The notes under the pieces are model-generated. The model saw only the letters and a list, made by a program, of their open reading frames with translations, was not told where the DNA came from and made no database searches. The translations under genes were made by a program, and so were the position numbers. A stretch of DNA of 64,000 nucleotides, from contig MEQL01000049.1 of NCBI GenBank assembly GCA_001770205.1, positions 1 to 64,000 of the forward strand, given 5' to 3'. The stretch is from Bdellovibrionales bacterium RIFOXYD12_FULL_39_22 (GTDB taxonomy: Bacteria; Bdellovibrionota; Bacteriovoracia; Bacteriovoracales; Bacteriovoracaceae). Of the stretch, positions 1 to 64,000 are shown piece by piece; position 1 is the first letter of the stretch, and each line of letters starts with the position of its first letter.

Positions 1-90
1 ATTGTAACATAAAGTATGCCTCCTTATTTGATAACTATTTTTCAAGGATGGCAGATAAATCAGACTAAATCACTGACTGCTGTGAAAGCC

Positions 91-327
91 TTACATTAAG
101 CACCGGTTGGCAATTGAACCAGCTCCTTGTTCTGCAATATATTGGCACAAATCGAGACCATATATGGAATAATACCCAGAGTTTACTATTTGATCGCATT
201 CATTTGCGGTACTAGAGAAGCTCGTCCTTCCCACTTCGTCGCAGACATTTTGAGGAGTGAGGGAGTATGCAAACGAAAGATTACTAAATACAGTACTTGC
301 TAATAAAAGGACTAAAACTTGTTTCAT
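91..327 (-). CDS. small secreted four-cysteine protein
   Basis: Encodes about 78 residues starting MKQVLVLLLAS, a clear signal peptide ending near Phe-Ala, followed by a short mature domain with four cysteines (in NVC, ANEC, LDLC and NRC contexts) that could form two disulfides in the periplasm or outside the cell. The longer frame to 369 is possible, but the ATG at 327 has a GAGG Shine-Dalgarno about 6 bases upstream, so it is preferred. The gene has the same orientation as the next minus-strand genes and its 5' end abuts an interspersed repeat (346-476). I do not recognise the family. No function can be assigned. Confidence 0.6.
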   Translation of the reverse strand: MKQVLVLLLASTVFSNLSFAYSLTPQNVCDEVGRTSFSSTANECDQIVNSGYYSIYGLDLCQYIAEQGAGSIANRCLM

Positions 328-345
328 AATAACCTCACTCACTTT

Positions 346-476
346 CCTAATATTAAAAATCTGGGCCATGCTCGTTATTTCTCAATCTTTGCGATCCTGC
401 TCCGAAAAGCTCATCTTTCTGCGCAAGATCTATTATCCGCCAACATTCCCGAGCACAGTCTGCTTATAACTAGATT
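346..476 (-). repeat. ~130-bp interspersed structured repeat, copy A
   Basis: Near full-length copy of a repeat also found at 2597-2726 and 3255-3385, with a truncated copy at 885-920. The copies share the blocks AAAAATCTGGGCC, TATTATCCGCCAA and the central AAAGCTCATCTTTCTGCGC-type segment, and differ by scattered substitutions (about 80% identity by eye). It fills the gap between the stop of the gene at 494-862 and the start of the gene at 91-327. On the minus strand, TGCTCG near one end can pair with CGAGCA near the other, around an inner ATCTTGCG/CGCAA-AGAT stem, so the whole element could fold as a long imperfect hairpin. Confidence 0.8.
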
Positions 477-493
477 AAGAAGTTTAGCTCCGT

Positions 494-862
494 TTAATTT
501 TTTTGTTCTAAGTTTGGATCAATAATACACATTGAAGTTGCTTCAGCTAGTTCCGTTAATCTTTTTGAAAGTTCTTTTGCATGAATTGGCATTCTCTGTC
601 TGTACAAGTAAGCAATCTCATCAACTCGTTGAACATCCCGCGCTCCAGTAGCGTCTGCGGCTATAAATTGAGCATCTGCTGATAATGCATATAAAATTCC
701 TTCTAATTGAGACTTATAACGACTACATGTTTTAACTCTCGCGATCTGCTCTTTTCGGTCCTGTATCTGTTGATCTCCCATTTCTTTGAGATCTTGTACT
801 AAAGTGTCCGCAAAAGTTGAAACTGCAAAAAAAGTTAATAAGCCGGCAATCATTTTTCTCAT
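494..862 (-). CDS. small secreted protein, family unknown
   Basis: Encodes about 122 residues beginning MRKMIAGLLTFFAVSTFA, a signal peptide predicted to be cut after Phe-Ala. The mature part is hydrophilic and mostly helical in appearance, with only two cysteines (KTCSRY and SMCII), suggesting a soluble periplasmic or secreted protein. The ATG at 862 is chosen over an upstream one at 880 because AAGGAG lies 6-8 bases before it. The gene is followed by repeat copy A and preceded by truncated copy B, so it behaves like one unit of a cassette-like series. I do not recognise the family. Confidence 0.6.
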   Translation of the reverse strand: MRKMIAGLLTFFAVSTFADTLVQDLKEMGDQQIQDRKEQIARVKTCSRYKSQLEGILYALSADAQFIAADATGARDVQRVDEIAYLYRQRMPIHAKELSKRLTELAEATSMCIIDPNLEQKN

Positions 863-884
863 AATTTTCTCCTTGTTCATTAAT

Positions 885-920
885 CAAATATTAAAAATCT
901 GGGCCATGCCCGTTATTTCT
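885..920 (-). repeat. truncated copy B of the interspersed repeat
   Basis: Matches only the first ~36 bases of copies A, C and D (AATATTAAAAATCTGGGCC through CGTTATTTCT) and then diverges abruptly at 921. It lies directly upstream of the gene at 494-862. The breakpoint is about 120-330 bases left of the dead IS110-family element, so the truncation may be linked to that insertion or to an associated deletion; this link is inferred. Confidence 0.65.
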
Positions 921-1064
921 AAAGCAGGCGAAACCTCCATCTGGACACGCATTATTATATAAGCTCAGTGTAGTGCAAAGTTGAGTGCAATAATATAGTA
1001 ACTATTAGTAGCTGTAATTTTTTACCATCCTGTCAATTTTTTTTACATTTAATAAAACTAAGAA

Positions 1065-1245
1065 GGCGCAAGGACGAAACCATAACGGGATTGAGCATGG
1101 ATATGGCTCCAACTCGGATCTAATTTGTTCGGAGATCTACTCCAAGGACGCAGAATTGTTCTCAAGATTTATTTTTGAAGACGGATAGCAAAGTTTGCAT
1201 TTTTCTAGATTGCCTACCTTCTTATTAACTTTTTTGGGGAGGTAT
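1065..1245 (+). ncRNA. candidate bridge-RNA region of the IS110-type element
   Basis: Non-coding leader immediately upstream of the transposase. It contains several short potential hairpins: GAGC (1093-1096) with GCTC (1106-1109), GATCT (1117-1121) with AGATC (1133-1137), and GGAG (1131-1134) with CTCC (1140-1143), the last two being mutually exclusive. Bridge RNAs of IS110-group elements come from this position and consist of stem-loops that pair with target and donor DNA. The assignment rests on position plus small hairpins; the target- and donor-binding loops were not identified. The rest of 921-1064 shows no gene. Confidence 0.45.
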
Positions 1246-1248
1246 TTA

Positions 1249-2510
1249 ATGGAGTCAATTCACAATGCAGTCGCTGGTGTAGATGTTCACCAATAAAAAC
1301 TAACCATCACAACATTAGTTGGAAAAGATTCCGGCAAAATCACCAAAACAACGTGGGGAGTGCGCCACTTACACCGATGATTTAGTTGCTGCTGGCAAAA
1401 AAATTAAATCACTCGGTGTTACTGAAGTTGCGATGGAGAGCTCCGGTGTCTACTGGAAACCTGTTTTCAATGTCTGGTCCAAGATGGGGATTAACATCAC
1501 CCTGGGTAATGCCTATCACATCAAAAATGTTCCTGGCAGGAAAACTGACATTAAAGACAGTGAATGGCTTGCTCAACTCCATCGCAATGGACTCATCAGG
1601 CCCTTTATATCCCGGCAGAAGAGTTTAGGAAATTACGAGATCTGACTCGCCATCGAGGGAATCTTGAAAAGGACATTATTGATGTTAAAAACAGGATTCA
1701 AAGGACCTTGGAGGATGGGAATATTAAACTGAAGTCAGCTATCTCAAACGTCTTTGGTGTCGCTGGTAGAAAAGTTTTAAAGGCCATCATAGAGGGGGAA
1801 AAAGATCCTGATGTTTTGGCCGGCCTTGTTGACACTAATGTAAAAGCGAAAAAGGAGGTGATTAAAAAATCGCTAAATCATACTATAGATGAGACAAATT
1901 TATTTCTTCTGAACAATATGTACAGTCAATTACTATACCTTGAACATCTTGCACAAGAGTTGGGAAAAAAAATGACGATATGATGACACCCTATAACGAG
2001 TTTATTAAAAAGTTAGATAAAATACCCGGAATCGATAAAATTACAGCACAAATCATTATTGCTGAGGGCACAACGGATATGAAAAAATTTAAAGACGCAA
2101 AGTCATTTGCGGCCTGGGCGGGAGTGGCATCTGGGAACCATGAATCTGCTGGTAAAAAAAAGAGGGCCAAAGCACGCAAAGGTAATCCAGCGTTAAAGAA
2201 GGCACTTGTTATTGCTGCCAATGGTGCAGTAAAAAAGAAAAACACATTCTACAATGCCAAGTATTTCCGACTAACTATGAAAACGGGACCAGCAAACAAG
2301 GCAAAAGTCGCTATTGCAAACAGAATGGCCATGGCGATCTACTGTATATTATCCAAAAATAACGTACGATATCATGAGATGGGTACTGCAAGGGTGGTGG
2401 ATGAGGGGAAAAAAATTAAAAATCTTATCAATCAGCTAAAATCTTTAGGGGTTGAAGTAAACCATTGTACAAAAGAAAAAATTGAAGCTGTGGTAAAAGT
2501 CTCGGCATAA
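1249..2510 (+). pseudogene. IS110-family transposase, interrupted
   Basis: Starts at an ATG with GGGAGG upstream. The N-terminal RuvC-like DEDD part is visible (AGVDVH with the first Asp, MESSGVYW with the Glu, GRKTDIKDSEWLAQL with the two later Asp residues), then a helical linker and the C-terminal Transposase_20 region (IPGIDKITAQIIIAEG, FAAWAGVASGNHESAGKKK). An in-frame TAA lies at 1294-1296, and the reading frame shifts near 1350, near 1605 and near 1980, so four lesions separate the pieces now open at 1319-1645, 1564-1983 and 1980-2510. The gene is non-functional as a single protein; the multiple lesions indicate an old insertion. Confidence 0.9.
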
Positions 2511-2596
2511 GTTGGTTTAAAAATTTTATAATAATTCAGTCTTTGATTTAAAGACCAGGGGAGGATTTTGCTCTTTGAAAAAGTTCGCTTATATAG

Positions 2597-2726
2597 CAAT
2601 AGTAAAAATCTGGGCCGCGCCCGTTATGTCTCAACTTTTTTGGTCTTGCTCAGAAAAGCTTATCTTTCTGCGCAAGAACTATTATCCGCCAATGTTACCA
2701 AGCACAAGTCACTTACAATCTTAGTT
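2597..2726 (-). repeat. interspersed structured repeat, copy C
   Basis: Full-length copy. Its right end overlaps the stop codon (2721-2723) of the minus-strand kinase gene. On the minus strand it contains TCTTGC-G-CAGAAAG, a short loop, then CTTTTCTG-A-GCAAGA, an almost perfect hairpin, and outer arms GTGCTTG and CGGGCGC that pair with G-T wobbles. The corresponding arms in copy A are GTGCTCG and CGAGCAT, so the pairing is kept despite base changes. Confidence 0.8.
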
Positions 2727-3209
2727 AATGGCATCTAATACTTTGTTTACGGATTCTTCAATTGAATTATATGTGTTATCAATTTTTTTTGATTTCATTT
2801 CATCATACAAGTTTGAATTAATAATACTATCTAGAAAAATTTCATCTTCTATACCACGCTGACGAAGCCTTTTTTTCAACTCTTCTTCCAAGCATGTTAT
2901 AGTTACTATTACTAATTTATAATCAATATCCTTAAGTTTGCTGAGAAATCTTTTAAAAACTACTTCTTTGTCAATTACCCAACTAAAAATAACATTTTGA
3001 TAAAAAGTATTATTCAGATAGTTTCGAAGAAGGAATAGAGTATTACTTTCAATCATATTAATATTTTCATCAGTAAAGCATATAGGATTCATCATCCAGC
3101 ACCAGTCAGCATCAAGCCAGATGCTTTTGTCCATTTTTTTATAAAGGACTTTGCATATCGATGATTTTCCTACGGCCATATTGCCATTTATTATAATCAG
3201 TTTTTTCAT
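2721..3209 (-). CDS. small P-loop kinase-like protein
   Basis: Encodes 162 residues with a Walker A motif at residues 9-16 (GNMAVGKS) directly after a hydrophobic strand (KKLIIIN), the layout of small-molecule kinases of the AAA_33/adenylate-kinase-like group. WLDADW at about residue 31 fits the acidic second-strand motif, and KKRLRQRG near residue 112 resembles an arginine-rich lid. Probably a cytoplasmic ATP-dependent phosphotransferase; the substrate cannot be told. Members of this group include antibiotic phosphotransferases and nucleotide kinases. The gene is flanked by repeat copies C (at its stop) and D (45 bases upstream of its ATG), and there is no clear ribosome binding site. Confidence 0.65.
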   Translation of the reverse strand: MKKLIIINGNMAVGKSSICKVLYKKMDKSIWLDADWCWMMNPICFTDENINMIESNTLFLLRNYLNNTFYQNVIFSWVIDKEVVFKRFLSKLKDIDYKLVIVTITCLEEELKKRLRQRGIEDEIFLDSIINSNLYDEMKSKKIDNTYNSIEESVNKVLDAIN

Positions 3210-3254
3210 TTTAATTATGTAGCCTTTGTGAAGCAGATAGAGATTTTCTCTAAA

Positions 3255-3385
3255 CCTAATATTAAAAATCTAGGTCATGCCCATTATTTCTCAACTATCG
3301 TGATCTTGCTCAGAAAAGCCCGCCTTTCCGCGCCAGATTCATTATCTGCCAACGCTCCCATTCACAGTTCACTCATTAATCTAGT
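3255..3385 (-). repeat. interspersed structured repeat, copy D
   Basis: Full-length copy between the kinase gene (2721-3209) and the duplicated-domain secreted protein gene (3381-3776), overlapping the latter's TAG stop. It is the most diverged copy (for example CTAGGTC replacing CTGGGCC) but keeps the central hairpin segment, with CGGAAAG facing CTTTTCTG on the minus strand through a G-T wobble. Confidence 0.75.
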
Positions 3386-3776
3386 ATTTGCTGATTCTCG
3401 AAATTTCAACATAATGATCTCCAGAAAGAGTTGTTTGAACTAATCCATTTGAAGAAATATCTAAAATTTCTGTTTTCATTTGATCAAACGCATAATTTTG
3501 AATAACAGTTTCTCCAATTTTAAAAGTTACTCTATTAAAAAACCTAAACTCGCTATAGCTATCAACGCTCTTGTATTTTTTTATTCTCGAAATTTCAACA
3601 TAATGATCTCCAGAAAGAGTTGTTTGAACTAATCCACTTGAAGAAATATCTAAAATTTCTGTTTTCATTTGATCAAACGCATAATTTTGAATAACAGTTT
3701 CTCCAATTTTGAAATCTGCGCCCAATGTCAGATAACTTGTTACAATCAGCAATAATATAAAAAGCTGCTTTCTCAT
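3381..3776 (-). CDS. secreted protein with recently duplicated domain
   Basis: Encodes about 131 residues. MRKQLFILLLIVTSYLTLGA is a signal peptide; the ATG at 3776 is preceded by AGGGGATC, so it is preferred to the upstream one at 3815. The mature protein is two copies of a ~42-residue unit beginning FKIGETVIQNYAFD and ending DHYVEISRI, joined by a linker of about 20 residues. The units look like small all-beta repeats, possibly SH3-like barrels, but I do not recognise a named family. The DNA copies are almost identical, so the duplication is recent. The gene ends inside repeat copy D. Confidence 0.65.
   Translation of the reverse strand: MRKQLFILLLIVTSYLTLGADFKIGETVIQNYAFDQMKTEILDISSSGLVQTTLSGDHYVEISRIKKYKSVDSYSEFRFFNRVTFKIGETVIQNYAFDQMKTEILDISSNGLVQTTLSGDHYVEISRISKY
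3394..3710 (-). repeat. intragenic direct duplication, two ~128-bp copies
   Basis: Positions 3394-3521 and 3583-3710 are direct repeats 189 bases apart. I see a single clear difference inside them (CCATTTG against CCACTTG). Each encodes one domain unit of the secreted protein at 3381-3776. Confidence 0.85.
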
Positions 3777-4003
3777 AAATGATCCCCTTATTTCAACCAA
3801 ATAATTAATATTCAAAACACACTCATAAATCGTCTACGTTAGTGAGTGTAGCATGAGGGCAGAGGCCAAATGTTGGAAAAAAAAATTTATGTCCACAATT
3901 ACATACTCTGTACAAGAATTGTGCAGGCATAACATCTTGGAATCTTACCAACCCAGCAGATCATAACTTATTAATCTGAACACTCGGCTATCACGAATGG
4001 CCT

Positions 4004-4495
4004 GTGTATCAACTGACTGCAACACTCGACGCCTTGGGCCTTATAATGGCCTCGCGGCGATCAATTCATAGAACTTTTTTCTATCCTTATTCCTTGTATT
4101 TTGGCACTTACGAAGACATTATTCAGACATTCGCATCATGGAGAATTTTAGACCTGACCACCCTTTTGAAAAAAGTTGACTACAATTATTCACACCAGGC
4201 ATTTGCAAAAAGATTGAAGAAGCTAGAGGATTCTGGTTACCTTTCATCTGTCTATTTTTAAAACTATCGCAAGTATCTATCGCAAGTATCTTTTTTTGAC
4301 AGAGAAAGGATTGTCAAAGGCCGGACTAACTAAAGCGTGGGCGGGGAACAAGAAGATTATTCAAAAACATTTGCTAATCTTAAAGATGCGATAACGTGGC
4401 AGGCCAATTTTCACCCTTCACTTCCTGATGTAGTTGTAAAAAATATCTGCAACCGTGGCCTGCTTGAGCAGCTGGCCATTAATTTCATGGTATAG
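4004..4495 (+). pseudogene. broken gene of unknown family, possible winged-helix fragment
   Basis: A GTG-started frame gives 85 residues ending at 4261, including a helix-rich part (ASWRILDLTTLLKK and FAKRLKKLEDSGYL) that looks like a winged-helix segment. Downstream, shifted frames continue with plausible protein sequence (LFLTEKGLSKAG, then DAITWQANFHPSLPD up to a TAG near 4493), so at least two frameshifts are likely. A 13-base direct duplication (CTATCGCAAGTAT, twice, from about 4263) sits at the first break and may have caused it. The original function is unknown; winged-helix proteins of mobile elements are one possibility. Confidence 0.4.
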
Positions 4496-4588
4496 ATTCC
4501 TGCGAAAACATGTTTTTTTAATAGCTTTAATTTTTTTTACTCATGGAATGTAGATAAAACAAGGAAAATTATCGTATAGGTAGATTTT

Positions 4589-5415
4589 TCAACCATTAAG
4601 ATAATTAAGCCCCATCAGCAGCGCCTCTAATTTTTGAATTATTAGTTTCTCCTCTTCCTCACTACTTGTTCTAGAGAGGACGATCATACTTCGCGCCAAT
4701 TTTTCCTTGCGTATAGAATCACTCAAAATATTTTTTATTAGTTGCACATGATCTTCGTTGGTAAAATTTTTAATTCGAAGGCCCATTAACGCAACTACCG
4801 CCGAACTAGATTCGTGGTCGAATTTTTCTAAAATATCAATATGATTATCTAATAAACATTCGTAGGCGTCAGGATCTATTTTTTCGTAGTTGGAAATGAT
4901 ATAGTTTATATCTTGAGCATCTCTTTGCCGGGAGGGATTTTCGTTCCAGGAGACAATTTTTAAGGCCACCAGCATTTCCGGAGTAACTACTTTTACTTCG
5001 CTTTTTCCAAACCTTATAACTTTCGAACTATTCAAGGCTTGTTGATAACCAGTTACGGTTACAATCGAGTCATAAAAGGGCGGCCATGATACCTGGCCAT
5101 TTTACTCGACGCCCCCAAAGGGCAAAAGATCAAAAGGAGTACCATTATAGTAATATCTCGACTTGTTTTTTTCGCTGTTACCCGGCCTGATCTTGGAGTC
5201 TTGTCAAAATAAGTCGCGCAGTAATTCTAATGTATCCCAAGAGTCAATCAAAAGCGCAAAATCTACATCAGAGGTTTTTCTAGGAGAGAGCGCGCTAATC
5301 CTGCTTCTTGGGAGATTATATCTCGTGCCATTGCCCCTACGATGAAAAAATCAATGTTTAGATATTTAAAGTGTTTGCCAAGTCCTTCGACAATATTTTC
5401 AAAATCAGTATTCAT
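4589..5415 (-). pseudogene. AbiEii-like nucleotidyltransferase toxin, inactivated
   Basis: Read from an ATG at 5415, the protein begins MNTDFENIVEGLGKHF and reaches FFIVGAMARDII, the nucleotide-binding start of this nucleotidyltransferase family. After a frameshift near 5285 the catalytic SDVDFALLID motif continues. In-frame stops follow at about 5205 (TGA) and 5108 (TAA), with TPFDLLPFGG between them. The C-terminal part (from about 5035 to 4589, VTPEMLVALKIVSW and QRDAQDINYI) remains open. Intact relatives transfer nucleotides to RNA targets such as tRNA and act as type IV toxins. The start overlaps the end of the antitoxin gene by 11 bases, the usual operon layout. Three lesions mean no active toxin is expected. 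Confidence 0.8.
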
Positions 5416-6442
5416 ATTTGGCAAGTGTGGTTTTAATTTGCTTTTTTAGAATTTCGGCAGTTTCAAGATTTCTATCAATTCCCGAATTAAGTAGTTCACA
5501 ATAGGTAATAAAATCAGGAATGGTGCCATCGTTGTTATTTAATTCAGTCGGCCAAAAACATTTGGAGATTTTTATCTGGCCTTTAGGATCTTTTTTTAAG
5601 CGAAGTATTTTTAATAAAGAAGAGATATTATCCTCATATGTATAAATATTAAAAAATTCTGGCGTCAGGTAATCCGTGCGGATTGCGGCGGCCGCTTCAC
5701 CCCCCCAGTATGAATCTGTGGTAATGGATTTTTTTTTCCATGATCCAAAAAAGCTATTATCAAGAGGAGAAAATTTCCCCAAGAGGTTATTCTTTTTTGT
5801 CTCAAAATCTAAAAGAGAAATTCGACATCTTGCGGCCAGATCTTCAAAACGGCCAAAATAGCGCTGTCTGTTTTTGGAAATAATTAATTTATAACTATAA
5901 AAATTTTTCAACGCTTTATTAACAGCCCCCAATGACAGATCAAGCTTTTCTGCCAGATCTCTCTGGGTAAAGGTCAACGCCTCTGGGCGACAGGCCAAAT
6001 ATAGCATTAATTTAATGTTGCTTTCTGCGCGCAAACCCTTTTGCTTAATTGGGTTGTCGATCGTGAGCGTTTTGCTTTTGGAAAGAAGTAGATTTAGAGG
6101 AAGAAACAATTTTTTGTCAATTTCATAAAAACCAATCCCTTGTTCTTTTAAACTATCTTCAATTTTTTGTTCAATAGAGTATGCTACTAAAATGCTAATC
6201 CCTTCAAAATTTTTGGCAATCTCTATAAAACGTTTGAGTTGAGTTATGTGAGAAACTTGTTCCTTGGTCTCAATTAAGATTGGAACTTCGATTGTTCCAA
6301 CTTGGAGAGACAAAAAGAAATCTGGAGAGTAGTTGATTCCGATAGGAACCTTTCCATGATTTTCGACTATTTTCAATCCCAGCTCTTCATCAAAAAGGTG
6401 TTCAATTTTTGCCAGGTACTGTTTTTCTAGCTTATTGTCCAT
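5405..6442 (-). CDS. AbiEi-like antitoxin of a type IV toxin-antitoxin system
   Basis: Encodes about 345 residues, uninterrupted. The N-terminal half has a restriction-endonuclease-like look (VPILIETKEQ, then a strand ILVAYSI), as in the longer AbiEi-type partners. A helix-turn-helix lies at about residues 155-195 (TFTQRDLAEKLDLSLGAVNKALKNF), fitting a DNA-binding autorepressor. The ATG at 6442 has GGAG six bases upstream, while an upstream TTG at 6454 overlaps that site, so 6442 is chosen. In intact systems this protein neutralises the nucleotidyltransferase toxin and represses the operon. Here the toxin is a pseudogene, leaving an orphan antitoxin that could still regulate, or protect against incoming toxins; that role is inferred. 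Confidence 0.75.
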   Translation of the reverse strand: MDNKLEKQYLAKIEHLFDEELGLKIVENHGKVPIGINYSPDFFLSLQVGTIEVPILIETKEQVSHITQLKRFIEIAKNFEGISILVAYSIEQKIEDSLKEQGIGFYEIDKKLFLPLNLLLSKSKTLTIDNPIKQKGLRAESNIKLMLYLACRPEALTFTQRDLAEKLDLSLGAVNKALKNFYSYKLIISKNRQRYFGRFEDLAARCRISLLDFETKKNNLLGKFSPLDNSFFGSWKKKSITTDSYWGGEAAAAIRTDYLTPEFFNIYTYEDNISSLLKILRLKKDPKGQIKISKCFWPTELNNNDGTIPDFITYCELLNSGIDRNLETAEILKKQIKTTLAKYEY

Positions 6443-6471
6443 TTTTTGCTCCAATCACCTATATAATACCC

Positions 6472-6508
6472 ATTATAGCACATATTCTATTTTAAGTGAA
6501 CATATGCT
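6472..6508 (-). promoter_or_regulatory. promoter overlapped by an inverted-repeat operator
   Basis: On the minus strand TTCACT (6500-6495) and TATAAT (6477-6472) are 17 bases apart, a good sigma-70-like promoter for the antitoxin gene. An imperfect inverted repeat, AGCACATATTC (6477-6487) and GAACATATGCT (6498-6508), matches at 9 of 11 positions and covers the spacer and -35 region. This is where an AbiEi-type repressor would be expected to bind. Confidence 0.6.
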
Positions 6509-6513
6509 AGAAT

Positions 6514-6907
6514 GTGAACACGACATTAAATATCAAGTATATAGCAAAGAATGTTCATGATGTCGTTGCAGTTTGCGAAATTATAAACATTGTCAACAAA
6601 CGAAAATATACGAACAGTGACATTTGTTTAAGACTTCGGGGAATTAGATCAATGCGACAAAAAAATGCCCTCAAGTTGTCTTTAAGTGGGAAGCTGGACT
6701 TAGTAAAAACTGAAATTTGCAAAATTGTTTTGGGCCATAAGTTTGATCAAAATATCTTAGATAATTTTAAGGTGGGGATCGGCGTAAACGGTAGAATAAT
6801 TTTTAGATTTCATGATCTTGCTCTGTTGTTTTTTCTATTTACTTGCATATGCTTCTTCCGCTATCCTCTTTTTGATTTATTTTTTCTAATTTTATCTCGA
6901 GGATACA
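6514..6907. other. intergenic stretch without a convincing gene
   Basis: A GTG-started frame (6514-6987, plus) is open here but lacks a ribosome binding site, shows no recognisable motif, ends as a hydrophobic low-complexity stretch and overlaps the start of the next, clearly real gene in another frame. It may be a relic. The last ~20 bases hold the AGGA ribosome binding site of the downstream gene. Confidence 0.4.
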
Positions 6908-9900
6908 ATGAAAAAAATCTCGCTACTATTTACTTTCTTCCTATCAATCACGCTGTGGGCCGCTCCGGCCAGCACCTCGCCGATTAAACTATATCACTCT
7001 CAGAAAGGGGTTAATGAATATTTACTGGCCTATCCCGTAAAATCAAAATGGGCCTTAGAAATTTTTCAACAAAATGAGGGAGCATTACAAAACAGAGTTG
7101 TTGAGAAATTTTTTAATACAAAAGCTCATCTACTAAACCATATAGAAAAAAACTATTCTCACTTTTCGCCAAGCAAGAAAAAATTAGCTTTCAAAGGCGT
7201 GTCCACTGAACTTATAGGAAGAAAAATTTGGGAAATAAAAAACAACTGGAATGCCGATTGGGAGCAAAAATACGCCGCCTGGATTCGTGAAAATTTAACA
7301 ACCACCTTCCTTGAGGAGAACAAAATTGCTACCGATTGTGCTGATGTCGCAGTAGTTTTGCGTTGGATTTTTGCTAGAATTAATTTTTTGCCAATGGCAA
7401 ATACTCTTAGCGGTTCCGGCGTTTTATTTTCAAATGAATCTTTCAAAAAAGAGTGGGGAGGTTTATCCAAGGCACCAACATGGCAGCAGGATGCACTTTT
7501 TATTAAAGCGTTAAACTACGTGGCCGACAATAGCTATACCCACTCCGTGGTGGCCGATTCATATCCAGTTAAAATTTCAGCCGACTCTTTGCTTCCTGGC
7601 GTTTTTCACATCGCACTCACTTATGAAAGTGGCCACACCAGGATGATCGGAAGAGTTTTTCTAGACTCCGATACTGAAGTGCCGATTCAATTCTTTGAGT
7701 CAACCGTTCCTCGCGAGGTAAGAGCTTTATCTCACACCATGTTTTTGGATGGACAATCGGTTCCATCTGTTTCGGAAGGTGGATTTATTCAGTTTCGCTG
7801 GGCAGAGAAAAAAGATGGAAAGATGGTGCTAAGAAAATCTACTTCTATGCCCAATTATTCTTTGGAACAATATACTCCCGAATTTATGGAGGGTGAGACA
7901 AATTTCGCGCTGGCCATCTATAAGCGAATTGCTCCTTTATTCAATCCAGAGGTGGCCATTGAAAAAGGTCTCGAGGATATTAAGGAACAAATAAAAAGGC
8001 GAATTGAAATTGTTCGTGAAGGATATCGCATCTGCCAAAAAGAAGATTGTTCTCCGGGAACTGCCAATTGGGAAAACTGGAGCACGCCTAGTAGGGATGC
8101 CCGGATTTTGGAAAAATATTATGAAATTGAAACTCTTGTTTCATTATTTGACAATTATGATCTCTGGAGGAAATTATTAGAAGAGGCCATTTTTGATATA
8201 GAGGGCATTTCTCGCTCCCTAAGTTTGATCATTAACTTTCGTCAAATAGAAATTGATTCTTCTGATCCGCGAGTGTCCATTGGCCAGCGCTGGGCCCTCT
8301 ATCCGGCCGACGTGGCGCAAAACTTAGAAACAGAAATCTTACCTATCCATCAAAAGCGCAAGCTCTTGATCGAAAAGCAAGAGCAAGTTGGAGCATGTAC
8401 GCAAAAAAGATGTTTGCCTTTGGATAAATTATGGAACGACTACAATTCCTTTGAACTTGACGGCCAAATTACCAACGTTCCAGGAAGGATAGCGCAATAC
8501 TGCTCCTACGTTGAAGAGACCGCTTGCAATGAATTAACAAAAGAGATGAAAAATCTATTCGTTGAAGGAGTTCGCTTAGATGACTACATAAAAAACGCCA
8601 TCTGGTTTATCTCCGATCCTAATTACGCCCACAATCTACGCTGGGGGAAGCAGGCCCAGAGCTTACGACATAAAGTTTTACCAACGCAACTATCGAGTCT
8701 TTTTGTTAGTAAATATGGTTTTGCTATCTACGATGGCATTACCTTTTCCAACTTGCCTAGCGGAGAGAGTGTAGAAAACATAGAGGGCACACAAGAGTTA
8801 ATTCCATACTTGGAATCACCGTTTATTATTGCCTCCGTAAATGGAGCAGAAAAAGGAGTATACTGTCGCCGATATGATGAACACTTCTGGAGCAGATTAA
8901 CCGAAAAGGAGGCCTTGGCCCGCGTAATCCGTATTTCTAAAAATCACCTGGCCTTTATTGATGCCGAAAATACCATAAAAATTTACCAATTTGACGAGAA
9001 TTGCAAGAATTTGCGCTTATTGCAGCTTATTTCAGAAGTAGAGTACATCGAAAAAATGGATGCACCAGCTTCCTCTTATTCTGATCTTCTTGTACTTAAG
9101 CGCTTGACCGATCAACAAAAAATTATTGTAGAAATCGTTAACAATGAATTAATTATCACGCCCATTCTGTTACCAGAAGATAATCTAGAGTTGGAATTTA
9201 TTTTTAATCTACACCAAAATTACGCAATCAATTACTATTCGGGATCTTCTGCCGAAGATGGAGATTTTAAAAGGATTTCTAGATTTATTGAAAAGAAAAG
9301 CGGAAGAGAATTATCCATTGCAGGAAAAGATTTTTCTTCTATTTTCTTGGAAAAAAAATTTCCCTCTAGCGGTTTGATCCTAGGACATCTTTCTGAAGAC
9401 GGAGAATCTTATTCAGACCTATTGTTCCAGATAGATTCGACAATGAACGTTTCCATTTTTTTAGAGTGTCCTAACGGGGAAATAAATGATTGGTTAGAAA
9501 AAAATGGCCGCCAATTCTTCTCTTGCCACAGATATGATGAGATAGACGATATAGAACAAAGCGCTGCCTATGAATTTAAGTCCAGAAAAATGATACCATT
9601 TAACCTCCTCGATGGTTTTAAAATTATTTCAAGTATGGGAGACAAGTTGTTAATTGAAAAAAAACAAGATAAAAGCAGATATATTTCTGATTTTGATCAA
9701 CACCATCTCGTTAAAATATCAACGAACAGCTTCCTTAGTCGGGCCAGCGTTCAGAAATCGTATCAACCCAAAATTGGGATTGACCTATTTTCCTCTAATT
9801 ATGAAGACTATAGTGGAGATAATTGGATAAATTTCTCTCTTTTGTTTTTAGTTAATGATTTATTTTTGCAAGAGCAAACTGCCAACCCTCTTGCTTCTGG

Positions 9901-10147
9901 ATCAATCTATTTTAACCCCTATTTTTCAAGCGGTGATGATGTTAGTAGTGATATTGAAATCAATGACGATATTGTTTTAAATCCACTCCCGGAACCTATG
10001 CCGGGGCCGATGCCTGTGCCAATTCCCGTACCGCTGCCTATGCGAAGAAAAAACGATCTGAATATTTCCGGCCCCCAATCATATGTTGAGAGAGGAGCGA
10101 TAGTTGTAATTAATGGACGCACTGTCTGGCTTGATGAGAATAATTAA
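6908..10147 (+). CDS. large secreted protein with putative Cys/His catalytic core
   Basis: Encodes 1079 residues with signal peptide MKKISLLFTFFLSITLWAAPA, preceded by AGGA. Residues about 140-160 read TDCADVAVVLRWIFA, with Cys144 at the start of a helix, and residues 232-245 read VFHIALTYESGHTR, with His234 and His243. This Cys-helix followed by strand-His arrangement is that of papain-fold or transglutaminase-like enzymes, so a secreted peptidase or amidase is possible but unproven. The middle is helical with paired cysteines; residues ~590-1000 look like repeated beta strands, perhaps a propeller. The C-terminus has a proline-rich stretch (PMPGPMPVPIPVPLP) before a short tail. It stands alone, convergent with xdhB. 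Such large exported proteins are common in predatory bacteria. Confidence 0.75.
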   Translation: MKKISLLFTFFLSITLWAAPASTSPIKLYHSQKGVNEYLLAYPVKSKWALEIFQQNEGALQNRVVEKFFNTKAHLLNHIEKNYSHFSPSKKKLAFKGVSTELIGRKIWEIKNNWNADWEQKYAAWIRENLTTTFLEENKIATDCADVAVVLRWIFARINFLPMANTLSGSGVLFSNESFKKEWGGLSKAPTWQQDALFIKALNYVADNSYTHSVVADSYPVKISADSLLPGVFHIALTYESGHTRMIGRVFLDSDTEVPIQFFESTVPREVRALSHTMFLDGQSVPSVSEGGFIQFRWAEKKDGKMVLRKSTSMPNYSLEQYTPEFMEGETNFALAIYKRIAPLFNPEVAIEKGLEDIKEQIKRRIEIVREGYRICQKEDCSPGTANWENWSTPSRDARILEKYYEIETLVSLFDNYDLWRKLLEEAIFDIEGISRSLSLIINFRQIEIDSSDPRVSIGQRWALYPADVAQNLETEILPIHQKRKLLIEKQEQVGACTQKRCLPLDKLWNDYNSFELDGQITNVPGRIAQYCSYVEETACNELTKEMKNLFVEGVRLDDYIKNAIWFISDPNYAHNLRWGKQAQSLRHKVLPTQLSSLFVSKYGFAIYDGITFSNLPSGESVENIEGTQELIPYLESPFIIASVNGAEKGVYCRRYDEHFWSRLTEKEALARVIRISKNHLAFIDAENTIKIYQFDENCKNLRLLQLISEVEYIEKMDAPASSYSDLLVLKRLTDQQKIIVEIVNNELIITPILLPEDNLELEFIFNLHQNYAINYYSGSSAEDGDFKRISRFIEKKSGRELSIAGKDFSSIFLEKKFPSSGLILGHLSEDGESYSDLLFQIDSTMNVSIFLECPNGEINDWLEKNGRQFFSCHRYDEIDDIEQSAAYEFKSRKMIPFNLLDGFKIISSMGDKLLIEKKQDKSRYISDFDQHHLVKISTNSFLSRASVQKSYQPKIGIDLFSSNYEDYSGDNWINFSLLFLVNDLFLQEQTANPLASGSIYFNPYFSSGDDVSSDIEINDDIVLNPLPEPMPGPMPVPIPVPLPMRRKNDLNISGPQSYVERGAIVVINGRTVWLDENN

Positions 10148-10173
10148 TAATAATATTACAACAGTACGATAAA

Positions 10174-12432
10174 TTAATCTTTGGCGTATAGACTCATTAA
10201 ACATTTCTGATGAGTCATGGGTGCCCATAGCTCTAATTTAAAATTAGGATTAAATTCACGCATAGCTTTTAATATGGCAAAGTAGGTTCCTATTCCATAC
10301 ATTAATGGAGGCTCTCCTACCGCCTTTGAGCCCAAAAGAGCTAGTGCATCGGGCCGGCCATCAAGCGCTTTTATTTCTAATGTTTTAGGTGAGAAGTAAA
10401 TATCTGGAACTTTATAACTAGAAAGCGAGTCATAGACATTAGTTCCCTTGCTGTCAATGAGAAGCTCCTCGATAGTCATTAGGCCAATTCCTTGTAACAG
10501 TGCCCCCTCAACCTGGCCGATATCAATATCTAGATTCATGCTATTGCCAAAATCATGAACTATTTTTACCAAATCAATTTCATAAGTCCCACGCAGACAA
10601 TCAACGGTGGCCACTGTAACGGCAGTACCATAGACATGATAAGCAAATGGATGGCCCTTTTCTGTTGTCTTATTAAAATGGATAAGCGGAGTAGCGTAAT
10701 GTGCATGCTCAGAAAGAGAGATGCGATTTTCATCCATAAGCACAATTAACTTTTCCCAAGTAAGTTCGGTTTTGATTCCATTGTGATAAACAATCTCATC
10801 TCGAATTTCAAACTCCGAAGGATCAACTCCTTTTAAGGCCGTACAGGCCATCCCCTTGAGTCTGGCCAAGAGGGCCTCGCAGGCCATAATCGTTGCCTTA
10901 CCATTCAAATCGGCACCCGAACTGGCGGCAGTAGGAGATGGATTGGCAATACGAGTAGTGTTAGTGCTATGAATAACAAAACGCTTGGGAGAAATAGAAA
11001 GCGTTTGGGCGGCAGCCTGCATAATTTTGGTATTAACTCCCTGGCCCATTTCTACTACTCCGGTGGTTATACTTACAGAACCATCTGTGTAGATATGAAC
11101 CAGTGAGCGTCCTTGATTAAGACTAGTTTTTGTGAAAGATATTCCAAAGCAGAGAGGAAAAATAGAGATCCCTTTTTTGAAAAGGGTATTTTTTTTATTA
11201 AAGTCGATTACGCCTTTGCTAAGAGCTTCCACCTCAAAATTTTTCATCGCCAATTCAAAACAGCGGCCGGCATTGCAGTTTTTCGCAATTTGTCCGTAAG
11301 AAAACTCATCTCCATCGCGCAATAGATTTCTCCGTTGAATTTCCAGGGGATCAATCTTTAAAACAGAGGCCGCCTTCATAATGGCCGCTTCCATGGCAAA
11401 CATAGCTTGCGGGGCCCCAAATCCTCGAAAGGCCGTGTTGGGAGGGAGATGGGTTTTGCAGGAGTGGCAAGTAATTTTGGCATTTGGTATGTTGTAGCTA
11501 CCGGTGCCATGAAAGAGTGTTCGCTCCATTACTGCTGGCGATACGTCGGCCGAGGCCCCAGCATTTTGGAAGGCCTCCATTTGATAGCAGATAATTTTAT
11601 AATCCGAGGAAAGGCCAATTTTAAAATCAAAGGAGTAAGGATGGCGTTTGCCTGTCATGCGAATATCATCTGCACGGGACAAAACAAGCTTTACCGGTTT
11701 TTTATGTAAGTAGGAGGCCATGGCGGCCAGGCAGGCCCAGGGAGATGCTTGATCCTCTTTACCGCCAAAACCTCCACCAATACGATTAACATCCACTTCT
11801 ATTTTATGCATGGGAATTCCCAATACTTTGGCCGCTGCTCGCTGCACGTACTTCGTGGCCTGCGTGGAAGAGTGAATCATAATTTGGCCATTTTCTAACA
11901 AGTAGGAATATGCTCCTTGCGTCTCCAGATAAACATGTTCTTGCCCTCCCATTTCCGCCTGTCCTTCAATCACATGAGCGCACTTATTCCACTCCTTTTC
12001 AATCTCTCCAATCTTAAAAGTGCGAGAGGGACAAATAAAACTATGTGCTTTATGAGCATCACGAGCAGTGACAAGAGGAGGAAGTTCTTCAATCTCCAAT
12101 TTTATTTTGGACAGTGCCTTGCGCGCCTGTTTTTCACTTTGCGCACAAACAATGGCCACCGGCATTCCAATGAACTCTACATGTTTGTCGGCCATAAGTT
12201 CTTCATCTTGGATAATGCTCCCGATCTGATTTTCTCCAGGAATATCTTTTGCCGTAAAAACGGCCTCGACGCCCTCCATTTTTAAAGCTTCCGAATAATC
12301 GATGCTTTTTAATTTTCCATGCGCAATTGGAGATCCTAAAACTACCGCACAAAGTGTATCTTGACGCACAGGTATGTCGTTTACGTAAATTGATTCTCCA
12401 CGGACGTGAGGATTGGAGTCTATATTTTTCAT
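10174..12432 (-). CDS. xdhB: xanthine dehydrogenase, molybdopterin-binding subunit
   Basis: Encodes 752 residues of the aldehyde oxidase/xanthine dehydrogenase large-subunit family, which binds the molybdenum cofactor and hydroxylates hypoxanthine to xanthine and urate. Visible motifs are the N-terminal RGESIYVNDI, the GGGFGGKEDQ cofactor loop near residue 218, AFRGFGAPQA, and the C-terminal GSKAVGEPPLMYG holding the catalytic Glu. Its start overlaps the end of xdhA by four bases (ATGA), so both are co-translated. No xdhC, the chaperone that loads sulfurated cofactor, is in the window. A related purine or aldehyde substrate cannot be excluded, but the two-subunit layout fits XdhA/XdhB. Confidence 0.9.
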   Translation of the reverse strand: MKNIDSNPHVRGESIYVNDIPVRQDTLCAVVLGSPIAHGKLKSIDYSEALKMEGVEAVFTAKDIPGENQIGSIIQDEELMADKHVEFIGMPVAIVCAQSEKQARKALSKIKLEIEELPPLVTARDAHKAHSFICPSRTFKIGEIEKEWNKCAHVIEGQAEMGGQEHVYLETQGAYSYLLENGQIMIHSSTQATKYVQRAAAKVLGIPMHKIEVDVNRIGGGFGGKEDQASPWACLAAMASYLHKKPVKLVLSRADDIRMTGKRHPYSFDFKIGLSSDYKIICYQMEAFQNAGASADVSPAVMERTLFHGTGSYNIPNAKITCHSCKTHLPPNTAFRGFGAPQAMFAMEAAIMKAASVLKIDPLEIQRRNLLRDGDEFSYGQIAKNCNAGRCFELAMKNFEVEALSKGVIDFNKKNTLFKKGISIFPLCFGISFTKTSLNQGRSLVHIYTDGSVSITTGVVEMGQGVNTKIMQAAAQTLSISPKRFVIHSTNTTRIANPSPTAASSGADLNGKATIMACEALLARLKGMACTALKGVDPSEFEIRDEIVYHNGIKTELTWEKLIVLMDENRISLSEHAHYATPLIHFNKTTEKGHPFAYHVYGTAVTVATVDCLRGTYEIDLVKIVHDFGNSMNLDIDIGQVEGALLQGIGLMTIEELLIDSKGTNVYDSLSSYKVPDIYFSPKTLEIKALDGRPDALALLGSKAVGEPPLMYGIGTYFAILKAMREFNPNFKLELWAPMTHQKCLMSLYAKD

Positions 12433-13832
12433 CGTAATGCCTCTAACGAAATAGTTTTGGGAGAAAAATTCATCAAGTGAATGAAAAGTTGTTGGCGCAC
12501 AAGTGCTCTCTTATACTCGGCGCGACTGCGAGGAGTAATTTCACCTTGGGCAATTTGATTAGCGGCCTTAAATGTTTCATTGTTAATTTTTTTACCTACA
12601 AGATGAGTACAGGTTTTATCCAAAAGACGGATGGTGGGCCCCAATCCTCCTATAGTGATAGATACTTTTTTTATCGTATCACCGTCTAATACTAGGCGCA
12701 TGGCAGAATTAACCGTGGCCATATCCAAATGCACGCGCTTACTAATTTTCTCGAAGCTAAAATGAGTATTATTATCCGGAAGATCAAAGTATATCCATTG
12801 GATAAATTCTTCTGGATCACGATTGGTTTTTTTATATCCTTGAAAAAAATCCGCTAATCGAACTTCGCGCGATTTTCCCTTAAGATCCATAATTAAAATG
12901 GCATCCAGGGCCATCAGCATTACTGAAAGATCACCAATTGGAGAACCATTGGCAATATTTCCACCCACCGTTGCCATATTGCGAATAGGTAGTGATGCCA
13001 TCAAATCTAAATATTGGCCCATCTTCGGAAAAAATTTAGCAAACTCTTTAGACTCTTTAAGATCACTGACGGTGGTGGCCGATCCCAAATAACAACGGCC
13101 ATTTTCAAATTTAATTTTCCTAAAGTCACTAGCTCCATAAACCAAATTTGAATTCTGCTCTTCTGCTTTCTCTGGGTCTTGTAACAGCAAATCTGTTCCC
13201 CCGGCAATTATATATCCGTTCTCTTTAACTTTTACGGCCACAGAAGGATTGATCTTCTTTAAGCGTAAGGAGATGTCTAAAAAATATTTGGGCAAAAATT
13301 TATTATGCACCAACCAAGCTATTCTCTCCTCCGTACCACTTGTTGGCATGTTTTTTAGTTGGCCAACAATAACATCAGCAGCTCGCTCTATGGATTTATA
13401 TCCCGTACAGCGACAAATATTTCCGGCCAACGCCTCGATAGCATTGGCCTGGTTTTTTTCTTTTTCTGATAGAGCAAACCCATATAACGAAAGTATAAAT
13501 CCCGGAGTGCAAAAACCACATTGGGTGGCATTTTTTTCTACGATCTCTGACTGAATAGGTGTCAAATCCTTCCCGTTTATTCCTTCGATAGTAACTATGT
13601 GTTTATTATTGGCATTCCCTAGTGGCATCAGACATGACGCCATTGTCTGATAGCGAAGGGGTTGGCCCTCTGCCATATCTCCTACTAAGATGGTGCAAGC
13701 CCCACAGTCTCCTTCTCGACAACCAATTTTAGTTCCGTAAAGGTGCAATCCATCCCTAACAAAATCTACCAAGGAACTTCCGGAAGATAATTCGGTTTTT
13801 ATTTCTCGATCATTTACGATAAAATTTAGCAT
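12429..13832 (-). CDS. xdhA: xanthine dehydrogenase, 2Fe-2S and FAD subunit
   Basis: Encodes about 467 residues. The N-terminal plant-type 2Fe-2S domain shows GCREGDCGACTILVG; the helical second cluster domain shows CGFCTPG and CRCTGY; an FAD-binding part follows (AGGTDLLLQ and ATVGGNIANGSPIGD), then the CO-dehydrogenase flavoprotein C-terminal domain (SITIGGLGPT). It passes electrons from the molybdenum subunit to NAD or another acceptor in the cytoplasm. The ATG at 13832 is preferred to the GTG at 13841, since GGCGG lies about 8 bases before it. The start lies within the end of the ankyrin gene, implying translational coupling. Fusing FAD and Fe-S parts in one chain is typical of bacterial XdhA. 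Confidence 0.9.
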   Translation of the reverse strand: MLNFIVNDREIKTELSSGSSLVDFVRDGLHLYGTKIGCREGDCGACTILVGDMAEGQPLRYQTMASCLMPLGNANNKHIVTIEGINGKDLTPIQSEIVEKNATQCGFCTPGFILSLYGFALSEKEKNQANAIEALAGNICRCTGYKSIERAADVIVGQLKNMPTSGTEERIAWLVHNKFLPKYFLDISLRLKKINPSVAVKVKENGYIIAGGTDLLLQDPEKAEEQNSNLVYGASDFRKIKFENGRCYLGSATTVSDLKESKEFAKFFPKMGQYLDLMASLPIRNMATVGGNIANGSPIGDLSVMLMALDAILIMDLKGKSREVRLADFFQGYKKTNRDPEEFIQWIYFDLPDNNTHFSFEKISKRVHLDMATVNSAMRLVLDGDTIKKVSITIGGLGPTIRLLDKTCTHLVGKKINNETFKAANQIAQGEITPRSRAEYKRALVRQQLFIHLMNFSPKTISLEALR

Positions 13833-14658
13833 GCAAAGCACCGCCAGCGAGATATTTTTTCAGTAATTTTTTCATAACAGGAGAGGCAGCAATATCAACT
13901 GCTTCTTGATCTACAATCGCCCCATGCTTTAGAAGATATTCAAACTCCCAAATATCTGCTTCCGAAAAAATAGAAGTCTCATTGGCCACATCAATACCAA
14001 ATTTCAAAGCGGTGTAGCCAAAATATTTATCTTCTAAATTCAACGAGGCACCTAAATCAACTAGCAATTGAACCTCTCGTCCCTTAAACCCACAGCCTTC
14101 TTGTGGAACACATGTTTGAGACATTGCCACCATCAATGGTGTATATCCACTTTTATCTTGGGCATTAATGTTAAGCCCACTTTTAACTAGCGTTTCAAAG
14201 ATTTGCCCTGCATTGCTACGGCCATTTTCCAACGCAATATGCAACAGAGACTCTCCATTGTCGTGATAAGTGTCGTTAAGATTTGCCCCAAATTTTATAA
14301 AAAGATTAAGAAGATTATTATTTCTATGTAATAAAACGGCATAAAAAAGAGCATTGGAACCTGTAGCGCTTTTCTTATTGGGATCCGCCCCTTTTTCCAA
14401 AAGTAATTTTGCCACTTCCATATATCGATCATTTGGATTTTCTAATTTAAAGCTAACTTCCATAAGCGGAGTGGAGTTATAAAACTCTGGATTTGCGATG
14501 TTCACATCGATGCCACTATTGATTAACTCAATAATCTTGTCGTAATCATCATTATCGAAGTACTCAAAAATCATCAACGGATTACTTGCCGCCTTGGCCT
14601 CTATGGCCCAGGAAAAAGAAGATAAAAACAAGGATAAAAGAATGGTTAATTTAAGCAT
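13810..14658 (-). CDS. exported ankyrin-repeat protein
   Basis: Encodes about 282 residues: a signal peptide (MLKLTILLSLFLSSFSWA) and five to six ankyrin repeats, recognised by units such as NSTPLMEVSFK, GSNALFYAVLL, GESLLHIALENG and GYTPLMVAMSQ, each followed by a helix ending LLEKGADPN or similar. Such repeats bind proteins; with a signal peptide the protein probably acts in the periplasm or outside. The ATG at 14658 has GGAGGT five bases upstream and is preferred to 14670. Its last 23 bases contain the xdhA start, so the three genes form one operon, although a link between an exported ankyrin protein and cytoplasmic xanthine dehydrogenase is not obvious. Confidence 0.85.
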   Translation of the reverse strand: MLKLTILLSLFLSSFSWAIEAKAASNPLMIFEYFDNDDYDKIIELINSGIDVNIANPEFYNSTPLMEVSFKLENPNDRYMEVAKLLLEKGADPNKKSATGSNALFYAVLLHRNNNLLNLFIKFGANLNDTYHDNGESLLHIALENGRSNAGQIFETLVKSGLNINAQDKSGYTPLMVAMSQTCVPQEGCGFKGREVQLLVDLGASLNLEDKYFGYTALKFGIDVANETSIFSEADIWEFEYLLKHGAIVDQEAVDIAASPVMKKLLKKYLAGGALHAKFYRK

Positions 14659-14803
14659 CAATACCTCCATGTAAGAGTTACAAAAATACCAGGATTCATC
14701 ATAGAATAGATTTTACATCGTTGTAAACTTGGTTGTATAACAGGGCACGACATAACTGTTTTACTCAACAATTGTTTGCATCTGCCAATAATAGGGGTCT
14801 GCA

Positions 14804-15853
14804 ATGAAATACCGCTGGATAGCTTTTTTTATGGTGGCCTTTTTTGTTGGCCGGCCGCTCATGGCGTTTTATGATGGAAAGATAGAGCACACCTTTTCAA
14901 TAAGTGCCCCGACGGCCTTGCAGGTCTTTCTCGTAGGAGAAATGAATAACTGGCAAGAAGCAACCTTACCAATGGAAAAAGACGCTAGTGGTGTTTGGAA
15001 ATTAACACTTTCTCTGGAGGCCGGACGCTGGATGTATAAGTTTGTCGTTGATGGAGTTTGGCAATGCGATGAAAACAACCCCAATCGTCGCGCTGATGGT
15101 TTTGGAGGGTTTAACTCAATCGTAGTTCTTGGCACCTTCGAAGATTATGGCAACTTTAATCCGGCCGTTGCACATGGAGATGTTTTCGCAATAACAATTT
15201 TTAGCACAATTCTCAATGATAATATTTCTTTTAACGTCTACACCCCTCCTCGCTACCCAGAAGAGTCTTCCGCCAGTTTCCCTGTTTTATTTCTTTTGCA
15301 TGGTTATGGAATGAATGAACGACAATGGTTTGATGACGGATTAATAAATAATTATCTGGACAATCTAATCGATGCAAAAAAAATCACTCCATTTATTGTT
15401 GTAACTCCGAGTGTCGGAACGGCCGGTTATCGTGGCAAGCAAGAGAGAGCGATTGTTGAAGAGATCTATCCCCACATTCAAAAGACATTTCGCATAAAAA
15501 AAGGAAAGGAGTCCACTGCCATAGCGGGTATTTCCATGGGGGGCCTTGGCGCCTTCGATTTGGCCTATGCTCACCAAGATATTTTTGGATTGGCAATTCC
15601 CATTAGTGGGATTTTTTATGACAAATATATGGAACTTTATTTGGAGGAAGTATTTCATATCTACTTTCAATTAAAAATTTATGTTGGTACGGAAGATTCT
15701 GAAATTTTTGCCGCCAACGAAAACTTGATTGAACGATTAAAAAATGATCGGGCCCCATTCTCTTACACGCCCTCCAAGGGGGCACATACTTGGCGCTACT
15801 GGAATAGTATAACGGAAAATTTTCTCTCTGATGCTGCGACTTTTTTTAAATGA
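14804..15853 (+). CDS. secreted esterase with N-terminal carbohydrate-binding (CBM48-like) module
   Basis: Encodes 349 residues. After a signal peptide ending near MAFYDG, residues ~28-110 form a CBM48/AMPK-type glycan-binding domain (FLVGEMNNWQEATLPM, AGRWMYKFVVDGVW). The C-terminal alpha/beta hydrolase is of the esterase D/feruloyl-esterase type, with LLHGYGMNERQW for the oxyanion region, nucleophile Ser in AGISMGG, acid residue probably in VGTEDSE and His in GAHTWRYW. This architecture is known in secreted enzymes that release acyl groups from polysaccharides. The substrate is not determinable. The gene is convergent with the kinase gene, four bases away, and divergent from the ankyrin operon. 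Confidence 0.88.
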   Translation: MKYRWIAFFMVAFFVGRPLMAFYDGKIEHTFSISAPTALQVFLVGEMNNWQEATLPMEKDASGVWKLTLSLEAGRWMYKFVVDGVWQCDENNPNRRADGFGGFNSIVVLGTFEDYGNFNPAVAHGDVFAITIFSTILNDNISFNVYTPPRYPEESSASFPVLFLLHGYGMNERQWFDDGLINNYLDNLIDAKKITPFIVVTPSVGTAGYRGKQERAIVEEIYPHIQKTFRIKKGKESTAIAGISMGGLGAFDLAYAHQDIFGLAIPISGIFYDKYMELYLEEVFHIYFQLKIYVGTEDSEIFAANENLIERLKNDRAPFSYTPSKGAHTWRYWNSITENFLSDAATFFK

Positions 15854-15857
15854 GATA

Positions 15858-17612
15858 TTATACTTGTCGTCTAAAGCTTATTGAAAAAATAGTTCCCTTT
15901 GACAAAAACGATGTAACCTTAATTTCACCCTGCATTTGCTGAACAAAAGAGTGAACGATGGCCAATCCAAGGCCAGTTCCCTTGCCGGTCTCTTTGGTTG
16001 TATAAAAAGCATCGAATATTTTATCGAGATTATCCGGGGCAATACCAACACCATTATCTTCTATCGAAATAATTACTTTATTATCGACAATTTCAGAGCG
16101 AACAGTGATTTGGCCATGAGGTGATTTGGCCACGGCGTCTTTGGCATTAGCAAGAATATTGGTAAAAATCTGCTGCATTTTTTGCGCATTCCCCATGCAA
16201 CAAACAGCTTCTGGTGCTAAGTCTAATTTAAAATCAATTTGAGATTGCTTATATATCTCTCCCAGAAGAAGAAAAATATTTTTCAAAACATTGTTTAAAT
16301 CAATTTTAGAAATTGATTCAGTATCTCCTTGTGAATAATAGCGCAGGCCATTTACGATATCGTTAATTCGTTTAATAGAAATATCAATCGCTGGTAAAAA
16401 TTTACCGCTTATTAATTCGTACTGCTCAGTGGTTATTTCTATTCGCGAGAGAAGCATTTTTCCAATTACCTTAAAGTATCCGTTAATTATGGTCATGGGA
16501 TTATTAATTTCGTGTCCAATTCCCTGGGCCAACTCTCCGATGGATGCCAATTTACTATTTTGAAAAAGTTGCTTTTGCATCTCTTCTTTTTCACGTTGGT
16601 GGGCAATGGCATCAGACATGTCCGTAATTATTAACAGTGTCTGTTCTTCATCTGGCCGGCCATCGGCAGACAGCGGAGTAATGGTGGCCATTCCGGGAAT
16701 TTTCTCCCCTTGCTTGGTTTTTACCGCAAATTCCATGGAGGAACGCATGCGAATGTTCTCCAGCGAATATTCTGGAAAATCGATAAACTCTGTTACCGGC
16801 CGCAGGCCTATTTCACTACTGCTGTACCCTAAGCGCTTTTTAGTTGCCTGATTGGCAGCAATCACTTTCCCTGCATTGTCTATAATAATCAACATGCTGG
16901 GCATCGAATTTATGATCAATTCCATGTATCCTTTGGAAACAGTCGTTTTTTCCAAAGAAAATCCTAGCTGTTGTATTCGCAAAAAAAGTTCTGTCCATTC
17001 ATTATCACCGCCACTTTTAAAATCGACATCATAGCGGCCGGAACGCATTCTGGTGATGGCCTGAAGTAGTAGACTTATGGGAGAAAATGCTTTTTTTCTT
17101 ATGGCCAGAACAATCAAGATCACAACAAAGGGAACGGAAAAAATATTTATCATCGAATAAAAGAGAGCATTTCCTATTAGATCATACAGATGAGATTCAA
17201 AATCAAACCCAATTCTCAAATGTCCAAACAATTTCCCGTTGTGTTCTATTTCCGCAGTGTAATAAACAAGATTAGACTTAGCGGCATGTCCAACACGCTT
17301 ATTCGCACTCTCCTCGGAAATTAGTGGTTTCTTTTTATCATCATAAAACATTACATACTCTACCCGATTATTAAAAAGTAGATTTTTAGCAAAGTGGGCC
17401 AAAGACAGATGATCAAAATTTATGTAGTAGTGGGTAGAATAATTTTTGGCAAAGGCCACAATTTCCTCCCCCCTTTTGATTTCTGCCTTTTTCTTTGTTT
17501 GGTAAGAAAAATATAGCTGAATGCTATTAATGAAAGCATTTATGGCAAGCAACCCTAAAATTAATGGGAAAATAAACTGTCGTTCAACTTTTAATAATTT
17601 TAAGGCCGCCAT
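15858..17612 (-). CDS. membrane sensor histidine kinase with PAS domain
   Basis: Encodes 584 residues. Two membrane segments (residues ~12-34 and ~150-175) flank a periplasmic sensor region of ~115 residues. A HAMP-like linker (AIRKKAFSPISLLLQAITRMRSG) and a PAS domain (SMPSMLIIIDNAGKVIAANQ) follow. The H-box is GIGHEINNPM with His367 as phosphate acceptor, the N-box NILANAKDA, and the ATP-lid motifs IEDNGVGIAPDN and GTGLGLAIVHS are intact. No response regulator lies beside it, so the partner must be encoded elsewhere. Both domains needed for autophosphorylation are complete. The signal is unknown. The start at 17612 lacks a strong ribosome binding site. Confidence 0.92.
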   Translation of the reverse strand: MAALKLLKVERQFIFPLILGLLAINAFINSIQLYFSYQTKKKAEIKRGEEIVAFAKNYSTHYYINFDHLSLAHFAKNLLFNNRVEYVMFYDDKKKPLISEESANKRVGHAAKSNLVYYTAEIEHNGKLFGHLRIGFDFESHLYDLIGNALFYSMINIFSVPFVVILIVLAIRKKAFSPISLLLQAITRMRSGRYDVDFKSGGDNEWTELFLRIQQLGFSLEKTTVSKGYMELIINSMPSMLIIIDNAGKVIAANQATKKRLGYSSSEIGLRPVTEFIDFPEYSLENIRMRSSMEFAVKTKQGEKIPGMATITPLSADGRPDEEQTLLIITDMSDAIAHQREKEEMQKQLFQNSKLASIGELAQGIGHEINNPMTIINGYFKVIGKMLLSRIEITTEQYELISGKFLPAIDISIKRINDIVNGLRYYSQGDTESISKIDLNNVLKNIFLLLGEIYKQSQIDFKLDLAPEAVCCMGNAQKMQQIFTNILANAKDAVAKSPHGQITVRSEIVDNKVIISIEDNGVGIAPDNLDKIFDAFYTTKETGKGTGLGLAIVHSFVQQMQGEIKVTSFLSKGTIFSISFRRQV

Positions 17613-17729
17613 ATAGAAGTTATTCGGAATAAGAAGATGAAACTACAGCTTTACTGCAAAATAATTTTACAATGGCAAAATAACCTAACAAAATGGTTTT
17701 ATAACGTGCGCAATTATTGATTGTTTTGA

Positions 17730-19136
17730 TCAGGTCTGCGACATATCAACATTATTTTCTGGGGTTTTATCGAGAAAAGAGAGATCCAAATCATATTCAG
17801 AGGCATCCTTGTTAATTTGCGATGACAAGCGTTCCAAATCATTCTCTTTTTCTTCAACAAAGTCGACAAGATCACTCTGCTGGCCCTCTAATTGGTTGGC
17901 CAGTTCACGCTCCATTTTTTGCTCGGCAATCAGTTTAGAAAAAGCACTGTCTAAGGCCGTAGTAATTTCTTCACGAGAAACAGATTCAAATAAATTTGTC
18001 GCCACTTCCATCTGGCCTTCATTGGCGGCCATTACCGGAGAGGCTTTTTCAATTTTCTCTCCGGTTTCCAAATCAATCATGGCAAAATCTTCATCTTCCA
18101 TTTCATCAAGAAGCGGGGCATTTAATAACGCTGACTGCAGGTCTGAAACAATTTTAGGATCGGCCATGGAAACAAGTAGATTAGAGAGAATAGATTGTTT
18201 ATTCTCGGCCTGAATATCATCAAGCGTCAGATACTCTTCCAAAAGATCAAAGGCCGATTTAACTACCTGCCCCTTATCATCCATGCGTTTTTTATCTTCT
18301 TGCTTAAGTGATTTAGTAAAAGGCGTTTCGCTAGAGATAGATTTAATGCTATTGCTCAAACTATCTAATTCATCAATCTCATCATAAAAGAAAGTAGTGG
18401 CCGGCTTGTCAGAAATAACTTTTTGAATATCACTCATCTGTCCAATACCACTATCTATCATTGCTTCTAATTCATGTTCTGGTGGAAGATGAGAAATATC
18501 AGCGAGGTTGAAGACTTCTAAAAACTCTGGCGTAGTTCCATATACCACCGGCCTACCTAAATCATCAGACTTTCCAACGATCTTTATTAGGCGCTTTTCC
18601 ATTAAAGCACGTACGATGTGCGAACTATCTACGCCTCGGATGGCATCCACTTCATTACGGGCAATGGGCTGCTTATAAGCGACAATTGCCAACACCTCTA
18701 ATGCCGTAGGAGTTAAAACTAGAGAGTTAACTTTAAATAAATCTTGAACATATTTAGAATAGGTGGCCTTAGTTCTAAATTGATATCCATCCGCTACTTC
18801 CACCAAACGAATTCCATGAGGCGTTGTCTCATAGCCATTTTGCAAACGTAAAATGGCATCATGCAAAACACGTAGTGGTATAGCGTTATCAATCAATCCT
18901 TTAATTTTTGCTAACGATACTGGCCGATCGCTCATGAAAATTATTGTTTCAATAGCACCACATAGCGAGTCATCATTGAGGCCGGTGCGTTCACGCCACA
19001 GTTGGTCATCTTCTGCCGCTGGCAGCGCAGCAACGACTTCTTCAAGTGTTGGTTGTATTTCGCTTTCTAAATTATCCAAGTTTTCCAAATTTTCAACAAT
19101 GGCCAATTCTTCCAAGCTAGGTGTGTCAAATTCCAT
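17730..19136 (-). CDS. scpB: segregation and condensation protein B, with long C-terminal extension
   Basis: Encodes 468 residues. Residues ~50-230 are the usual pair of winged-helix domains (LCGAIETIIFMSDRP, LTPTALEVLAIVAYKQPIARNEVDAIRGV, GRPVVYGTTPEFLEVF), which bind ScpA and the Smc ATPase heads to form the chromosome-organising condensin complex. ScpB proteins are normally about 180-220 residues, so the remaining ~230 residues are an extra, acidic, probably disordered or helical tail with no recognised domain. A short N-terminal acidic extension of ~50 residues is also present. It follows scpA with an 11-base gap, in the same transcript. Confidence 0.92.
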   Translation of the reverse strand: MEFDTPSLEELAIVENLENLDNLESEIQPTLEEVVAALPAAEDDQLWRERTGLNDDSLCGAIETIIFMSDRPVSLAKIKGLIDNAIPLRVLHDAILRLQNGYETTPHGIRLVEVADGYQFRTKATYSKYVQDLFKVNSLVLTPTALEVLAIVAYKQPIARNEVDAIRGVDSSHIVRALMEKRLIKIVGKSDDLGRPVVYGTTPEFLEVFNLADISHLPPEHELEAMIDSGIGQMSDIQKVISDKPATTFFYDEIDELDSLSNSIKSISSETPFTKSLKQEDKKRMDDKGQVVKSAFDLLEEYLTLDDIQAENKQSILSNLLVSMADPKIVSDLQSALLNAPLLDEMEDEDFAMIDLETGEKIEKASPVMAANEGQMEVATNLFESVSREEITTALDSAFSKLIAEQKMERELANQLEGQQSDLVDFVEEKENDLERLSSQINKDASEYDLDLSFLDKTPENNVDMSQT

Positions 19137-19147
19137 TAACCCATCTC

Positions 19148-20050
19148 CTATTGTAATAACTCTGGGCGCTCTAATTCCTCGCCCTGTACGGTGGATGTTG
19201 CTGGTAACGCTTCGGCTTCTAAAATTTGATCTGTTTGATCTGTTTGATCCATTTTTTCTGCCACCTCTTCCTCGCCAAAGCCGTTGGCCAGGTCAACATC
19301 AAAATTTTCCAATGAATCAAGAACATTTATATAGATTGCCTTGTTATCTTCATTTTGGAACAAGGATAGTTTTTTCAAGCGCGCTAATTCCAGCACGGAG
19401 ATGAAGGAAATTATAATATTGGTAAGATCATCTTGCTGCGTAGAACTAGATCCAAGGATATTGTTAAACTCAACAGTATCACCTTTTTTCAGCATAGCTT
19501 TAAGCTGGATTAATTTTTCCTTGATGGAGATTCGATCACGTTTAACCACCGTATACTTGCGGCGATTTTTACGCAAAAAATCGCTCATAGACATAACTAA
19601 TTTTTCCAAATCTATTGGGGTAAGAATGGAATTTATTATGGATTTTCGATCAACTTTAGGTTTCACAAAAATTTCATGGCCTAAACGAGGTAGCTTCCAT
19701 AAATTTTCGGAAATTTTTTGGAATTTCTTCAGCTCTTCGAGACGACGAATAAGCTCGGCCCGCGAGGTAATGCCGGAATCACCCAAAGCATCTTCCAACA
19801 TCTTTAATTGCTCTTCTCCTAAGCTACTTTTTGATTTAAGCAAAATAAGTGTGGCGGCCAAATAGAGATAATCGCCGGCCACGTTGAAGTTTAATTCTCG
19901 CATTTGATTGATGTAATTTAAATACTGACGGGTAATAACCGTTAGATCCAAATTATTAATACTCATCTCTTCTTTTTGAATGAGCATCAACAATAAGCTG
20001 AGCGGGCCATCAAAATTATCAGTTTTTACATTTATGCTGGTGTCTAACAT
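19148..20050 (-). CDS. scpA: segregation and condensation protein A
   Basis: Encodes 300 residues of the kleisin family. The N-terminal Smc-binding motif FDGPLSLLLMLIQKEEMSI is clear, followed by YLNYINQMRELNFNVAGDYLYLAATLILLKSK, and the C-terminal winged helix (FISVLELARLKKLSLFQNED) that binds the other Smc head. The tail contains a DQTDQTDQ repeat from a small tandem DNA duplication near 19228. ScpA bridges Smc and ScpB in chromosome compaction and segregation. It is followed by scpB and preceded by the site-2 protease gene, a neighbourhood known from many bacteria. Confidence 0.93.
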   Translation of the reverse strand: MLDTSINVKTDNFDGPLSLLLMLIQKEEMSINNLDLTVITRQYLNYINQMRELNFNVAGDYLYLAATLILLKSKSSLGEEQLKMLEDALGDSGITSRAELIRRLEELKKFQKISENLWKLPRLGHEIFVKPKVDRKSIINSILTPIDLEKLVMSMSDFLRKNRRKYTVVKRDRISIKEKLIQLKAMLKKGDTVEFNNILGSSSTQQDDLTNIIISFISVLELARLKKLSLFQNEDNKAIYINVLDSLENFDVDLANGFGEEEVAEKMDQTDQTDQILEAEALPATSTVQGEELERPELLQ

Positions 20051-20075
20051 TGCACTTCCTGTCGTTTGTTTGGCG

Positions 20076-20741
20076 CTAGCTTAAAAAATTCATAAAAATT
20101 CCAACCATTCCATATGCCATCATAATTGCCGGCCGAAGTACATATCCCAAGGCCCCGGTATACATCAAAAAGATGAAAAAAATTAAACTGTAATTTGCTA
20201 AACTCTCATATTTGCGCATGGAGTTATAATCTAGGAAGGAGGAGACCATTTTTGAACCATCCAGTGGTGGCCAGGGAATTAGATTAAAAACTGCTAAAAC
20301 AATATTGACGATTACCGACTGATTTAAAATATCTTTGAAGGGAGTAAATAGGTAAAAATCCGGGGCAAAGTGAGTTAAAAGAATAGATAAAAGCAAAGCG
20401 GAAATGGCCGCCAAAATGATATTTGCCAAGGGGCCAGCGAAACTCACCCAAAAAATGGCCTGGCGAATTTTTTTAAAATTTCTGGCATCAACAGGAACTG
20501 GTTTTGCCCAGCCAAACATCGCCCCACCAAAAAGTGCCCCAATTAGAGGAAAAATAACCGTTCCAACAACATCCAAATGAACCGCCGGATTAAGCGATAA
20601 ACGCCCATAATATTTGGCGGTATTATCTCCAAATTTGGAGGCCATATAGGCATGGGCCGCTTCATGAACAACAATGGCCAGTAAAAAACCGGGAATTTGA
20701 ATGCTAAGCCTAAAAATTAGATCAGAAAGTGAAAAATCCAT
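20076..20741 (-). CDS. membrane site-2 protease family metalloprotease (M50)
   Basis: Encodes about 221 residues with five to six membrane segments. The zinc motif HEAAH (HExxH type) lies in the first helix (LAIVVHEAAHAYMASKFGD), and the second motif NLIPWPPLDGSKM supplies the third ligand near residue 150. This short form, lacking a PDZ domain, is the widely conserved M50 subfamily found beside scpA in many genomes. It presumably cleaves membrane-embedded substrates; the target is unknown. The start could also be at 20756; neither has an obvious ribosome binding site. A divergent 135-base gap separates it from the Nudix gene. Confidence 0.9.
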   Translation of the reverse strand: MDFSLSDLIFRLSIQIPGFLLAIVVHEAAHAYMASKFGDNTAKYYGRLSLNPAVHLDVVGTVIFPLIGALFGGAMFGWAKPVPVDARNFKKIRQAIFWVSFAGPLANIILAAISALLLSILLTHFAPDFYLFTPFKDILNQSVIVNIVLAVFNLIPWPPLDGSKMVSSFLDYNSMRKYESLANYSLIFFIFLMYTGALGYVLRPAIMMAYGMVGIFMNFLS

Positions 20742-20891
20742 ATTAATGTCATACATATCAAATCAACTTCTAGCTTGCAATTTATAATCTAATTTGACCT
20801 CGATCTTGGACAACTTTTTTACTCCTTTTGAGTAAACAGGATAAGTTTTTCTCCGGTATAAAAACTTCTATAGATCGGTTAAAATATCAAG

Positions 20892-21350
20892 GTGCAAGAA
20901 AATGTAAAAAAAAGAAAGTTGCGTAAGGTGCAAGTGGTAGTGATGGCCATCGAAGATCCCCATAAAAAAGAGATCTTTTTATTGTTGCTAAAAACAAACC
21001 CGGCCCGAGGAGGGTTTTGGCAAAATGTTACCGGCTCAGTAGAAGAAGATGAATCGATTCTTGCCGGGGCGGTGCGTGAATTAGCTGAGGAGACGGCCAT
21101 TTTCTGTAAAATTTCAGAAATCATTGATCTGGATTATAGTTTTTCTTTCCGCTCTCAATATGGGGAAGATGTTGAGGAATCTGTTTTTCTAGCAATTATT
21201 TCAAAGAGGCAGTCAATAGAAATTGATCCTAGTGAACATGAGGCCTTTGTTTGGAAAAATGCCGAGGAGGTCGTGCCGGCCAATTTTAAATTCACCTCCA
21301 ATTATTCCGCCTTTTTAAAGGCAATTAATTTCATGCGAGGAAGGATGTGA
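20892..21350 (+). CDS. Nudix hydrolase
   Basis: Encodes 152 residues with a complete Nudix box at residues 48-70 (GSVEEDESILAGAVRELAEETAI), whose Glu residues bind metal for hydrolysis of nucleoside diphosphate-linked compounds. GGFWQNVTGSVE and the wider layout resemble the dihydroneopterin triphosphate pyrophosphatase (NudB-like) group, but this is only a similarity. The start is a GTG at 20892. The stop overlaps the GTG start of the next gene (GTGA), so the housekeeping enzyme is co-translated with two envelope proteins. Confidence 0.85.
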   Translation: MQENVKKRKLRKVQVVVMAIEDPHKKEIFLLLLKTNPARGGFWQNVTGSVEEDESILAGAVRELAEETAIFCKISEIIDLDYSFSFRSQYGEDVEESVFLAIISKRQSIEIDPSEHEAFVWKNAEEVVPANFKFTSNYSAFLKAINFMRGRM

Positions 21351-22546
21351 AGTTTTTAATTATCTTCACCGCACTTCTTTGGTTTAGTGGGCCAACCTTA
21401 ACCTGGGTGTACGCATTAGAAAATAATTTAGAAGATATTACTGAAGAAGAGATTTTGCTGGAGGATATAGAAGCAATGCCTTCAATATATGAAGATGATG
21501 GCCGCCCAACAGATCCCAACGCCAATTACCGTTTTGGTGAAGATTTGAGTGAGCTTGAAAATGGTGATACAGACGATGAGCTTTTGGATAATCAATATCA
21601 GGAGGCACAAAATATTTTTGGCCAAATAGAACAGTTAGATTATGTAAGTGCTTATGGAAAGCAAAAAAAGGGTAAAACAGATTTTATTCTTCGCACGCAG
21701 GCCCAAAGAGTTACAACCACAGACCCCTTTTGGGCAATAATTCCCAAGGGGAAAATAATATATGCACTGGATGAAGAGGGAAATGCTAGCAAGCAATCTA
21801 AACATCTTATCACTGCACGGGATATTAACGCAAAAGTGCAAGTAAAATCTAGCGATGTGGCCGCCGCCTATATTTTTGACAAGCACAATGCCACGAAATA
21901 TTTGATCAATTTATCGGATATTATCCCTATTCAGAAAGATCTAGATCTACTTCCTCGTCCAACGAACTTAGTATCCTATGCTCCCCCTCAGCAAGACTCC
22001 TCAATCGATTATGATTTGAAATTATTTGCGGCAATTAATTTTGGGGTTGAGACAATTTCACCTTATTACATCGGCGAAATTTTCAACGATAGCAACGTTG
22101 ACTCGTGTTATGGGAATAAATTAGACTTGAAAACTTTTTTGCGCTGGAGTGTACCAGTTGAATTTGGAATAAACTTGAATTTTCAGCGCAGTTACATGAA
22201 TTTGCAACTTGAAAACTATCCAACCATCGTCTGGCAGAGTGTCTTCTTGGGGCCAGCGCTGCGCTTCCCTCTTTATCTGGGAGAGAAATTTATTTGGCGT
22301 GGAGAAATTAGTTATCAACATGCCCTCAGTTATGGCCTTACAGATTATCGTTATCAATACACCTTTAGCGGCAATGCTTTGCAGTTTGATCTGGAAATCT
22401 CCTATCACCGCTACATTCTCGGGGCCAGTTATCGTTTATCAACGCTCTCTTTACGACAAACACTTCCCAATGAAATACCTTCCGACCGCAACACGATCGG
22501 AGAGCTTGGCCTTTTTATCGGATACGGTTTAGATTTTAAAATATGA
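21347..22546 (+). CDS. exported protein with barrel-like C-terminal half
   Basis: Encodes 399 residues, GTG start, with AGGAAGG upstream. A signal peptide (MKFLIIFTALLWFSG...WVYA) is followed by a strongly acidic segment (NLEDITEEEILLEDIEAMP) and then, from about residue 220, alternating aromatic/hydrophobic strands (FAAINFGVETISPYY, SVPVEFGINLNFQRSYMN, FIWRGEISYQHALSYG) typical of an outer-membrane beta-barrel, ending LGLFIGYGLDFKI. No named family recognised. It overlaps the Nudix gene by four bases upstream and the next gene by four bases downstream. Confidence 0.7.
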   Translation: MKFLIIFTALLWFSGPTLTWVYALENNLEDITEEEILLEDIEAMPSIYEDDGRPTDPNANYRFGEDLSELENGDTDDELLDNQYQEAQNIFGQIEQLDYVSAYGKQKKGKTDFILRTQAQRVTTTDPFWAIIPKGKIIYALDEEGNASKQSKHLITARDINAKVQVKSSDVAAAYIFDKHNATKYLINLSDIIPIQKDLDLLPRPTNLVSYAPPQQDSSIDYDLKLFAAINFGVETISPYYIGEIFNDSNVDSCYGNKLDLKTFLRWSVPVEFGINLNFQRSYMNLQLENYPTIVWQSVFLGPALRFPLYLGEKFIWRGEISYQHALSYGLTDYRYQYTFSGNALQFDLEISYHRYILGASYRLSTLSLRQTLPNEIPSDRNTIGELGLFIGYGLDFKI

Positions 22547-23604
22547 AATTATCTATATTGACATTTTTGGCATTATTTACACTTCTGTTTTTTTTATCCT
22601 TGGCCGCCTGGGGGCAAGATGGATTGCGTGCCCAGGTCATTGTGTTGCAAACGCCAATGTTCAAGGGGCCAGATATAAACTCTAAAATTCTACACTATCT
22701 GCGCAAGGGAGAGATCATTAAGCTTCACGACAAGCACAAAGGCGTGGGCCCTGCGGATGTTGATTATGGAATAATAAATCCTGATGATCATCCACTTTTT
22801 TATTCATTTATCTCTTCGACAGGCAATGATGTCTATGTCTTGCGTGAGCATGTAAAGGTTATTTTCAATGATTTTCGTGAAATGGATTATCCCATTACTC
22901 CTTACCAAGGCCATGATCCAACAGATTATCGCATGCTGGAACCACTTCCTCCAGGATATCCGATAGCGGATCCACGGGCCAATCGAATTTTATATCTATT
23001 GGGGGCCGGCCCGGGTGATAAAAACCGCTATCCCTACAAAGGATATTTGACCCACGAAGATTACCTAACTACCTGGCGAGGACAGATTGCTTACACCCAA
23101 ACAGTCGATCTTATTGATTCCAGTCGAATGATGTTTGGCGGAATAGTTAGCTGCAATTACAAAAGAGGTGATTTTTCTTTTGCTCAAAACCAGAAGGCCT
23201 ATGAACGAAGCTTAGGATTGGGAATCGGGCCGTATGTTTCTTATGATGGATTTCGCAACGAAAACTATGCCATCATTTTTGCTGGCAGCATTGGTGTTAA
23301 TGGTGAACTAAATTCTATTTCCTTATTGGAAGACGCCAAAAATGTTCCCGTGATCCGACAATTTTGGGGGTATTATTTTAACTCCCAAGTTAGTGCTGCG
23401 TTTGTAAAAAAACTAAACTCCATAGCATCGGGGTTTGACTTTGTTGTTAAGGGAGAATTGGGATTAGAAAGTGCACACACTTTGTTGCCTCTCGACAAAC
23501 TGACTACTAGTGATGAAATATGGAATAATGGCACAGACGGAATTAACTCTCCGTTTGCTGGTAATCTATCCCTGTATGTTGGATTTCAATATACCAGATA
23601 CTAG
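22543..23604 (+). CDS. exported protein with SH3-like N-terminal domain
   Basis: Encodes 353 residues. After a signal peptide (MKLSILTFLALFTLLFFLSLAAWG) residues ~28-105 resemble a bacterial SH3 domain (LRAQVIVLQTPMFKGPDINSKILHYLRKGEIIKL), a fold often binding peptidoglycan or peptides. The rest is rich in strand-forming aromatic residues and ends LSLYVGFQYTRY, like the closing strand of an outer-membrane barrel. It overlaps the preceding gene (ATGA) and likely works with it in the envelope; the two proteins share general layout. Function unknown. Confidence 0.7.
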   Translation: MKLSILTFLALFTLLFFLSLAAWGQDGLRAQVIVLQTPMFKGPDINSKILHYLRKGEIIKLHDKHKGVGPADVDYGIINPDDHPLFYSFISSTGNDVYVLREHVKVIFNDFREMDYPITPYQGHDPTDYRMLEPLPPGYPIADPRANRILYLLGAGPGDKNRYPYKGYLTHEDYLTTWRGQIAYTQTVDLIDSSRMMFGGIVSCNYKRGDFSFAQNQKAYERSLGLGIGPYVSYDGFRNENYAIIFAGSIGVNGELNSISLLEDAKNVPVIRQFWGYYFNSQVSAAFVKKLNSIASGFDFVVKGELGLESAHTLLPLDKLTTSDEIWNNGTDGINSPFAGNLSLYVGFQYTRY

Positions 23605-23608
23605 ATAC

Positions 23609-23641
23609 TGCTTTTTCAGTACTTTTTCAGTACTTTTTCAA
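23609..23641. repeat. 11-bp tandem repeat between convergent genes
   Basis: Three consecutive copies of TACTTTTTCAG or close variants (the first one is one base shorter) lie between the TAG of the plus-strand gene ending 23604 and the stop of the minus-strand lipoprotein gene at 23638, slightly overlapping the latter. No hairpin is evident. Confidence 0.7.
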
Positions 23642-25743
23642 TACTTCCTCACGCAACGAACATATCGTGATGTCATCGGGTTATATGTTGCACCACCCTT
23701 TGCAATTGCGGCATCTGAGGCAAAAAGATTATTAACCGAAACCAGCTTGGCGTTACTAGCATCTATTTCTGTCGACGACATGTAGTATTGCGATAAAGTA
23801 AATGTTGATGCTATCGAAGAAACTGCTTTTATGGCCAATAGCTCGTTTACCGCAGGAAGATACCAGTCACTAAATCCATCCAGTACTAGGTTTTGACAAA
23901 CAGAATGGGCCGGATGCGTTTGGCCATCGCCGTTTAATGCGGCCACATTTAGTGAGCCATCATTGGCGTTGGTGGCCCCGGCCAAAATTCCTGTTCCACC
24001 ATAATTCGATCCTGTGGATTGATTAACCATCGCAACCACTTTTCCTGCAGCGTATTTATATCCACCACTACACTCCACGCCCACTGCAGAACCGGCCGTA
24101 CAAACGGCCTTTACTGTAAATTCTGAAGTAGAGGCAACATCTAACCCGGATCCTTCTGTATCGTCTAAACTAAGTATTACCTGGCCGGCCGCGGTTCCAA
24201 TCAAAGTAAGTGATCCCTCTCCATTGACGATATTAACCAGACCACCACCAGTAGCAGGGCCAGAAATAACAAGAGTTACATCTCCCTGATAGCTTGTAAC
24301 AGTTGCTCCAAATCTATCTACGGCCTTTACTGTCGCGGTAACATTCCCGCCTGAATAAATTGATGCTGAAATTGGAACAATAGAAAACCTACTAACTGGC
24401 AAGCCGACCACTGTTGGATTATAAGAACATCGGAAACCAAGATTGCTCGCCCAGGCAGCGGCCGAAAGAGAAAGATCCAAGGTGTAAATTCCGGTCTCAT
24501 TAAGCAACGAGAAATGACCTCCTCTGATTGCACTAATCCCGGTGGTAGTTCCGGGGATATAAGCACCAATACCATCTGCCATTGTAAGTCCTACATCCTC
24601 ACTCATAAACGTCTTGGCCGGCATCGCAGTTGATGGTGTTTGTGCATTTAATTCTAACCAAACCGCTCCCGAATTGACCCGTGTTGGTGCCCAGTTTACC
24701 CACTCTCTTGCATTTCCGGCCAAGTCCCAAATAACTTCGCCATTACTTAGTAAGTGGGTTCTTTTTTGTTCATCCCAATTCGTTGTACAAAGCTGTTCAG
24801 TATTAGCACATCCTTGGCCATCTTCATCTGCGGCCAATAATGCCGCAGGGGAATTATCCGAATGGCCTCGATTAATATTTCCACTGCTCCAATTATTGGC
24901 CACGCCCTCAATACTTCTCGCGATTGCCATCCATTCGTTATTGGTTATCAAATGATAGTTTGCCCCCAAGGCACTACAGTAAGAAACCGCCATGGTTTTA
25001 CTAACGTTTACCCATGGTAATCCGGCAGCTTCTGCGATTGCAACAGATCCCACATTTTTCATCTCATATTTGGCGACACAAAAATTATCGGTCTGATCAA
25101 CGGCCGCATCAGCAACAACCTCTATATAACCTTCTTCGCATACTGGTGGATCTATCAGATCAACGGATGTAGTAGCAAAACCAATTATCACTCCATCCAC
25201 ATCTGTCGCAGAAATCTCTACATTGTATACTTGTCCAGAAACTAATCCTTCTACAAAGGCAGAATATGCGCCACTTCCGGCGGCCATGCTGGCCGAGTTT
25301 CCAAGAAGAGGATTACAACCAGCGCTGGCCGTTTCACTACAATAGTTCACATAGACGGATGCATTTTCATTTTCATCACCACTAAAAGAAATAACCACAT
25401 CAAATGAACTTTGTCCTATGTTGGAGACCTCTATTGTTGAAACCGTTATGGCATTAATTGGAGTAGGTGTCGGCGTTGCCGTAGGTTCCGGAGTTGCCAT
25501 AGGTGTCGGCGTTGCCGTGGGCTCCGGGGTTGCCGTAGCGGAAGCAACGGCCGCGGCCGTCGGTTCTAACGTTGCAATCGGCTCAGCTATCGGCGTTGGA
25601 TCTGGCAAAACTTCTTCCGATGATTCAACTTTTCTTGCTTTCGAATACGTAGTCGTCTCTGTGACACAGCCATAATCAAGTAGGACAATGGACATTAAAA
25701 ACAAAAGAGCGACAGATTTATTGCCAATGCTAGAAATGTTCAT
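23638..25743 (-). CDS. lipoprotein with Pro/Thr-rich linker, FGE-sulfatase-like and DUF1566-like domains
   Basis: Encodes 701 residues. The signal sequence ends VLLDYGC, a weak lipobox with Cys26 as probable lipid anchor. Residues ~45-95 are a Pro/Thr/Ala linker (TPEPTATPTP repeats). A short fibronectin-like domain (FDVVISFSGDENENASVYVNYC) follows, then a formylglycine-generating/C-type-lectin-like fold (FCVAKYEMKNVG, YHLITNNEWMAIARSIE, REWVNWAPTR, FRCSYNP). An Ig-like segment is next, and the C-terminus resembles DUF1566/Lcl domains (GFSDWYLPAVNELLAI, YMSSTEID, RYVRCVRKY). It is probably a surface-exposed binding or adhesion protein. GGAGGTACG precedes the ATG. The fibronectin-like part is shared with the broken gene at 27045. 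Confidence 0.8.
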   Translation of the reverse strand: MNISSIGNKSVALLFLMSIVLLDYGCVTETTTYSKARKVESSEEVLPDPTPIAEPIATLEPTAAAVASATATPEPTATPTPMATPEPTATPTPTPINAITVSTIEVSNIGQSSFDVVISFSGDENENASVYVNYCSETASAGCNPLLGNSASMAAGSGAYSAFVEGLVSGQVYNVEISATDVDGVIIGFATTSVDLIDPPVCEEGYIEVVADAAVDQTDNFCVAKYEMKNVGSVAIAEAAGLPWVNVSKTMAVSYCSALGANYHLITNNEWMAIARSIEGVANNWSSGNINRGHSDNSPAALLAADEDGQGCANTEQLCTTNWDEQKRTHLLSNGEVIWDLAGNAREWVNWAPTRVNSGAVWLELNAQTPSTAMPAKTFMSEDVGLTMADGIGAYIPGTTTGISAIRGGHFSLLNETGIYTLDLSLSAAAWASNLGFRCSYNPTVVGLPVSRFSIVPISASIYSGGNVTATVKAVDRFGATVTSYQGDVTLVISGPATGGGLVNIVNGEGSLTLIGTAAGQVILSLDDTEGSGLDVASTSEFTVKAVCTAGSAVGVECSGGYKYAAGKVVAMVNQSTGSNYGGTGILAGATNANDGSLNVAALNGDGQTHPAHSVCQNLVLDGFSDWYLPAVNELLAIKAVSSIASTFTLSQYYMSSTEIDASNAKLVSVNNLFASDAAIAKGGATYNPMTSRYVRCVRKY

Positions 25744-26068
25744 AAACGTACCTCCATATTTCTAGTTTCAGTATCAGGATTTTTTTATCCAGTTACTTAA
25801 CCAGATTTTACTTCTATTCAACTTCAAATTAAAGCGAAGAAGTTTATATAATAAAATCAACCCCTTGTCGGTGAATTATCTGATTTTTAAATTTTCCATT
25901 TCATCAATTGTGCCCACCTGGGGAGGCACCACAATTTGGGGAATATAATAAATCATGTAGTTGAGTAATTTATTACTAAATTAAGCTTTTTCCCCACTAT
26001 TCCCCTGCTGGCCGATCCCGTTGTGACAAACTACAATATTTTCAGACATAAACAGTGGAGTTCATTGC
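25744..26068. other. intergenic region with an inverted repeat
   Basis: Divergent spacer between the lipoprotein and peptidase E genes. An inverted repeat AATTGTG (25906-25912) and CACAATT (25930-25936), with GTGCC/GGCAC also able to pair inside it, could be an operator or RNA hairpin. No open frame of note. The right end holds a GGAG ribosome binding site for peptidase E. Confidence 0.45.
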
Positions 26069-26773
26069 ATGGCAATTTCAAAAATCGTTGCTATTGGTGG
26101 AGGGGATATTAAAAACGGTACCACCTATCCAATCGACAAATTCATCATGTCACTAGCTGACAAAAAAAATCCTAAGGCATTATTTGTTCCCACTGCCAGT
26201 GAAGATGCTCCGCTCTACTGGCAAGCATTCAATGATATGTATGGAAAAAAATTAAAGTGCCGAACCGACGCCCTTTTTCTAATCAATACCAATCAGACAT
26301 CCAAAGATATTGGTGATAAAATTTTGAATGCAGACATAATTTATGTGGGTGGAGGCAACACCTACATGATGCTTAAAATTTGGAAAGAACAAAATGTAGA
26401 TAAATATCTCAAAATGGCATACCAAAAAGGAGTCGTTTTGGCCGGCCTCAGTGCCGGTGCCATGTGTTGGTTTGAGTATGGGCTTTCCGACGCCCCACAG
26501 TTTAATGATACCGAATCTGAAGAGCTGGTAAAATTAAAGGGGCTCGGATTGGTTAAAGGCATTAATTGTCCTCACGCCTATGATGAAAGTTTTCGTTGTG
26601 GGCCTTTTGAAAAATTAATTATGAAAGAGAAAAAACTGGCCGGCGTTGCTATTGACGACCTAGCTGCATTGGCCATTGTCGGGAACAAAACCAGCGTAAT
26701 TCGTGCGCGAGCCAACCGACATGTTTATAAAATTACCGCCGGAAAAAACGGCTGCCTCCGCGAACGTCTCTAG
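26069..26773 (+). CDS. peptidase E-like (S51) hydrolase
   Basis: Encodes 234 residues of the class I glutamine-amidotransferase-like fold used by S51 peptidases, which remove N-terminal aspartyl residues from dipeptides. The nucleophile elbow is AGLSAGAMCWFE, with Ser in the GxSAGA context, preceded by IIYVGGGNTYMMLKIW and followed by GLGLVKGINCPHAYDE with a candidate catalytic His. No signal peptide, so cytoplasmic. Related cyanophycinases share the motif but are longer, so a small peptidase E is favoured. The gene appears to be monocistronic. Confidence 0.88.
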   Translation: MAISKIVAIGGGDIKNGTTYPIDKFIMSLADKKNPKALFVPTASEDAPLYWQAFNDMYGKKLKCRTDALFLINTNQTSKDIGDKILNADIIYVGGGNTYMMLKIWKEQNVDKYLKMAYQKGVVLAGLSAGAMCWFEYGLSDAPQFNDTESEELVKLKGLGLVKGINCPHAYDESFRCGPFEKLIMKEKKLAGVAIDDLAALAIVGNKTSVIRARANRHVYKITAGKNGCLRERL

Positions 26774-26968
26774 CTATCACCGTTTTCAAAACTATTTTTT
26801 AAAGCAGGATTCCAGAAACTGTGATTCCAGAAAAAACAGCCAAGTATTTGTGTCACAAAAAAGAAAAAACAGAGTTCATACTCAACAATCAAGTAACTTA
26901 ATTAAATTATATTATTTGTACATTCTTTGAAATTATTTGATTTTAAAGCAAGTTAACAATATGGTCCG

Positions 26969-26987
26969 TTGACAATAATTATGTCAA
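26969..26987 (+). promoter_or_regulatory. TTGACA-N7-TGTCAA inverted repeat
   Basis: A perfect 6-base inverted repeat about 60 bases upstream of the lipoprotein-like gene at 27045. TTGACA also looks like a -35 box, but no good -10 lies at the right distance, so either a regulator site or chance. The rest of the 271-base gap (26774-27044) has two copies of GATTCCAGAAA near 26810-26830 and nothing else clear. Confidence 0.35.
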
Positions 26988-27044
26988 ATTTATCTTGTTT
27001 GAAACACCGGTCAGTATAGAATAAATCCAAACAAGGTGGTTCGT

Positions 27045-28874
27045 ATGTTAAAATTAAAACACAACTTACAAAAAATTATTTTTCTGATCTTTGTTCTGGC
27101 AACAACATCAGGATGTAACTCAGAAGTGACCTAATCTAAAAGTCGGCGGGCCAGATTACCAGTTGCTACAATCAGCACAACAGCGACAGCAACAGCGACA
27201 GCAACAGCGACAGCGACAGCAACAGCGACAGCAACAGCGACAGCAACAGCAACAGCAACAGCGACAGCGACAGCAACAAATGACATAACAGTTTCTTCTC
27301 AGCTTATTACGAATGTTTCACCGACAGGATTTGACGTCTTCGTTGGCTTTTTGGGTGATGAAAATGAAAATGCTGAAATCTATGTACAATATTGCAACGC
27401 GACTGATGCTGGAATTTCGTGCGACCCAGAAGCTGGTTACTCTATCGCCTTAATTCGAAATAGCACATATTTCGAAAAAACAGTTTCTACGCTCTCTTCT
27501 CCTGATGATCCTGGAGACATCCTAAGAGTAAAAATTTCCGTAATAGATTCTGATGGCGTAACAACGGCCATTTATCCACCGCAATTCATTACTCTAATGA
27601 AGCACATCTACCGATCGGTTGGCCCAGGTAATTCAGATTTATTAGCATCTGGACAATCAGTGGGCGCATTACACGTATCTAATTCTTTTGCATCTTTTTC
27701 TTCACCATTATCCGAAAACATTGGGATTGGCGATGTCGTTTTGTATGATTCTAACGATGATGGAGTCCTCGATAATCTGGCCGTCATATATGGCCGCTTA
27801 TCTTCCTCACTCTTTGTAGTTAAAAATTCCCTAGGAAACCTGGCCATCCCCACAAACACCGATGATTCAGACTGGGCGATTTATCGAAGCTATACCTCTC
27901 TTTACAACGCAGAGCGCGGAACAATCAATTCTTCGATTTCAATACCAATGGATAATGATGCGTATTGGACAGTAGGGGGCGGCAGAAACATTTTATCGGC
28001 GGGAGAAATTTGGAATATTGTTTGTTACGGAGATAATTATGATACTACCCCGGTTCAAATTAGTGGATGGACAACATCCAGTACAAATTTTATTAAAATT
28101 TTCACACCCACTACCAAAGCGGAGGTGGGAGAAAGCCAGAGACACAATGGAGTCTGGAGAGATTCTGCTTACACGTTGCATATAACGAACTCCGTCGCCA
28201 TCGTTAACTCCGTATCCTTTGTTAAAATTGAAGGTATCCAAATACTGCTTACAATAAATGTATTAGGATCTGGAAAAGGAGGAATTACAAACAATGGACA
28301 ACCAGGAGGAGATGTTTCAATTTCCCATAACATTTTAAAAAGTGATACGACCGGTACAACTTCTAGTTTTTCGGGAATAACCACAGGGTCTTCGAGCAAT
28401 GATACTTCTATCTTGAGAGTTTGGGACAATATCGTTTATGATTTCTATAACAAAAGTGATCCTACCCTGGCCATCAACGGCATCTACGGAGGAAGCGGTA
28501 TTTATTATTATTACAATAACACCACCTATTCTTGCAATATCGGATTTGGGTTTGGAAGTGGAACTGTGACGAGAGTTTTGAGAAATAATCTTTCATACAA
28601 CGATATTGTTAATAGTAACTTTAAGGACTACTCTTTTCCCGGAGGACACGTAAGCAGTAATAATATTTCCTCTGACGCCACATCTCCAAATGCTGCCTTT
28701 ACGCTAATGACCGTACTTTTTAATGATGAATCCACTCGCAATCTTAGTTTAAATGAAAATGATTCCGCGGCCCTTGGCGCTGGCCTTGATTTGTCCAATG
28801 ACCCGCTTAATCCTTTTTTGGACAATATTGTTGGAACTTTTTGGGACAGCAGTTGGAATATTGGGGCTCATTAA
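27045..28874 (+). pseudogene. lipoprotein with beta-helix domain, premature stop after the signal peptide
   Basis: From the ATG at 27045 the frame encodes a good lipoprotein signal (FLIFVLATTSGCNS, lipobox TSGC), but a TAA at codon 30 (27132-27134) stops it five residues after the Cys. The same frame then continues open to 28874: a Thr-Ala repeat linker, a fibronectin-like domain (GFDVFVGFLGDENENAEIYVQYC), and a long parallel beta-helix (FVKIEGIQILLTIN, VSISHNILKSD, LRVWDNIVYDF, VTRVLRNNLSYND) as in surface pectate-lyase-like or adhesin proteins. An internal TTG at 27351 gives 507 residues without signal. The single lesion suggests a recent knock-out, a sequencing error, or a naturally recoded stop. 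Confidence 0.7.
27180..27275 (+). repeat. hexanucleotide repeat, 16 units of ACAGCR encoding (Thr-Ala)n
   Basis: Sixteen consecutive in-frame ACAGCA or ACAGCG units form the linker between lipid anchor and folded domains of the protein at 27045-28874. Unit gain or loss would change linker length by two residues without altering the frame. Confidence 0.9.
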
Positions 28875-28893
28875 AAAAGTAAAATCAATGCTT

Positions 28894-31800
28894 CTAGGAG
28901 GCCATAAAAATTCGCTTCATCCACCCATTGCTCCACACTCGAAAGCGATCGATATAAGAAAAAGCGGCGGGAATGACAATTAACGTTAATAGCGTAGAAC
29001 TAATCAAACCACCGATGATAGCATATCCCATGGCCGTGCGCTGCTTAGAAGACTCATTCAATCCAATGGCCACCGGAATAGTTCCAGCGATTAGCGCGAT
29101 AGAGGTCATCAAGATCGGGCGCAATCTAACCTTTCCCGCAGCAATCAAAGCATCTGCCCGGGAGAGTCCGTTTTGCATTTGTTGAATCGTGTAATCCACC
29201 AGCAAAATGGAATTCTTGCAAGCAACCCCCATCAGCATCAAAATTCCTAGCATAGCAAACAAACTAATTGGCTCTTGCACCACAAACAACAACACAAAGG
29301 CCCCAGAAATGGCCAGCGGCAAGGCCAACATAATGGTGAAAGGAGTGATGAATGATTCAAACAAAGAAGCAAGTACCAAATAAATTATCAGCACCCCAAA
29401 ACCTGCAGCGGTAAGCATAGAAACAATCATCTCTTGAAACATCTCCGTTGATCCGGCATAAACGGGTTTAATCTGAGGCGGTAACTTCAAATCGTCTTTT
29501 AAAATAGAATCAATTTTTTCAATGGCCTTATTAGTTCCCACTCCACGCACTACTGAACTCGTAATTTGAACATAGTACCCTCGATTGAGCCGATCAATGG
29601 TGGCCGCGCCCTCTGTTTCGCTAGTAGTTGCGACATCATTTAGCCGCACTGGCCAATTATTAATATTGGGAACAAACATCTTGGAAAAATTATCTTTTAA
29701 ATTTCTCTGCTCCTGTTGCATTCGCACTCGCACGTTATACTCAAACCCCTTCTCGCGAAATTTGACTGGAACAACTCCTTCAATTTGCGAACGAATTTCG
29801 CTACCGATTGTTTTTGTATTTACTCCATAGACAGAGGCCGCATTTGACTTAATTGCCACCTGAAACTCCGGTTTACCTGGCCGAAAAGTTGTGTCAACGT
29901 CATAAAAAATATCCTCATTTTTTTTCATCAATTCCACGAGTTTAAAAGCATACTCCCGAATAAGGACTTGATCTGCACCGATTAAATTCAACATAAGCGC
30001 ACTGCCCGGGCCACCGCCATTTTTAAACTCTCCCACCTTAGGATTTGCTGTCGCTACTACTGGATCGGCCAGCAATTCATTGCGAATCATATCCTTAAAC
30101 GTCGGTGTATTAAATGGCCGCGCGTCTCGTGGAATCAAACGTACATAAAAACTTGCCTTGTATGATTCGTTGAACATTCCTCCCACCGTAATGGTGGTCA
30201 TGGCAACCTCTTTGTGTTTTCTTAATATTTCATCAATTCGCATTGCCATTTTAGTGGTGGCATCCAAATTAGTTTTGGTTGGCAAATCAAAAGAGACCGA
30301 AAACTCCCCATTATCTTGCTCGGGAATAAACATTACCGGAATTTTCTTTACTGTGGCCATCGATAGAACAAAAACTACTATGCTAATAAAAAGCGTAATT
30401 AGTGGACGACGCACTACCACCGCAATAATTTGTCCATAAACACGCTCCAGCCAATCTTGAAATTTATTAAATACTGCCAACACCCAACCAAGTGAATGAT
30501 CCCATATCCAAGTTTTAAATGAGCGACCTTCCCCACGTACGGCGGTGTGAACTCCGGAGGCCAGGTAAGCCGAAAGCATTGGGGCAATAGTCAGTGCATC
30601 AAACAAAGAGATGGCCATGGCAAAACAAATGGTAAAACCGAACTGTTTTAAAAATTGCCCAATGATTCCTGACATAAATCCAACCGGCGCAAACACCGCA
30701 ATAACTACCGCTGTTGTAGCAATTACTGCCAAAGTAACCTCATGTGTTCCTGAAACTGCCGCCTTCATTGGAGAGGCGCCCTCTTCAATGTGGCGAAAAA
30801 TATTTTCTCGTACTACGATGGCATCATCAATTAAAAGTCCTACCGCCAGCGAAAGGGCCATTAGTGAAATTACGTTGATTGAAAAATTGGCCATGGCCAT
30901 TAAAATAAAGGCACCAATAAGTGAATTAGGAAGTGCAAGCGAAGTTATAATTGTGGATCGGCCATTTCCTAAGAAGAAAAAAACCACAAAAACGGTCAGT
31001 ACTATTCCTAAAATAATTGTTACCTCTACATCTTCTACGTTATCACGAATTGCCTTGCTAGAGTTTTGTACAATATCAATGGATGGCGTCCCAGGCATTG
31101 TTTTAAAATCTTCGGCCATTTTACCTACTGCTTTTATGACCGCATCATTTACTCCTAGTGTATTAGAGCCAGATTGCTTATATACATTCATAAATAGCGA
31201 TTTCTTTCCATTAACAAAAACGCGCGAAGACTCATCTTCTAGTGTATCTACTACTTTTCCCAAATCGCCAACGGTGGTGGCAGTGTTATTATATTTAAGG
31301 CCAACTAACGTCTCCGAAATATCTTTAAGCGATTTAAATTCGCCAATGCTTCTAAAAACTGTTTCGCTATCACCTTCTTGAATTTTTCCACTGGGAATAT
31401 TTTCTCCCACCTGCCGCAGCTGGTTGGTAATCTGAGTAACTGAAAATTGGCGTGGCACTAATTGGTTGCGATCCAATTGAATTTGAATTTCCCTTTTTCT
31501 TCCACCTTTAATCTGAACTTGGCCGACATTATCCAATTGCTCAATGCGGGGTTTAATATATTGCTCGGCCAAGTCGTAGAGTTCGCGCTCATTTAAATTC
31601 CCCTGGATCGCCAAGGTCATGATGCTTGCGCTAGAAGGATCAAAGCGCATAATCGTGGGTTCTTTAATATCCGTCGGCATAAAAGGACGGGCAGAAGAAA
31701 CTTTATCGCGCACTTGCTGCTCTGCCCATTTTACATCCACTTTAAGTTGAAATTCTGCAGTAACCTGACTTTGCCCTTCCAAGCTTTTGGAGGTGATTCT

Positions 31801-32034
31801 TTTAAGCCCAGAGATAATTCCGATGTGCTCCTCTAGTGGTTTAGTAATAAGAGTTTCAATTTCCTGCGGGCCAGCGCCTGGATATGCAACAGAAACTGCC
31901 ACCGTTGGCAAGTTAACTTCAGGCATTTGATCAACTGGTAGGGCGAAAAATGAAACAATACCAATAACGATCATTACGATGATTACACAAGTAATAAAAA
32001 CCGGCCTCTTAATGGAAAGTTCTCCCAACGTCAT
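28894..32034 (-). CDS. RND-family efflux transporter permease (AcrB/MdtB type)
   Basis: Encodes 1046 residues, full length for hydrophobe/amphiphile efflux RND pumps. The N-terminus SIKRPVFITCVIIVMIVIGI is the first membrane helix; the periplasmic porter domains follow (QVQIKGGRKREIQIQLD and similar). The proton-relay helix 4 shows VGLLIDDAIVVREN with the two Asp residues, and the second half repeats the layout (MGVACKNSILLVDYTI). It would form the inner-membrane trimer of a tripartite pump exporting toxic compounds. No membrane-fusion or outer-membrane partner is adjacent: the upstream gene is divergent. GGGAG precedes the ATG. It is convergent with the lipoprotein-like gene, 19 bases apart. 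Confidence 0.95.
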   Translation of the reverse strand: MTLGELSIKRPVFITCVIIVMIVIGIVSFFALPVDQMPEVNLPTVAVSVAYPGAGPQEIETLITKPLEEHIGIISGLKRITSKSLEGQSQVTAEFQLKVDVKWAEQQVRDKVSSARPFMPTDIKEPTIMRFDPSSASIMTLAIQGNLNERELYDLAEQYIKPRIEQLDNVGQVQIKGGRKREIQIQLDRNQLVPRQFSVTQITNQLRQVGENIPSGKIQEGDSETVFRSIGEFKSLKDISETLVGLKYNNTATTVGDLGKVVDTLEDESSRVFVNGKKSLFMNVYKQSGSNTLGVNDAVIKAVGKMAEDFKTMPGTPSIDIVQNSSKAIRDNVEDVEVTIILGIVLTVFVVFFFLGNGRSTIITSLALPNSLIGAFILMAMANFSINVISLMALSLAVGLLIDDAIVVRENIFRHIEEGASPMKAAVSGTHEVTLAVIATTAVVIAVFAPVGFMSGIIGQFLKQFGFTICFAMAISLFDALTIAPMLSAYLASGVHTAVRGEGRSFKTWIWDHSLGWVLAVFNKFQDWLERVYGQIIAVVVRRPLITLFISIVVFVLSMATVKKIPVMFIPEQDNGEFSVSFDLPTKTNLDATTKMAMRIDEILRKHKEVAMTTITVGGMFNESYKASFYVRLIPRDARPFNTPTFKDMIRNELLADPVVATANPKVGEFKNGGGPGSALMLNLIGADQVLIREYAFKLVELMKKNEDIFYDVDTTFRPGKPEFQVAIKSNAASVYGVNTKTIGSEIRSQIEGVVPVKFREKGFEYNVRVRMQQEQRNLKDNFSKMFVPNINNWPVRLNDVATTSETEGAATIDRLNRGYYVQITSSVVRGVGTNKAIEKIDSILKDDLKLPPQIKPVYAGSTEMFQEMIVSMLTAAGFGVLIIYLVLASLFESFITPFTIMLALPLAISGAFVLLFVVQEPISLFAMLGILMLMGVACKNSILLVDYTIQQMQNGLSRADALIAAGKVRLRPILMTSIALIAGTIPVAIGLNESSKQRTAMGYAIIGGLISSTLLTLIVIPAAFSYIDRFRVWSNGWMKRIFMAS

Positions 32035-32159
32035 ATAATAACTCCCAAACTTTTTAATTGTTGAGGATAACGCTGCACCGTAGGGCCGGCCAGGAAAAAG
32101 TTGACGTACATCCAGGTCATAAGTAAACTTTTTTAAGCACTATTTCTAAAGGAGATTCC

Positions 32160-32888
32160 ATGAGAAGAATTATTTTTTCGCTGATACTCGTTGTCGCAAT
32201 GGCCGTAATTTCTGAGAGCTTCGCCTCATCTTTAAAGAACGATTGTGCCAAACTTTCATCTTGCGTTGAGGCCATCAGCAAATTAACGGGAATAAAGTAT
32301 CTTTTTCAAGAAGATGCTTCTATAAAAATTGATTCTTCTTCTAATTACGAACTGTCCAAGGAAAATGCTGACTCAATTTTCTCAGAAATTCTTTTTATCT
32401 CCTCTTTTGCCCGTCTTCCTCAAAAGGATGGACGTTTTGTCATCATTAACGCCAGAGATGTTCGCTATCATACCCTCCCAGAAGTAAATGCTTCGTATAA
32501 AAATCCACCAACACTTCCGGATAATTTCGATTTTTATCAACTGACGTATCGTTTTGAGAACGTGCCTGCGGAATTTGGTATCACAACTGAAGCACTTCGA
32601 TATTGCCGCCCAATGCTTTCACGCTTCGGGCGCCTGACGGAAATTGGCAAAAACCAAACTATTATCGCTATGGATACTGCCAAAAATCTTGCCAAGATTT
32701 ACAAGATTTTTAAGGAGTTAGATATTAGGCCAACAGCGGCTTATCTAAAGGAAAAAGAACGGGAAAAGGCAAAGCGCGATGAGCTTGATAAAATTGAGGC
32801 AAAAAACTGTCAATCTTTTCGTGATGAGCTGCGAAGAATGCAAACAGGCACAATCGAAGAACGTCGGCCAGTTGCCGATCCGGAGTAA
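32160..32888 (+). CDS. exported secretin N-domain-like protein without a secretin pore
   Basis: Encodes 242 residues. After a signal peptide (MRRIIFSLILVVAMAVISESFA) residues ~30-85 resemble the N0/STN domain of secretins and TonB receptors (VEAISKLTGIKYLFQEDASIKID), and residues ~125-185 resemble the KH-like N1 domain of GspD/PilQ (YQLTYRFENVPAEF, GKNQTIIAMDTAKNLAKIYKIFKELDIRP). The tail is highly charged and helical. The pore domain that normally follows is absent, so the protein may be an accessory to a type II/IV machinery or an independent periplasmic scaffold. A GGAG ribosome binding site precedes the ATG. The domain reading is by pattern only. Confidence 0.65.
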   Translation: MRRIIFSLILVVAMAVISESFASSLKNDCAKLSSCVEAISKLTGIKYLFQEDASIKIDSSSNYELSKENADSIFSEILFISSFARLPQKDGRFVIINARDVRYHTLPEVNASYKNPPTLPDNFDFYQLTYRFENVPAEFGITTEALRYCRPMLSRFGRLTEIGKNQTIIAMDTAKNLAKIYKIFKELDIRPTAAYLKEKEREKAKRDELDKIEAKNCQSFRDELRRMQTGTIEERRPVADPE

Positions 32889-32913
32889 TATTCATCCCCT
32901 GTTTTTTAAAGGG

Positions 32914-32942
32914 TAGACAAAGTAAAATTAGTATTCTATTGT
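32914..32942 (+). promoter_or_regulatory. possible promoter of the initiator tRNA
   Basis: TAGACA (32914-32919) and TATTGT (32937-32942) are 17 bases apart, ending 24 bases before the tRNA. Both boxes deviate from consensus, so this is tentative. Confidence 0.35.
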
Positions 32943-32966
32943 GCCATCAATCAGTTATCATCTTGG

Positions 32967-33043
<77 letters not shown>

Positions 33044-33059
33044 ATTCTTACAACATCCG

Positions 33060-33103
33060 AACCCCCCGGACATCTCATTATTGAAATGTCCGGGGGGTTT
33101 TAA
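33060..33103 (+). terminator. strong intrinsic terminator after the tRNA
   Basis: A 14-bp perfect stem, AACCCCCCGGACAT (33060-33073) with ATGTCCGGGGGGTT (33086-33099), 12-base loop, followed by TTTTAA. It is the strongest hairpin I see in the window. The following stretch to 33321 holds no gene apart from the next ribosome binding site and a small palindrome AAGAGATCTCTT near 33272. Confidence 0.9.
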
Positions 33104-33321
33104 GTTTTGGATATCATTAGATTTGTTTACATCAATTTTCAATTCTCCTTCGCTCATGGATCGATAATAGATATCAAATTTAAATCCCGATAGGAAATTT
33201 ATTAAGATAGTTTTTGTCAGGTATTTTTAACGTTTTTTCTAAACTTTTATATAAAATGTCCGTTTGTTAACTTAAGAGATCTCTTCTGGGAAAATTTTAG
33301 TGCACGAAATAGGAGACAAAA

Positions 33322-34740
33322 ATGATTTTTTTCCTAGCAACACTACGCGCTACCTACTTTGCCTTTATTATTTTTAATATTACCATGCTGGGATGTACAC
33401 ACACTACCAAACCAAACCAAACTAGTGATAGCACTATCGTAAAAAAAACATCTTTATCTTCATCTTTTGATGATCAAGATGAATTTTATGAATATCCCGA
33501 AGATCTTGTTGTTGCTGAAAACAATCCCTTGCCAGATTCTATTGCTCCTATCTCCAAGGCCAATAGAAGCATTGCATCTCTTTCATCTCCGGCCGAAATT
33601 GAAATAACGTCCAAGCAATTTAAGGAGGAGTTTGGTGCCACGGGAGACGGAATTACTGAAGATGGGATGGCATTTTTCAAATTAATTGAATATGTAAATG
33701 CTCTTCCCCAAGATACACCCGTGAAAATTATTTTCAAAGATCGATATGTAATTACCGGCGGCCCCAATCTGGCAACAAAATTTGGAATGGTTCAAGGAAT
33801 CCCTCTGATTAAAAAAAAGAATGTAACCATCATCGCATCTGGCGCCGTATTTACTGTACCAAACTCATTTCTTTGGCAAAGGACTCTCCGCGGAGGTGAT
33901 GATAACGATTATTTTGCTCAGGGTTTTCATGTAACCGGTGCAAATTTTAAGATGATTGGCGGATTATTAGATGGCCACTTTCAACATCGCATTGAAAGTG
34001 GTGCCGCCAGACCTGTTGCTTCTGAACGTAATTATGGTGGAAATGAATATGGACTTTGGATGCAAGGACAAAATTGGCAATTATCTCAAGTGACTTCTCG
34101 CAATTGGGGAACTGATGCTCTTCTGGTTCAATCTCCCGGAAAAGCAGAAGATTGTAATTTCGTGCGCGGCCGTAGAAATAATGTTAGTGTTGCTGCAATA
34201 GGGGCAATTACTGAAAACAATCCTGTAATTTTTGATCGTTGCAATTTTTACAGAGCATCCGCTTATCCCGAGGACTATTACAATGCACCGGGATCTGGCC
34301 TGCAAATCGAAAGTAAAAAATTTCCAGCGACCGTTATTGTTCGAAACAGTGTTTTTAAAAATAGTCGAAGAAATTCCATTCGTCTGTCTAGTAATGCAAA
34401 AAATTGCGTGATTGAAAATACGGTTGTCGATTCTGACATTGAATTTAGATCACCAAAAGAGAGTGACGAATACTTGGGACATCTAGGTGGACATCGTTTA
34501 TATAAAGTTACGTTTGAGGAGCGCTCTTCTGTCCCTGCTATTTATGGCCGGAAGACCAATTCGCCAATTACTTTTGATAGATGTCTTTTTTTTGACTATA
34601 ACCTATCAGAAAGTCCGATTATACAACGCTCAAACTACAGAAGAACTCCAGATGGCCCATTAGAATACAATCCAATCAAAGTAAAAAATTGTCGCTCGCC
34701 ACTATCTAGTTTTGATTGGAATTCTCAAGTTTGGAAATAA
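33322..34740 (+). CDS. lipoprotein of the pectate-lyase-3 / right-handed beta-helix fold
   Basis: Encodes 472 residues. The signal ends TMLGCTH, a good lipobox with Cys25, followed by a low-complexity Ser-rich linker of ~65 residues. The folded part starts FGATGDGITEDGMAFFKLIEYVNALP, the entry motif of Pectate_lyase_3 proteins (GDGxTDD), then continues with repeating strands (GANFKMIGGLLDGHF, NWQLSQVTSRNWGTD, ATVIVRNSVFKNS, KNCVIENTVVDSD). These proteins are surface polysaccharide lyases, isomerases or binding proteins; no catalytic set can be assigned here. AGGAG precedes the ATG. It stands alone, after the tRNA terminator. Confidence 0.8.
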   Translation: MIFFLATLRATYFAFIIFNITMLGCTHTTKPNQTSDSTIVKKTSLSSSFDDQDEFYEYPEDLVVAENNPLPDSIAPISKANRSIASLSSPAEIEITSKQFKEEFGATGDGITEDGMAFFKLIEYVNALPQDTPVKIIFKDRYVITGGPNLATKFGMVQGIPLIKKKNVTIIASGAVFTVPNSFLWQRTLRGGDDNDYFAQGFHVTGANFKMIGGLLDGHFQHRIESGAARPVASERNYGGNEYGLWMQGQNWQLSQVTSRNWGTDALLVQSPGKAEDCNFVRGRRNNVSVAAIGAITENNPVIFDRCNFYRASAYPEDYYNAPGSGLQIESKKFPATVIVRNSVFKNSRRNSIRLSSNAKNCVIENTVVDSDIEFRSPKESDEYLGHLGGHRLYKVTFEERSSVPAIYGRKTNSPITFDRCLFFDYNLSESPIIQRSNYRRTPDGPLEYNPIKVKNCRSPLSSFDWNSQVWK

Positions 34741-34847
34741 TTAAGCCTTGGCCATTTAGAGCATCCCGCCAGACAATTCAATAATAGTAAAAGACTTTTT
34801 ATGCGTTACCTGATCTAATGGATAAAACATTGAACAGGGGAACTACA

Positions 34848-35213
34848 ATGAAACATTCTACTATCATAATTTTATCTTCTCTTCTTTTCTCTTTTTCTTC
34901 TTTTGCCATGACAAGATTACCTGCCGCATTAACCGATGATTTGCTTAAGACGGTGGCCATTGAACTATTAATTAATAACATCAACGAAAACTACCGTGTA
35001 ACCCAATTAACCGCCGGCCGTATTGATGATAATGGATTTGAATTGGCCGCGGCCATCGTTACCATCGTGAAGGCAAACGGAATTTGTATGAAAATTGCCG
35101 CCTCTGTTAGAGCGGACACTTGCACTAATGTTGAAACAAACTGCAAGCTAGGGGCCCACTCTCTCGACTGTAAAGAAAATTTAAGCGTCGAAGAATATTT
35201 GCTTCGACTATAA
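34848..35213 (+). CDS. small secreted protein
   Basis: Encodes 121 residues starting MKHSTIIILSSLLFSFSSFA (signal peptide). The mature domain starts MTRLPAALTDDLLKTVAIELLINNINENY and has four cysteines (GICMK, DTCTN, TNCKL, LDCKE) likely to pair. The ATG at 34848 has GGGGA seven bases upstream and is preferred to the ATG at 34818. Not recognised. It lies between the beta-helix lipoprotein gene and the HD-domain gene, all on the plus strand, with gaps large enough for separate transcription. Confidence 0.6.
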   Translation: MKHSTIIILSSLLFSFSSFAMTRLPAALTDDLLKTVAIELLINNINENYRVTQLTAGRIDDNGFELAAAIVTIVKANGICMKIAASVRADTCTNVETNCKLGAHSLDCKENLSVEEYLLRL

Positions 35214-35403
35214 TTAAACACATGCCTTCATAACCAAACGACCAAATATCCAATAGTTCAGGCCGAATAAATTACCAACAAACGCATTAAAATAGTCTTT
35301 TGTGCCATGGAAATTTTTGTCCATAATTGAAAGCAAGGGCAAGATCAACTACTATCTTGAATACACTTTATGTCTTCTTATATCTTCATTTGGGAGAAGC
35401 GAA

Positions 35404-36333
35404 ATGAATTACACACCACTGCGCATCGCCACGATTCGTCCAGAGAAAACGCTTACCTTTGATCTTTTTGTTCTCTTTAAGGATCAGTATCTAAAATATG
35501 CTGAACGAGGAAAATTTCTACAACATGAACAGGTAGCAAAATTGCGTGTACAGAAAATTGCCCGTTTTTTTATTCTCTCTTCTGATGAAGAAGCCTACTT
35601 GAAGTTTTTTTCAGAAATTATGAATGAAGCGATGAATTGTGCCAAAACAGGATTGGATGACAAAGCAACCATTATTAGCGAATCAGTTGGTACGGCCGTT
35701 GATCTTATGCGTGAAGATCCGGGAAGCAAAAATTCTTATCGCCTAACTCAGCAGGCAGCGCACGGCCTTCGTGCCATGATAAACTCTAATCCAGAGGCCC
35801 TTAAAGCAATTTTCGGAAAAGTAGCGCCAACCGATGATATTATTGTCAAACACTCAATGAATGTGGCCATGCTCTCAACAAAAATGGCCGAGCTAGTTAA
35901 ATGTAGTGAGGCGGAAATAGATAATATCGCAACCGCTGCACTAATTCATGATATAGGAATGTTTCAATTACCGGGTAGTGGCGCGCTATTTTCCAAAAAA
36001 CAAACACAACTATCTCCGCAAGAAAAAGTAGTTTATAAATCTCATATTGAAAAGGCAGTAAAGCTTCTTGAGGGGAAGAACTATATTAATCCAGCGATAA
36101 TTAATTTAATTATGCACCATGAAGAAAAATTATCTGGCAATGGCCCTCTTGGATTTAGAAAGCTGGGAAAACTCGAAGAGATTTTATCCATGGCCGATTG
36201 CTTTGATAAAAAAATTACCGCCAATAAAATGACAAAGAACGAGGCCATAAAAGAGTTTATGCTTGATGAATTGGGGAATTATGGCCTGGAACTTATGAAT
36301 GCCTTTAAGAAAATGGTTAGGGCATTAGATTAG
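35404..36333 (+). CDS. HD-domain phosphohydrolase, degenerate HD-GYP type
   Basis: Encodes 309 residues. The N-terminal ~130 residues form a DUF3391-like or regulatory helical part (IATIRPEKTLTFDLFVLFKDQYL). The HD domain shows HSMNVAMLS, then LIHDIGMFQLPG with the HD pair and LIMHHEEKLSGNGPLGF, the counterpart of HHExxxGxGYP in HD-GYP phosphodiesterases. The GYP tripeptide is replaced by GPL, so cyclic-di-GMP hydrolysis may be altered or lost. The ATG at 35404 has GGGAG 8 bases upstream and is preferred to a longer frame from 35302. Predatory bacteria use such proteins in lifestyle switching; a role here is inferred. Confidence 0.8.
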   Translation: MNYTPLRIATIRPEKTLTFDLFVLFKDQYLKYAERGKFLQHEQVAKLRVQKIARFFILSSDEEAYLKFFSEIMNEAMNCAKTGLDDKATIISESVGTAVDLMREDPGSKNSYRLTQQAAHGLRAMINSNPEALKAIFGKVAPTDDIIVKHSMNVAMLSTKMAELVKCSEAEIDNIATAALIHDIGMFQLPGSGALFSKKQTQLSPQEKVVYKSHIEKAVKLLEGKNYINPAIINLIMHHEEKLSGNGPLGFRKLGKLEEILSMADCFDKKITANKMTKNEAIKEFMLDELGNYGLELMNAFKKMVRALD

Positions 36334-36371
36334 AATTTGACAAGACTCTCTTCTATAAATATCATGCCAGA

Positions 36372-36474
36372 AGGTGGCCAGATCTGTGATGATAGTATGT
36401 GCGGCGAACTCCGCCAGGTCGGGAACGAAGCAACGGTAACTGTCTCTGCTAGGTGTTGCTGGTTTGGCCGCCGC
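36372..36474 (+). ncRNA. ffs: bacterial small SRP RNA (4.5S)
   Basis: The conserved domain IV core is visible: CAGGTCGGGAACGAAGCA, with a GGAA tetraloop closed by G-C and the asymmetric AGCA/ACGG internal loop contacted by Ffh. The ends GGTGGCCA (36373-36380) and TTGGCCGCC (36464-36472) pair to close the long hairpin, and a T run follows. It sits immediately upstream of dnaX, a common bacterial order. Exact ends are estimated. Confidence 0.9.
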
Positions 36475-36548
36475 TTATTTTTTCCATTTTAGATATATAG
36501 TTTTTTTGATCGCAAGATTTTTAACCGAGAGAAGGGGAGAGAATTATA

Positions 36549-38198
36549 ATGGCCTATCAAGTTCTGGCCAGAAAGTGGCGTCCGACAAAATTTGAAGAGG
36601 TCATTGGACAAGATCACATCATTAAATCTATCAAAAATGCCGTACTAAAAAATAAGGTGGGCCATGCCTATCTTCTTACCGGAACAAGAGGAGTCGGAAA
36701 AACTACCATCGCCAGAATTTTGGCCAAAGTTCTCCGCTGTGAAAACTTAGGCCCAGAGGCCACTCCTTGCGACAAATGTAGCTCCTGTCAAGATTTCTCT
36801 GGTGATGCCTCGATGAACATCCTCGAAATTGACGGTGCCTCAAATAATGGCATTGATAATATTCGGGAGTTAATTGCTAATGTGCAATATCTTCCAACTT
36901 CTGGCTCAAAGAAAATTTATATCATCGACGAAGTGCACATGGTAACTACTAGTGCTTTTAATGCTCTTTTAAAGACACTAGAAGAACCCCCTGCGCATGT
37001 TATTTTTATTTTCGCAACAACTGAGCCGGATAAATTAATGGGCACTGTCCTTTCTCGTTGCCAACGATTTGATTTGCGCCAAATGAAACTAGGGGACTTG
37101 GTGTCTTTTATTAATAAAATCGCTGCCGCCGAAAATATTAAATTTGAAAACAAAAGTCTTGTTGAACTTATTTGTAGGCAAGGAAATGGATCTGTCCGTG
37201 ACACTTTGTCTATTTTAGATCAAATTTTAAGCTACTCTCTGGATAATTTTGTTACTGAAGAAATCGTGGCCTCTTCTTTGGGAATTGCTAAGGCCTCGGC
37301 CTTGGCAGATCTCGCTTTGTCCATGTTTTCTGGAGATGTTGCACTCTGTTCAAAGATATATCGAACACTAATCTACGAAAATGTGGCCATAAAAAATATC
37401 GTTTCCCAACTTTTAGATTTTATTTTTGATTGCATTGAGGCATTAAAAAATAATAAGCGATCATCTCATCATCTAGATTTATCTTTGGCCGAACTATATT
37501 GGATTTATGAAACAATTTCTCGCGATAGTGTTTGGGCAACTACCACCATTTCATCCGTTAACGTTGTTGAAATCATTTTACAAAAAATAACTTTGCGCCG
37601 AACATTTTTTAATAAAACAATTTCGGTCGAAAAAAAAAACTCTGATCCCCTCCCCTCCATCACAGTAGATAGATCTCCGGCAATAGAAGACAGGCCTCCT
37701 CTTGAACTTTCTCTTGTCAAAGAAGAAGCACGAAATTCTCCTTTGGAAAAAAACTGGGAAGGATTTTTGCATTACCTCGCGGCCATCTCGCCGGTTTCGG
37801 TGGCAAATTTAGAGCAAGGAAATATTACTAAGATTTCCAACCTTGCTAATTCCGCTCTCCCGTTGGAAATTGAACTTTCCTTCGGAGAGGCAGAACAAGT
37901 TTTTTATGAGCACTTACAAGAAAAATCTGTTCAAGAAAAATTAATTGAGCATCTATCAGAATATTTTTCAAAGAATAAGAGCAATTTGAAATTAGAATTT
38001 AAACTAATAAATGCCCACGAGCGAGAACGAACTAATTTCCAATCAAGAATGGAACAAAAGCTTGAAGATGAAGAGAAAAATGCGGAAAATTGGCGACAAG
38101 AACTTTTAAATGATGAAATTATTCTTTCTGCCGAAAAATTATTTAACTCTAAAATTGATAAAGTCGTAATTAATAAGCAACAGGAGCTGAAAAAATGA
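36549..38198 (+). CDS. dnaX: DNA polymerase III subunit tau/gamma
   Basis: Encodes 549 residues of the clamp-loader ATPase. Walker A is GTRGVGKTT at residues 45-53, the zinc-binding cysteines are in RCENLGPEATPCDKCSSCQ, Walker B is IIDEVHM, and the SRC motif is in LSRCQRFDLRQ. Domains I-III end near residue 360, then a charged linker and a C-terminal region with GEAEQVFYEHLQEKSVQEKLIEHLSEYF. It loads the sliding clamp and couples polymerases at the fork. An A10 run lies at codons 361-364, exactly at the domain III boundary. Its stop overlaps the ybaB start by four bases. It begins the long plus-strand operon. Confidence 0.97.
   Translation: MAYQVLARKWRPTKFEEVIGQDHIIKSIKNAVLKNKVGHAYLLTGTRGVGKTTIARILAKVLRCENLGPEATPCDKCSSCQDFSGDASMNILEIDGASNNGIDNIRELIANVQYLPTSGSKKIYIIDEVHMVTTSAFNALLKTLEEPPAHVIFIFATTEPDKLMGTVLSRCQRFDLRQMKLGDLVSFINKIAAAENIKFENKSLVELICRQGNGSVRDTLSILDQILSYSLDNFVTEEIVASSLGIAKASALADLALSMFSGDVALCSKIYRTLIYENVAIKNIVSQLLDFIFDCIEALKNNKRSSHHLDLSLAELYWIYETISRDSVWATTTISSVNVVEIILQKITLRRTFFNKTISVEKKNSDPLPSITVDRSPAIEDRPPLELSLVKEEARNSPLEKNWEGFLHYLAAISPVSVANLEQGNITKISNLANSALPLEIELSFGEAEQVFYEHLQEKSVQEKLIEHLSEYFSKNKSNLKLEFKLINAHERERTNFQSRMEQKLEDEEKNAENWRQELLNDEIILSAEKLFNSKIDKVVINKQQELKK
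37630..37639 (+). promoter_or_regulatory. A10 slippery run inside dnaX
   Basis: Ten consecutive A residues in the context GTCG-A10-CTCTGA. A slip adding one A, or a -1 ribosomal shift, leads after AAA CTC directly to a TGA stop, giving a product of about 365 residues that ends just after domain III, i.e. a gamma-type subunit. Loss of one A also reaches a stop (TAG) within about nine codons. Confidence 0.55.
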
Positions 38199-38512
38199 GT
38201 AAGGGAAATATGAACCAAATGCTAAAGCAAGCATCTCAAATGCAAAACAAATTGATGACACTGCAGAAAGAATTAGAGGCTCGAGAACTAGATATTTCTG
38301 CGGGTGGTGGCATGGTTAAAATTAAAATAAATGGTAAGCAAGAAATTTTAAATTTCGAACTAAATCCAGAGTGCGTAGATCCTTCTGATGTGGAGATGTT
38401 ACAAGAATTGGTGAAAACGGCCGTGAATCAAGCAATTAAAGAATCACAAGACATGGTATCAACTGCCATGTCAAAAATTTCTGGTGGCATTAATATTCCG
38501 GGACTATTTTAA
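38195..38512 (+). CDS. ybaB: YbaB/EbfC nucleoid-associated protein
   Basis: Encodes 105 residues of the YbaB/EbfC family, small dimeric DNA-binding proteins. Typical features are the N-terminal helix rich in Gln and Met (NMNQMLKQASQMQNKLMTLQKELE), the turn SAGGGMVKIKINGKQEIL, and DVEMLQELVKTAVNQAIKESQ. It sits between dnaX and recR, with start and stop overlaps to both (ATGA and TAATG), the arrangement conserved across many bacteria. It likely binds DNA and shapes nucleoid structure or supports recombination. Confidence 0.95.
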   Translation: MSKGNMNQMLKQASQMQNKLMTLQKELEARELDISAGGGMVKIKINGKQEILNFELNPECVDPSDVEMLQELVKTAVNQAIKESQDMVSTAMSKISGGINIPGLF

Positions 38513-39108
38513 TGATCGAACTCCCGGAGTCTATTAATAATTGCGTGGCATTTTTTAAAAAACTCCCCGGAGTAGGGGAGAAAACGGCCATTCGCCAGGT
38601 TTTGTTTTTGGCCGGGCTCGACATGCGAGATTTGGCGGCCTTTGGCGACGCTTTACGGGCACTTGCCGAGATAAAAAAATGTCAGGTTTGCGGAATGCTC
38701 TCCGACAACGACCTCTGTAAAATATGCAGCGATCATGGCCGCTTTGCCAGCAAAACAATCTGCGTAGTTGAAAACATCAATGATTGCATTGCTATTGAAA
38801 AAAGTGGCAACTACCATGGAAAATTTCACGTTTTGGGAGGAGTTCTAAACCCACTCTTGGGCCAAGGCCCTGATGAAATCAATTTAGATCGCTTAAAGGA
38901 ACGAATCGTTGCCGAACAGGTCGAGGAGATTATTTTGGCGATTAACCCTACCGTAGAAGGGGATGCCACTTGTTCTTATATAAAACAGTTTTTGCCGGAA
39001 TCAATAGAAATAGATAGAATTGGATTTGGTATGCCAATTGGAGGAAGTCTGGAGTATCTTGATGCTATGACTATCACCAAGGCGCTGGAAAACAGAAAGA
39101 AAATATAG
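38512..39108 (+). CDS. recR: recombination mediator RecR
   Basis: Encodes 198 residues. The N-terminal helix-hairpin-helix is KLPGVGEKTAIRQVLFLAG, the zinc finger is CQVCGMLSDNDLCKIC, and the Toprim domain contains ICVVENINDCIAIEKSG and YHVLGG-like FHVLGGVLNPLLGQGPDEINLDRL, with the conserved NPTVEGDATCSYI. RecR with RecO loads RecA at gapped DNA. Its start overlaps the ybaB stop by one base (TAATG). All expected motifs are intact. Confidence 0.97.
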   Translation: MIELPESINNCVAFFKKLPGVGEKTAIRQVLFLAGLDMRDLAAFGDALRALAEIKKCQVCGMLSDNDLCKICSDHGRFASKTICVVENINDCIAIEKSGNYHGKFHVLGGVLNPLLGQGPDEINLDRLKERIVAEQVEEIILAINPTVEGDATCSYIKQFLPESIEIDRIGFGMPIGGSLEYLDAMTITKALENRKKI

Positions 39109-39119
39109 GTTATATTCTT

Positions 39120-39644
39120 ATGTCACATAGTAATTTTCAAACCATCATTGCCAAATTTTTTGATGGATATGATTTAGAAAAATCTCTTAAGCAAAATAGT
39201 ATTTATCTGTGCCGCAACGATGGTATTTTGCTCTATACCTGTACTGGAAAAAAAATGGCACCCTCTTTAGATGATGTTTCGATCGGTGCTTTGCTGGGAG
39301 GCGTTTGGCAAGCGGCCGAGGCACTGGCCTCTTTTATTCCAACCAAGGCCATGTCAGATCGAAATCCCCCCGTCTATCGTTTGAGTTTTGATGATTCTTC
39401 TCAAGGAGTCTATATTCTTCCTATTACTCATCAGGCGCAAAAATATTATCTCTCTTTGAGTTACGCCCAGGAAATTAATCCCGGGCAATTGAAGGCAAAT
39501 TTTCGCAAACTGGGAGAGGATTTGAATAAATTTTTAGATAAAAAGAAAATGGCAAATATCGTTACCGACAAAAAAGATAATTTGCTTTTTAATAATATAA
39601 CTGATGAAGAGATGGATAGTCTTTTTAACTTTGCGGGCAACTAG
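39120..39644 (+). CDS. roadblock/LC7-like protein, probable MglA partner
   Basis: Encodes 174 residues. The first ~130 residues have the alternating pattern of a roadblock/longin-type fold (NSIYLCRNDGILLYTCTG, DDVSIGALLGGVWQAAEALASF, QGVYILPITHQAQKYYLSLSY), similar to MglB-like regulators, and the C-terminal tail is charged. It is encoded 18 bases before mglA in the same operon, as MglB often is. MglB proteins activate the GTPase of MglA and fix cell polarity. The family call is by fold pattern and context, so only moderate certainty. Confidence 0.6.
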   Translation: MSHSNFQTIIAKFFDGYDLEKSLKQNSIYLCRNDGILLYTCTGKKMAPSLDDVSIGALLGGVWQAAEALASFIPTKAMSDRNPPVYRLSFDDSSQGVYILPITHQAQKYYLSLSYAQEINPGQLKANFRKLGEDLNKFLDKKKMANIVTDKKDNLLFNNITDEEMDSLFNFAGN

Positions 39645-39662
39645 ATTTAGGTAATAAAAAAT

Positions 39663-40256
39663 ATGTCATTAGTAAATTATCCAAAAAAAGAAGTTAATTG
39701 CAAAATCGTCTACTACGGGCCAGGGATGGGTGGTAAGACTACTAATATCCAATATGTCTATAAAAAGACGGTTAAAGATGCCAAAGGGAAAATTATTTCG
39801 ATAAATACCGCTAACGAACGCACAATTTTTTTTGACTTTCTTCCTTTGGATTTAGGAGAAATTCGCGGTTTTAAAACTCGTTTTCACCTATATTCGGTGC
39901 CTGGCCAAGTTTTTTATGAATCAAGTCGCAAATTGATTTTGCGAGGAGTGGACGGCGTAGTCTTTGTGGCCGACTCACAGGTTGATCGAATGGAAGCAAA
40001 CATCGAAAGTTTGCAAAGTTTACAAAACAATCTTTTAGAACAAGGATACGATATCCATAAAATTCCACTCGTCATGCAATGGAATAAGCGGGATCTTCCG
40101 AATATTTCTTCGGTAGAAAACTTGAAGACCGAACTAAATAAGTGGAATGCTCCTGATTTTGAGTCCGTAGCAACCGATGGTTCTGGTGTTTTTGAAACTC
40201 TTAAAATGATTAGCAAGCTAGTTTTAATGAATTTGCGTGGTGGCCTTTCTGCGTAA
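39663..40256 (+). CDS. mglA: MglA-type small GTPase
   Basis: Encodes 197 residues of the bacterial Ras-like MglA family, cytoplasmic polarity switches that control gliding in myxobacteria and prey invasion in Bdellovibrio. Walker A is GPGMGGKTT at residues 19-27, switch II is in FHLYSVPGQVFYESSRKLILRGVDGVVFVADS (with the PGQ glutamine), and the guanine-specificity motif is NKRDLPN. The usual switch I region TANERTIFFDFLPLDLG is present. It follows the roadblock-like gene and precedes rsmH by 11 bases in the same transcript. Confidence 0.93.
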   Translation: MSLVNYPKKEVNCKIVYYGPGMGGKTTNIQYVYKKTVKDAKGKIISINTANERTIFFDFLPLDLGEIRGFKTRFHLYSVPGQVFYESSRKLILRGVDGVVFVADSQVDRMEANIESLQSLQNNLLEQGYDIHKIPLVMQWNKRDLPNISSVENLKTELNKWNAPDFESVATDGSGVFETLKMISKLVLMNLRGGLSA

Positions 40257-40267
40257 GGAACATTCTT

Positions 40268-41227
40268 TTGAATAGCGAATATGGCCAACATATTTCTGTC
40301 TTGCTGCAAGAGTCTCTGGATTATTTACTGGGAAAAATCTCTCCTGAAGATAGCAGCGTTAAATATTTTGCTGATCTTACCTTCGGCCGAGGCGGCCACT
40401 CTTTAGCATTATCTCAACGAAATAGTTCTATACAACTTATTTGCCTCGATCAAGATCCAGAGGCCATTGAAAATGGCAAGGCAATGATCGCAGAAAAAAA
40501 TCTATCAACACGAATCACTTTGCATCATGCAAATTTTCGGAACTTTAAAAAAATAGTCGAAACAAACCATCTAGAAATTATGCAAGGCCATGGTGGATTT
40601 GACGGAATTTTGATTGACCTAGGAGTCTCTTCTCATCAATTTGATACCGGAGAGCGAGGATTTTCATTTCGCTTCGACGGGCCCCTTGATATGCGCATGA
40701 ATCCCGATGATGGTGGTGAACTTAATAGTTTTTCTACTGCGGCAGAGCTCATTAAAAATAGCACCCAAGAAGATCTAACAAAAATTTTTTTTGAATATGG
40801 AGAAGAGAAATTTGCTAAAAGAATTGCCCAAAAAATTTGTGAGGAGAGAAAAGTCCGAGAGATTAAGACTACCAACGATTTAGAAGAGATTATTTTTCAC
40901 TGCTACCCGAAGGCCATGCGCCATGAAAAAATACATCCTGCCACTCGTGTTTTTCAAGCATTGCGAATTGCTGTCAATCACGAACTAGAAATTATTGAAG
41001 AGATGATTCCCATCCTCGCCCAAATGCTTTGCGTTGGTGGAAGATTGGCCATCATAAGTTTTCATTCATTAGAGGATAGAATTGTAAAACACTCTATGAG
41101 AAATTTGGAAAAAAATGAGGAGATTGGTCGGGTATTAACAAAAAAACCAATCATTCCCAGCAACGAAGAAATTTTGAGGAATTCTCGAGCAAGAAGTGCT
41201 AAAATGAGAGTGTTGGAGAGATTATAA
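40268..41227 (+). CDS. rsmH: 16S rRNA (cytosine-N4)-methyltransferase RsmH
   Basis: Encodes 319 residues from a TTG start preceded by AAGGAA. SAM-binding motif ADLTFGRGGHSLAL, the loop FDGILIDLGVSSHQFDTGERGFSFRFDGPLDMRM and the C-terminal GGRLAIISFHSLEDRIVKHSMR are diagnostic. It methylates C1402 of 16S rRNA and classically opens the division/cell-wall (dcw) cluster, here followed by ftsL and ftsI. The transcription regulator gene mraZ, which often precedes it, is absent; mglA takes that position. Confidence 0.96.
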   Translation: MNSEYGQHISVLLQESLDYLLGKISPEDSSVKYFADLTFGRGGHSLALSQRNSSIQLICLDQDPEAIENGKAMIAEKNLSTRITLHHANFRNFKKIVETNHLEIMQGHGGFDGILIDLGVSSHQFDTGERGFSFRFDGPLDMRMNPDDGGELNSFSTAAELIKNSTQEDLTKIFFEYGEEKFAKRIAQKICEERKVREIKTTNDLEEIIFHCYPKAMRHEKIHPATRVFQALRIAVNHELEIIEEMIPILAQMLCVGGRLAIISFHSLEDRIVKHSMRNLEKNEEIGRVLTKKPIIPSNEEILRNSRARSAKMRVLERL

Positions 41228-41276
41228 TTATCCTCTCTCCTTAATTTAAGTTAGATACAAACCAAGGAGTGGTTGT

Positions 41277-41618
41277 ATGGCAATAATTAGGCCGTCGGCC
41301 GGGGCCAGTAGGGCGACAAAAAAAGAGCGAAAAAGTTTAGGCGAGTTTGTAAAAAATATCTTTTTTAGCTCTCAAGGATTTCCCATTTTTCTCACAGGCT
41401 CAGTAATAGCAATTTTAATTGTCCTTTTCCGCATGAAGGCCGTTGAGCTGGACTACGAAATGATTACTATCCGTGAAAAAATTAATGATTCCCAGGCCGA
41501 GACAAAGGAATTGGATGCTGAAAAAGCAAAGCTTCTGGCCGTTGATCGACTGCGTGGCCTTGCAAAAAAATATGAACTACACACTCCTCAGCAAGAACAA
41601 ATTATTGTTATTCCTTAG
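41277..41618 (+). CDS. ftsL: cell division protein FtsL
   Basis: Encodes 113 residues with the FtsL layout: a basic cytoplasmic N-terminus (RATKKERKSLGEFVKN), one membrane segment (FPIFLTGSVIAILIVLFRM) and a coiled-coil periplasmic part (ELDYEMITIREKINDSQAETKELDAEKAKLL) ending in a short tail. FtsL joins FtsB and FtsQ to activate septal peptidoglycan synthesis. Sequence conservation in this family is low, so the call relies on topology and its position between rsmH and ftsI. AAGGAG lies upstream of the start. Confidence 0.85.
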   Translation: MAIIRPSAGASRATKKERKSLGEFVKNIFFSSQGFPIFLTGSVIAILIVLFRMKAVELDYEMITIREKINDSQAETKELDAEKAKLLAVDRLRGLAKKYELHTPQQEQIIVIP

Positions 41619-41635
41619 AGGACAGATATTTTAAA

Positions 41636-43561
41636 ATGGTTATTAAACATAGAATCATTTTCACCTTTCTTTCGCTGGCGTTCTTTTTTTTCATAGTCTT
41701 TTTAAAAGCTTTTATCGTGCAGGTATATGATCGCGCGGAGTTAATTGAAAAATCGAAAAAGCAAATTTTCCGCGAAAGCAAAGTCTTTTCTCATCGTGGA
41801 AATATCTATGATCGCAATGGCTCGCCTTTGGCCATAAACGTCCAAACCTATAGTATTTTTACTATCCCTAAAAACGTAAAGGGAGGAAACGAAAATTACC
41901 GAAAACTCGGCCGCATCGTGCCAGAGTTAGGGGCAGCTAAAATTCTATCAACAATTAAAAATCGCGAAAAATACACTTGGATTGCACGCAAAATCTCTTT
42001 AACAGATAAACAAGTTGATGCCATTTCAGAATTAAGCAAAAATGGCGGAATATATATAGAGCCAGTTCCACAAAGAATCTATCCCAACCGAGAACTCATG
42101 TCGCAAGTTTTGGGTTTTGTCGGCGTAGACAACATGGGATTGGCAGGAGCGGAATATCAATTTGATGATCGCCTACGCGGTCGGCCATCCATCATCCGTT
42201 ACTATTTAGATGCTAAAGGACGTCCCATTAAAACGGAGGGCCCGGCCGTAACTAGTAATGCGGAAGATATTTATTTAAGTCTAGACAAAGAACTACAGGC
42301 CGTTGCCGAAAAATATTTAAAAGAGGCCGTCTTAGAGACAGGATCAAAAATTGGGGGGATTGGAATCATTGATCCGGCCAATGGTGAAATTTTAGCAGTG
42401 GCCAATTATCCCTCCTTTGATGCCAATACTCTTTCGCTCTCTCGTCCAGAAAATCGTAAACTCTCCTTTGTCGTTGATCCTATTGAACCAGGATCAATCT
42501 TTAAAATTTTAACAGTGGCCTCAGCACTAGAAAACAAAGTGGCCACTCCAACTACAAACTATTACTGCGAACAAGGCCGATTTTTAGTGGACAATCACTA
42601 CATCAGTGAAGCCGAGACAACTAAAAAATATGAATGGCTCTCTGTAAAAGAAATCATTGAACATAGTTCCAACATTGGCACTACCAAAATTGCTTTTGAT
42701 TTAACTTTCCCAAAACTAAATGAAACACTTATTGGCCTAAACATTGGGCAGAAAACTGGAATTGGAATTCCGGGGGAATCACGCGGAATTTTTGCACACA
42801 AGCAAAATGTATCTCCGCTGGCCCTAAGTAATTTGAGCTTTGGCCAAGGAGTTGCTACTACCGGGATTCAAATTTTGTCCGCCTATGCGGCCATTGCCAA
42901 CGGTGGAAATTATATTACCCCGACGATTGTTAAAAGAGCGAAAGAAGCAATTAGGACGCGTCGGGTTTTCTCTTACAAAACAGCAAAAGAATTAACCGAT
43001 ATGCTGGTAGGGGCCGTGGAACAAGGAACCGGATCAAATGCCATGATTCCTTATTTTAAAATCGCAGGAAAGACTGGAACTGCTCAACGTCCAGATACGG
43101 CCGGAGGATATAGTGGATATATTCCTGGTTTCATCGGTTTTCCTGTTAACGTTAATAAAAAATTTGTTATCTATGTTTATTTGGATAATCCACAAACTAG
43201 CTCCTACTATGGGAACACGCTGGCGGCACCGGTATTTAAAAAAGTGGCACAATACATTCTATACAATAATAAGGAAATTAAAGCACTGGCCACCGCTGAT
43301 CGAAAGGAAAATATTCGTGAGCAGCAAAATTTTGATACAATCAAAACACAACAATCAGCAACTAGATTATTTGACAAAAAGATTGTTCCCAATTTATTGG
43401 GCCTTGACCGTGCGGCCATTCGCCGCATTATTGAAAGATACGGTTACAAAATTGTGGAAAGAGGAATCGGCGTTGTGACCTCTCAAATGCCAGATCCTCA
43501 AACACAGTATGAGGAAAACTCAGTAATAAATATTCGCTACTCTCCTCCAGAATATGAATAA
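41636..43561 (+). CDS. ftsI: septal peptidoglycan transpeptidase FtsI (PBP3) with PASTA domain
   Basis: Encodes 641 residues. One N-terminal membrane anchor (FTFLSLAFFFFIVFLKAFIV), a PBP dimerisation domain (SHRGNIYDRNGSPLAINV), and the transpeptidase domain with Ser287 in GSIFKI (SxxK), SSN in EHSSNIGTTK, and KTGTAQ. The C-terminal ~65 residues form one PASTA-type domain (IVPNLLGLDRAAIRRIIERYGYKI), more usual in FtsI proteins of deltaproteobacterial-type groups and Gram-positives than in enterobacteria. It cross-links septal peptidoglycan in the periplasm. Its end overlaps the start of murE. Confidence 0.95.
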   Translation: MVIKHRIIFTFLSLAFFFFIVFLKAFIVQVYDRAELIEKSKKQIFRESKVFSHRGNIYDRNGSPLAINVQTYSIFTIPKNVKGGNENYRKLGRIVPELGAAKILSTIKNREKYTWIARKISLTDKQVDAISELSKNGGIYIEPVPQRIYPNRELMSQVLGFVGVDNMGLAGAEYQFDDRLRGRPSIIRYYLDAKGRPIKTEGPAVTSNAEDIYLSLDKELQAVAEKYLKEAVLETGSKIGGIGIIDPANGEILAVANYPSFDANTLSLSRPENRKLSFVVDPIEPGSIFKILTVASALENKVATPTTNYYCEQGRFLVDNHYISEAETTKKYEWLSVKEIIEHSSNIGTTKIAFDLTFPKLNETLIGLNIGQKTGIGIPGESRGIFAHKQNVSPLALSNLSFGQGVATTGIQILSAYAAIANGGNYITPTIVKRAKEAIRTRRVFSYKTAKELTDMLVGAVEQGTGSNAMIPYFKIAGKTGTAQRPDTAGGYSGYIPGFIGFPVNVNKKFVIYVYLDNPQTSSYYGNTLAAPVFKKVAQYILYNNKEIKALATADRKENIREQQNFDTIKTQQSATRLFDKKIVPNLLGLDRAAIRRIIERYGYKIVERGIGVVTSQMPDPQTQYEENSVINIRYSPPEYE

Positions 43562-44966
43562 AAAAATGTTGCAAGAAATTTTGGCACCGCTTGGTATTGA
43601 CTGTTCTTCGTTGTCAAACAACATAAACATTGAAGGAATAACTTCTAATTTGCAGCATGCCTCCTCAACCGATTTGGCCTTTTATCGAATCCTGCCAGGA
43701 AAAGAGGCAGAAGAAAAATATATACAAAGAATCTCTTCTGCTCGATGTGGCCTATTAATCATCAATCGCCCCCCTCCGATGCCAATCTTTAACAACACAC
43801 TGGTGATAAGTGATAATTATTTTCTGCCAGTACAAAAAAAATTGGCAGACATCTTATATCCCTTCCCTGCACAATTAAAATTGGTAGGAGTGACGGGCAC
43901 CAACGGAAAAACCACCACCGTTAATCTGGCCGCTCAGATTGCCGGCCAATTAGGAAAGAAGGCCATTAGTATTGGTACATTGGGAATAAAAAATCAGAAA
44001 AATGAAATTTTGGTAGAGACACTTGATTCAACCATGCCCTCTTTCATTGAACTACGCCGACTACTTTTTACCTACGCTAAAAATGCGGAGGTGGCATTTA
44101 TGGAAATTAGTAGTCATGGCCTCGATCAAAATAGATTGTATGATTTAAAACTTGCAGTGGCCGCGTGGACAAATCTCACACAAGATCACTTGGACTACCA
44201 TCACGATATGGAAACCTACTTCAAGGCCAAGGCAAAGATCGCAACAACTTCGCTGGTAGAAAATGGAATTTGCTTTTTTTCAGAAGGAGAGGAGATGCTT
44301 TGTGCCAAAGTTGCCGCCAGTAGTAATAGGGCCGTGATGGCCGCCAGGATGGATTGGGGTAATTTAGAAAAACTTCCTCTGTTTTTTCGTTCGCTTTTTA
44401 ATCGTAAAAATTTACAACTTGCTTTGCAGTTGAATGGATTTATTTTTGAAAAAAATAAAAAAGCGATTACTCCTTCTCAAATTAATCTAGAAAAAATCAC
44501 TCCTCCTGAAGGGAGGCTTAATATTATACCTTTCAAGGATAATTATATTGTAATTGATTATGCACACACTCCCGACGCTTTAGAAAATATTGCTCTCGCC
44601 TTATCACGCGATTTTTCTGAAAAAAAACTGGCCATAATTTTTGGTTGCGGTGGAAATCGAGATCGCAAAAAAAGGCCACTCATGGGCGCCATCGCCAAAC
44701 AGTATGCTTCTCGAGTAGTTGTAACATCTGATAACCCTCGCGATGAAGTGCCAGAAGCAATCATTCAAGAGATCTTGGCCGGCATTTCTGATTTGCATTC
44801 TGTTACGGTAGAAGCAGATAGGAGTAAGGCCATTAAAATGGTGATGGCGACTGCCTCCAACGAAGTAATTCTTATCGCTGGAAAAGGCCATGAGACTTAC
44901 CAGGAAATTAAAGGAGTAAAGTATCCATTTTCTGATTATAGCGAGGTGGAAAAGTGGAAAAGCTAA
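43554..44966 (+). CDS. murE: UDP-MurNAc-tripeptide ligase MurE
   Basis: Encodes 470 residues of the Mur ligase family. ATP-binding motif VTGTNGKTTT, the central FMEISSHGLDQNRLYDL, DHLDYHHDMETYFKAK, and the C-terminal VTSDNPRDEVPEAII. The DNPR tetrapeptide indicates meso-diaminopimelate as the amino acid added to UDP-MurNAc-Ala-Glu, consistent with a Gram-negative wall. The start overlaps the end of ftsI by eight bases; the end overlaps the start of murF by 13 bases. Cytoplasmic enzyme of peptidoglycan precursor synthesis. Confidence 0.95.
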   Translation: MNKKMLQEILAPLGIDCSSLSNNINIEGITSNLQHASSTDLAFYRILPGKEAEEKYIQRISSARCGLLIINRPPPMPIFNNTLVISDNYFLPVQKKLADILYPFPAQLKLVGVTGTNGKTTTVNLAAQIAGQLGKKAISIGTLGIKNQKNEILVETLDSTMPSFIELRRLLFTYAKNAEVAFMEISSHGLDQNRLYDLKLAVAAWTNLTQDHLDYHHDMETYFKAKAKIATTSLVENGICFFSEGEEMLCAKVAASSNRAVMAARMDWGNLEKLPLFFRSLFNRKNLQLALQLNGFIFEKNKKAITPSQINLEKITPPEGRLNIIPFKDNYIVIDYAHTPDALENIALALSRDFSEKKLAIIFGCGGNRDRKKRPLMGAIAKQYASRVVVTSDNPRDEVPEAIIQEILAGISDLHSVTVEADRSKAIKMVMATASNEVILIAGKGHETYQEIKGVKYPFSDYSEVEKWKS

Positions 44967-46417
44967 AAATTGCCTATAAAAATATTCTCTCGTGCTCCAC
45001 CACCTCCCTTCATTTTTATCAAGGGACTTTGGCCCTCCCCAAATATTTTTCTGGGATATCCACCGACACTCGTTCTTGTCGTGAGGAAGATCTTTTTGTA
45101 GCTATTGCTGGAGAAAGTTTTGATGGGTTTGATCATCTTGAAAAAGTTTTAGAAAATGCTAGCAATAGAATATTGTTGGCCGTCTTTCAATCCAGTGCTA
45201 AAAATACCCAGCGGCTACTTTCCTTTCAGGCCAAATACTCTCATATAAGTTTTTTGGAAGTCACAAACAGTATAACTTTTTTGCAGGAATTGGCCGGCCA
45301 TCACCGAGATGATTGGATGGCACATTCAGCACAAAATAGCATTATTGGAATAACTGGATCCAATGGGAAAACTACCACCAAAGAGATGGTGGCCCACTTT
45401 TTTGAAGCAATCTATCCCAAGAAAGTTTTGGCCACTCGCGGAAATTTAAATAATCATATTGGTGTTCCTCTCACTCTTTTACGCCTTACTTCACAACACC
45501 AGATTGCCATTATTGAAATGGGATCTAATCACCCCGGAGAAATTGAGGCCCTTTGTAATATTGCTCGGCCACACTCCGGAATTATAACCAATATTGGTTC
45601 GGCACACTTAGAATTTTTTAAAGACGAAGAGGGTGTGTTTTTAGAAAAAAGCGCCCTATATCGGGCAATTTGGGGCCGGCCAGATCGCAAATTTTTTATT
45701 ATTCCTCTTGATGATCCCTATCTTTCTCGACTTGCGCCCTTCCCTGGTGCTTTTTTCTTTGCTGAAAAAGAAGCATCTTCTCTTTCTGATACTCACTCTT
45801 TTTGGCAACTACGTTTTACGGCATCTAATTCACTTGTGCTAATTAATCGTACACAAAACATTACGATTAATATTAACAATGACGCTGTATCAGAAAAACA
45901 TAATTTAAAAAATTTAGCAATGGCCTTGCTTTTGGCCTACTGCTACTCCCCTAATGCTCTTCGCGAACTTGAATTGGCCGGTAACAATTTTTCTCCACCA
46001 AAAAACAACCGCTCGATGTGGGTTACTCCTGATAACAGCAGTGTTCAGATTTTTTTAGATGCCTATAATGCTAATCCCTCTTCCATGCGTGCCTCTTTGC
46101 TATATTTTTGTGAACATGCTAACGCCAACAGTATTGATCTAGGGGAGTGTGCTTTTATTTTGGGAGATATGAATGAATTGGGAGATAGATGCCAAGAATT
46201 TCATGTTGAAATTGGATCTTTGATGGCCCAGCAAAAAATTACTGCCGCTTTTTTTATTGGCAAATATGCTAAATTCTACCAGCAGGGATTTGGAAATACC
46301 GGTAAGGTATTTGAACAAAAAAGCGCTTTTCTTCCTCTTTGGATGGAAATCAGAAAAAAATATCGCTATGTTTTTATTAAAGGTAGTCGCTCTGTTCAGC
46401 TGGAGTCATTGGTTTAA
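44954..46417 (+). CDS. murF: UDP-MurNAc-tripeptide--D-Ala-D-Ala ligase MurF
   Basis: Encodes 487 residues. The N-terminal substrate domain has STDTRSCREEDLFVAIAGESFDGFDHL; the ATP site is IGITGSNGKTTTKEM; the middle has TRGNLNNHIGVPLTLLRL and IIEMGSNHPGEIEALC; the C-terminal domain has FLDAYNANPSSMRASLLYF and GDMNELGDRC. It adds D-Ala-D-Ala to complete the UDP-MurNAc-pentapeptide. murF ends the operon here: mraY, murD, ftsW and murG, which usually follow, are not in this window, and the next gene is convergent. Confidence 0.95.
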   Translation: MEKLKIAYKNILSCSTTSLHFYQGTLALPKYFSGISTDTRSCREEDLFVAIAGESFDGFDHLEKVLENASNRILLAVFQSSAKNTQRLLSFQAKYSHISFLEVTNSITFLQELAGHHRDDWMAHSAQNSIIGITGSNGKTTTKEMVAHFFEAIYPKKVLATRGNLNNHIGVPLTLLRLTSQHQIAIIEMGSNHPGEIEALCNIARPHSGIITNIGSAHLEFFKDEEGVFLEKSALYRAIWGRPDRKFFIIPLDDPYLSRLAPFPGAFFFAEKEASSLSDTHSFWQLRFTASNSLVLINRTQNITININNDAVSEKHNLKNLAMALLLAYCYSPNALRELELAGNNFSPPKNNRSMWVTPDNSSVQIFLDAYNANPSSMRASLLYFCEHANANSIDLGECAFILGDMNELGDRCQEFHVEIGSLMAQQKITAAFFIGKYAKFYQQGFGNTGKVFEQKSAFLPLWMEIRKKYRYVFIKGSRSVQLESLV

Positions 46418-46453
46418 CGGAGATGGTTTTTTTTATTCGGTGCCGGCAGCAGT

Positions 46454-47134
46454 CTAAAAGCGATAGGAGAACATTGCTCCGGCACCACTGTCATCATTTC
46501 CACTATAAGCAAAGGGGGCCAGGTCTAATTGACTGCCAAAAAAATACTCTTCCGAGTTGTTTTTATTTATGGCCGCATATCCCGCAATTATCACATTAAT
46601 TCCGCCTAAAAAAAGATAGGTGTTTTTTACTTTCTCCGTCGATTTATAAATTAAGGCATTAATGAAATATTGGGTGGCAAGTAGGGACGTGGAATAAAAA
46701 ATATAAAGTCGCCTTGCTCTGGCCTCTTTGGCCGAAATTTCTAGAAGATGTTGGGCGATTGATGATTTAGAATAGTTATCAACATTATCATCTGTTAGTA
46801 GTTTATAAAAGCTAGCATCAACATCTGGAGAGGTTAGTTTATATATCCCTCGTCCTACATTTATGATGCCAATTGTCTGAATTGCTGCATATGATATTTT
46901 TGTAAAACTGCTTTCTGAATAGATATATCCAAAATTTCCCACTAAAAAGGCCATCCCGCCAGAAATAATATTTTCATATTGATTGTACTTAAATGGCCGT
47001 TTGGAATTTTGATACTGATTTTCATAGAACAAAATTGCGCGAGAATTTGAGTCTGAAGCATTCGCCTGACTATTGCCATATCCTGCCTTTACGGCCAAAA
47101 AACATAAAATGATGTAAGCAGATATTTGTTTCAT
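46454..47134 (-). CDS. exported membrane protein, family unknown
   Basis: Encodes 226 residues. A signal peptide (MKQISAYIILCFLAVKAGYG) is followed by alternating hydrophobic stretches (IISGGMAFLVGNFGYIYS, YAAIQTIGIINVGRGIYKL, YIFYSTSLLATQYFINALIY, TYLFLGGINVIIAGYAAI) and a C-terminus ending MFSYRF, whose terminal aromatic is compatible with an outer-membrane protein. It overlaps the stop of the preceding gene in the same transcript by four bases (ATGA). It is convergent with murF. No named family recognised. Confidence 0.65.
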   Translation of the reverse strand: MKQISAYIILCFLAVKAGYGNSQANASDSNSRAILFYENQYQNSKRPFKYNQYENIISGGMAFLVGNFGYIYSESSFTKISYAAIQTIGIINVGRGIYKLTSPDVDASFYKLLTDDNVDNYSKSSIAQHLLEISAKEARARRLYIFYSTSLLATQYFINALIYKSTEKVKNTYLFLGGINVIIAGYAAINKNNSEEYFFGSQLDLAPFAYSGNDDSGAGAMFSYRF

Positions 47135-48270
47135 AGAATTATATCAATCCCGGTGTAGATTGAATGCTCCGTACTTTGCTGTGCCGATCCTAAACATGAC
47201 TCCCTTGAATAAGTAAGTCCAATGTTTAAATATTGTGAATTAAATCGCATACCCCAACTTTGAAAATATTTACCGCTGCTAAATAGAAGTGAAAATAGTC
47301 CGATGTTGTAACGCGAACTCATAATGATATGTTCTTGGCCCAATTCTAAAAAATATCCATAAAATGGAATCTCCAGCGATAAATCAAAAGCACCATAAGT
47401 AGTTTTTAAGTTTTTGCCTAATCCCAAAGTTGAGTATGTTTCAAACAAAAAATTTGTTTGCATAACCGCGGCCGTTCCAAGATCATTCCTTTGATCGTGG
47501 CCATCATTAATTTTACTATTTATGTTTTTGATTTGTAGTGCCAGTTTTGGAAAAAAAAGTGAGTCGTTATCAACAAAAAAACCAAGATCGGCCGCAACAC
47601 CATAGATTGTTTTCATTTGAACTAAGTCCTCAGGGGAAGAGAGGGCCAAGTCAAAAACTGAAAATACAGTGTTTGCAAATCCATGTTCATAATAAAAGAT
47701 GCTACCCCCTGCCGATAACGAAAACGTATTCGAAAAAATTGTGCTCTGGCCCAGCTTTCTACCGCTGGTTAGTCGCAAATTTTCATGATTCACTATATAT
47801 AAGGAAATTTCTGGAAAGGCGGGATTAAACATATATAAATCTGCCAGCAGATAATATGGCGAATATGCAATTTCAAACATCTTTGCTTTAAAAACAAAAT
47901 CCGAATTAAAAGAAAAGGTAGTGAAACTACTTGTTTGAAATATTTTTCTAACCATCTCTTCTGTTATTGGATAAAAAATAAGATTATGGCCATTATCAAT
48001 GGAATTACCATCCGACTTTCCCGCAAAAATGACCGAAACATCGTCTTCTTGTGAATATGAAAACAGCGCAGGATTACAACGCGCTGAAAAATTTTCTTTT
48101 GCTATAGTCGAACAAGCATTTCCCAGTGCCACCGTCTCAAAATTTCCGTTGGGGCGTAGCTGATGCGTGACAATTAGTGCTTGTGCCACATTTGCACATA
48201 GCACTAAGCTAGCAAAGGTCTTCTTTATATTCCTCAATGATTTTCTTAATAGCATCTTTTTGTTCTTCAT
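47131..48270 (-). CDS. predicted outer-membrane beta-barrel protein
   Basis: Encodes 379 residues with a signal peptide whose hydrophobic core is FASLVLCANVAQA. The mature part starts LIVTHQLRPNGNFETVALGNACSTIAKENFSARCNPALFSYSQED, resembling the plug of barrel proteins that begin with a conserved 'N-P-A' segment, and continues with many alternating strands (FNTFSLSAGGSIFYYEHGF, YGAFDLSLEIPFYGYFLELG, WGMRFNSQYLNIGLTY) to a final YTGIDIIL. It may be a FadL- or TraF-like barrel, not assignable further. Its start lies about 62 bases inside the upstream lipoprotein gene, so translation is coupled. An alternative start is 48255. Confidence 0.7.
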   Translation of the reverse strand: MKNKKMLLRKSLRNIKKTFASLVLCANVAQALIVTHQLRPNGNFETVALGNACSTIAKENFSARCNPALFSYSQEDDVSVIFAGKSDGNSIDNGHNLIFYPITEEMVRKIFQTSSFTTFSFNSDFVFKAKMFEIAYSPYYLLADLYMFNPAFPEISLYIVNHENLRLTSGRKLGQSTIFSNTFSLSAGGSIFYYEHGFANTVFSVFDLALSSPEDLVQMKTIYGVAADLGFFVDNDSLFFPKLALQIKNINSKINDGHDQRNDLGTAAVMQTNFLFETYSTLGLGKNLKTTYGAFDLSLEIPFYGYFLELGQEHIIMSSRYNIGLFSLLFSSGKYFQSWGMRFNSQYLNIGLTYSRESCLGSAQQSTEHSIYTGIDIIL

Positions 48271-49474
48271 TAAGTTCTTTTGGAGGGTTTAGCATAATAC
48301 CATCGATATTCCATTCTTTTGAATTATTGTTTTTTGAAACATCACTTTCTTTTTTATTTGACGATGCGCTGATAAAATAGTGCATCCCATTTGAAAAGTG
48401 GCGATAATTTTTTATAAAACTATCCAATCTAGTATTACAGCCAACGTCAAACATATCGTTAATCTGCTCAACATATAAAGCATCCTTCACTGCAGCGGCG
48501 GCCAAATATGCGCCCAAAACACTAATCTGTTGCTTCGCATTTTTATTTAATCTAGATTTCTTCGGGGCCAGCCCTTTAATTTTTTCTAAAAGATCAATCG
48601 ATGCATATAGTAGTGCAGTATCTACCGTCTCTAGCGATGGTACTTGCGCTAGTGTCGGCAATGACTCAAAAACGTTGTATATCAACTTAAATAGATTCAC
48701 GCGCTCATCTATCTTCAACAGGCCATATTCAATTTCGTCATCCCAATTATCTAGCGCATATTTTTTGATTTTTTTCTTTAGCTCTCCTTCGTCTTCTGGA
48801 AAGTTTTTTATTTTTGAGTCCATCTCTTTTTCACAATCCACATTCATCGCCTCAGCAGACGAGATGTGAGTGCTAACAAATTCATACATCGTCGTTTGCT
48901 TAAAAAAAACTGGCGAATCAATCTCGAAATTTGCCCAACACATATAATGGTGGCCAGAAGAATCTTCATATTCGTAATCACTGATATAATCAATCTCCAC
49001 CGTATAACTTATGTTCTGAGGATTCATTGCTTCCACACTCTTTCTCTTTTGCTCTGAACTTGTAGTTCCGCTTTTCGCATCCTGGCCCAAAAAAAGTCTA
49101 GAAAAATACCTTTGCGTCTCGCTAGAATAGGACCGCATCATTTCCCAATCAACCATGGCCGTCTTAAATAGTTGCATTTTTACAATCGGAAATAGTGAGT
49201 AGATATCAACGCCGCCTTTTATCGATAAGGCCTGCGCTTTCAAGTATTGTATTTCTAAATTTTCTGGCAAATAAGCAAGCGCCTGGTCTATTAACTTTAG
49301 TGCTAATCTGTGGTCTTGTGCATTCAGCGCATTTAAAATTTCTTCTTCCAGAAGGTCTGCCTTTTGTTTTTTGTCCTGCTGGTTTCCGCATGACGCTATC
49401 AATAATAAAATAATTAGCGGAAGTAAGAATGCGCGTAATGGTAATTCTTTTTGAAACATTTTGTGAATATACAC
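48209..49474 (-). CDS. lipoprotein with TPR-like N-terminal part
   Basis: Encodes about 421 residues from a GTG at 49474, or 416 from the ATG at 49459; neither has a strong ribosome binding site. The signal ends LLLIASCGN, a lipobox (IASC). Residues ~40-90 look like a tetratricopeptide pair (LEEEILNALNAQDHRLALKLIDQALAYLPENLEIQYLKAQAL). The rest is helical and charged, with four scattered cysteines, and matches nothing I recognise. It is first in a three-gene minus-strand set with the barrel protein and the small membrane protein, all overlapping, which suggests a joint envelope function. Confidence 0.7.
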   Translation of the reverse strand: MYIHKMFQKELPLRAFLLPLIILLLIASCGNQQDKKQKADLLEEEILNALNAQDHRLALKLIDQALAYLPENLEIQYLKAQALSIKGGVDIYSLFPIVKMQLFKTAMVDWEMMRSYSSETQRYFSRLFLGQDAKSGTTSSEQKRKSVEAMNPQNISYTVEIDYISDYEYEDSSGHHYMCWANFEIDSPVFFKQTTMYEFVSTHISSAEAMNVDCEKEMDSKIKNFPEDEGELKKKIKKYALDNWDDEIEYGLLKIDERVNLFKLIYNVFESLPTLAQVPSLETVDTALLYASIDLLEKIKGLAPKKSRLNKNAKQQISVLGAYLAAAAVKDALYVEQINDMFDVGCNTRLDSFIKNYRHFSNGMHYFISASSNKKESDVSKNNNSKEWNIDGIMLNPPKELNEEQKDAIKKIIEEYKEDLC

Positions 49475-49762
49475 AATCTTTTATTTTTTACAAGGTATTT
49501 CCTGAAATTACATGCTTTTAAGAGTTTTACTTTTTTAAAAAAACGACGGTGAAAAATTGACACGCCCAAGCTAACGATCAAAAAACGTCTAGCATATTCT
49601 TGTAAAACTTCCCTAATCAAGCGTACAGAGACGCAAAAGTGACCATTTTTTTTACAGAGGTATGTAATTTGGGGTAATAGTCAGTTTTAAAATTGATGAA
49701 ATTAATAGAAAAGATAAAATCTATTCAATGAGACTGTAACCACTAATTATAGGAGCAATCAC

Positions 49763-50209
49763 ATGAAAAAATTAATCTTTATACTAATAACGCTAACCTC
49801 ATTATCAGCAATGGCCGCGACTGAAGACGCGACAAAAAAAGCAGAAGTTCCAGAGACTTTTTCTACCTCTTTTTTATTTAAAGATCTTTGGGATTATGGA
49901 CCGACCCCCTTTGTAAGATTAACAAATGTAAACAATGGACAAGCTAGCCACCTATATTGCAATCATGACAGTAATATTCCTGATGACTTCATATCTTACT
50001 ACAATCGGGCCAATCAACCTGTCGCGGTGTTTGAATTTCCTAGCGAAAAAATCTGTCGCGAATTTTTTGACTGCGCAGCTTATTACTCTGAAGGAAAAGA
50101 ACTAAAAATTGAAGTTAATCGTCAGACAAAGAAAATAATTAAAATAGAGTTGCCAGAAGGATGTAAAAAAGATCTTTGGTCTTCGTTGGAACAAAATGCT
50201 GACGGCTAG
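49763..50209 (+). CDS. small secreted protein with four cysteines
   Basis: Encodes 148 residues with a signal peptide (MKKLIFILITLTSLSAMAA) and a mature domain containing cysteines in LYCNH, KICRE, FDCAA and EGCKK contexts. TAGGAG precedes the ATG. Its 288-base upstream gap (49475-49762) shows no other gene. The mature sequence (DYGPTPFVRLTNVNNGQASHLYC) is not recognised. The codon use and A+T richness look like those of the flanking envelope genes. Confidence 0.6.
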   Translation: MKKLIFILITLTSLSAMAATEDATKKAEVPETFSTSFLFKDLWDYGPTPFVRLTNVNNGQASHLYCNHDSNIPDDFISYYNRANQPVAVFEFPSEKICREFFDCAAYYSEGKELKIEVNRQTKKIIKIELPEGCKKDLWSSLEQNADG

Positions 50210-50238
50210 TCGCCAATAATAAGTGACATCGATTGCCG

Positions 50239-51537
50239 CTACATCACTCCGATCTCTTTCTCGCGAAATTTTCCCAGTCGCTTGCGAATAAGGGTATCGC
50301 GTTCTGCTTGAACTGTTTTATTTTTCGCATCGGTAACAAGCTCTTCTGTTCGATTATATAGTGCGCTAGTGTCTTGAATATCCTCTTGCAAGTGGCCAAT
50401 GGAACTGGCTATTGTCTTAAATGCATTTCTCATTTGCACTAGCTCGTGGGCCAAGCGCTCATTATCTGCCTTGATTTCTTGCGCCTCTTGATACTGCCGT
50501 TTAATAATTATACTCTGCTCTTGAGCACTTTGAATAAGCTCATCTTTATGCTTGATTTCCCCTCGTAGGTTGCGTGAAAAATCTTTTAGCTTATCTAAAT
50601 CTGTTTCATAAAGAGCAACCTTTCGACTTAATTGCTCATTTTCTTTTTTTAGTGCTTCGATACTTAAATGGGCCTGCTGAAATTCTCCACGAACTTTCGT
50701 AGTTTCTTCTTTACCTTTTTCCACTTCTTCTTTTTGTGCCTGTGCATATTTACGGATCTCTTCGATGTAAGCACTTGTTTTATACTCATGCGCCTGCATC
50801 GTCCTAATATGTCCCTTTAATTTCTCCACCTCTTCTTTTAATTGATTGGCCTCTATTTTATAAATCTGTGTCTGCTCTTTTGCCTGTTTAAAATCAGACT
50901 GTGCCTGATCAACATCCTTCTTTTGCTTGGTAATTTCTTCTTGTAATTTTTGAATTTCCTGGCGGGCCTTCTCCCCAAAAGTTTTTAACTCGTTAGAGTA
51001 ACGAATTAATTCCTCTACGTCGCTTTTGTGTTTTGCTTGATTGTGCTCTTGGGCCTCAACCTTTAACTTTCGTTCTTCTACATCAGCGCGCATATTATCT
51101 ACGCGCTCTTTGTCTTTTAGAATGTCACCTTTTAAGTTCTCTAGCTCTTGCATTTTTTCGTTAGCAGAAATAATTAACTGTTCTGCCTTGGCGGTTTGTG
51201 CTGCTGCCGCGCTCTGAATACGATCAGCATGGGCCCGTGTCTCTCGGCCATATTTTCTCAAGGCCTCAATTTCCCGATCAGCATTTTCTAGTTGTTCTGT
51301 TAAAGTAGCAATGGCCTTGTTATCTTGCTCTGTGGTTTTCTTTTCTAGCGCTATTTTATTTTTTAGAAAATCATCGCGTAATAACTCGAGTTGATCTTTG
51401 ATTTCATCAATTTCAGGTTGTCTGGCCTCCCAGACCGCACGATATATTCCTCGCTTTTTAGCATCCCCTAAAAGGCCGAAGATGGCGCGGTTGTGTGAAA
51501 TAAGTTCTTCCAAATTTTGGTATATTTTCCGACTCAT
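50239..51537 (-). CDS. long coiled-coil protein with internal repeats
   Basis: Encodes about 432 residues, almost wholly coiled coil with Glu, Lys and Gln heptads and no signal peptide or membrane segment. The N-terminal ~60 residues (QNLEELISHNRAIFGLLGDAKKRGIYRAVWEARQPEIDEI) are less coiled and could be a docking part. A short motif recurs at least four times: IEALRKYGRETRAHA, VEELIRYSNELKTFG, IEEIRKYAQAQKEEV and LDKLKDFSRNLRGEI. The ATG at 51537 is chosen because GGAGG lies 7 bases upstream. It may be a cytoplasmic filament or scaffold protein, comparable in general kind to bacterial intermediate-filament-like proteins; no family is assigned. Confidence 0.7.
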   Translation of the reverse strand: MSRKIYQNLEELISHNRAIFGLLGDAKKRGIYRAVWEARQPEIDEIKDQLELLRDDFLKNKIALEKKTTEQDNKAIATLTEQLENADREIEALRKYGRETRAHADRIQSAAAAQTAKAEQLIISANEKMQELENLKGDILKDKERVDNMRADVEERKLKVEAQEHNQAKHKSDVEELIRYSNELKTFGEKARQEIQKLQEEITKQKKDVDQAQSDFKQAKEQTQIYKIEANQLKEEVEKLKGHIRTMQAHEYKTSAYIEEIRKYAQAQKEEVEKGKEETTKVRGEFQQAHLSIEALKKENEQLSRKVALYETDLDKLKDFSRNLRGEIKHKDELIQSAQEQSIIIKRQYQEAQEIKADNERLAHELVQMRNAFKTIASSIGHLQEDIQDTSALYNRTEELVTDAKNKTVQAERDTLIRKRLGKFREKEIGVM

Positions 51538-51668
51538 TTTATTGGCCTCCATTCCAACACAAGAGATACTGGATATATTATAAACGTTATTGCGTTAAAT
51601 GCTAGGGCCTAAATTTGCCGACTAAAATGGTAATATTCTTTACTAAGATTACTCAACTAACGGAAATT

Positions 51669-53354
51669 TTAAGAAAGAGAGGGGAATTTGATGTTCGTTT
51701 TTTTGCGCGCCTCAAGTGCTATTTCGTAACCTGCATCAGCGTGTCTAACGATTCCCATTCCCGAATCAGAGTTTAAAACACGAGATAGGCGCTTGTCCAT
51801 CTGCTCCGTTCCATCACAAACAATGACCATACCGGCATGTTGCGAGTAACCCATTCCTACTCCGCCCCCATGATGAAAACTGGCCCAGGATGCTCCGTTC
51901 ATGGTGTTAATCATAAGATTAAGCAAAGGCCAATCGCTTACTGCATCAGAACCATCTCTCATCGCTTCTGTCTCGCGATTAGGAGAGGCCACCGATCCAC
52001 TATCCAGATGATCTCGGCCAATTACGATAGGTGCTTTAACTTTTTTATCGCGAACTAATCTATTAAAAAGCAATCCGGCCTTCTCTCGATCACCATATGG
52101 GAGCCAGCAGATACGTGCAGGCAGTCCTTGAAAAGTAATCATGCTATGTGCCTTGTCGAGCCAATTGATTAGTTTTTTATTTTCTGAAAAAAGCTCTTTT
52201 AATGCTTGATCTGTTACATGAATATCCGCAGGGTCTCCGGACAGGGCCACCCAGCGAAAAGGGCCGGAGCCTTCACAAAAAAGTGGCCGAATATAGGCGG
52301 GAGTAAATCCCGGGAAATCAAAAGCATTTTCCACGCCGACTTTCTGAGCTCCGGCCCGCAAATTATTTCCATAGTCAAAAACATGTGATCCCATCTTTTG
52401 CAATTTCAACATAGCTCGAACATGATCACCCATGGTGTTATAGCTCTCTTGAGTATATTTTTCTGGATTGGTTTGACGCAAGGCCTTGGCCTCTTGCAAG
52501 CTCATATTGCGCGGAACATAGCCATTAAGTGGATCGTGAGCAGAAGTCTGATCTGTAGTTAAGTCAGGAATTATATTTTTTGAAATTATATATTCAAAAA
52601 AATCCGCCGCATTTCCTACGGTAGCAATGGAAACTGCCTTACGTTCTTTTTTTGCCGCTAATGCCATGGCAATGGCCTCATCAAATGATGAGGCCAAGTG
52701 ATCCAGATATTTTGATTTGAGTCTTTTTTCAATGCGACTTTTATCTACATCGCAACCCAAAAATACTCCTTCGGCCATTTTTACCGCCAAAGGCTGTGCC
52801 CCCCCCATTCCGCCAATCCCGGCAGAGAGAACTAATTTACCGGCCAGTGAAGATCCTTTTCCATAGTGTTTTTCCGCGGCGGCCATAAAGGTCTCATAGG
52901 TTCCCTGTAAAATTCCTTGGCCTCCAATATAGATCCAAGAACCAGCTGTCATTTGTCCATACATCATCAAATCTTCCGCTTTTAGATGATTGAAGTGATT
53001 CCAAGTTGCCCAGTTGGGAACGAGATTGGAATTTGCGATCAAAACTCGGGGGCCATAAGGATGACTTGGCATGATGGCCACTGGTTTTCCAGATTGGATT
53101 AGCAGTGTTTCATTATCTTCTAAGTTTTTTAAGGCCGAAATAATATCGGCCAATGCCTTAAAGTTACGCGCGGCCTGGCCATTTCCTCCATAGACAATCA
53201 AGTTGTCTCGGTCTTCCGCTACCTCCGGATGAAGATTATTTAAGAGGCAGCGTAAAGCGGCCTCTTGATGCCATCCTTTACAGGTAAGTTTTGTACCAGT
53301 AGGAGGAAGGGGAATTTCAAATTTTCGATGAAGCTCATTTTTTTTGTCACTCAT
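51669..53354 (-). CDS. hutU: urocanate hydratase
   Basis: Encodes 561 residues, full family length. Diagnostic segments are [61 protein letters not shown] (NAD-binding), [18 protein letters not shown], and [34 protein letters not shown]. It converts urocanate to imidazolonepropionate using NAD as a tightly bound electrophile, the second step of histidine catabolism. Its start overlaps the hutH stop (ATGA), giving a two-gene unit. Confidence 0.97.
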
Positions 53355-54943
53355 TTTAACTCTCCCACAATAGATTCTACAACATCAACCAGTTCATTAC
53401 TGTTGATAAGGTTTACAATGTTTTGAATATCTCGATAAAAAACTCGATCTTCTTCAATGGTGGCAACATGGGTGCGAATGCGTTGATAGACCGCCTCAAG
53501 TGCTGGTGAAGTTTTAAGTGGCCGTTGAAATTCCAACGCTTGTGTATTGCAAAGAAGTTCAATGGCCAAGACATTTTTTACATTGAACAAAACTTCTAAT
53601 AATTTACGGCCAGCAGTAACCCCCATAGAAACATGGTCTTCTTTGTCTGTCGAAGTGGGAATAGAGTCTATAGAAGCTGGGTGACACAAATATTTATTCT
53701 CTGAAGCAAGTGCCGCGGCCGTAACATGCGCAATCATTAATCCTGAATTGAGTCCAGAATTTTTTACCAAAAATGCCGGAAGTTCAGAAAAAACCGGATT
53801 CATCATTTTCTCAATGCGCCGTTCACATATATTGGCCACTTCTGATAGGCCCATGGCCAAATAATCTAGTGCCAGCGCAACCGCTTCACCATGAAAATTT
53901 CCACCAGAGATAACTTCTTTAGTTTTTAATAAAACAAGCGGATTGTCTGTCACTGAATTCATCTCGCGCTCAACTACTTCCAAAGTGTGCATCAACGTCT
54001 GTCGACAAGCACCATGTACTTGGGGAACACAGCGCAAAGAGTAGGGATCTTGCACCTTGGCACACTTTCGATGGGAATTAATCAGTTTTGATCCGGCCAG
54101 GGTTTTATTCAAATTGTAAGTACAAGCAAGTTGGCCAGGATGCGGTTTTAAATTGGCAATCTCGGGATGATAGGCCTTATCGGTTCCTTTTACGGCATCT
54201 AGGGTTAAGGCCGCAGAGATATCTGCTAGCTTATAGAGATTGCGTGCTTCATGAAGAGCTATTGCTCCAAGTGCACTCATCACAGAAGTTCCATTAATAA
54301 GAGCTAGTCCATCTTTGGGGCCGAGCTTGGCCGGCCTCTTTTTGATAGACTCGATCGCAAAGTCCGCCCGAATAATCTTCCCCTCCTGCTCTACTTCTCC
54401 CTCTCCAATAAGGGCCAAAGCGATGTGAGAAAGAGGTGCCAAATCTCCAGAAGCACCAACCGAACCTTTTTCAAAAACAACTGGAGTAATTCCATGGTTA
54501 ATAAAATCAAGAAGCAATTCCACAATCTCCGGATTGATTCCAGAAAATCCGCGACAAAGACAGTTTGCTCGTAAAAGCATTATTGCACGAACAACTTCTC
54601 GGCCAAAAGGACGGCCCACTCCTGTGCAGTGGGAACGAATCAAGTTAATTTGCAATTTTTCTAAATCCGCAGGCCGTATGTGTTTATTTGAAAGAGCACC
54701 AAAGCCAGTATTTATTCCGTATACGGGAGTTGTTCCTCCCGCAATATCTAAAACCACCTGTCGAGATGCGGCCATGACTTTTTTTGCCTGTTCGTCAATT
54801 GCCACTTGAATTAAAGAGGCCCGACTAAACGCAATTTTATATACTGAAGAAACATCTAGTCCTGAGCCATTAATGAAGACAGTCTCTCCACTATTTTTTT
54901 TAAAAGTTGTTTTTTTACTGCTCTTTTTTGTAGATGACGCCAT
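53351..54943 (-). CDS. hutH: histidine ammonia-lyase
   Basis: Encodes 530 residues. The self-forming MIO prosthetic group comes from Ala164-Ser165-Gly166 in [33 protein letters not shown] and the later [27 protein letters not shown] and [11 protein letters not shown] are conserved. It releases ammonia from histidine to yield urocanate. The ASG triad lies about 22 residues later than in typical enzymes, because of an N-terminal Lys/Ser/Thr-rich extension ([17 protein letters not shown]) of unclear role. hutI and hutG, needed to finish the pathway, are not adjacent. Confidence 0.97.
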
Positions 54944-54948
54944 AACAA

Positions 54949-55617
54949 TTACTCTCTTAGTTGATTGATTTTTTTCTGATAGTTATTATTTTCTACTCTA
55001 AATACAAAAGATCCGGCCACAAAATTATCCACTCCCAAGGCCGTCAGTTGCTTAGCATTGATCTCGGAAATTCCGCCATCAATTTGGATGGAAAAATTTA
55101 ATTTCCTCTCCTGGCGAATTTTATTCAGTTCTTTCAATTTATCAAACGCCTCCGGCAAAAAAGACTGGCCACCAAATCCCGGTTCAACTGACATTAATAA
55201 AAAAAGATTGATTTTTTCTAAAACGGCCATAGGAATTGTTTGCAAATCCGTTTTAGGCCTAATAGAGATCCCCACTGACGGGTAATACTTCTTGGCCTGC
55301 TCAATCATTGCTTTTGCTTGCTGCTCATTTTTACATGCTTCATAGTGAAAAGTTAAATTGTGAATTTTATTTTTGGCCAAAGTTTCAAAATAAAACTCCG
55401 GATTAGTTACCATCAAATGTGCATCCAGTGGATGCTTAGCAATTGAAGCAATCTTGGCAATGATGGGATGGCCAAACGTAAGATTAGGAACAAAATGTCC
55501 ATCCATAATATCAAGATGGTACCAAATGTTTTCAATCTTATTTAATATTTTTATCTCTCGCTCAATATTTAAAAAATCGCAAGAGAGAAGACTGGGAGAA
55601 ACAATGACTTTGCTCAT
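54949..55617 (-). CDS. rpe: ribulose-phosphate 3-epimerase
   Basis: Encodes 222 residues of the TIM-barrel epimerase family of the pentose phosphate pathway, interconverting ribulose 5-phosphate and xylulose 5-phosphate. Conserved motifs are PSLLSCDFLNIEREI, WYHLDIMDGHFVPNLTFG (metal-binding His and Asp), LMSVEPGFGGQSF and IQIDGGISEINAKQLTALGVDNFVAGSFVF (phosphate-binding). AAGGA precedes the start. It is downstream of fmt with a gap of 25 bases. Confidence 0.95.
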   Translation of the reverse strand: MSKVIVSPSLLSCDFLNIEREIKILNKIENIWYHLDIMDGHFVPNLTFGHPIIAKIASIAKHPLDAHLMVTNPEFYFETLAKNKIHNLTFHYEACKNEQQAKAMIEQAKKYYPSVGISIRPKTDLQTIPMAVLEKINLFLLMSVEPGFGGQSFLPEAFDKLKELNKIRQERKLNFSIQIDGGISEINAKQLTALGVDNFVAGSFVFRVENNNYQKKINQLRE

Positions 55618-55642
55618 AAAAATCGTCCTTTCCTATAGTACT

Positions 55643-56614
55643 CTACTCTTTGAGCGGTGTAAGAACAATCATCTCTGGAGAACTTTGGTATTTATTTTTC
55701 AAAGCAACTACCAACTCTTGATCACCAGAAATTTTTTTGCCCTCTAGTTGAATTTCGCGCAAGCGTAGCGCTCCGTCACTACAACCAACGAGCAAAGTTC
55801 CAAAATCTAAGAAAATTTTTCCCGGAGATAATGCCATTTTCTCCTCAGTAACATCAAAAATTTTTAATCGCTGTCCAGCAATGAAACAAAAAATTCCCGG
55901 CCATGGGTAATAGGCCTTTAACATTCGTTCAATCTTTTGACGTGAACAGGTGACAAAATCAACATATCCATCATTTTTTTTTATAGTCGGTGCATACGAA
56001 GCAAGGCCATGATCTTGTGGAGTATAAATTATTTCTCCGGATGATAACTGAGTAATAAATTTTTCACACCCTTTTGCTGCTTCTATTTTAAGTTTATTAA
56101 AAAGAGTTTCGCTATTTTCTTCTTTTGAAATCTCAACACTATGCCCATAAACTAAATCACCGGCATCCATCTCTTTTACCATCTTTTGGATAGAAACTCC
56201 GGTGGATTGTTCCCCCGCAAGAAGAGCATATTGAATTGGTGCCGCACCTCGATATTTAGGTAAAAGAGATGTGTGAATATTAAAAGCTCCAATGGCCGGA
56301 ATCTTCAGAAGCTTTTCAGATAAAAATTGAGCAAAGGCCAAGACAATAAATAGATCTACCTTTTCTTGGACAAATTCGGCCAAAAGGGATTCTTCTTTGT
56401 TGATATTTGCCGTCTGACAAAGAGAAATATGTCTGTTTTTAGCACAAACCGCAACGGGAGGAGGAGAGAGGTGTTGGCCACGTCCGGCCGGCCGGTCCGG
56501 CATCGTAACAACTTTTATTAAATCAATCTCAGGATTTTGTGCCAACATTTCCAACGTCGGAATTGAAAAATCAGGAGTGCCAAAAAAAACTGTCTTGAAC
56601 TTTCGTTCTGTCAC
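55643..56614 (-). CDS. fmt: methionyl-tRNA formyltransferase
   Basis: Encodes 323 residues. The formyltransferase core shows FFGTPDFSIPTLEML, MPDRPAGRGQHLSPPPVA, and the catalytic region FNIHTSLLPKYRGAAPIQYALLAGE with Asn, His and the SLLPKYRG signature, then EMDAGDL. The C-terminal OB-like domain contains YPWPGIFC. It formylates Met on the initiator tRNA, which is itself encoded at 32967. It follows def, with a 10-base gap, in the usual def-fmt order. Confidence 0.96.
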   Translation of the reverse strand: MTERKFKTVFFGTPDFSIPTLEMLAQNPEIDLIKVVTMPDRPAGRGQHLSPPPVAVCAKNRHISLCQTANINKEESLLAEFVQEKVDLFIVLAFAQFLSEKLLKIPAIGAFNIHTSLLPKYRGAAPIQYALLAGEQSTGVSIQKMVKEMDAGDLVYGHSVEISKEENSETLFNKLKIEAAKGCEKFITQLSSGEIIYTPQDHGLASYAPTIKKNDGYVDFVTCSRQKIERMLKAYYPWPGIFCFIAGQRLKIFDVTEEKMALSPGKIFLDFGTLLVGCSDGALRLREIQLEGKKISGDQELVVALKNKYQSSPEMIVLTPLKE

Positions 56615-56624
56615 TTTTGCGCTC

Positions 56625-57227
56625 CTATTCTTCTTTTTGTTCTTCTCGCTTGATCTCTTTTAAAATTTTCTTTTTGATCATATTGCGCTTTAGTAATGAT
56701 AGTCTTTCTAAAAAAACAATTCCATCCAGGTGGTCTGTCTCGTGCTGAATAACTACCGCCAATGTTCCCGTCGCATCTAGCGTCTGGCGCTTTCCTTCCA
56801 AATCAGAATATTCAACCGTAATGTTTTCTGCTCGCTTAACTTCTTCGTAAACGCCTGGAACACTAAGACAGCCTTCTTCATAAAGAAGTTCGCCATCTTT
56901 TTTTAAAATTATTGGATTAATAAAAACCTTAGGAGAAAAATTAGAAAGAGAAATTTCTTCTTCTCCGTCAGCATTCATTATTTTTTCTCGATTGTAATCA
57001 ACGTCCGCCACAAAAAGACGAATACCCCGGCCAACCTGTGGAGCGGCCAATCCAATACCCGGCGCATGATACATAGTCGTCAACATATCGTCACAAAGTG
57101 CTTTCAATGAAGAGTCAAAAAGTGTAACTGATACTGCTTTTTTAGTCAGAACTGGGGCCGGCCAAGTAAAGACTTTTAGTTGCCTTCCACTTGGCGTATA
57201 GTTGTTATTAGCGTTTGAATCAGACAT
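56625..57227 (-). CDS. def: peptide deformylase
   Basis: Encodes 200 residues. The three metal-site motifs are GIGLAAPQVG, EEGCLSVPG and QHETDHLDG (HExxH), all intact, so an active Fe2+/Zn2+ enzyme is expected. It removes the formyl group from new proteins at the ribosome. The C-terminal helix KKILKEIKREEQKEE is strongly charged and would contact the ribosome. It is the first gene of def-fmt-rpe and lies just downstream of the glycosyltransferase gene. Confidence 0.97.
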   Translation of the reverse strand: MSDSNANNNYTPSGRQLKVFTWPAPVLTKKAVSVTLFDSSLKALCDDMLTTMYHAPGIGLAAPQVGRGIRLFVADVDYNREKIMNADGEEEISLSNFSPKVFINPIILKKDGELLYEEGCLSVPGVYEEVKRAENITVEYSDLEGKRQTLDATGTLAVVIQHETDHLDGIVFLERLSLLKRNMIKKKILKEIKREEQKEE

Positions 57228-57259
57228 AATTTTTTATAGCATGGGCAAAACAATAGAGT

Positions 57260-58882
57260 CTAGTCAAAACTCTTTTTTCCCGCTTTGATGGCCACCAAAT
57301 TATAAGTAAGAGCAGAAAAATTTTTATTTTCGATAGTAAAGATCAGGTCGTTTAATTTAATTCGCCTCTTCCAGACTGGCCATTGGGCCAAAAGTTCTGT
57401 ACTCCCCGCTATCTGTGCTCGTTTTCTTTCCAAAAGTCGCTCCGGCAAAATTACGATGCTATTAGCATCTTTGATAGAAAAATAAATCTTTTTAAAAGAT
57501 ATTGGTGTGATTTCTTTTCCTATTGCCTCTGCCAGGAAATAGGGCCTCTTCATTGTGGAATAGATGACGTAGTGGCGTAATTTTGCGGCCAGACTCTCTG
57601 GAATTTCCGGTCTATAAAAGCGAGGCAAAATTAATATCCACAGAGCTGCAAATATTATAAAAAAAGATGGGACTACTTTTGCTAAGGGCCCTGGGTGAAA
57701 AATTATCCAAAAGGAAAAATAGAGAACAATTGAAAGTCCTACGACATATTGAATATAATTTATCGTGGAACTATTTAGCTCGGGAAAACTTATTACATAA
57801 AGGCCAATAGGTAGAATAAATAGCAAGAAGGTGGTCAACAAAAGTGCCGTATTGCGTATACGTTTTTGTAAAATAAGAGGATCTAGCGCTTGCGCTGTTG
57901 CGATAATTAATATTAAAAAAAAGGGCAGGGAAGGCATCGCATAGTGGTGTGATCGCTGAGATGGAATTAACCATAACGTAAAAAAAACAACAAACGCTAT
58001 AAATATAAATTGCGTTTGTGCGAAATTTTTTTGCCATTTAAGCTTGCCGAGGACAAGCGGAAACCACGGGAGTGAGAAAAACACAATTCCCTGAAATAGA
58101 GAAGAGAGTGGATAAGACTTGGTAGAAAACTTTCCTAAATTTTCCCGTAGAAAAAAATAATTTATAAATTCCCATCCAAAGCGCCAAGACATATAAAAAT
58201 ACCAAAGCGATGAAAGTAAAGTTCCGACAATTATCCAACGAAAAAATTTGGGCCAGGCACTTTCCTGATATTTTATTCTGCGCCAAAGAAGGAAAATAAA
58301 AATTGAAAGAGCACTCATTACTATGGCCACCGGCCCCTTCACTAAGGCGGCGGCGGCCAGGAGTATCATCGAAAAATATTCTTGCCGCTTACCATCCTGG
58401 TAGAGGGAATCAAAAAAAGATAATACAGCGGCGGTTGACAGGATAGTAAGGGGAAGCTCCATCATGTATATGCGAGAGTACTTATTAAAACCGACAGTAG
58501 CAGCAAAGAAAAAGATTGTGATAAAACGTTCAAGTTTAAAATGACGCTCTACCCAGCCTGCAATATAAAAAATCCCAAAAACCGAAAGCAGCGCGATGGC
58601 CGCCCTGGCCGTCCACAGGGCACTAGTTTGAAAAATAAAATAAAAGGGGAATCCCAGCCAAAAATGTAACGGTGGTTTAGACCAATGATTTTCTCCATAG
58701 ACTATTGGCGAAAAGAAATTCCCCGTCTGATACATCTCCTTACCAATTTGTAAATAAAAGCTTTCAGTTCCTTGGCGAAGTGCATTCAAATTGCCAATAT
58801 CCCAGAGAAAATAGATCAACACTAAAAAGGCCGCCCAGAGGCCAGAATATTTGCTGAAAAATTTGAAATGGTTTGGTGTCAT
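57260..58882 (-). CDS. membrane glycosyltransferase of the GT39/ArnT-like family
   Basis: Encodes about 540 residues with around ten to twelve membrane helices. The N-terminal loop YQTGNFFSPIVYGENHWSKPPLHFWLGFPFYFIFQ matches the first periplasmic loop of lipid-linked-sugar transferases (acidic residue then KPPLxxW). Such GT-C enzymes transfer sugars, aminoarabinose or mannose from polyprenyl-phosphate donors to lipid A, glycans or proteins. The acceptor here is unknown. The ATG at 58882 is chosen, with AGAGA upstream; a TTG precedes it directly. It is located between the LPS-permease gene and def, so a role in LPS decoration is possible. Confidence 0.85.
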   Translation of the reverse strand: MTPNHFKFFSKYSGLWAAFLVLIYFLWDIGNLNALRQGTESFYLQIGKEMYQTGNFFSPIVYGENHWSKPPLHFWLGFPFYFIFQTSALWTARAAIALLSVFGIFYIAGWVERHFKLERFITIFFFAATVGFNKYSRIYMMELPLTILSTAAVLSFFDSLYQDGKRQEYFSMILLAAAALVKGPVAIVMSALSIFIFLLWRRIKYQESAWPKFFRWIIVGTLLSSLWYFYMSWRFGWEFINYFFLRENLGKFSTKSYPLSSLFQGIVFFSLPWFPLVLGKLKWQKNFAQTQFIFIAFVVFFTLWLIPSQRSHHYAMPSLPFFLILIIATAQALDPLILQKRIRNTALLLTTFLLFILPIGLYVISFPELNSSTINYIQYVVGLSIVLYFSFWIIFHPGPLAKVVPSFFIIFAALWILILPRFYRPEIPESLAAKLRHYVIYSTMKRPYFLAEAIGKEITPISFKKIYFSIKDANSIVILPERLLERKRAQIAGSTELLAQWPVWKRRIKLNDLIFTIENKNFSALTYNLVAIKAGKKSFD

Positions 58883-58899
58883 CAAATCTCTCTAGGTGC

Positions 58900-60012
58900 T
58901 CAGCGTAATTTGCGGTTAAAAAAGAAAAAATAAGTAAGAAAAAGCGTAAAAGCAAGGGGGATGACAAAAATTGCTATATGTGCCTCAATCTTGGCATTTT
59001 TACCAATCTCTTGAAAATATGAATTACCCAACCAATAAAAAAGAGTAAAAACAAAAACGAAAATCGCACTTTTTCCAAAAGAACTATTTCTTCGTCCGGG
59101 ATTAAAAAGACTGGTAGAGGCAACTACTGCCAAAATTATACAAATAAATGCGTTAGCATACGTTTGTAAGTAATCAACTTCGTACTCCGCTGCATTAATT
59201 CCAGATCTTTTTAGACGTGCCACGTAACTGCCTAATTCAAAAACATTTAAAGTAGTAATATCAGAATCGATACGCTTGAAATCATCGGGTGTTTCATCTA
59301 AAGAAACGGCCACTGTTTCGGCAAAAATTTCGCGCGGAAAATCTGCAGTCTCCAACAGATCTATTGTTGTGGCATTTTTTAGATCCCAGATATTTTTGCT
59401 TCTATAAATGGCCTTTTCCGCATCTATCTGTTTAGTTACTTTGTAATTGTCATTGAAAAAGTAGATGGATAAGTTATTAAGCGTATTGGCCTGCTTATCT
59501 ATAGTGGAAAATGCAAAATAATAATTAAGACTCTTATACCAGATATTCCCTCTTCCCCCACGAATAGTGCTAGTCTTCAACCCCTTTCCTTTTAAATTTC
59601 TAAATTTTTCATCGCCATCAGGAATAAGAAATTCTCTATACCGCTTAGAGAAGGGAACAACATATCCAGAAACAAAAAATTGCAATCCTCCTACAAAAAA
59701 GGAACAAAAAATTATAGTTGTAACAAACTGTCGTCGAGAAAATCCTCCGGCAAAGATAGCAGTAAGCTCATTGCGATTTTTTAACTTATTTATACTAAAC
59801 AGGGAAGCAACCAAACAAGAGATTGGTAAAACTTGGGTGATAAATCCCGGAAGTTCAATTAAATAGTTTAAAAAAACTTCCTGTGTAGTTACGTTGGTGC
59901 GCATCATGCCGCCTAATAAATTTCCCACCGATAAGATTAAAAAAAGAATAAATGCGGCCGCAAAAAAAATTTTAAACCACTCCAAGACAATAAGACGTTT
60001 AATAATACCCAT
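58900..60012 (-). CDS. LPS export permease LptF/LptG family
   Basis: Encodes about 370 residues of the YjgP/YjgQ family: an N-terminal cytoplasmic/membrane part (IIKRLIVLEWFKIFFAAAFILFLILSVGNLLGG), a periplasmic beta-jellyroll region in the middle, and three C-terminal membrane helices (AFICIILAVVASTSLF, SAIFVFVFTLFYWLG, IAIFVIPLAFTLFLTYFFFF). In the Lpt bridge this protein helps extract lipopolysaccharide from the inner membrane with LptB. Whether it is LptF or LptG cannot be told alone. The start at 60012 follows the stop of the upstream gene (60014) by one base, so they are coupled. Confidence 0.88.
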   Translation of the reverse strand: MGIIKRLIVLEWFKIFFAAAFILFLILSVGNLLGGMMRTNVTTQEVFLNYLIELPGFITQVLPISCLVASLFSINKLKNRNELTAIFAGGFSRRQFVTTIIFCSFFVGGLQFFVSGYVVPFSKRYREFLIPDGDEKFRNLKGKGLKTSTIRGGRGNIWYKSLNYYFAFSTIDKQANTLNNLSIYFFNDNYKVTKQIDAEKAIYRSKNIWDLKNATTIDLLETADFPREIFAETVAVSLDETPDDFKRIDSDITTLNVFELGSYVARLKRSGINAAEYEVDYLQTYANAFICIILAVVASTSLFNPGRRNSSFGKSAIFVFVFTLFYWLGNSYFQEIGKNAKIEAHIAIFVIPLAFTLFLTYFFFFNRKLR

Positions 60013-60013
60013 A

Positions 60014-60745
60014 CTACTTGCCACCACTCCGCACGAAACGGTGCGCTTTCGCCAATCCTGACAAAATCGGGCGAAGTGTTGCCGTAATAATTATATTTAA
60101 AATTTTTGATTTTCCACAAAGGCGAAGAAATAATGGAGATAAGTAATTGTAATAGACTTCTACAAAAATAAATCCAGGCCTATATGTAACAATTTCTTCT
60201 TTAAAATTTCGCAGCTCTTCTACCACCGGATGGCCTTCATCACCAAAACAGTGAGTGGCCACAAAACATGATTTTGAATCAACCTGAATCTGCTCATATG
60301 CCGCTTGAAAAAGCTTGGGATTGTAGGCCATTTTTTTATTAATAAACTTTTTTAACATTTTTGAATTGATGTATTGAAATTTAAAGCCTAGAGAGAATTT
60401 TACAAATTGATCTAAACATCGTTTTGTTTCCGCCTGTAGTCTACTACTTCGATCATAGGCCTTGGCCAAGCCCCAGTAAACCTGACTTATCATTAGAATT
60501 TCGGCCATCTCTTTTTCCAAATTAAAAAGTGATGGTTTAAGTTCTGCCTCTTTTGTTCTATAAAATTTTGCCAAGATATTCAAATAATCCAAATATCCTT
60601 CTACCGCCTTGGGAATGTTGTCTTGCTGGTTGTGTTGTTGGGCCAATCGCAAAGTTTGTAATCTTTTGCGATAAAGTGCCATGACCGCATCTGATCGTCG
60701 CTCTTCCGGCCTATCACCATTTTTTTTCTCATCCTTTTTGGCCAT
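60014..60745 (-). CDS. protein with a CFI-box-like C-terminal domain
   Basis: Encodes 243 residues without signal peptide. The N-terminal ~135 residues are helical, resembling a TPR-like bundle (ALYRKRLQTLRLAQQHNQQDNIPKAVEGYLDYLNILAKFY). Near residue 157 the sequence KSCFVATHCFGDEGHPVVEELRNFKEEIV followed by GFIFVEVYYNYLSP resembles the CFI-box C-terminal domain (CFIATxxYG-HPxVxxLRxFRD-YYxxSP), found in many envelope and cytoplasmic proteins. It is coupled to the Lpt permease gene downstream and follows the barrel gene by two bases. Function unknown. Confidence 0.6.
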   Translation of the reverse strand: MAKKDEKKNGDRPEERRSDAVMALYRKRLQTLRLAQQHNQQDNIPKAVEGYLDYLNILAKFYRTKEAELKPSLFNLEKEMAEILMISQVYWGLAKAYDRSSRLQAETKRCLDQFVKFSLGFKFQYINSKMLKKFINKKMAYNPKLFQAAYEQIQVDSKSCFVATHCFGDEGHPVVEELRNFKEEIVTYRPGFIFVEVYYNYLSPLFLRLCGKSKILNIIITATLRPILSGLAKAHRFVRSGGK

Positions 60746-60747
60746 AA

Positions 60748-61662
60748 TTAAAATCTCATCGAAATAGAAAAAGCAGTTTCTTGTAGATCCATTTTTTCAC
60801 TATCAACTTTTGTGCTTTCAGTAAAAGTGCTATTTTTCATTGATAACTCTAGAACTAATCTTGGCTGCACCCAGCCAACGCCAACACCATTTCCCGAAGA
60901 TGAGTCGCGCCTATTGTTAAACATTCCAAAACGAAGAAAGAAGTCCGAAAAAATTTTAAACTGAATAGCGGCAGCAGCAAATGCACTGTTTTTGAAATTT
61001 TGTGAATAATCTGCTCCACCATCTAACATCAAGGAAATAAAACCCGCATAAAGATACTGCACACCAACTGCCGCAAAACGGTCTCCTGGGCGCTCTTTAA
61101 ACGGATCTACCAATAACAATCCCAGAGATAGCGCATCAGATACAACATGTGTTATTCCAAAAGTAAATTGCTTATAAGTTTGCTTGGTGATGTTATCAGC
61201 GCTATCTTCTCGATTTCTTTCCTTAGTAACTTTATAAGCAACACCAAAAGCAGATTGAGGAGAAAAATTGGCCGCAACTGAAAGTGCATAACGTTCTCTT
61301 TGACTAAAATCAAAAATATTTTTTTGATAACTTGCAGAACCTTTTAATGCACTACTTGCATCAGAAATAATAAACGCACTCTGTTCGGGATCTGGAGGAT
61401 TTGAAGTAAAACGAGTTTCATCGCGATTAGCGAAAGAGGCGGAACTTGCCTGATAATACAGTGAGGTGACATTAAAAAAAGCAATAGGTGCAGGATTCAA
61501 AATTGTTGCCTCATCCATTAAAATTGAGCCAACCCCGGCCCCTGCAGTAGATTTTAGCCTAGTTGTCTCATCGTTATAATAGGTGACTGCAAAGGACAAG
61601 TTTGTTGTTGTAGAAATAATTGTTAATACAAAAAATAAAAGGTATATTTTCTTACTATACAT
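60748..61662 (-). CDS. predicted outer-membrane barrel protein
   Basis: Encodes 304 residues with a signal peptide (MYSKKIYLLFFVLTIISTTTNLSFA). The early segment STAGAGVGSILMDEATILNPAPIAFFNVTSLYYQAS matches the 'aAGnAttAtldDasAlfwNPAg' style entry region of several barrel proteins, including FadL- and PorV-like ones. Subsequent strands (YALSVAANFSPQSAFGVAYKV, KQFTFGITHVVSDALSLGLL, FAAVGVQYLYAGFISLMLDGG) and the C-terminal AFSISMRF, ending in Phe, fit an outer-membrane barrel inserted by BAM. First gene of the minus-strand series that includes lptF/G. Confidence 0.75.
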   Translation of the reverse strand: MYSKKIYLLFFVLTIISTTTNLSFAVTYYNDETTRLKSTAGAGVGSILMDEATILNPAPIAFFNVTSLYYQASSASFANRDETRFTSNPPDPEQSAFIISDASSALKGSASYQKNIFDFSQRERYALSVAANFSPQSAFGVAYKVTKERNREDSADNITKQTYKQFTFGITHVVSDALSLGLLLVDPFKERPGDRFAAVGVQYLYAGFISLMLDGGADYSQNFKNSAFAAAAIQFKIFSDFFLRFGMFNNRRDSSSGNGVGVGWVQPRLVLELSMKNSTFTESTKVDSEKMDLQETAFSISMRF

Positions 61663-61722
61663 GCTAATAATCGCCTCTATATTTAGGACAAACTAATCCG
61701 ACGTTTATTTTAAGGGTTGAAA

Positions 61723-62820
61723 ATGAAAATAGAAAGTTTATTTCACAAAAAATTACTTAAAAGTTCCCTCATCACCATTTTATTTCTATCCAAGCTGTCT
61801 CTTTGGGCGGCAATCCCTACCGTCGACGCTCTTTTTAGAAACAGCAACAATGCCGATCTGACAGGTAATTTAGTCAAGGCAAAACTCATTATTCGAGAGG
61901 CCAAGGAGAGCGAGACTGCCGGATCCGCAATGTCAAACGAAACGACAGCATCTGGCAGTGCCAGCGTCACTTCAAATGCCTCTTCCTTAGCAACAACTCC
62001 GTATTATTTTGAATTTATTTTTTCTGTTGCCGAGGGACGAATGGAAGTTTTACAGTTGGAATTTAGTCGCCCCTCGATGGAAAGTCGCTCTCTAAAAAAA
62101 GTCACCTACCTTCCCAACTTGCTCAAACGAATTAAAGAAGATGATCAAATTGTTAGCAGCTCATTTTACTCACTTTTAATGTCACTGGCGCTAAACGATT
62201 CTTCGGGGATGATGGCAACCATTTCTAAAATTCTACCTGGCCAGCAAAATAATCGACAATTATTAAATGAGAAAAAAGTCGAACTCTTAAAAAAATACCA
62301 GTCCTACTTAAGCGCCATTAAAAATGACCCTTCCAAAGAAGCAGATTTGCCCAACCCTATGCGCCCAGAAAATCCAGAAGAAATGGAGACGGTAAAATCT
62401 ATTCTTAAAGAAAATATGTATCTAACGGAAAGCAGCGTCAAAACCGTAAAATCTGATGACCAATTCTTTTGGCAAATAAGTGCAGAAGGACTTTCTGCTC
62501 TTTTTTATCAAGACACTCACCGCTTAAGAGCGTTCTCTGCCTCTTTAAATTCTAAAAGTGTTATCATCGATTGTGGAGAATACACGCTTTTTGACACTAT
62601 TCACGAAATGCCAAAAATTATTTTAATTACAAAGGTAGACGAGAATCGCAAAGTAGAAATTTCTATTAATTCCTTAAGTAACTCTACAGATAAAAATAAA
62701 AAATTTTATGATCGATACAAAGAATATAAGGAACTAGAAGATAAATTACTCAATCCAAAAGGACATAGGCCCATACAAGAAGATATCGATCGATCTCTTT
62801 TGGAAAATTTAATTTATTAG
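61723..62820 (+). CDS. exported protein, family unknown
   Basis: Encodes about 365 residues. The signal is preceded by a basic stretch (KIESLFHKKLLKSSLITILFLSKLSLWA). The mature part has a low-complexity Ser/Thr/Ala segment near residues 65-90 (SAMSNETTASGSASVTSNASS), then a helical domain. The pattern of an N-terminal sorting motif and the fragment YYFEFIFSVAEGRMEVLQLEFS suggests a periplasmic protein, but no family is recognised. The ATG at 61723 with AGGG is used in preference to a TTG at 61717. It is 20 bases upstream of priA, so probably the same transcript. Confidence 0.6.
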   Translation: MKIESLFHKKLLKSSLITILFLSKLSLWAAIPTVDALFRNSNNADLTGNLVKAKLIIREAKESETAGSAMSNETTASGSASVTSNASSLATTPYYFEFIFSVAEGRMEVLQLEFSRPSMESRSLKKVTYLPNLLKRIKEDDQIVSSSFYSLLMSLALNDSSGMMATISKILPGQQNNRQLLNEKKVELLKKYQSYLSAIKNDPSKEADLPNPMRPENPEEMETVKSILKENMYLTESSVKTVKSDDQFFWQISAEGLSALFYQDTHRLRAFSASLNSKSVIIDCGEYTLFDTIHEMPKIILITKVDENRKVEISINSLSNSTDKNKKFYDRYKEYKELEDKLLNPKGHRPIQEDIDRSLLENLIY

Positions 62821-62840
62821 AGCTGCTTTGGAGAGAACGA

Positions 62841-64000
62841 TTGTCCACACTTAAATACTGCGAGGTTACTCTTCGTTGTCCATTAAACAGCTCAATCCTT
62901 CTGTATTCATATCCAGAAGAAAGTGACTTCTCCTCTCTGTTAGCAACGGGTGTTGTCGTAGTTGCTCCTCTCAAGGGAGGCAGAACGCGCGCCGTCGTTT
63001 TACGTGCAGGCCTTAGCAAAGACGATTTTCCAGAATCAGAATTTGAAATTAAAGATCTCTTTGGCCTTGACCCTACTAATTTTGTAATCTCCACCACGGA
63101 ATTAGAAATCTATCAATGGATTTCACGTTATTATCACTATGATTTGGGGTTTTTAATTTTTGAAACGATCCCTAGCGCAATGGAGCGTCCTCGCAAGCTG
63201 AAATTTTCTCAGGGAAAAGGCCAGCCGCTTCCACATCCACTATCTTGGGCGCAATCAAATGTCGTAAATACAATTGAAAAAAAACTAACACTTGGACATT
63301 CGAAGTGGTTAATCCATGGAGTAACAGGAAGTGGGAAGACATATATCTATCTTGAGTTGATAAAAACAACTCTGGCCCAAGGATTTTCGGTTCTTTTTCT
63401 TCTGCCAGAAATAAATCTCACTCCACAGTTTATTGAAACCTTTGTTCAATACACCAATGTCCCAATCTATTCTTACAACAGCAGCATCAGCGAATCTGAT
63501 CGCTTTGGCCTTTGGCGACTTTTGCAAGAAGATGAAACTCCCAAATTAATTATTGGAGTTCGCAGCTCTGTCTTTCTTCCTGTAAAAAAACTTGGACTAA
63601 TTATTCTGGACGAAGAGCACGATCAATCTTTTAAACAAGAAGATCGCTGTCCTTATAGCGCGCGTGATGTGGCGCTAAAAAAAGGTAGCATTTTAAACAT
63701 CCCCGTCATTATGGGTTCGGCCACTCCCTCTATAGAGGTATTGCATAAATTTCTAACCGACAAGGCCTTTTTGCCCAACTACTTTCGCTTGAATGAACGA
63801 GTCTCTGGAGCTGCGCTGCCACAAATTTCTATTATAGATTCAAAGACTAATAAAACAAATGAATTTGATTCCACAATATGGCCTTTTAATAAAAACAGTA
63901 TTGACAAAATTAGTAGCGCTCTAGAGAAAAACGAGCAGGTTTTAGTTTTTATGAATAGCTTAGGTTATGCTACATTTTTTCAATGTAGAAGCTGTGGCCA
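62841..64000 (+). CDS. priA: primosomal protein N' (PriA), 5' part cut by window end
   Basis: The first 386 or so residues of replication-restart helicase PriA, read from a TTG at 62841 with GGAGAG seven bases upstream. The N-terminal DNA-binding domain is visible (LKYCEVTLRCPL, VVVVAPLKGGRTRAVV), the winged helix next, then the helicase core: Walker A GVTGSGKTYIYLEL, LLPEINLTPQF, GVRSSVFLPV, DEEH box ILDEEHDQSFKQEDRCPYSARDVA, and GSATPSIEVL. The first zinc-site cysteines (FQCRSCG) lie at the right edge. It reloads DnaB at stalled forks. The missing C-terminal half continues beyond 64000. Confidence 0.95.
   Translation, partial: MSTLKYCEVTLRCPLNSSILLYSYPEESDFSSLLATGVVVVAPLKGGRTRAVVLRAGLSKDDFPESEFEIKDLFGLDPTNFVISTTELEIYQWISRYYHYDLGFLIFETIPSAMERPRKLKFSQGKGQPLPHPLSWAQSNVVNTIEKKLTLGHSKWLIHGVTGSGKTYIYLELIKTTLAQGFSVLFLLPEINLTPQFIETFVQYTNVPIYSYNSSISESDRFGLWRLLQEDETPKLIIGVRSSVFLPVKKLGLIILDEEHDQSFKQEDRCPYSARDVALKKGSILNIPVIMGSATPSIEVLHKFLTDKAFLPNYFRLNERVSGAALPQISIIDSKTNKTNEFDSTIWPFNKNSIDKISSALEKNEQVLVFMNSLGYATFFQCRSCG

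Follow-up and report, generated by a model that had tools for sequence, protein, structure and literature searches.

Single-gene units with a directional ~125-bp repeat beside integrative-element remnants in a Bacteriovoracaceae genome

In the window, by which we mean the whole stretch of 64,000 nucleotides that was analysed, single genes pointing in one direction alternate with copies of a ~125-bp repeat and are headed by a ~280-bp leader, beyond which lie remnants of an integrative element. Both this architecture and its connection with the remnants of integrative elements have good support. The best single reading is that an integrative element bears an integron-like array of cargo genes served by a site-specific cassette mechanism, to which we give slightly less than an even chance. 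According to this reading, the window would hold one of several cargo arrays attached to decayed elements of the IME/ICE type, and each cassette would consist of one gene plus a ~125-bp tag beginning at its stop codon. The leader would lie between the array and a divergent backbone operon encoding a tyrosine recombinase, an excisionase-like HTH protein, a winged-helix protein and, in some cases, an ECF sigma factor. The ends of leader and tag would be two recombination sites with a common AATATT core, at which the tyrosine recombinase would insert, remove or reorder cassettes, leader and tag working like attI and attC with different sequences. We infer the recombination, its enzyme and its crossover point, as well as transcription from the leader. 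In this one genome we saw neither a rearrangement nor a circular form or an empty site, and no cassette gene is present twice, which counts against such a mechanism.

The repeat and the genes that it adjoins

A sequence model of 23 copies, searched across the contigs of the same genome (estimated to be 94.6% complete, in 62 contigs), returned 32 significant copies of the repeat on 21 contigs. The array of the window consists of the following features:

91-369, minus strand: last cassette gene before the contig end, signal-peptide-like start, no Pfam family
349-473, minus strand: repeat copy 1, full (core match 349-464, extended by the leading CTAR to about 473)
494-880, minus strand: cassette gene, signal-peptide-like start, no Pfam family
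887-923, minus strand: repeat copy 2, right-end fragment only
933-2592, plus strand: broken IS110-family element within the array, with IS1111-type subterminal repeats and approximate ends (ORFs 1319-2510, plus strand, PF02371)
2598-2724, minus strand: repeat copy 3, full (core match 2598-2713, extended by the leading CTAR to about 2724)
2721-3209, minus strand: second cassette gene, P-loop kinase-like (AAA_18, from Pfam)
3258-3384, minus strand: repeat copy 4, full (core match 3258-3373, extended by the leading CTAR to about 3384)
3381-3815, minus strand: first cassette gene, signal-peptide-like start, probable ATG near 3776, with an internal 146-bp duplication

The three core matches and the fragment are the three full and one truncated copies of a ~130-bp element that a preliminary description had placed between minus-strand genes. 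A full copy, including the conserved CTAR, starts at or just past the stop codon of the upstream gene, and its right terminus is AATATT or a variant differing by one base. In the window the same-strand stop codons lie at 494, 2721 and 3381, and the following genes begin just past the other end. The claim that the element runs from a stop codon to just before the next start also holds for most copies genome-wide, with genes taken from simple ORF calls: a same-strand gene ends within 150 bp in 21 of the 26 copies with an intact left end, and among the 28 intact right ends, 20 have a same-strand start next and four an opposite-strand stop. The distance from stop to repeat is 5-7 nt in nine of those 21 copies, and a few overlap. 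Scattering of the copies irrespective of gene orientation, which had been named as a result that would speak against an integron, was not found, since an opposite-strand gene adjoins the intact left end only once, as opposed to the 21 same-strand stops. The units are thus directional single genes, each followed by a site. Copy number and placement together go far beyond what chance would give.

The right boundary is sharp, most columns holding 1.3-2.0 bits before the AATATT end and 0.0-1.3 bits beyond, where a weak TT stands at +4/+5. A search for target duplications at the copies found none, the similarity of the flanks within copies being that between copies (P 0.62 and 0.33), and a MITE of a DDE transposon was rejected on this ground. 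A start codon within the repeat (M-A-Q-I-F-N-I) was also considered and dropped, as it is not preserved in every copy. Counted from the copy table and the contig sizes, a copy lies no more than 2.5 kb from a contig end on 16 of the 21 contigs; the arrays thus tend to coincide with assembly breaks.

Variants of the tag are mixed between arrays. The similarity of array neighbours is 0.737 and that of copies from different arrays is 0.744 (P 0.64); neighbouring tags are therefore no more alike than tags of different arrays, which rules out local tandem duplication as the origin of the arrays. The left and right halves of the repeat vary independently and the two left quarters are linked, a test weakened by the right half, which hardly varies. 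The consensus fold consists of a central stem of nine pairs only. This stem is kept in 94% of cells, as opposed to 33-52% when it is slid along the alignment, and compensatory changes occur in three of the nine pairs. Covariation is modest, and so is the evidence that the hairpin matters, whether as DNA or as RNA.

The cassette proteins are unrelated to one another; a single weak match among them is due to translation of the repeat itself. By a crude rule, a signal-peptide-like start is found in 22 of 33 cassette proteins and in 10 of 29 ORFs from the rest of the window (P 0.02), and the cargo is predicted to consist mostly of exported proteins. Pfam matches include a trypsin-like protease, an M23 peptidase, leucine-rich-repeat and ankyrin proteins, an ADP-ribosyltransferase-like protein and the P-loop kinase-like protein, while many cassette proteins have no family. 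The gene at 3381-3815 contains two copies of 146 bp, 96% identical and in frame (3380-3714), a duplicated domain that the preliminary description overlooked.

The leader and the backbone remnants

The leader, likewise overlooked before, was exposed at array heads by an all-against-all comparison, and it is present whole or in part on nine contigs. It has the same orientation as the repeats after it and points into the array wherever repeats follow. In the window, the features at the head of the array are:

3797-4084, minus strand: leader of ~280 bp, attI-like in position
3819-3849, no strand assigned: inverted arms ACACTCAnTAA / TTTATGAGTGT in the leader, a candidate recombination site
4094-4388, plus strand: decayed winged-helix backbone gene, divergent from the array (tblastn to the C45 protein, 87% identity over 62 aa and then 49% over another 51 aa)
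4346-4480, plus strand: tyrosine recombinase fragment, divergent from the array (tblastn to the C13 recombinase, 71% identity over 45 aa, E 2e-17)

The inverted arms are the most conserved part of the leader in the alignment, and AATATT follows them at 3807-3812. The leader end and the repeat end are alike (GAATATTA and TAATATTA): after the arms comes GTTTTGAATATTA, which is close to the repeat terminus ATTTTTAATATTA. The two ends agree at 11 of 13 bases, and a match that good is found at 2.6e-4 of sampled positions. One repeat class is similar at its left end, GATTAATGAGTG, to the right arm of the leader, GATTTATGAGTG, at 11 of 12 bases, a level reached by 1.7e-5 of positions. These similarities between leader and repeat core are short, AT-rich and chosen after inspection, and they may thus serve as leads. 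A promoter scan of the window did no better than shuffles. Upstream of the ECF operon, a similar motif, GAAAATCTCAC with its neighbours, is kept on C45 (L119 8195-8346), C19 and C13, and partly in other genera (also L116, L122, L174 and L208); the region is perhaps an autoregulated promoter.

Divergently upstream of the leader are genes for the winged-helix protein, an HTH_17 excisionase-like protein and a tyrosine recombinase. The recombinase is complete on C13, where it has 427 aa and adjoins tRNA-Ser. On C45 it is split by a frame change, adjoins tRNA-Arg and is accompanied by the ECF sigma factor, and on C19 a different recombinase, which is broken, lies beside the leader. It had been stated that the window has no integrase; this is correct for intact genes but not for decayed ones, given the recombinase fragment at 4346-4480. 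On C13, C45 and C19, as in the window, the leader thus adjoins backbone homologues or their remains, as expected of an IME/ICE cargo region. Against the proposed mechanism, a complete recombinase is found near just one leader, and several of the arrays with a leader are not close to any recombinase. The winged-helix protein is a member of an ICE family: it comes after a type IV secretion cluster and a coupling protein on C46, C11 and in many family genomes, and its gene is followed by those for SSB, an excisionase-like protein and an integrase on C46 and in the majority of these family genomes. The C13 recombinase looks like an ordinary tRNA-site ICE integrase, which likewise counts against that mechanism. 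Its relatives with organism names are nearly all from Bacteriovoracaceae, Halobacteriovorax or other Bdellovibrionota/Oligoflexia MAGs, and this places the host.

The arrays share with the IMEs and ICEs of Bacteriovoracaceae (type IV secretion, coupling protein, winged-helix protein, SSB, excisionase-like protein, integrase, tRNA sites) a homologous divergent operon beside the leader, but their cargo consists of tagged single-gene units behind that leader, whereas relatives with the same integrase family mostly have no such arrays or tags. Beside the decayed backbone in the window (4589-6454) lie genes for an AbiEii-like toxin (4589-5035) and an AbiEi-like antitoxin (5405-6454), on the minus strand, an apparent type IV toxin-antitoxin pair. 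The only Rfam matches of the window are a tRNA gene at 32967-33040 and the bacterial small SRP RNA at 36376-36472, both on the plus strand.

Insertion sequences and alternative explanations

The stretch between copy 3 and the fragment at 887-923 is an IS110-family insertion that had escaped notice. Its right end adjoins the repeat end in the window, as also happens on C34, and members of the IS1111-attC group lie at one end of attC in a similar way. The published targets of IS1111 members are one end of an attC site or a REP sequence (PMC11187229). The junction is suggestive in that it shows the repeat end to be a structure that can be recognised, but it favours none of the readings, and since REP is targeted too it does not reveal the nature of the tag. 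On C36 (L118 3950-4519), a leader contains an insertion element that has terminal inverted repeats of 24 bp (GATATTGTCCCAGAACTGATGTGC) and is flanked by a duplication of ~14 bp; the same end is found after a repeat on C54. This sequence had first been taken for a cassette start after leader and repeat, and was dropped once it was seen to be the terminal inverted repeat of that element.

The main rival, which we find possible though somewhat unlikely, is that the repeat is a 3'-end element specific to the lineage, comparable to REP, ERIC or MITE sequences, which spread by itself into islands. Its sense orientation would be kept because the hairpin stabilises or separates mRNAs, the units of gene and tag would be immobile, and the leader would be a duplicated promoter region of the integrative element. 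Like repeats of these types, the tag is short, multi-copy and non-coding, has a conserved hairpin and adjoins gene ends, with ERIC in particular resembling it in length and position. The retention of the stem and its compensatory changes fit this explanation, as does the existence of solitary copies, of a few copies without an adjacent same-strand gene, and of REP-targeting insertions of the IS1111 type. However, the tag differs from such repeats in its strong direction relative to genes, its fixed offset from stop codons (nine stops at the same 5-7 nt) and its leader-headed arrays, and no target duplication accompanies it. Moreover, no autonomous parent was found, the two Y1 transposase genes lying on contigs that have no copy of the repeat, and neither the position of the leader nor its matching end would be explained. 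The ERIC-like or mobile repeat that the preliminary description gave as its main alternative retains some probability, though the leader, the directionality and the absence of a target duplication make it less likely.

It is quite improbable, in our view, that islands with an original unit of promoter, gene and tag were remodelled by homologous recombination between leaders or tags, with insertion sequences adding breaks and no dedicated recombinase. The copies of leader and tag are similar enough to recombine, and insertion sequences are frequent at arrays and contig ends. This explanation leaves open how unrelated genes first gained a tag at the stop codon, and the finding that array neighbours are not more alike also speaks against it.

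Integrons are recognised by IntI and attC. As in sedentary chromosomal integrons and CALINs, single genes in the same direction are each followed here by a site of ~125 bp that starts at the stop codon, there is a common head sequence, and a divergent tyrosine recombinase or its remains lie beyond the head. The cassette analogy drawn in the preliminary description is strengthened by the single one-direction genes, the stop codon at the first bases of the element, the shared head and the absence of target duplication, but the specific idea of attC sites and an integron fails for the core pair and for IntI. With the attC core-pair definition of PMC3053210, none of 27 copies has an RYYYAAC ... 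GTTRRRY pair 40-150 bp apart on either strand (shuffled expectation 0.3), in agreement with the earlier remark that no convincing pair was present. Folding of the whole site as single-strand DNA is near the shuffled level in five of six tests, one copy reaching a z of -2.3. The IntI-family integrase that had been proposed as a search target was not found in the genome, where the best match to TIGR02249 scores 52.7 bits against a cut-off of 265 and the C13 recombinase scores 22 bits. A canonical integron was rejected, and the system was not classified as one, because all three tests failed. Further differences are the ICE/IME-type recombinase, several short arrays instead of one, and an AATATT end common to head and tag. 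A true integron with divergent attC, whose IntI was lost or lies in the missing part of the 94.6% complete, 62-contig assembly, is very improbable on these results, even though the cassette geometry and a site length within the published 57-141 bp (PMC3053210) would agree with it.

Occurrence in relatives and significance

Among 129 family genomes, in each of which up to six candidates were scored, at least one, from another genus, contains a partial copy of the repeat, 95% identical over 93 bp. A gene on the same strand ends ahead of this copy, and the gene that follows it has a signal-peptide-like start; the right end of the copy is degraded, and no leader is present in the stretch read around it. 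A search of plasmids and one exact-pattern scan each of genome contigs and viral contigs gave nothing. No description of such a system was returned by a literature search, most subscription journals being outside its reach. In another genus (G017:C3, L186 220-8177), an ECF-186aa-winged-helix operon has four direct copies of a different repeat of ~190 bp on its divergent side. A Bacteriovorax stolpii MAG (CAMDDI010000033.1, L232 167-4753) has four direct copies of a ~155-bp repeat near a recombinase fragment, three of which come soon after same-strand stops or overlap them. Although the layout is similar, neither repeat is counted as support, because the directions of the neighbouring genes are mixed.

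A stronger form of the integron-like reading, which we regard as unlikely, is that an integron-like system evolved independently on integrative elements, with a leader and a hairpin tag that share an AATATT core, a tyrosine recombinase other than IntI and mostly exported cargo. If this is true, it would be a second cassette system, different in its sites and its recombinase, and the capture of gene cassettes would have arisen more than once. Present integron finders, which look for IntI and attC, would be expected to miss such arrays. It would also offer a view of how this lineage of Bacteriovoracaceae, relatives of predatory bacteria, stocks varied exported proteins, among them proteases, a peptidoglycan-peptidase-like protein, repeat proteins and an ADP-ribosyltransferase-like protein.
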